Shown here: in pieces, positions 1 to 20,024 of the stretch | Numbering within the stretch: position 1 is the first letter of the stretch | How the letters are laid out: each line of letters starts with the position of its first letter | DNA from: a virus | Virus record (IMG/VR): IMGVR_UViG_3300035523_000072 | Coordinates: 1 to 20,024 of that record | Direction: 5' to 3' (one strand) | DNA: 20,024 bases | Notes under the pieces: generated by a model | The model's input: the letters and a program-made list of their open reading frames with translations, nothing else | Database searches by the model: none | What the model was told of the DNA's origin: nothing | Made by a program: the position numbers and the translations under genes

Positions 1-1067
1 TTCCCATTGGGTGAGATATCGAGGGCGTCAAGAGATGCAATACTGGGTAGCTGTACGACATCATCGTTCCCCATTTGGCCAACCGCTTGATCTGGCCGTT
101 TTATCACAATGGCGGCTGGGATCGTGATCAGCTGAGACCAAGCACTCCCGATATCTCTGGTACGCTCGGGAACTGCCGCGAGGATGCGGCCATCGGGAAG
201 CCAGCGATAGTTGCTAGTGGCCAGCAGTATGGTATGCTCTTTGCCGGTCAGTTGCTCTTGTACCACCAGGTTTTTTCGACGAAGAAACGCCAACCATTTT
301 CCATCAGACGATAAGGCGGGTGAGCTCTCACCAGCAGGTGGGGTGACGACTGGTGTGATTCTGCCATCCGGCTCTACCGCGTAGATGCCGGAAGGCACGA
401 TCTTATCTTGTGATGTCGGCGTCAGCGTGCAGTAGGTACGTCCATCAATGCCCCAATGCGCATCAGCGCACTGAAAACCGGTCAGCACCGGCGTGGGCAC
501 GCTGTAGGAATCCGTCGGAATGCGCACATAACCGCCAAGACCGATATAAACGATCTTGGCGTACGCGACAGCGAGGAAGGTCGACGGCTGTGTGATTTGC
601 GGTATTTTGGCAAAGCGGAGAAGTGACGTCACAGCGCTATTAATGTTGGTGCCGTACAAACCACCGCCTTGGTTATCACCATCCACTTGAAATACCAGGG
701 ATAGACTGTCTGGCAGCCAGATGAATTTAGTGATATGTCCGGTATTTGGACTATTCGAGCGCAACATCGCGGGCATAGGTAGCACTTTGATGCCATCCAA
801 GGCTCCCCAGCGCAGTTGTTCCTGGGTCAGCAGTGGGCGGGCATCACTTCCATCTGCCACCATGATCCAGATTTCCGTTGCATGTTTCCGATCTGCGCCA
901 CGCAGGAAGGCGATCCATTTACCGTCGGGTGAATAGTGCGGTGCGAAGCTTTGTGTGGCGGGAACGATGTTTCTCCCGGTAGGGTTAGGAGATGATGAAG
1001 TAACGGCCCACACAGCGCCGATAACCACAACCAGTAAGCATATGAGCATTGATGCCCGGAATAACAT
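1..1067 (-). CDS. WD40/TolB-like beta-propeller protein with N-terminal signal or anchor (partial)
   Basis: The reading frame is open from an ATG at 1067 to the window edge, about 355 codons with no stop; the C-terminus is missing. The first ~22 residues (MLFRASMLICLLVVVIGAVW) form a hydrophobic signal peptide or membrane anchor, so the product probably acts outside the cytoplasm. Repeated blade-like motifs follow: HYSPDGKWIAFLR, ALSSDGKWLAFLR, YRWLPDGRI and, at the edge, DISPNG. These are typical of TolB/PD40-type beta-propellers, which usually mediate protein contacts and are not enzymes themselves. An AGAGG ribosome site lies 6 nt before the ATG, and a TATAAT box sits at 1089-1094. Codon style and independent promotion suggest a chromosomal gene beside the phage block. 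Exact function is unknown. Confidence 0.8.
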   Translation of the reverse strand, partial: MLFRASMLICLLVVVIGAVWAVTSSSPNPTGRNIVPATQSFAPHYSPDGKWIAFLRGADRKHATEIWIMVADGSDARPLLTQEQLRWGALDGIKVLPMPAMLRSNSPNTGHITKFIWLPDSLSLVFQVDGDNQGGGLYGTNINSAVTSLLRFAKIPQITQPSTFLAVAYAKIVYIGLGGYVRIPTDSYSVPTPVLTGFQCADAHWGIDGRTYCTLTPTSQDKIVPSGIYAVEPDGRITPVVTPPAGESSPALSSDGKWLAFLRRKNLVVQEQLTGKEHTILLATSNYRWLPDGRILAAVPERTRDIGSAWSQLITIPAAIVIKRPDQAVGQMGNDDVVQLPSIASLDALDISPNG

Positions 1068-1088
1068 CGCAACCTCTTTCTCTACACC

Positions 1089-1115
1089 ATTATACGGCTT
1101 TGCCAAATCGTCGAA
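1089..1115 (-). promoter_or_regulatory. Putative promoter of the beta-propeller gene
   Basis: On the minus strand a perfect TATAAT (1089-1094) lies about 20 nt upstream of the ATG at 1067. The best -35 candidate, TTCGAC at 1110-1115, is weak and only 15 bp away. The transcript leader would be very short but still includes the AGAGG ribosome site. Confidence 0.45.
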
Positions 1116-1218
1116 TAGCACCGTAAAGTGCCGTTTGGTAGGAAGTGATAGTTAGTCGAACTTTTGTGCTGCTTAACGATCTGTCGTCGATTTGAGCGTA
1201 AAAATAGCCCTTCTCAAT

Positions 1219-1247
1219 CTTCGGACGAGTTAGTCTCGCGTCCGAAG
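1219..1247. repeat. Perfect 9-bp inverted repeat (hairpin)
   Basis: CTTCGGACG (1219-1227) and CGTCCGAAG (1239-1247) are exact reverse complements around an 11-nt loop. On the plus strand a weak CTTTTAG follows, so it could act as a terminator or as a protein-binding cruciform. Flanking bases extend the pairing imperfectly: AAAATAGCCC at 1201 against GGGCTGTTTT ending at 1282, and TTCTCAA against TTGAGAGG. Confidence 0.6.
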
Positions 1248-1292
1248 CTTTTAGAGATGTTGAGAGGAAAACGGGCTGTTTTGGGGCAAAAG

Positions 1293-1316
1293 CGGGGCAA
1301 ACAGTGTTTGGCCCCG
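1293..1316. repeat. Inverted repeat with one bulged base
   Basis: CGGGGCAAAC (1293-1302) pairs with GTTTGGCCCCG (1306-1316), with one bulged base and a 3-nt loop. It is preceded by a second GGGGCAAA at 1283-1290. No T-tract follows on either strand, so a terminator role is doubtful. Confidence 0.4.
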
Positions 1317-1401
1317 TCCGAGGGGTGGATTGGTCGATAAATAGTTATCGGCAATATCCGTGCGTAGAGTTGGCGTAAGTGTCGTATTGCCGCGCTAAGC
1401 C

Positions 1402-1426
1402 AAAAAACCGCCGAGAGGCGGTTTAA
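1402..1426 (-). terminator. Intrinsic terminator at the end of the phage late operon
   Basis: On the minus strand AAACCGCC, loop TCTC and GGCGGTTT form a perfect 8-bp stem, followed directly by a run of T (GGCGGTTTTTTGG). This is a textbook rho-independent terminator and is the last of three hairpins after the holin-like gene. Confidence 0.85.
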
Positions 1427-1518
1427 GGTGAATGGGTGGTGGAGGCGGACCGTGACTGTACGTATCCACCGTCAGACTCGCCGCTTCGGCACTCAATCGG
1501 TGAGCTTCTCGCGGGCAT

Positions 1519-1560
1519 GAAAACGCCGGGCATCCTGGGAGGTTAGCAGGACGCCCGGCG
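1519..1560 (-). terminator. Strong hairpin terminator downstream of the holin-like gene
   Basis: Arms at 1524-1537 and 1547-1560 pair over 14 bp with a single mismatch, with a 9-nt loop. On the minus strand the stem is followed by TTTTC, giving a second intrinsic terminator upstream of the one at 1402-1426. Confidence 0.75.
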
Positions 1561-1563
1561 GTA

Positions 1564-1588
1564 TTACCCCGCTGCGCGGACGGGGTAA
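1564..1588 (-). other. Hairpin immediately after the last late-gene stop codon
   Basis: TTACCCCG (1564-1571) and CGGGGTAA (1581-1588) form a perfect 8-bp stem with a 9-nt loop, beginning three bases after the stop codon at 1591-1593. No T-run follows, so it is more likely an mRNA 3'-end stabiliser than a terminator. Confidence 0.5.
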
Positions 1589-1590
1589 AG

Positions 1591-2115
1591 CTATTTCTGA
1601 TCAACCCAGAGGCACATGGGGAATTTCAGCTTCGACCATCCGTGCCGTTGGGCGTTGGCCAGTAAATTTTGTACGGCGCCGATTTCCACTTCCTTCAAGG
1701 CTTGCTTCGCTGTGGTCTGGCCAGTAGCAATACCGATACCAGCCGAGACCAGGCTTGACGCGTCCGCAGCGATAGGAGATGTCAGTGCTACCATGCCGGC
1801 GTCGCGCTGGGTGTTCTTGACATTGAGCAACGCCTCTATCTTATCCGCGTCAATAGCATGTAGCGCCGGCACGCGCGCATGCAGATAGTCCAGCACGAGG
1901 TCAAAGACTTGTGCTCCAGTCAACTCGACACCGGTGGTCAGACCCGCCTGTTTCTTCATTTGGTCGCCGTAGGCGATGGCCTCATTGTAGAGGGCGGTCA
2001 GCTTCTCGCCGCGAATGACGCCCCATTTGAGGCCCATGTGGACCGCAAAGAAGACGAGGCCGACGATCACTTCCCAATTCTGGAGAGTGAAATTGATAAC
2101 GTCGCTTGCATGCAT
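1591..2115 (-). CDS. Putative LLH-superfamily holin-like membrane protein
   Basis: This 174-aa protein begins with a short polar segment, then one strongly hydrophobic helix at about residues 14-33 (around VIVGLVFFAVHMGLKWGV), followed by a charged region. The pattern 'KLTALYNEAIAYGDQMKK', then 'VFDLVLDYL' and 'IDADKIEALLNV', resembles the cytoplasmic part of phage holins of the LLH superfamily (N-terminal membrane segment, then an amphipathic Y/A-rich helix and a D-x-x-K-[IL]-E-x-L-[IL] motif). Such holins form membrane lesions that time lysis. The family is usually nearer 100-150 residues, so the C-terminal ~60 residues (TSPIAADASSLVSAGIG onward) are an extension. An AAGGAG site lies 7 nt before the ATG. 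It is the last gene of the operon and has no endolysin beside it, so another small phage membrane protein remains possible. Confidence 0.45.
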   Translation of the reverse strand: MHASDVINFTLQNWEVIVGLVFFAVHMGLKWGVIRGEKLTALYNEAIAYGDQMKKQAGLTTGVELTGAQVFDLVLDYLHARVPALHAIDADKIEALLNVKNTQRDAGMVALTSPIAADASSLVSAGIGIATGQTTAKQALKEVEIGAVQNLLANAQRHGWSKLKFPMCLWVDQK

Positions 2116-2154
2116 GGTTATACTCCTTCTGCCGGGGTGACCGGCTCATTAATT

Positions 2155-3339
2155 TTAATCGGCGGTCAACCAATCTGCCGGTTGCACAATCGCCGCCACA
2201 ATATCTATGTCGCCACGCGCCACGTCCACGTATGCCCCGCCCCCGTCTTTGCGCTGAATACCCAGCACGGCATGCCCAGGAGCGTCAGGCACGACAAACG
2301 AGAGTACCTGCGTCATGGTCCCGCTTGGCGTGAGAGCGGCTGTCAGGAGGCGTGTGCGCGTCCCCTGCGCGCGTATGGTCATGCGGTACGTGTAGTCCTC
2401 GATGAGCGGATCAGAGAGCGTTAACGGGATGGTAACGGTATTGCCGGCCACGAGCGGCGGCAGGTTGGTGATGAGCGCAGGTTCCAAGCCGGATGGTGCC
2501 GTGACTGTGATGCCTTGCATGGTTTGGACTCTGGCAAGGATGGAGGCGAGTTGCGCCGCCTGCTCGGCGTTAAGGCTTACGCCGTCCGCGAGGGCGTCGG
2601 AAGGGGATAGGCCGGTGGCGTAACCAGCCACGACCATATCGTCACCGATTGCGGCAGGGAGGGAAGGTAAGCGCGCGTCAATGGCCGTAGCGGTGTCTTG
2701 CACAGTATCCAGCGCTGCCTGTAGGGCAGTAGCCGCAGCGCGCAGGTCTGCATACTGCATCGACGCTAATTCTTTCGTTTGCGCCTCGTCAAGCACGTCT
2801 ACCATGTGATCGAGCGTCAACTGTATAAGTGACAACGCTTCAGTGTTGTCAGCAGGGATAGAGAGGCCGTTAATGAGATCAGTAAGGGCATTTATCCCAT
2901 TTGTCAACTCAATCGAGGACGAACGTGACGATAGGTAGAGCGTGATACTATCCGCAATTTGGGTAATCGTCGCGTTGCTCGGAGCAGTGTAGTCTGCCGC
3001 CGCTAAACGACTAGTAATGTCCGTCACCCATGACGGCTGCACATCGATTGTCTCACTGACCTGTTCGCGAGAGATTACCGCCACAGCAGCGGCGTTGTCG
3101 GTCACTATGGCTTTGAGCTGGTATTTGCCCGGCGTCGCAAACAGCGTGCCCGCCAATGTCGCTACGTACCCTGTCGCGTCAGCGGCAGATGCAGGCATGG
3201 CGATGCCTGTTGCTACAGCGGTTGCTGCACCCTCGCGGTAGAGCGCGCCGGTGACAGTGAGTCCGGTCGCCATTGTACCGCCGAACTGCTCAAAGTGCAT
3301 TGTGATGGTGGTAGCTTCGTTGTATTTCATTGTCGGCAT
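2155..3339 (-). CDS. Beta-rich phage appendage/fibre-like structural protein
   Basis: A 394-aa protein of unidentified family. The start is placed at ATG 3339 (MPTMKYNE...) because AAGGAG lies 7 nt upstream; an earlier in-frame ATG at 3369 lies inside the preceding gene without a ribosome site. Three parts can be seen: an N-terminal beta-rich domain (about 1-110) rich in T, V and A; a helical middle (about 130-260) with heptad-like runs such as ADLRAAATALQAALDTVQD; and a C-terminal beta domain (about 285-394) with 'LVAGNTVTIPLTLSD', resembling the BppU-type or Ig-like modules of phage baseplate and fibre proteins. It follows the LamG gene with a 2-nt gap, so the two are probably cotranslated and assembled in one appendage. 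No catalytic motif is evident. The fibre role is inferred from domain style and position. Confidence 0.5.
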   Translation of the reverse strand: MPTMKYNEATTITMHFEQFGGTMATGLTVTGALYREGAATAVATGIAMPASAADATGYVATLAGTLFATPGKYQLKAIVTDNAAAVAVISREQVSETIDVQPSWVTDITSRLAAADYTAPSNATITQIADSITLYLSSRSSSIELTNGINALTDLINGLSIPADNTEALSLIQLTLDHMVDVLDEAQTKELASMQYADLRAAATALQAALDTVQDTATAIDARLPSLPAAIGDDMVVAGYATGLSPSDALADGVSLNAEQAAQLASILARVQTMQGITVTAPSGLEPALITNLPPLVAGNTVTIPLTLSDPLIEDYTYRMTIRAQGTRTRLLTAALTPSGTMTQVLSFVVPDAPGHAVLGIQRKDGGGAYVDVARGDIDIVAAIVQPADWLTAD

Positions 3340-3341
3340 CT

Positions 3342-4082
3342 TTAGGCTCCTTGATACGGTACGCGCCATTTGGCGCAGAGGTGACGCTCGATACGCTGCC
3401 TATCCGTGTCGGAGAGCACACGGCTATAAATGATAATCTCCTGTATCATGCCCGTCAGGTAAAGCCCGCCAAAGCACCGACCGATCTGTACTGGCGCAGT
3501 TGTGTCTGACCGCGTCGTAACGGTCTGTGCCTGATTAATCGTTCGTGCGCCATTTCGCCAGTTATTGATAGTGCCCCCGCTGATCCCCCAGGAGACAGCA
3601 CGCACGTACCGAGTATTTGTGCTCGCCACCGTTAGCGAGGACGTATTATTTAAGGCGGTACCATTACTAATGGCTAGATACTCGTTGCCCAGATAGTAAG
3701 CAACATCCCACGTGACTGTCGTTGCAGTACCGCCCGCAGACTTGGATATAACGCCAGGAAAACTCGCCATAGATGCTATCGAAAAGACAGCAAAAATAGT
3801 CGTCCCGCTTGTGAGCTGCAATGCACTCTCATGGGCCACGGAGAGGTATTGCGCATTATTAAACGAGAGGGCTGGAGTATTATCTGGTGATGTAATGAGT
3901 GTTGGCCGTGAGAATCCCGCTCCTGTTGCATTTCGCGCGTTCCTGCTCAAGTCGTGCCAAGTTGTAACAGGTTTCCCTAGCGACAGAGGGCTTCCAGCTG
4001 CATCAAAACACCGGTATGCGTCCAAATATAGCTCCATCCCGTCGCGCGGAGGCTGGTAGCTAATGACTTTATTTGTGCTCAT
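3342..4082 (-). CDS. LamG/concanavalin A-like lectin domain protein
   Basis: This 246-aa protein consists mainly of one jelly-roll domain of the laminin-G_3 (concanavalin A-like lectin/glucanase) type. Recognisable stretches are 'GMELYLDAYRCFDAAG', 'VTTWHDLSRNARNATG', 'PALSFNNAQYLSV', 'TIFAVFSI', and the closing 'GMIQEIIIYSRVLSDTDRQRIERHLCAKW'. That C-terminal segment is typical of LamG proteins in phage tails and adhesins. There is no signal peptide and no obvious glycosidase acid pair, so sugar or surface binding on the particle is likelier than hydrolysis. GGAGGT lies 8 nt before the ATG, and the gene starts 18 nt after the tail-completion gene. In lambda-like genomes the tail tube gene would be expected at this position. 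Confidence 0.8.
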   Translation of the reverse strand: MSTNKVISYQPPRDGMELYLDAYRCFDAAGSPLSLGKPVTTWHDLSRNARNATGAGFSRPTLITSPDNTPALSFNNAQYLSVAHESALQLTSGTTIFAVFSIASMASFPGVISKSAGGTATTVTWDVAYYLGNEYLAISNGTALNNTSSLTVASTNTRYVRAVSWGISGGTINNWRNGARTINQAQTVTTRSDTTAPVQIGRCFGGLYLTGMIQEIIIYSRVLSDTDRQRIERHLCAKWRVPYQGA

Positions 4083-4100
4083 TGCTCACAACCTCCGTTC

Positions 4101-4580
4101 TCAACAAATCTCCGACAACGCTTGGCCGTCCGGCGCCACCGTTTCCAGGATGGCGGGTAGCTCGACTTTGAATTCGATCATGCCGTTCAGCAGTGTGTCT
4201 GCCGACTCGCCCACCACCACGTTCCAAGGTTCGCCCACCAGGTGGTAGCGGCCGTGGTCGAGCCACGGGTTAGCGATCAGGTTGGCGGCTATGCCGTCCA
4301 GTATGCCCTCGACATCGGCGAAGAGCTGGTCCTGATCAGGGTTAGTGAGCATGACGCCCACCGCGGCATCGGCGCGGCGCACGTCGCCCTGTTGCTGCCA
4401 GCCCCCCAGGCGGACGATGACACAGGGGATATGGTCAACCCCATCGTTGTCCGAGGGTGGCACCTGCGTGAATACCAGCGGTACCCGCTCGCTCTCATCG
4501 ACCATCGGGTAGGCGGGGAGCATGGCGACGTACGCCGCGATACGCTCTACCAGCGCCTTCTTTGCCATGGTCAGGTTCAT
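4101..4580 (-). CDS. Tail-completion/tail-terminator-like protein (gpU position)
   Basis: A 159-aa protein beginning 'MNLTMAKKALVERIAAYVAMLP', with a central conserved-looking stretch 'HIPCVIVRLGGWQQQG' and a C-terminal 'LVGEPWNVVVGE...MIEFKVELPAI'. The length and alpha/beta pattern suit small phage neck or tail-terminator proteins, which cap the tail tube and help join it to the head. The gene immediately follows the gpZ-like gene, the position of gpU in lambda. Its ATG overlaps the preceding stop (ATGA at 4577-4580), so translation is probably coupled; the in-frame ATG four codons later is a less likely start. Assignment rests on position and size more than on clear similarity. Confidence 0.5.
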   Translation of the reverse strand: MNLTMAKKALVERIAAYVAMLPAYPMVDESERVPLVFTQVPPSDNDGVDHIPCVIVRLGGWQQQGDVRRADAAVGVMLTNPDQDQLFADVEGILDGIAANLIANPWLDHGRYHLVGEPWNVVVGESADTLLNGMIEFKVELPAILETVAPDGQALSEIC

Positions 4581-5170
4581 CGCGCGCCCGCTTTCTTCAG
4601 TAACTGATACTCGATCTCATGGGACAACTCGCGCACCAGCCGGGCTTTTGCATCATCTTCAATCGACGAGCCCGGATTATAAAACGCCATCTTCACCATG
4701 GACGCGATCGATGGACCGTGGATGTGCTCTATCGGTAGGCGGTCATTCGTCAGGCGACGAAAGAGCAAGGTCGCTTTACTGAATTTACCGACGCCTAAAA
4801 ACGTCCCCTTGACCGCCCCACCGGCGGAATCTTTTCTGACGCGAACGTAGACACCATTCAGTACTTTACGTCCGGTGCGCTTGCTGGGGTTTAGCTGAAA
4901 GCGCTCATCTCCCAGTGCGTGACCTCTAACTGTTATTAATGCCGCTAACCTGGTCAATGTAGCTTTATTAATCTTTAAGAGACTGCGAAATTCACCACCG
5001 CGCACGGTGTACATGTCTCTGACCGACCGTACGGAATTCTCGCGTACACCAACTATCGTGCGATTTAAGGCGCGCATCATCGCCTTGCCCGCGCCATTCG
5101 GTATATGACGCAACAGCTGTTCCGTCTCGCTCAATTGCGGCAGTGTAATTGTCAGATTTACAAGAGACAT
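4577..5170 (-). CDS. Phage minor tail protein Z (gpZ-like)
   Basis: A 197-aa protein close in length to lambda gpZ (about 192 aa) and matching the Minor_tail_Z family in layout: an N-terminal 'LSETEQLLRHIPNGAGKAMMRALNRTIVGVRENSVRSV', a basic middle with 'LNPSKRTGRK' and 'GVYVRVRKDS', then 'GTFLGVGKFSKATLLFRR' and a C-terminal helix 'ARLVRELSHEIEYQLLKKAG'. In lambda, gpZ acts late in tail maturation and is needed for productive DNA ejection or head-tail completion. It is separated from the FII-like gene by 9 nt and overlaps the next gene by 4 nt. The identification is good; the exact role in an element with no visible tail tube genes is unclear. Confidence 0.75.
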   Translation of the reverse strand: MSLVNLTITLPQLSETEQLLRHIPNGAGKAMMRALNRTIVGVRENSVRSVRDMYTVRGGEFRSLLKINKATLTRLAALITVRGHALGDERFQLNPSKRTGRKVLNGVYVRVRKDSAGGAVKGTFLGVGKFSKATLLFRRLTNDRLPIEHIHGPSIASMVKMAFYNPGSSIEDDAKARLVRELSHEIEYQLLKKAGAR

Positions 5171-5179
5171 ATGATCTCC

Positions 5180-5491
5180 CTACCGCGAGGCGGCACGTGT
5201 GAGCGTGAGCGTGAGCATGCCCATGGCGCGTGACAGATTGAGCACCGTGTGAGACTCGTTATCGACCATCATGGTCTTGCCGATCACCGGGCGCTTGGGC
5301 AGCAAGGCTTCCGTGACGGAGAGCGTGCGCGTGGCGAGGTAGCCGACCTGGTCCAGTTCGCCGGATAGTTGCCCTTCGTTATCGACGAGCACGCAATCCA
5401 CCGTGCGCCCGTCCAGCAGGTGCGGCTCGGCGAATTCCGTCCGCTGTAGAAAGACCTGGTTATCAAGGGCGACCTGTGCGCGGAAATCCAT
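5180..5491 (-). CDS. Head-tail joining protein (gpFII-like)
   Basis: The start is set at ATG 5491 (MDFRAQVALDNQVFLQ), with GAGGA just upstream; an in-frame GTG at 5521 has no ribosome site and falls in a hairpin. The 103-aa product has the pattern of small head-tail attachment proteins: 'FLQRTEFAEPHLLDGRTVDCVLVDNE' near the N-terminus, a central 'ATRTLSVTEALLPKRPVIGKTMMVDNESHTVLNLSRAMGMLTLTL' and no hydrophobic helix. Proteins of the FII type sit below the portal and gpW and form the platform for the tail. It lies between the major capsid gene and the gpZ-like gene, as FII does in lambda, with no FI homologue between. Confidence 0.65.
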   Translation of the reverse strand: MDFRAQVALDNQVFLQRTEFAEPHLLDGRTVDCVLVDNEGQLSGELDQVGYLATRTLSVTEALLPKRPVIGKTMMVDNESHTVLNLSRAMGMLTLTLTRAASR

Positions 5492-5509
5492 CACGTCCTC
5501 GTTTCGCTT

Positions 5510-5541
5510 CCCCCGCGTCACGTGTGACGGCGACGCGGGGG
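5510..5541 (-). other. Strong hairpin between the major capsid and FII-like genes
   Basis: CCCCCGCGTC (5510-5519) and GACGCGGGGG (5532-5541) form a perfect 10-bp stem with a 12-nt loop; an alternative GTCAC/GTGAC pairing (5517-5528) overlaps the loop. No T-run follows on the minus strand, so it is probably an mRNA processing, stability or attenuation element rather than a full terminator. It would allow more capsid than connector protein to be made. Confidence 0.55.
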
Positions 5542-5551
5542 CAGAGCATTG

Positions 5552-6592
5552 TTACAGCACTTTCGCCACGTACCAGGCGTTGGTACGGGTGGGCGCGGGA
5601 AGTGGCCGGCTGACCATCTCCAGGAAGCGCTGGTTGGGGCCTGGCTCGTACCAGCTACGCGGGTAACGATTGACCGCGTAGGTGACGGCGGGGGTGGTGG
5701 ACAGGTCCGTGTAGGCCCCGTAGGCCAGCACGAACGAATCCTGCGGGTTCACCAGCGCGAGGTAACCGTTCGGCACCATGGGATACCGCGTCGCCCCATC
5801 CTCAAACCACTCGGCATAGGTGTAAATGTCGAGCGGGCCGATCTCCGGGATATCGACGGTCATGATGTAGCGGCCACCTTCCGGAACGTCGCGTGGTTGC
5901 AACGCGATAATGGCCTGCATGGTGGTGTTCATCGCCTCTTTGACCTGCGCATTGGCGCGGAAGGCGAGGAGCACGTCCATGGCCATGATGCAGGACGTGG
6001 GCATGACGCCGGTCTCCGCGGCAACGGCCAGGGCCTTTTCCCCGAGGTAATTTAACGGCAGCGCACCCTCTGCGTTGAAGAGCTTGGCCCCTACAACCTC
6101 GTTGAGGTTTTCCTTCATGGTGAGCCCAAAATCTAGCGTTTCGTCATAGTCGTCACCGACCATATGGACTAATCCGCCGAAGAGCGTTTCGCGGCACATC
6201 CACTCGGTGCGCCGGGTGATAATGTCATCGAGCTTCGCCAAATCATGCTGCACCTGCGCGATGTCGCGTTGTTCCGGGGACTTGCCATCGTAGAGCGTTT
6301 CGCCGGGCTGGCGCGTGCCGAGGTCTTGCGCGGTGGTGACGAAATTCGGCGCGAGCTTCGGCGGCGTGTAGGTATTCATCCGGAATCCCGTGCGCGCGAT
6401 GGTCTTGCCACGGCCGGTGAGGCTGACGAACGGCGCCATAATGCGGTTGTGCGTCACCTCATCGAGGTCAATATGCTCGGTCGTCGATTGGTACTCATGA
6501 CCGAAGAGGAACGATTGCAGGAACTTCTTCGCCTGCTTGGTCTGTTCCCATACGCCCAACAGGGTGCGGGGCTCAAAAATGCTGACTGGCAT
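5552..6592 (-). CDS. Major capsid protein, lambda gpE family
   Basis: The 346-aa product matches the length (lambda gpE is 341 aa) and architecture of the phage capsid family E with the HK97 fold. Recognisable segments are the N-terminal 'FEPRTLLGVWEQTKQAKKFLQSFLF', 'VTHNRIMAPFVSLTGRGKTIAR' followed by 'YTPPKLAPNFVTTAQDL', a central 'FGLTMKENLNEVVGAKLFN', 'PTSCIMAMDVLLAFRANAQV', and the C-terminal 'NRYPRSWYEPGPNQRFLEMVSRPLP'. It assembles the icosahedral shell around the portal and is matured together with the upstream ClpP-like protease. GGGAG lies 8 nt before the ATG. It is preceded by the decoration protein gene and followed by a strong hairpin. No truncation is seen. Confidence 0.92.
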   Translation of the reverse strand: MPVSIFEPRTLLGVWEQTKQAKKFLQSFLFGHEYQSTTEHIDLDEVTHNRIMAPFVSLTGRGKTIARTGFRMNTYTPPKLAPNFVTTAQDLGTRQPGETLYDGKSPEQRDIAQVQHDLAKLDDIITRRTEWMCRETLFGGLVHMVGDDYDETLDFGLTMKENLNEVVGAKLFNAEGALPLNYLGEKALAVAAETGVMPTSCIMAMDVLLAFRANAQVKEAMNTTMQAIIALQPRDVPEGGRYIMTVDIPEIGPLDIYTYAEWFEDGATRYPMVPNGYLALVNPQDSFVLAYGAYTDLSTTPAVTYAVNRYPRSWYEPGPNQRFLEMVSRPLPAPTRTNAWYVAKVL

Positions 6593-6632
6593 TGCTCTCT
6601 CTCCCTTTAAATTGATTCAGCAGGTTCGCGGC

Positions 6633-7277
6633 TTACCCCAACACGGGGCGCAGGATGATGTTCCGCGCCTGCAAGGTGTCGCGGTGGGTGTCGGCGGTGT
6701 CGGCGCCGCCGAAGATCAACGCGCCCTCGTTGTAGCAGCCCTGCACGTAGGTGCAGGCGAGTTTCGCGGCTGTGGCATCGATGGTTTGCGCGAGGATCGC
6801 CTCGGGGCGCTGGCTGCCGTCACGGTTGTCGGAGTTGACGATGACGTATTGCCCGCTCCCCGCTCCCACGGTGATGGTGAACGCGTCACCCACCGCGAAT
6901 CCGGTAGCAACGCCGGGGGTGATGGTGAAGGCGATGGGGCCCGCATAGGCCACGCCTTCAGTCGCATCGGCCAGGCGGTAGCCCTCGGGGTCGAGCACCA
7001 TGAATACGGCAGCCGTTGCCGGATCGGCGTCGTGCGCCGTGATGCAGGTGATGGCGTAGGCGCCCTTCTTTGCGCCCATGCCCAGCGCCTGCCCGGCGCA
7101 GATACCGTTGCCGGTGTTGCCCGCCTCGGCGAGCGGGGCGGCAATCGCCAGCGCAATCTTGCCGAGCACCGTGCCACGTTGCAGCACGCCGGAGGCCGCT
7201 TTGATGGTCGCATGACCGCTAAGCGACTCGGGAGTGGACCCGGCAAACAGGTTGTCGGGCGCAAATACTTCAGCCAT
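6633..7277 (-). CDS. Head decoration/stabilisation protein (gpD-like)
   Basis: The start is set at ATG 7277 (MAEVFAPDNLF): GGAG lies ~8 nt upstream and the gene overlaps the protease stop by 8 nt, whereas the ATG at 7373 is deep inside the protease gene. The 214-aa product has the two gpD-family parts: 'HATIKAASGVLQRGTVLGKI' near the N-terminus and 'DGSQRPEAILAQTIDATAA...TYVQGCYNEGALIF' near the C-terminus. A ~90-residue beta-rich insertion between them (around AYAITCITAHDADPATAAVF and ITPGVATGFAVGDAFTITVG) makes it about twice the length of lambda gpD, a known variant in many phages. Such trimeric proteins cap the capsid lattice at local threefold axes and stabilise it after expansion. Confidence 0.85.
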   Translation of the reverse strand: MAEVFAPDNLFAGSTPESLSGHATIKAASGVLQRGTVLGKIALAIAAPLAEAGNTGNGICAGQALGMGAKKGAYAITCITAHDADPATAAVFMVLDPEGYRLADATEGVAYAGPIAFTITPGVATGFAVGDAFTITVGAGSGQYVIVNSDNRDGSQRPEAILAQTIDATAAKLACTYVQGCYNEGALIFGGADTADTHRDTLQARNIILRPVLG

Positions 7278-8460
7278 TGGTTTTCTCCTTTTTGGTGTTG
7301 GCGGCCGCCAGCCCGATAATTCGCGCGCGCTCCGCATCATCGCTGCCACCGGTGTTCGCCACGTTGGCGGCAACGTTATTGACGTTGGATTCCTCGGCGT
7401 CCTGCCGGCGTGCGGCGAGGAACGCCGCGCCTTTCCCGCTCGCCTTCATGGCGCGCACGATTTCCAGGCTACACGCCTCGGGCGAGAGACCGGAGGTTCG
7501 CGCCTTCGATACGATGTCCGCCGTGCCATCAGCGACCAGTTCATCGAGCGCCGTTTGCCGAGTTCGTTCCGCGTGCACGCCCTCGTCACGGGCGGCAGTG
7601 CGGATCTCGGCGAGCAGCTCCGGACAATCGCGCGCCAGCATCTCTACCGAACAGCCGATAGCGGTGAGGTAGGTGACGGTGTCACCCTCCGCGTCCGTGG
7701 TCGACAACGCCACTGTGCCAGCGGGATCGGTCTCCGCAGCGCTGTCTTCCGCGATGGCGTCAACTTGCAGACCGTGGAAACGCTCCAACTCCAGGCCCAC
7801 GCCATTGACCATGAGTTGATCACCATGCACGCATGCGGCCATGCGGGCCTGTTCCAATTGATCGGCAAAGCCCTTCCCGACCGCTTCCGCCGCGTACATC
7901 CAGCGGTCTTCATCCATGAGCGCGGCAATCTCTTCTCGGGTCATGCCAGTGCGCTCCTGGTAGGCGTTGACGATGGTGTCGCTCATGGCGTCCAGTTCGC
8001 TCGCGTATTGACGCATCTGCTCGGCGTTCATGGCGATAAAGCCGGATGCCATGGGGTGGTGCACCAGGATCGCCGAATTCGACGGCATGATGACGGTCGC
8101 CCGCAATGGGGCAATGAGCGTCGCCGCGCTGGCCGCCGCGCCGTCAATGCGCACAATGAGTTGCGCCGGGTGGGTGTCGAGGAGGGCGCGGATCGCCAGC
8201 GCGGCAAAGGGGTCGCCGCCGTAGCTGAAGATGCGCACCATGAGCTGCTGCACGTTGCCGAGCGCGGCTAACTCCTGCGCGAAGAGCGCCGGCGTCACTT
8301 CATCGCCCCACCAGGTGGTGTCACTGATGGGACCGTACAAGAGCAGCTCGGCGGTTGGCGCATCGGCTTCCGCGCGAAACTGCCAGAAGCGTTGCGGGGC
8401 GCCCCCGGCCCGTACGGTCGTGGTGTCGTTTGTCATCTGTGGCTGTCCGTGTTTCGTCAT
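7270..8460 (-). CDS. ClpP-like prohead maturation protease with scaffold-like tail
   Basis: A 396-aa serine protease of the ClpP/S49-related prohead family. The N-terminal ~210 residues form the protease: 'ISDTTWWGDEVTPALFAQEL', 'IFSYGGDPFAALAIRALL', the nucleophile motif 'DGAAASAATLIA' (Ser at about 111) and 'ILVHHPM' (catalytic His at about 134), with an acidic 'LMDEDRWMYAAEA' supplying the likely third residue near 183-185. The C-terminal ~150 residues are A/E/D/R-rich and helical, as expected of a fused or nested scaffold region like lambda C/Nu3. It cleaves scaffold and capsid proteins inside the prohead. GAGGTGA lies just before the ATG at 8460. It lies between portal and decoration genes, as C does between B and D in lambda. 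Confidence 0.88.
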   Translation of the reverse strand: MTKHGQPQMTNDTTTVRAGGAPQRFWQFRAEADAPTAELLLYGPISDTTWWGDEVTPALFAQELAALGNVQQLMVRIFSYGGDPFAALAIRALLDTHPAQLIVRIDGAAASAATLIAPLRATVIMPSNSAILVHHPMASGFIAMNAEQMRQYASELDAMSDTIVNAYQERTGMTREEIAALMDEDRWMYAAEAVGKGFADQLEQARMAACVHGDQLMVNGVGLELERFHGLQVDAIAEDSAAETDPAGTVALSTTDAEGDTVTYLTAIGCSVEMLARDCPELLAEIRTAARDEGVHAERTRQTALDELVADGTADIVSKARTSGLSPEACSLEIVRAMKASGKGAAFLAARRQDAEESNVNNVAANVANTGGSDDAERARIIGLAAANTKKEKTNG

Positions 8461-8482
8461 GCTCTCACCTCAACAAAGTAAT

Positions 8483-10078
8483 TTATCCAGCCGCGACCAG
8501 CGCGTTGAGTTCCTCAATCGTCGGCGTGGCCACGCCCAGCGGGGGCAAGCCCTGCGCGATGCGCGCCTGGTTTTCCTGCCCGTTTTCGCGGATATTGGCG
8601 TAGATGTCAGAGCCGTTGGCCTCCTGCGCCTCTTGCGCGCCGGTGGAGATAGCCAGCGCAATGCGCATTTCCGCCGCCTTCGCCTCTTGCAGCGGCTGAA
8701 TGTGTCCCGGCGCGGGGCCGTTCCACACGGCGTTGCACCAGGCTTGCCGGATGATCGGGTCATCGAAAAATCCGGGGAGGTCGATGCGGCCCTTGGCAAC
8801 CGCCTCCGCCAGGAATTCCTCGAACACCGGCTGGCAGAACCCCTGCGCCAACCATGAGCGGAACATGCGGCACATCTTCCAGAATTCGAGCAATGCGGCA
8901 CGGCTGGCCGAGTACGAGGAGTTGAAGGACATCATCAACACTTCATACGGGATCTCCAGCGCCGCGCCGATGAAGCGCGCCAGGGCGGTGACAAATCCGT
9001 CAAACGCCGTGTTCGGGCGTCCTGGATTGGCGGTTTCGACTTTCTCTCCGGGATTCAGGCCGATCACCGCCGCGTTGCCCATCTCGATGCTGTTCGGGTC
9101 ACCCGCCGCCACTTGCTGGTCGAGCGGTACCGATTCGCCCAGCGGAGTCTGGGGGGTGTCGCTGGTGATGAACGCGGTGAACATGCCGCTGACTACGGCG
9201 GCGATCAATTCGGCGTCGGTATAGCGCCCGAGCTGCTTCAGCGTTTCGATGACCGGGGAGAGCAGGGGCACGCCGCGGTGCTGCTCCGGTCGCTCGGCAT
9301 TGAACAGGTGGATGATGTTGCGCCGACCGGTTTGGCGTCCGTAAATTTCTACGCGCTCCCAGCCCTGTTTTTGCCCGGCGGAAAATTGCAGAGAGAGCGG
9401 GTGACGCTGTGCGACGTGATAGGCGACGACCTCGCCTTCCGGCGTCACTTCCACGCCCTGGCTGATCAGGTTGCCGTTTTCCGCGAGCTGCACCTGGCTG
9501 CCCAACGCCGAGTAGGCTGATACGCCGGGGTTGCACACCCGGTCGGCCTCCAGCAGTTTGATACGGAGGTCATAGATCGAGTGCGGACGCGGAATGATGG
9601 GCAGCAAGGCAAACACGTCGCCGCTCATCGGCCAGGCGAGCATGGCCAGTTGCTGCAATTCAGCGAACTTATTCTGCCGGGCGATATCGCAATCTATGCC
9701 ACTAAACAGACGAAATTCGCGCTCGATAATGCGGCTTTTGGCGTACGCTTCTTCCTGCGAGATGCCCAGCGTTTCCGCGTCGGGCTGTGATTTGAGTTGT
9801 AACCCGGCCCCCACCACGGAGGTCCGCAGGCGCTTGATCGCCCCGGTGGCCAGCGGCACGCCCATGTACAGGTCGCGGCCACGTTGCTGCAGGGTAGACA
9901 GGTTGGCGTCGATATCCTCGATGGGTGAGCCGCCGCCGAAGAGCCACCCGACGAGCGCGCGCTTAGACCTGCTGGCGCCATGGTGCGAGTAGCCGGAGTT
10001 CTGCATGCGCTGCCCCCGTCCGGCCTGGGGCTGGACGGGAACGCGCGCTTGCTGTCGGCGTCGGCTGGCTCGGCTCAT
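8483..10078 (-). CDS. Portal protein, lambda gpB family
   Basis: The start is set at ATG 10078 (MSRASRRRQQ), which overlaps the preceding stop as TAATG and has GAGGG upstream; the ATG at 10159 is inside the previous gene. The 531-aa product nearly equals lambda gpB (533 aa). Family hallmarks are 'RDLYMGVPLATGAIKRLRTSVVGAGLQL' near residues 69-96, 'IIHLFNAERPEQHRGVPLLSPVIETLKQL' near 255-283, and 'SYSASRAALLEFWKMCR' near 388-404, plus a basic, disordered N-terminus. Portals form the dodecameric ring at one capsid vertex through which terminase pumps DNA and to which the joining proteins attach. The C-terminal ~90 residues are A/E/Q-rich. Confidence 0.92.
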   Translation of the reverse strand: MSRASRRRQQARVPVQPQAGRGQRMQNSGYSHHGASRSKRALVGWLFGGGSPIEDIDANLSTLQQRGRDLYMGVPLATGAIKRLRTSVVGAGLQLKSQPDAETLGISQEEAYAKSRIIEREFRLFSGIDCDIARQNKFAELQQLAMLAWPMSGDVFALLPIIPRPHSIYDLRIKLLEADRVCNPGVSAYSALGSQVQLAENGNLISQGVEVTPEGEVVAYHVAQRHPLSLQFSAGQKQGWERVEIYGRQTGRRNIIHLFNAERPEQHRGVPLLSPVIETLKQLGRYTDAELIAAVVSGMFTAFITSDTPQTPLGESVPLDQQVAAGDPNSIEMGNAAVIGLNPGEKVETANPGRPNTAFDGFVTALARFIGAALEIPYEVLMMSFNSSYSASRAALLEFWKMCRMFRSWLAQGFCQPVFEEFLAEAVAKGRIDLPGFFDDPIIRQAWCNAVWNGPAPGHIQPLQEAKAAEMRIALAISTGAQEAQEANGSDIYANIRENGQENQARIAQGLPPLGVATPTIEELNALVAAG

Positions 10079-10311
10079 TACAAGTCCCTCGGGATAATAT
10101 TCATCACGCGCGCCCCGTGGCCCCGACCGGCTTGCAGGCGGGTACACTCGTTGCGCCAAAAATGGATGCGTTCGGCAATTTGCGACAGATCAGACCGGGT
10201 GAGCGTGCGACCGGAGATGGTATAACTCTGACTGGTGGAGCAGGCTATATCAGCCTGCAACCACTGCGAGAGATGCTCTTGCGCCTGTGCTAATGTCCAC
10301 GGTTCTGCCAT
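10078..10311 (-). CDS. gpW-like/DUF6148-type head-tail joining protein
   Basis: A 77-aa basic protein with the pattern 'LAQAQEHLSQWLQAD', 'QSYTISGRTLTRSDL', 'IAERIHFWRNECTRLQ' and a C-terminal 'IPRDL'. The central '[ST]Y-x-I-x-G-R-[TS]-L-T-R-x-D-L' and closing 'PRDL' are typical of the small gpW-like family found between terminase and portal genes. In lambda gpW stabilises filled heads and joins the portal to FII. Its TAA overlaps the portal ATG, so translation is coupled. Only a weak GGGTGA-type ribosome site precedes it, and a 314-nt non-coding region separates it from the terminase. Confidence 0.75.
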   Translation of the reverse strand: MAEPWTLAQAQEHLSQWLQADIACSTSQSYTISGRTLTRSDLSQIAERIHFWRNECTRLQAGRGHGARVMNIIPRDL

Positions 10312-10369
10312 CGCTCACCCGGCTTTCCAGGAGGTGTACTCACGCGGATTCGTCGCGTTTTGCATTAAC

Positions 10370-10378
10370 AAGATAGCA
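10370..10378 (-). promoter_or_regulatory. Weak extended -10 candidate for the head operon
   Basis: TGCTATCTT on the minus strand matches an extended -10 (TGnTAnnnT). No good -35 lies at the right distance. It would start transcription ~50 nt before the gpW-like gene. Sequence-only guess. Confidence 0.22.
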
Positions 10379-10450
10379 CACTTTTTGGGGGAAATTTCGA
10401 GGTGAAAAGTTTGGGTATTTTCGTAATTACTGCTTGTTGTTTTGTCGTGG

Positions 10451-10480
10451 TGTTTCTTACTGTTTCTTACTGCTATTTAC
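10451..10480. repeat. Three tandem 10-bp repeats
   Basis: TGTTTCTTAC occurs twice exactly in tandem (10451-10470) and a third degenerate copy, TGCTATTTAC, follows (10471-10480, 7 of 10 bases). The period is about one helical turn, as in arrays bound cooperatively on one DNA face. A TTGACA box on the minus strand directly abuts the array at 10481-10486. Confidence 0.7.
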
Positions 10481-10514
10481 TGTCAATTTGGCAAAATATT
10501 TTTGGGTGGGGTGG

Positions 10515-10532
10515 GGTGTCTGAACCTTGATT
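10515..10532 (+). repeat. Copy of dispersed GTCTGAACC(A/T)TGATT motif, plus orientation
   Basis: GGTGTCTGAACCTTGATT matches the motif found on the minus strand at 10618-10633, 16439-16456 and 16723-16740, with one base difference from the 16.4/16.7-kb copies. With the 10618 copy it forms a widely spaced inverted pair. Confidence 0.55.
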
Positions 10533-10615
10533 TTTAGGATTAGTGGATTACCATGATTTTTTTCTGGCTGCCCATCAGGAGATTGGCGTTCCATCGGGCA
10601 ATCTTTCAATCAGGT

Positions 10616-10633
10616 GAATCATGGTTCAGACCA
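10616..10633 (-). repeat. Copy of dispersed GTCTGAACCATGATTC motif at the terminase stop codon
   Basis: TGAATCATGGTTCAGA is shared, over 15 bases of GAATCATGGTTCAGA, with the 54-bp duplicated sequence near 16.4 and 16.7 kb. TGAATCATGGTTCA (10616-10629) is itself nearly palindromic. The terminase TGA stop lies inside it. Confidence 0.6.
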
Positions 10634-12695
10634 CCCCGGACGAGTACGTCCGCCGCCCACGTGCCACCGGCGGCTTGACCGCTTGACGACCGGACTCGTC
10701 TTTCTTTGCCTCGACATCGATCATGTGGACACCGTAAATGACGATGGCGGCGAGGCCATAGACCAGCAGGTCCCAGCCTTCATTCGCTAATCCTTCGCGC
10801 TTTTTCACCCATATTTCGTAGGGACGCCCTCCGATGTAGCGTGTGACGCGGTGTTCGGCGGTGAGCTGGGTGTAATAGTCCTCGGTGTAGCCGCGTGGTG
10901 TGATGCCGTCTTGCATGAGCGACTCCACTGGCCAGTGGCAGAAGCCCGGTCCTTCGTGTTCGACCTGCAGGCGGTTGAATATCTGGTCCTTCGCCTGCTT
11001 GACGCCAATCATGAAGAGCTTCGTCTTGTGCCGTCCGACGTGCGACGCTTTTTCGGCGATGGGGTCTGTCGGGTCTTTACTGCCCTTAATAGCGCAGACG
11101 AGCGGATCTTTGGAGCGCGCGTAGGCATAGACCTCCTGGGTATAGTGCCCTCCGGAGTCGATGACCATACGCACGATGGGCAACTGTACGCCGTCCGCAC
11201 GGGTCCAGAATTTATTGAGTAGGGCGTCGAGCGCGCTGGTGGTCTCCGTTTTGTCCATCGTGCCATTGATGACAATGCGCTGGATGCCCCACGTCTCCAA
11301 GCCGCGTCCCCAGCCGCGGACTTCTACCTCGACACGATCATCCTGCACGTCAGCTTGCGCGGTCAGCAGCAACACGCCGTTCGGCACGTCGCAGTTGTAG
11401 TAATGGCGATTTCTTAAGAATTTTGTTTCGTCGAGTGACGTGCCCTTTTCCTGGAAGGTGCGCCCCTCGACACAGTTGACAAAGACCTTGTATGGCTCGA
11501 TATTCCCCTGATTTTTCGCCGCGATCGCCGCATGGAATTGCTTGACGATCTCCGCCCACGGCTTGAACGGGGAATACATCGCCTGCAGGTGGAAGGAGCG
11601 ATGCTCGCCCTCGGGGTTTCCGGAGAGGTGAATACCGGGACGGTTCTTCCAATCCCATTCTCCGGACAGCGCCCCGCAGTGCTCGCAGGCGTAGGTGAGG
11701 TCAGTATGGTTCAGGCGATCATCGAAGCGTACCACTTGGAAGGCCCCGCAATGCGGACAGGAGAGCGCCCACTCTTCCTGCGTTCCGGCCAGGTACATGG
11801 GCTCGATACGGCTGGAGAGGGTGAGTAGCGGCGTGCTGGTGACGACGAGTTTTCGCGTGTGGTAGAACGCCTGCGTCATTTCGCAGGCCAGGTCAAAGGC
11901 GTCGCCTTCCACGCCAGCCGATGGCTCATAGCCGTCAATCTCATCCGCCGCGTAGAACTCCACCGAGTCCATGCGCAGGCCCGCCGGACTGCCGGCGCTG
12001 GCGATACCCAGCGCGCCGCCGGGGAATTCCTTGGCCGCGATGGTATTCGAGGTTTTGCCGTCCTCTTTGCGTTCGTTGACCAGGCCTTGCAGCACTGGCG
12101 TATCACGCAACATGGGGGCGAGTTTCTTTTTCGAGAAGCGCTGCACCAGCTGGTCCGTTGGCTGGGTGACCAGGATGCCGCAGGGGCGTTGGTGCATGCG
12201 CATGCCGATGCAGTTGAGCAAAAAGTTCGTTTTCCCCCACTGGCGGCTGCCCATGAGCACGAGCAGTTCGTTCCGTTTTGTCCAGGGGATCGCCGTCAAG
12301 TCCGTGGCGCTTATTTGCGTCTCATCCTGGGGGACGCGGTAAGGCTCCGGGAACAGTTCGGTGATATCGATGCCGCCGTTTTCGACCCACGTCACGACGG
12401 CGAGCGGATTCCAACACCCATGCAACTTGGCGAGTTCCGGGAAGTCTTGCGAGCGCACCCAGAGCAACTGCCCCGGCGTGTCGGTGAAGGCGCGCATCGG
12501 GGTGCGGATGAAGCGCACGCGGGAGGTGTGCCACTTCCCGGCCTCCGGGGATTCGCCTTTGGAGAGCATGCGGAAGGTGTCCGCCCACTCATCGCCGGGC
12601 AGCAGGGGGCGCGGCGCGAAGAAGCCCCAGAGCTTGCGCGCCAGTGCCTGGGTGCGTGCCAACGGTGTGTTATTCTGCTCGCGCTTCTTCCGCAA
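10626..12695 (-). CDS. Terminase large subunit, lambda gpA family
   Basis: This 689-aa packaging motor has all the expected parts: an ATPase with Walker A-like GSRQWGKT at ~149-156 and Walker B 'FYAADEIDGY' (D251, E252), then 'VVTSTP' coupling at ~284-289. Next come a zinc-binding pair C313-P-H-C316 and C337-E-H-C340 ('LSCPHCGA', 'YACEHCGA'), and an RNase H-like nuclease with acidic residues near D449 (AQADVQDDRVEVEVRGWG) and D513 (VIDSGG). It cuts concatemers and pumps DNA into proheads. The start is TTG at 12695 with GGGGAG 6 nt upstream; it overlaps the small subunit gene by 26 nt. The protein is longer than lambda gpA (641 aa), largely through ~60-80 extra residues before Walker A. Confidence 0.93.
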   Translation of the reverse strand: MRKKREQNNTPLARTQALARKLWGFFAPRPLLPGDEWADTFRMLSKGESPEAGKWHTSRVRFIRTPMRAFTDTPGQLLWVRSQDFPELAKLHGCWNPLAVVTWVENGGIDITELFPEPYRVPQDETQISATDLTAIPWTKRNELLVLMGSRQWGKTNFLLNCIGMRMHQRPCGILVTQPTDQLVQRFSKKKLAPMLRDTPVLQGLVNERKEDGKTSNTIAAKEFPGGALGIASAGSPAGLRMDSVEFYAADEIDGYEPSAGVEGDAFDLACEMTQAFYHTRKLVVTSTPLLTLSSRIEPMYLAGTQEEWALSCPHCGAFQVVRFDDRLNHTDLTYACEHCGALSGEWDWKNRPGIHLSGNPEGEHRSFHLQAMYSPFKPWAEIVKQFHAAIAAKNQGNIEPYKVFVNCVEGRTFQEKGTSLDETKFLRNRHYYNCDVPNGVLLLTAQADVQDDRVEVEVRGWGRGLETWGIQRIVINGTMDKTETTSALDALLNKFWTRADGVQLPIVRMVIDSGGHYTQEVYAYARSKDPLVCAIKGSKDPTDPIAEKASHVGRHKTKLFMIGVKQAKDQIFNRLQVEHEGPGFCHWPVESLMQDGITPRGYTEDYYTQLTAEHRVTRYIGGRPYEIWVKKREGLANEGWDLLVYGLAAIVIYGVHMIDVEAKKDESGRQAVKPPVARGRRTYSSGVV

Positions 12696-13233
12696 TCTTT
12701 GCTCCCCGTTTTCGACGCGCGGCGACCACCGCCGCCGGGTTCAGTTCCGATAATTCTTGCTGTGCCTCACGTATGGCCTTGGTGAGTATCTCCATGTTGC
12801 GATGCGTGTCCCCGGGAAGCAACGGCGCGACCTTGGCCGGGATGGCTTCGAGGCGGGCATTGGTGGCGAGGACCATGGGTTCAAATGCCGCGATGATGTC
12901 TTCGGTGCGATGCAACCGCAGCATTTCTTCCTGGTCGTTCCGTTCGTAGATGTTAGCCTTGGCCCGCGCAAGGCGGATGTTTTCTTTCGCGAGTTCGCCG
13001 ATGGGCTCGGTGTCATCTGCCGCCGGCGTTTCGCGGAACTTCCCCAGTCCCTGCGCGCGGATCTGCGCCAAGCCGTCTTCCAGCCTGATTTTCCCCGAGG
13101 AATCGACAGCCGTGAGCTTGCCCTGATTGATCCACTTGGCGACCATGGTGTGCGACACACCGACTTCGCGCCCGAATTCACGAACGCCCACCAACTGGCA
13201 ACCATCTACCTCAAACAGCGCACTTTGTTCCAA
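12670..13233 (-). CDS. Terminase small subunit (Nu1-like)
   Basis: The start is placed at TTG 13233 (LEQSALFEVDGC), with GGGGAGG about 10 nt upstream. The longer frame from ATG 13353 runs through AT-rich non-coding sequence with no ribosome site. The resulting 187-aa protein matches Nu1 (181 aa). A winged HTH lies at ~15-50 ('GVREFGREVGVSHTMVAKWINQGKL', then 'SGKIRLEDGLAQI' as the wing). A helical multimerisation region follows ('ELAKENIRLARAKANIYERNDQEEMLRL'), and the C-terminus is 'EAQQELSELNPAAVVAARRKRG'. It binds the packaging site and recruits the large subunit. Its gene overlaps the large subunit by 26 nt. Confidence 0.82.
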   Translation of the reverse strand: MEQSALFEVDGCQLVGVREFGREVGVSHTMVAKWINQGKLTAVDSSGKIRLEDGLAQIRAQGLGKFRETPAADDTEPIGELAKENIRLARAKANIYERNDQEEMLRLHRTEDIIAAFEPMVLATNARLEAIPAKVAPLLPGDTHRNMEILTKAIREAQQELSELNPAAVVAARRKRGAKIAEEARAE

Positions 13234-13410
13234 AAGGTGTAAACCTCCCCGGAAAAATCGGAAACTACTGCCAAAAACCCTAAATAAATGGAAACTGGCA
13301 ACCGTTTTCCAACCCCAAAAATAAGAAGACCTCGCGGCTCGAAGTATCCGCATGGCTTTAGGGTCGTCACAGTACCTTTGCCCCTGTCAAATACAACTGG
13401 CCTTGTGTTA
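13234..13410. other. Non-coding region upstream of the terminase genes; candidate packaging site
   Basis: The region between the helicase-loader stop and the terminase small subunit is AT-rich. On the minus strand GTTTCC occurs at 13260-13265 and 13290-13295, exactly 30 bp apart and both preceded by A, and CGTTTTCC occurs on the opposite strand at 13303-13310. The lambda cos site lies at the same position, and its terminase-binding R sites contain a GTTTCC core. A TTGACA on the minus strand near 13383-13388 lacks a matching -10. The packaging assignment is an inference from position and these motifs. Confidence 0.35.
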
Positions 13411-14268
13411 TTACTTGCCTATCTCATCCCATGGCACGGCTTCACGTCGCGAGGTCGCCGGGAAGGGTATCGGTCGCACGATCACATCGAGCAACTTATC
13501 GGGCAGGCGCTCCATCATCGGCACGCGCTTCAGATCATCCAACTTGCCATTGATCGTCACGCACGTCACCTTGCCGGTGGTGATGCGGTACTCAAACACC
13601 GTCATCAACGCCGGGCCACTGTTGCGCGAGAGGTCGCCCGAACCCAGGTCATCGAACAGCAGCAGGTCCACGGCGCACATCCGCTTCAAATGCGCCTGCT
13701 TCATCTCCCGCTCGCTCTCTGCCGGGATCATGTTGTGTTGCAAGGCGAACGCTGGCCCGCTCTCGTACAGCATCGTCGGCACCTCGGGAGAGAAGCGCCA
13801 GGCCGGGTCAGTATGACGCCGCACGCCGAACTTCCGCCCCCACGCCTCGGCCACCAGCGCCAGCACACTGGTCTTGCCCGACCCCTGCCCACCGCACAGC
13901 GCCAGCCCCTTGCCGTGCTCGTGTGCCCAGGCGATGTGCTCCAGGTAATGCCGGATGATCTTCCGCGCCGGGGCATCCGTGATGCCGCTGATGCGCTTAC
14001 TGCCGTCCACGTACTTCGCCTCAAAACCCGCCATACCGGCAATACTGGGCGTGGCGCAGAACGCCTGCCACTCCTCCGCCGTCGCCGGGAAATCAGTCGG
14101 GAAGATCGGCGGTGAAGGCTGCGAGCTCGGCGCGGTCAGCCTCACTGGCGCATCCGGGAGGAAGGGACGTCCGCGCTTGGCCGCGTCCTCTTCCTGTCGC
14201 AGCACGAGCGCCTGCCACTCTCCCCGGTCCTTCGGACGTGTGCCCGCTTTGGTCACGAACTGTAGCAT
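13411..14268 (-). CDS. DnaC/IstB-type AAA+ helicase loader
   Basis: The start is taken at ATG 14268 (MLQFVTKAGTRP) because GAGGAGG lies 9 nt upstream; this gives 285 aa. The ATPase core begins near residue 100: Walker A 'CGGQGSGKTSVLAL' (~125-138), Walker B 'VDLLLFDDLGSGD' (~200-212), sensor-like 'VTCVTINGKLDDLK' and the box VII-like 'MERLPDKLLDVIV'. The N-terminal ~75 residues are proline-rich and probably mediate a partner contact. It should load the host replicative helicase onto the phage origin, as lambda P or DnaC do. It follows the replication initiator, which it overlaps by 176 nt in another frame. If that overlap is an artefact, ATG 14034 is an alternative start. Confidence 0.85.
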   Translation of the reverse strand: MLQFVTKAGTRPKDRGEWQALVLRQEEDAAKRGRPFLPDAPVRLTAPSSQPSPPIFPTDFPATAEEWQAFCATPSIAGMAGFEAKYVDGSKRISGITDAPARKIIRHYLEHIAWAHEHGKGLALCGGQGSGKTSVLALVAEAWGRKFGVRRHTDPAWRFSPEVPTMLYESGPAFALQHNMIPAESEREMKQAHLKRMCAVDLLLFDDLGSGDLSRNSGPALMTVFEYRITTGKVTCVTINGKLDDLKRVPMMERLPDKLLDVIVRPIPFPATSRREAVPWDEIGK

Positions 14269-15301
14269 CTCGGTAATCCTCCTCCTCAAGTCTCTCTCGC
14301 AAATCCCGCAGGGCATACTCCGCCATGCGCCCAATGATCACCGCCGGGCAGGACGCCTGCCGCAAATCGGCCAGGTTCGTCGGACGCCGCAGGCGCAAGG
14401 TGATCTCCTGCACATCGTCCACCTGCAACCGCTGCGCCGCCGCCTGCAGGTCGCGCAGGTTCGATTCCACGCCCTCCAGCGTCGCCGCCGGGTACACCCC
14501 GGCATCAGCCAGCGGACGGGCGTTGTACTTGGCCACCTCATCGCTGAATCGTCCCAACAACGGCCACCGGACCGATTCCCCCGCAACGGGTGGTGGGGTG
14601 TCCGTGTTCGTATCTAGCTCTACTACCAAACCACCAACTACGGGTATACGGTTTACGGTATACGGAGTACGGTTACGGGGATCGCATACGGTATAGTCCA
14701 AGGTATGCGATACCGTACCCCCCTGTGTATCGCTATGTGTATGCGATACCGTATCGCATACCTTCGCGTCAATTTCCCCGCCATCCTGCGCCGGAGCGAA
14801 CCCCGGCAAATACGCCCCAGCCTTCTCCTGTAAGCTCAAAAGGAGCGTAATCCACCGCTCTTTCTCCTGCGGATTCATCTGCTCATCTTCCAGCGGATTG
14901 CGCAAAATCTCCCGCGCCACGTCCAAAAACACCGGGGAATTAGGCAGTTCTTTCAGAATACTGGTGGCCCCCACCGCGCTCTTGCCATTACAGATCGGGT
15001 TAAGATCGAAATGGTTTTTCACCCAAACTACGCGGGAATTTTCATCGAAGGCGATAAAACCGCGCGAAGAAACGAAAGAAGTGATTATTTTTTTCACCCG
15101 GCGCAGGCTAAGCCCCAGGTCATCCGCCAACGCCGGAATCGACAGCACATAGCACCCCAGCGCCGTCTGCGCCGGGTGCAGCGCCAGGTAAAAGTACACA
15201 CGCTGCTCATCCGCATCGAGCCCGCGCAGTGTTGTGTTAAACAGATTATTCGCCAACTTCGTATACCGTTGCCGGTCCGCCTTGGCAATATATCGCCCCA
15301 T
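14093..15301 (-). CDS. Phage replication initiator with winged-helix-like N-terminus
   Basis: A 402-aa protein. Residues ~30-105 look like a winged helix ('LDADEQRVYFYLALHP', 'LSIPALADDLGLSLRRVKKIITSFVSSRGFIAFDENSRVVWVKNHF'), the organisation of DnaD/replisome-organiser and lambda O-like initiators. Residues ~170-240 form a T/P/G-rich linker with repeated 'TVSHT' (twice) encoded by the repeat block at 14641-14761. A C-terminal helical region follows ('LEGVESNLRDLQAAAQRLQVDD', 'EYALRDLRERLEEEDYRD'). The final ~60 residues are G/R/A-rich and overlap the helicase loader out of frame. It likely binds the repeats inside its own gene and recruits the loader. Ribosome site AGGA is 6 nt before ATG 15301; 15 nt separate it from the methyltransferase gene. 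Confidence 0.7.
   Translation of the reverse strand: MGRYIAKADRQRYTKLANNLFNTTLRGLDADEQRVYFYLALHPAQTALGCYVLSIPALADDLGLSLRRVKKIITSFVSSRGFIAFDENSRVVWVKNHFDLNPICNGKSAVGATSILKELPNSPVFLDVAREILRNPLEDEQMNPQEKERWITLLLSLQEKAGAYLPGFAPAQDGGEIDAKVCDTVSHTHSDTQGGTVSHTLDYTVCDPRNRTPYTVNRIPVVGGLVVELDTNTDTPPPVAGESVRWPLLGRFSDEVAKYNARPLADAGVYPAATLEGVESNLRDLQAAAQRLQVDDVQEITLRLRRPTNLADLRQASCPAVIIGRMAEYALRDLRERLEEEDYRDATVRDQSGHTSEGPGRVAGARAATGRGRGQARTSLPPGCASEADRAELAAFTADLPD
14641..14761. repeat. Iteron-like repeat block inside the initiator gene; candidate replication origin
   Basis: The first part holds TACGG at 14647, 14654, 14661, 14668 and 14674 (7,7,7,6-bp spacing) and again at 14687. The second part holds a 15-bp direct repeat GTATGCGATACCGTA at 14703-14717 and 14739-14753, and GTATCGC at 14727 and 14751. 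It also holds a perfect 23-bp palindrome at 14739-14761 with 11-bp arms GTATGCGATAC and GTATCGCATAC. The nearby 14681-14695 segment ATCGCATACGGTATA is an inverted partial copy. Lambda-type origins lie in the middle of their own initiator gene, with iterons bound by the initiator. Confidence 0.7.
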
Positions 15302-15316
15302 AGGTGTCCTGCCTCT

Positions 15317-16192
15317 TTAAAACAAACTCGGCTGTAATTGCCGGGCAGCCGCTGGATTGATCCACAGCACTTCCTGCCGCTCTCGCGCCCCGTCAGCCAT
15401 CGCCTTGCGGTGCACCTGGTGCCACGCGCCATACAGTTCCTCATACAACGCACTGGGATAGCCGGAGAGTATGACCATGCCCTGCACTGCATGTAATCGC
15501 TCGGCCAAGGCGCGGTGATCGTCGTCGCTCATCTCGTGGCGGTAATCAGGAATGTCATCAGTTCGCGTCGAGAGCACGTACGGTGGATCGCAATAGAACA
15601 GCGTATCCTGCCGGTCATGCTGACGGATAATGTCCAGGGCTGACCGTTGCTCGATCACCACGCCACGCAAACGCTCGACGAAGGTCTGTATCTCGACCGG
15701 ATAATACTGCCAGTCGTGCGCCGGCGTAGAGCCCGACCGCGATGAGTTGGCGCGAAACCCTGTCGGCGCCCGCCATACCGAGGCGCGTGTACGCATACCG
15801 CGCGGTTTCTTCTCGTGCAAGGCATTCGATCCGAACCCCATAAAGGATTTGATGATAGTACGCCTGGCGCGCTCAATAGCATCGTCCGTGGGATAATACG
15901 CCTCGGCGAACTCCTCACGAGAAAACGGCGTCGTGAACAATAGTCGTTCGAGCTGCTTCGCCGTCTCTTCCGAGCGTAGCACGCGAAACACGTTCACGAC
16001 CTCACCGTCAAGCTCGTTATAGACCTCACTATACGTGCGCGGCTTCTGCATAAGCACGCTCGCCGCGCCACCGTAAGGCTCGACATAAATCCGGTGCGGA
16101 GGAAAGTGAGCGATCACCCACGGTGCAATTTTCCACTTCCCCCCGTGATATCGCAGTACCGGCCTGCGCGGTGCATCAATGCTTGGCATCAT
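15317..16192 (-). CDS. D12-class DNA N6-adenine methyltransferase (Dam-like)
   Basis: The protein carries the D12/Dam-family motifs in order: 'RYHGGKWKIAPWVIAHFP' near the N-terminus, the SAM-binding motif 'VEPYGGAASVLM' (~37-48), 'NELDGEVVNVFRVLR' and the catalytic 'YCDPPY' (DPPY at ~202-205). It transfers methyl groups from SAM to adenine N6. The target cannot be read from the sequence; GATC is the commonest for this family. AAAGG lies 8 nt before ATG 16192 (291 aa); ATG 16198 is an alternative. No cognate restriction enzyme gene adjoins it, so it is probably an orphan phage enzyme protecting DNA from host restriction or marking the replication origin. It is followed closely by the initiator. 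Confidence 0.9.
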   Translation of the reverse strand: MMPSIDAPRRPVLRYHGGKWKIAPWVIAHFPPHRIYVEPYGGAASVLMQKPRTYSEVYNELDGEVVNVFRVLRSEETAKQLERLLFTTPFSREEFAEAYYPTDDAIERARRTIIKSFMGFGSNALHEKKPRGMRTRASVWRAPTGFRANSSRSGSTPAHDWQYYPVEIQTFVERLRGVVIEQRSALDIIRQHDRQDTLFYCDPPYVLSTRTDDIPDYRHEMSDDDHRALAERLHAVQGMVILSGYPSALYEELYGAWHQVHRKAMADGARERQEVLWINPAAARQLQPSLF

Positions 16193-16463
16193 ATACATGA
16201 CCTTTCGCCAACTTCAGCGCGACGCGAATGAGTTCCACAGCCTGGCGTGACGGGTTGCGAGTCGTGAGGTAGCCGAGAGGATAATTGACGAACGCTATCC
16301 AGCACCCGTCCGCATAGTCCTTATCCGCGCCGATAGAACGTTTTAAGGCATTGCGGAACTGCTGACGTGTCATCAAGTCGATGCCACGCCGCAAAGTGTT
16401 AAGTCGATCAAGCAAGAGAATCCCCTCCGCCTCAAGCGAATCATGGTTCAGACACCGCTTCAT
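16176..16463 (-). CDS. 95-aa protein of unknown function, first member of repeat-leader pair
   Basis: The frame starts at ATG 16463, overlapping the previous stop as ATGA, and encodes 95 aa. Residues 3-15 (RCLNHDSLEAEGI) are identical to the neighbouring 95-aa protein because both are coded by the 54-bp duplicated sequence. The rest is unrelated: 'MTRQQFRNALKRSIGADKDYADGCWIAFVNYPLGYLTTR' and a basic C-terminus 'VELIRVALKLAKGH'. Translation could instead start at TTG 16418, six bases after GGAGGGG within the repeat, or at ATG 16373; the repeated peptide would then not be made. I do not recognise a family. The end overlaps the methyltransferase start. Confidence 0.6.
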   Translation of the reverse strand: MKRCLNHDSLEAEGILLLDRLNTLRRGIDLMTRQQFRNALKRSIGADKDYADGCWIAFVNYPLGYLTTRNPSRQAVELIRVALKLAKGHVYDAKH

Positions 16464-16472
16464 CCCGCCACC
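16419..16472. repeat. 54-bp direct repeat, copy A
   Basis: This 54-bp segment recurs at 16703-16756 with one mismatch (T at 16459 against A at 16743), 284 bp away. It spans the last codons of one gene (…V-A-G-stop), the overlapping ATG of the next, and the first ~15 codons. It contains a purine-rich GGCGGAGGGG on the minus strand that could serve as a ribosome site. Confidence 0.9.
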
Positions 16473-16747
16473 ATCACCTTCAACTTATACCGCCGCTGCG
16501 ACGCCGCGCGCCGTTTCCGGCGCTCCTCATCCGTCATGCACCGACGACTGCTCACTACCTTGAGCGCGCGACGGGCAACCGTCTTTCGCTCCCACTCATC
16601 GGCGTGCGCAATACAGAGCCGCTGCAGGTAGGTGCTTGATGCCACGAGACCAGCGATGAATGCGCAGTTGTTGCTGTGGGCCATGAGGTCACCACCAGCG
16701 CTAATCCCCTCCGCCTCAAGCGAATCATGGTTCAGACACCGCATCAT
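16460..16747 (-). CDS. 95-aa basic protein of unknown function, second member of repeat-leader pair
   Basis: The start is set at ATG 16747, overlapping the preceding TGA (ATGATG; the next ATG at 16744 is equivalent). The 95-aa product shares 'RCLNHDSLEAEGI' with its downstream neighbour, then diverges: 'MAHSNNCAFIAGLVASSTYLQRL', 'HADEWERKTVARRALKVV' and a highly basic C-terminus 'DEERRKRRAASQRRYKLK' that would suit nucleic-acid binding. A shorter product from ATG 16684 (GGTGGTGA upstream, 74 aa) is possible. It has the same length as the neighbouring ORF and ends with the same V-A-G codons as the gene upstream of it. No family recognised. Confidence 0.55.
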   Translation of the reverse strand: MMRCLNHDSLEAEGISAGGDLMAHSNNCAFIAGLVASSTYLQRLCIAHADEWERKTVARRALKVVSSRRCMTDEERRKRRAASQRRYKLKVMVAG

Positions 16748-16756
16748 CCCGCCACC
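16703..16756. repeat. 54-bp direct repeat, copy B
   Basis: Identical to 16419-16472 except for one base. Like copy A it covers a gene junction: the end of the 156-aa gene, the overlapping start of a 95-aa gene and its first codons. The inner GGTGTCTGAACCATGATT is the segment that also occurs near 10.5 and 10.6 kb. Confidence 0.9.
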
Positions 16757-17214
16757 CCCACCGCCCGCACCCCAAACCCAGCCTGCTCCCAAGCGATCAG
16801 CCCACGCCGCGTGATACCGCGCAGATAGCAGCTATGCTGCCCTGTGCTGCGCAGGATGACCTCCGCCAGCGAATGTACCACCTCGTCAGGATTGGACGCC
16901 CTGGCGGGCTGCTGCGCCGCCACATGGGCCAACGGCGGGGCCGTTGACGGTAAGAAATCATCCGCGTCAAACAGCGACAACGTGCCGTGGACAACAGCCG
17001 GCGCAACCACGATTGGCGCGGGTATGTCCCCGTTAAGGATGAGCCCTTTCCAGAGCGCCGTCGCGTACCGCGAGCCATCGGATTCCACCCACGATGCCGT
17101 AACGTAGGTGTCGTGATCGCCAAGCACTTCCCCGGTCACCATGTCTCCGGTAAACCGGGAGTGAAAACTAATCGGAGTATGCAACGCCATGTCGCAACAG
17201 TTCTGCTGTATCAT
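16744..17214 (-). CDS. 156-aa protein of unknown function
   Basis: The start is set at ATG 17214 (MIQQNCCDMALH), which overlaps the nuclease stop as ATGA and has GGGAG 5 nt upstream; the ATG at 17244 is inside the previous gene. Residues ~10-75 look like a small beta domain ('FHSRFTGDMVTGEVLGDHDTYVTASWV', 'RYATALWKGLILNGDI'). A P/A-rich linker follows (~75-110), then a helical end ('NPDEVVHSLAEVILRSTGQHSCYLRGITRRGLIAWEQAGFG'). The two-domain layout suggests an adaptor or regulatory protein in the replication operon. I do not recognise the family and assign no function. Confidence 0.65.
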   Translation of the reverse strand: MIQQNCCDMALHTPISFHSRFTGDMVTGEVLGDHDTYVTASWVESDGSRYATALWKGLILNGDIPAPIVVAPAVVHGTLSLFDADDFLPSTAPPLAHVAAQQPARASNPDEVVHSLAEVILRSTGQHSCYLRGITRRGLIAWEQAGFGVRAVGVAG

Positions 17215-17684
17215 GCCTTCTCCCGTTTCATGCGTCGAATGCACGAGAGCAGCATCGTCACCTCACCCCGCATGTTGCGCTCTCCGAAATATTCAGAGGC
17301 GCGCGTGACCTCGACTTTGCCACGTGCGTTCACTTCGAGGAGACCCCACTGCGCCGGGAGTTCTGCCGCGGAGATCAGGCCTGCCGGCGCCAAAAAATAG
17401 CGTTGTGAACCCAAGCCTAAATAGGCATGTCGGCGAAAAAGTTTCTTCCGGTCAGCGCGAAAATCCGCCCGGCTTGTTTTGCATTCGATGAGAATGCTAT
17501 AACCACAGTGCCACCCAATAGCGTCAGGAATCTCGCCGCTCTCGAGAAGCGTCACCGTCTCGGCCATAATCACCGGACATGCCCCATGGCCCTGTGTGCT
17601 CGCATTGCGCCATGAAGTAGCAAGCCAGCGCTTTGCCAGCTTTACGAGATCGGCGTGGGTATAGCGGATTGTATTGTCTGCCAT
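17211..17684 (-). CDS. PD-(D/E)XK nuclease-like protein
   Basis: The start is set at ATG 17684 (MADNTIRYTHADLV), with AGAGG 6 nt upstream; the longer frame to 18014 is a shadow of the preceding gene. The 157-aa product has a PD-(D/E)XK arrangement: E48 near the first helix, 'IPDAIGW' (D54), 'YSILIECKTSRADF' (E67-x-K69) and 'RADRKKLFRR', followed by 'GLGSQRYFLAPAGLI' and 'WGLLEV'. These are the core beta strands and active-site residues of small phage endonucleases with this fold. The substrate is unknown; Holliday-junction resolution, host-DNA degradation or recombination are possible. It sits between two unknown proteins in the early operon, overlapping the downstream one by 4 nt. Confidence 0.65.
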   Translation of the reverse strand: MADNTIRYTHADLVKLAKRWLATSWRNASTQGHGACPVIMAETVTLLESGEIPDAIGWHCGYSILIECKTSRADFRADRKKLFRRHAYLGLGSQRYFLAPAGLISAAELPAQWGLLEVNARGKVEVTRASEYFGERNMRGEVTMLLSCIRRMKREKA

Positions 17685-17709
17685 GAAGCACCTCTCGGTA
17701 TTCCGCCCT

Positions 17710-18276
17710 CTAATACTCGCGCACTTCCCAAAAAACCGTATTATGCCCAAGCGTGCCGACACCGCGGTTGAAGACGGTAAACTCGACCACGGCGTCAGGA
17801 TAGCGTTCCCATATATCTTGCAGTGTGTCCCAACTGGGGGCATCCATGGCCGCGCGCAGCATGAGTTGGGCGGCGAGTCCATCGGCGTGTCTCGTCTCGG
17901 TGGCAAGAGCGGAGCGCATAATGTCGTCGACGCGGGTGTAAGTAAGCGAAAGATAGTGCTCGTCGCGCATGACCTCACCCTGAATGACGCGCCCGGCGTT
18001 GGACGTGCAGTCACTTTGTGAGACCGTCACGAGCGAGAGATCGCAGCCGAGCGCCTGCCAGTGGTCAAGCAGCAAGCACAGCACGAAGACATTGGCTATC
18101 GGTTGCGCGTAGTGCGGCAGGCGGATGCCCGGTCTCCCGTTATACATGAGCCCGATGGGAAACGTCAGTTCACCGCGCCGTGCAGCGTCGAGCGGCCATG
18201 TCTGAAAGCGGTTGCCGAATTGCCCGCGCTCATACAGCGCGCGCATGGTCGGTTTATCCTTGATCGCTGGCATCAT
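17710..18276 (-). CDS. 188-aa protein of unknown function linked to ThyX
   Basis: The ATG at 18276 overlaps the ThyX stop (ATGA), with GGAG 8 nt upstream, so it is probably cotranslated with ThyX. The protein starts 'MMPAIKDKPTMRALYERGQFGNRFQTW', continues 'LTFPIGLMYNGRPGIRLPHYAQPIANVFVLCLLLDHW' and ends 'VVEFTVFNRGVGTLGHNTVFWEVREY'. The middle has an amphipathic helical region ('RVDDIMRSALATETRHADGLAAQLMLRAAM'). It looks globular and soluble, with no membrane segment and no recognised catalytic motif. A 25-nt gap with a good ribosome site leads to the nuclease-like gene. Coupling hints at a nucleotide or DNA function, but this is inference only. Confidence 0.7.
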   Translation of the reverse strand: MMPAIKDKPTMRALYERGQFGNRFQTWPLDAARRGELTFPIGLMYNGRPGIRLPHYAQPIANVFVLCLLLDHWQALGCDLSLVTVSQSDCTSNAGRVIQGEVMRDEHYLSLTYTRVDDIMRSALATETRHADGLAAQLMLRAAMDAPSWDTLQDIWERYPDAVVEFTVFNRGVGTLGHNTVFWEVREY

Positions 18277-18971
18277 GGACGTGTCTCCGCTGCCTGCGGT
18301 CCAAAGATCAACGGCAGTGCTTCCGCCAATTGTACGGCCAGCGGTATCATCGCCTCACGCATTTGTGGGTGGGCGGCGTGAGCGGTGCGCAGGGCGATGA
18401 TGTGACGCCATTCCCGCAGGTTGGCCTTGACGACGATGTGCGTCGCTAGCGAGTTCGGAAGCACAGTGCGTGCCTGCTGTGGTTGCCATCCATGTTGCAG
18501 CAGTTTCCCGTAATCACGCTCGGCAACAGCCATATGCCAGAACCACCAGGAATCCTCTTGCGATACGGCGAGGGGAAGGTCGAGAGAGATTCCATACAGT
18601 CCATCCCAACAGATGGGATAGATGCCTGTTGGCACCGTCGTAACCCAGGGAGGAAGCACGAAGGCAATATCATCGCTGCCGTAGTTGCAATACCGTGTCG
18701 ACTCCTGCGCGAAGCTGGCCAGGCGGTGACGCACCAGCTCATGGCTCACGCCTCGGTCAACGGTAAAGAGCACGGTCAGATCAACGAACTCCAGCATTGC
18801 CTCATGCCCACGGGCAATCAGTTGTCCCACGAGCCTGCGCGCTGACGTTCCGTCGTCGGTAATACGCTCCTCACTGCGATAACACGTCCGCGCGGCGCGC
18901 TCGATCGCGCGATAGACGGCGGTCTCATCGACCGCGGTGAGCAATTCATAACCAGGCTTAATGATGCGCAT
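18273..18971 (-). CDS. thyX: Flavin-dependent thymidylate synthase ThyX
   Basis: The start is set at ATG 18971 (MRIIKPGYELL), with GGAGGAG 9 nt upstream; the frame to 19025 only reads into the preceding gene. The 232-aa product carries the ThyX signature R-H-R-x(2)-S-x(3)-E-S-x-R-Y as 'RHRLASFAQESTRY' (~81-94), preceded by 'HEAMLEFVDLTVLFTVDRGVSHELV'. The C-terminal 'KANLREWRHIIALR' and 'AHPQMREAM' bind substrate and flavin in this family. It makes dTMP from dUMP using FAD, NADPH and methylene-tetrahydrofolate, supplying thymidylate during phage replication. The gene overlaps the DUF1643 gene by 14 nt and the next gene by 4 nt. All signature residues seen are intact. Confidence 0.94.
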   Translation of the reverse strand: MRIIKPGYELLTAVDETAVYRAIERAARTCYRSEERITDDGTSARRLVGQLIARGHEAMLEFVDLTVLFTVDRGVSHELVRHRLASFAQESTRYCNYGSDDIAFVLPPWVTTVPTGIYPICWDGLYGISLDLPLAVSQEDSWWFWHMAVAERDYGKLLQHGWQPQQARTVLPNSLATHIVVKANLREWRHIIALRTAHAAHPQMREAMIPLAVQLAEALPLIFGPQAAETRP

Positions 18972-19488
18972 TTGCGTCTTCTCCTCCCACTTTCCCCAGC
19001 TTCCAGACAAACGGCACCACGTCATAGCTCAAATAGAGCGGATGCCCCGGTTCCCCGATAGCGCACATCTTCAGGGCATACAGCGTGACGCCCTCTGCCA
19101 CCAGCGCCTGCGCGACGTTGCGCCCGCGCTCCATACAGGCCCCGTGCGTGCCCCACGCGCAAATCACCCTGCCCGCCCGACGCGCCCAAAAATGGATACA
19201 CGCGTCATTGTCCGCGCCGACAGGATCATCCGCTTCGTACAGCGCCGTAGGGTCGGTTGACCACAGGGCGAACAGGTTCGTAACAATCAGACCGCCGAAA
19301 CCGTCAGCCCGCGCCCTCCGTTCACAACGCTCCACCGTGGGATCGTTCGTCACCTCGTCCGCCGTGCTCGGGTTGAGCATGACGAAGTTGACGTATGGAA
19401 GCATCTCATCCCAAATACGCGAAAGCATGTAACGATAGCGGCGATCCGACGAGAACTCGGCGGCGGTTTGTGTAAAGAGGTCGCTCAT
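18958..19488 (-). CDS. DUF1643 family protein
   Basis: A 176-aa protein with the DUF1643 pattern: 'RYRYMLSRIWDE', 'NFVMLNPSTADEVTNDPTVERCERRA', 'GFGGLIVTNLFALWSTDP', 'DPVGADNDACIHFWA', 'VICAWGTHG' and 'GHPLYLSYDV'. The near-invariant MLNPSTAD, NDPTxxRC, NLFA, DPxGxxND and AWG blocks are all present, so it is probably intact. The biochemical function of the family is not established to my knowledge; it is frequent in phages and mobile elements. The start overlaps the upstream stop (ATGA, 19485-19488), and the gene overlaps ThyX by 14 nt. Confidence 0.88.
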   Translation of the reverse strand: MSDLFTQTAAEFSSDRRYRYMLSRIWDEMLPYVNFVMLNPSTADEVTNDPTVERCERRARADGFGGLIVTNLFALWSTDPTALYEADDPVGADNDACIHFWARRAGRVICAWGTHGACMERGRNVAQALVAEGVTLYALKMCAIGEPGHPLYLSYDVVPFVWKLGKVGGEDANAHH

Positions 19489-20024
19489 AGTGCTGACACC
19501 CCCATGTGTCCTTTCCGCGCGTCTTCGAGGGCACGCACAGCGTCCACCAGATCAACATCGTACTGAGCACCGTACGCTGTCTCACACCCGGCGTAGGAAG
19601 CGGCGGCATCGCAGACCCCCTGCATCGCGCGCAACTCGTCAGCGTCAGGCATTCCCCCCTCATCCGGGAACAGTGTCTGGACAGCGGCTCGAAGATCATG
19701 GAACGCATCCGCCAAATTGCGATGGTACTGGTAGCAGCGGTCAGTCGGCACCTCGTGCCCATCCGCATATGTGACTTCGCACGGGTAATTCGCGCACGAA
19801 GTGACGTTCCGCGCGGCATGTATCACGGCCAGCTTCGGCCCATCCGTCAAACGGTCGCCGATGGTGTCGGGGAACTCCCTGGGCGGCGACAACTCCGCGA
19901 TCCGCGCCTGCATCCCAATGATCGCCTCCATCGCCCGCCGCAACGTCTCCGCCGATTCGACGAACTTGAGGTCATACCGTTGCGTGATGCTCTGAATGGC
20001 CTTATAAACAACGTTCGGATCGTC
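19485..20024 (-). CDS. Early phage protein of unknown function (N-terminus outside window)
   Basis: The frame is open from its TGA at 19485 to the right edge (180 codons), so the start lies beyond the window; internal ATG 19931 and TTG 19943 are less likely starts. The visible protein begins with helical sequence ('VYKAIQSITQRYDLKFVESAETLRRAMEAI', 'MQARIAELS'). It continues with a cysteine-containing middle ('VTSCANYPCEVTYADGHEVPTDRCYQYHRNLADAFHDLR') and ends 'YDVDLVDAVRALEDARKGHMGVSAL'. The three cysteines and histidine in the middle might bind a metal, but the spacing is not a standard finger. No family recognised; coupled by ATGA to the DUF1643 gene. Confidence 0.65.
   Translation of the reverse strand, partial: DDPNVVYKAIQSITQRYDLKFVESAETLRRAMEAIIGMQARIAELSPPREFPDTIGDRLTDGPKLAVIHAARNVTSCANYPCEVTYADGHEVPTDRCYQYHRNLADAFHDLRAAVQTLFPDEGGMPDADELRAMQGVCDAAASYAGCETAYGAQYDVDLVDAVRALEDARKGHMGVSAL

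Follow-up and report, generated by a model that had tools for sequence, protein, structure and literature searches.

A candidate theta-type replication origin inside the initiator gene of a phage fragment, and its two-part layout in related phages

The gene for a putative replication initiator, carried by a linear 20,024-bp phage fragment from IMG/VR (referred to in its whole length as the window), contains a dense block of short DNA repeats that are translated as part of the protein. This raises the question of whether the repeats are kept for the peptide that they encode or for the DNA itself and, in the latter case, what they do. The best explanation of the evidence as a whole, with an estimated probability of about 0.87, would be a theta-type phage replication origin lying inside its own initiator gene. 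This reading draws on the excess of repeats, their position in a linker, the homology of the winged-helix domain, the presence of a helicase-loader gene, and the layout seen in relatives.

The initiator gene and its neighbourhood

The window encodes capsid, portal, Clp-type protease, terminase, and replication proteins, and its main genes are all on the minus strand. The features of the initiator locus are collected in Table 1.

Table 1. Coordinates of the features at the initiator locus of the window
Feature	Position	Strand	Basis
DnaC-like helicase-loader ORF	13411-14334	-	phrog_50/phrog_3277 match
Initiator (replisome-organizer-like), 402 aa	14093-15301	-	PHROG matches and fold match
N-terminal winged-helix domain, residues 1-165	14807-15301	-	AlphaFold2, mean pLDDT 87
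Disordered linker holding the repeats, residues 166-253	14543-14806	-	pLDDT mostly below 50
7-bp tandem tract of CCGTA units	14639-14678	-	sequence
Partial iteron ACCGTATGCGAT	14681-14692	-	sequence
15-bp iteron GTATGCGATACCGTA	14703-14717	+	exact repeat of 14739-14753, 36 bp apart
23-bp palindromic iteron, GTATGCGATAC C GTATCGCATAC	14739-14761	.	11+1+11
18-bp inverted repeat	arms 14700-14717 and 14747-14764	.	94% complementary

The initiator matches the families phrog_1701 (DnaD-like, E 1.6e-12), phrog_25711 (3e-10), and phrog_6251 (replisome organizer, 8e-4), and its N-terminal winged-helix domain is homologous to the replisome organizers of these three families. Its best viral fold match in BFVD is annotated as 'Replisome organizer' (E 5.6e-6, TMq 0.69), and the Pfam match of the N-terminal domain to HTH_36 is weak, falling under the curated cut-off. 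Searches of PHROGs and Pfam return no match to O-like replication-initiation families, so that homology to lambda O is not indicated. The winged-helix domain is presumed to bind the iterons.

The likely true start of the loader is the ATG at 14268, which is preceded by GAGGAGG. This start sits about 176 nt within the initiator ORF (14093-14268), whose last 57 or so residues have a mostly unstructured look; the overlap is either a genuine long one or due to a frameshift in the recorded sequence. The next gene upstream of the initiator encodes a D12-class (Dam-like) adenine methyltransferase (15317-16198), and a GATC is found at 14680, within the repeat region; a link between methylation and origin control is possible. 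Farther away, positions 18958-19488 encode a DUF1643 protein with a strong match to Pfam PF07799, beside a thymidylate-synthase-like gene.

A block of repeats in the disordered linker

The repeat block spans 14639-14764 and is read in frame as residues ~180-222 of the initiator, within the predicted disordered linker, just as the first-pass annotation had placed it. On the plus strand, TACGG starts at 14639, 14647, 14654, 14661, 14668, 14674, and 14687, in steps of 8, 7, 7, 7, 6, and 13 bp. The array that had been described as about six such units within 14641-14761 is therefore real, with seven copies rather than six and a start 2 bp outside that interval. Two copies of CCGTA follow at 14713 and 14749. 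The two exact 15-bp repeats 36 bp apart are present as described, and the reported perfect 23-bp palindrome does have perfect arms, which flank a single unpaired central base instead of pairing throughout. The palindrome is nested in the 18-bp inverted repeat.

Read along the coding strand, the block begins with the 23-bp palindrome, GTATGCGATAC-G-GTATCGCATAC, and continues with a weak copy, the second 15-mer (TACGGTATCGCATAC), the partial ACCGTATGCGAT, and finally the 7-bp tract, with the units CCGTAA CCGTACT CCGTATA CCGTAAA CCGTATA CCCGTAG. The centres of the iteron half-sites lie at 14756, 14744, 14708, and 14684, spaced by 12, 36, and 24 bp. Iterons and tandem units have the core CCGTA in common, and the earlier suggestion that two different proteins bind the two repeat types finds no support here.

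The density of this block is not accounted for by the protein sequence. CCGTA, the most frequent 5-mer at the block, occurs nine times, a count that any 5-mer reached in 4 of 5000 synonymous recodings of the same peptide and that CCGTA itself reached in none of the 5000. Within the 20 kb, only segments at the repeat site contain a 5-mer at this count; a second dense 5-mer segment near 18.8 kb turned out to be ordinary GC-rich coding sequence. The tandem score of the initiator gene is 15, against 10 or less for the other genes of the window that were tested, and its 7-bp periodicity was matched in 10 of 2000 synonymous shuffles, which makes this array one of the weaker 7-bp examples. Taken singly and with the peptide fixed, the palindrome (107/5000) and the 15-mer (37/5000) are only moderately rare. 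The repeats of the window exceed the expectation from synonymous codons.

The geometry of the tract bears on the possibility that selection for flexibility or charge acted on a low-complexity linker peptide and that the repeats arose as a by-product. As 7 bp is not a whole number of codons, the tract rotates the reading frame, and the peptide encoded there, NRTPYTVNRIPVV, is non-repetitive, so that the array cannot derive from selection on a repeated peptide. Neither the 7-bp nor the 11-bp period found in relatives yields repeated peptides.

In base composition, the repeat area is about 50% AT, compared with about 40% around it, and falls roughly within the least stable 4-15%, with the tract in the position of an unwinding element; a strongly A+T-rich element of this kind is not seen at the repeat region. 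No terminator, tRNA, or RNA family was found at the repeat site, nor any second repeat cluster elsewhere in the fragment. The cumulative GC skew, which had been proposed as a check, turns near 13.0 kb and not at 14.7 kb, and weighs neither for nor against an origin.

The two-part layout in related phages

In protein searches, neither IMG/VR nor genome_contigs yielded a close relative of the initiator; searches of genomes by class and phylum gave little, and a terminase scan led to one short contig. A locus matched by a looser palindrome pattern (L007) is an unrelated gene and was judged a chance hit. As the searches turned up nothing closely related to the window, the argument from conservation rests on distant kin rather than on this locus. 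These distant relatives come from profile searches, and all that were checked fall in the same PHROG families as the initiator.

The closest of them (L008, 35% identity) has the two-part linker in DNA that is unrelated to that of the window, with GCCTTTGGGGAAGCCTTTGGGG iterons followed by ACACTGC units at 7 bp. Its 7-bp array, like those of L080 and L221, was reached in 0 of 2000 synonymous shuffles. Similarly, AAACCGTT sites precede TGTAAC units in L110, and AACCGTTT/GAACGGTT sites precede AACCGT units in L111. Among named phages, CATACGGTATCGATACGGTATCC precedes (GAAAAA)n in Geobacillus virus E2, GATACAGTATC precedes 7-bp AGAGAAA units in Psychrobacillus phage PVJ1, and ACGATACGTCCC precedes 7-bp AAGAAAT units in Bacillus phage 268TH008; the relatives with 7-bp tracts include ones from Rickettsiella, Psychrobacillus phages, and Bacillus phages. 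A tandem-array score of at least 12 is reached by 88 of 89 nonredundant initiators, the best-scoring array being in some of them the 11-bp iterons and not the 6-7-bp tract.

The iteron sequence and the large palindrome had both been taken as specific to this element. The exact 23-mer is indeed found nowhere else in IMG/VR, but a large palindrome as such is not peculiar to the window, as a sister phage initiator (L003) has an unrelated 23-bp palindrome of its own in the same place. These comparisons indicate that the exact iterons are particular to the window phage and that the architecture is widespread in related phages. A GATAC core common to the iterons of the window and of Firmicutes phages is suggestive, at a frequency that is not significant (189/1000 with the window peptide fixed). 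In many relatives (among them L003, L008, L093, L110, L111, L157, and L163), iteron-like DNA is also found in the codons of the recognition helix (wHTH residues ~58-76, e.g., EGASKGL or DKRLTKPFAKL), so that the putative DNA-reading helix and a copy of its putative site occupy the same DNA; this was not seen in the window.

The most informative comparison is offered by a sister family of proteobacterial MR[DE]Y-type initiators. In 67 nonredundant members of it, AAGCCCCTTCG iterons with 11-bp phasing end in AAGC and run at zero spacing into a (CARGAN)n tract. In 59 of these members the tract is read as QEQEQE, and in the other 8 (L109, L137, L142, L152, L153, L162, L164, and L183, with (CAGGAN)n) the reading frame is shifted by one and gives GAGAGA or GTGTGT. 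On the tree of the DNA-binding domain, six frame changes are needed, at least four of which are independent and forced by well-supported branches, and these 8 members are natural frame-shift experiments on a candidate in-gene origin. Where sisters share an amino acid in the iteron block, its codons are 87.6% identical, as compared with 49% for the same amino acids and the same pairs in the winged-helix domain. Codon identity in the tract is looser (58.9%), and its third positions vary between A and G.

The sister family is also where a by-product of the peptide finds support, since many of its tracts encode (QE)n or (EK)n and, taken alone, show a DNA repeat no stronger than that of synonymous shuffles. 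The argument is consequently carried by the frame switches and the 7-bp cases. The reading of the same tract DNA as QEQE or as GAGA/GTGT, together with the strong conservation of synonymous sites in the iterons, already contradicts this explanation for the sister family and makes it extremely unlikely in general. The frame switches and the conserved iteron codons argue instead that iterons and tract alike are selected as DNA, which is what an in-gene origin predicts. The first-pass annotation had proposed a comparison of this kind, in which retention of the linker peptide but not of the DNA repeats would count against an origin; the opposite is observed, with the DNA repeats kept and the peptide, or even the frame, changed. 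Its proposal of an origin in the initiator linker, followed by a helicase-loader gene, is well supported by repeat excess, homology, and relatives.

Selection on the DNA could also reflect an operator, through which the initiator represses its own operon or blocks transcription, with replication starting elsewhere. A repressor would be in keeping with the palindromic sites and the winged-helix fold of the protein, and the best PDB matches of the domain are generic MarR/ArsR-type winged-helix regulators, although these are insignificant (E above 0.01). However, the site lies about 540 bp within the gene, its surroundings show no promoter-like match, and the layout of iterons plus tract is kept across phages with a loader or helicase as the next gene, which leaves an operator as a very improbable explanation. 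It is very unlikely that the block is a recombination, packaging, or partition site located in the initiator gene by happenstance: the 23-bp palindrome and the direct repeats could suit a recombinase or a centromere site, but dozens of initiators, from phages that are unrelated, have such a block at the orthologous position, the sister consensus leaves zero spacing between iterons and tract, and the genes tested with PHROGs and Pfam included no recognisable recombinase.

Possible mechanism and relation to known systems

For an in-gene origin, the following mechanism is proposed. The winged-helix domain, probably in dimeric form, would bind the palindromic iterons and nucleate a complex. The adjacent 7-bp tract would then be the place where the strands open, or where one strand is taken up by the initiator or the loader, after which the DnaC-like loader would place the host DnaB helicase. 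As for the peptide of the linker, it would be a mostly passive product of the DNA sequence. By its position, the tandem tract would replace the A+T-rich opening element of lambda and SPP1. The tract has a mean of 51% GC in the sisters, and is thus not A+T-rich, and is only mildly unstable in the window, so that recognition by sequence, perhaps in single-stranded form, is more likely than simple melting. The fuller proposal, in which the 6-7-bp tract of this group acts as a separate sequence-specific origin element for single-strand uptake by initiator or loader, in place of the A+T-rich element, is tentative and rather doubtful.

In-gene phage origins are so far known from few models. The layout described here, with palindromic or helically phased iterons followed directly by a 6-7-bp tract, is met repeatedly in phages that are very diverse and whose sequences are unrelated, and would offer a simple rule to locate origins in uncultured phages. 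It also raises the question of which factor reads a repeated tract that lacks A+T richness and yet persists through changes of reading frame.

The initiators of lambda and SPP1 both bind to repeats within their own genes and open the DNA next to them, and DnaB is delivered by a loader (PMC5043065, PMC7466680, PMC6316719). The lambda iterons lie beside the opening region, inside gene O (PMC5043065), and are inverted repeats bound by initiator dimers (PMC5043065, PMC7466680). The window resembles lambda O/ori-lambda in its mid-gene location, inverted-repeat iterons, adjoining candidate opening element, and helicase-loader gene after the initiator. However, lambda has four 19-bp iterons, of a different sequence, and a 40-bp A+T-rich region, whereas the window has a 7-bp tract without strong A+T richness. 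In SPP1, direct repeats bound by the initiator lie inside gene 38, with the loader gene next to it (PMC6316719), an arrangement of gp38/oriL that the window likewise resembles; SPP1 differs in its AT-rich unwinding element and in having, besides oriL, the origin oriR, whereas the 20-kb fragment showed no second repeat cluster. Of the traits of the lambda O/SPP1 gp38 class, the window has repeats in the initiator's own gene, beyond the coding need, and a DnaC-like loader immediately downstream; where an A+T-rich unwinding element would adjoin the repeats, it has a tandem tract in an area of about 50% AT and moderate instability.

Homologous counterparts are the replisome organizers of phrog_1701, phrog_25711, and phrog_6251, exemplified by those of Geobacillus virus E2, Psychrobacillus phage PVJ1, and Klebsiella phage ST974-OXA48phi18.2, which also have iterons in the linker followed by a 6-7-bp tandem tract. 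Linker repeats beyond the coding need are indicated for the relatives by conservation and for the window by shuffles, and the E2 iterons (GATACGGTATC) are similar to those of the window (GATACGGTATCGCATAC). In contrast, no C-terminal domain common to these proteins and the window initiator is detectable, and tract and iteron sequences vary by phage.

By analogy only, the layout recalls bacterial oriC, where DnaA-boxes are followed by the DnaA-trios/DnaD element, that is, double-strand sites and then a short-period repeat that acts in single-stranded form; Bacillus subtilis DnaD shows strand-specific recognition in repeated origin DNA (PMC10201434). As part of the tentative proposal above, the tract might be a phage counterpart of the DnaA-trios with a longer step. 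The period is 6-7 and not 3, the initiator has no DnaA homology, and the window tract lacks the TnnT motif of PMC10201434, since neither of its strands has a pair of T residues three positions apart. The repeats are with high probability an in-gene origin, which is a known arrangement, and the tandem second module is a variant of it as judged against the open-licence literature.
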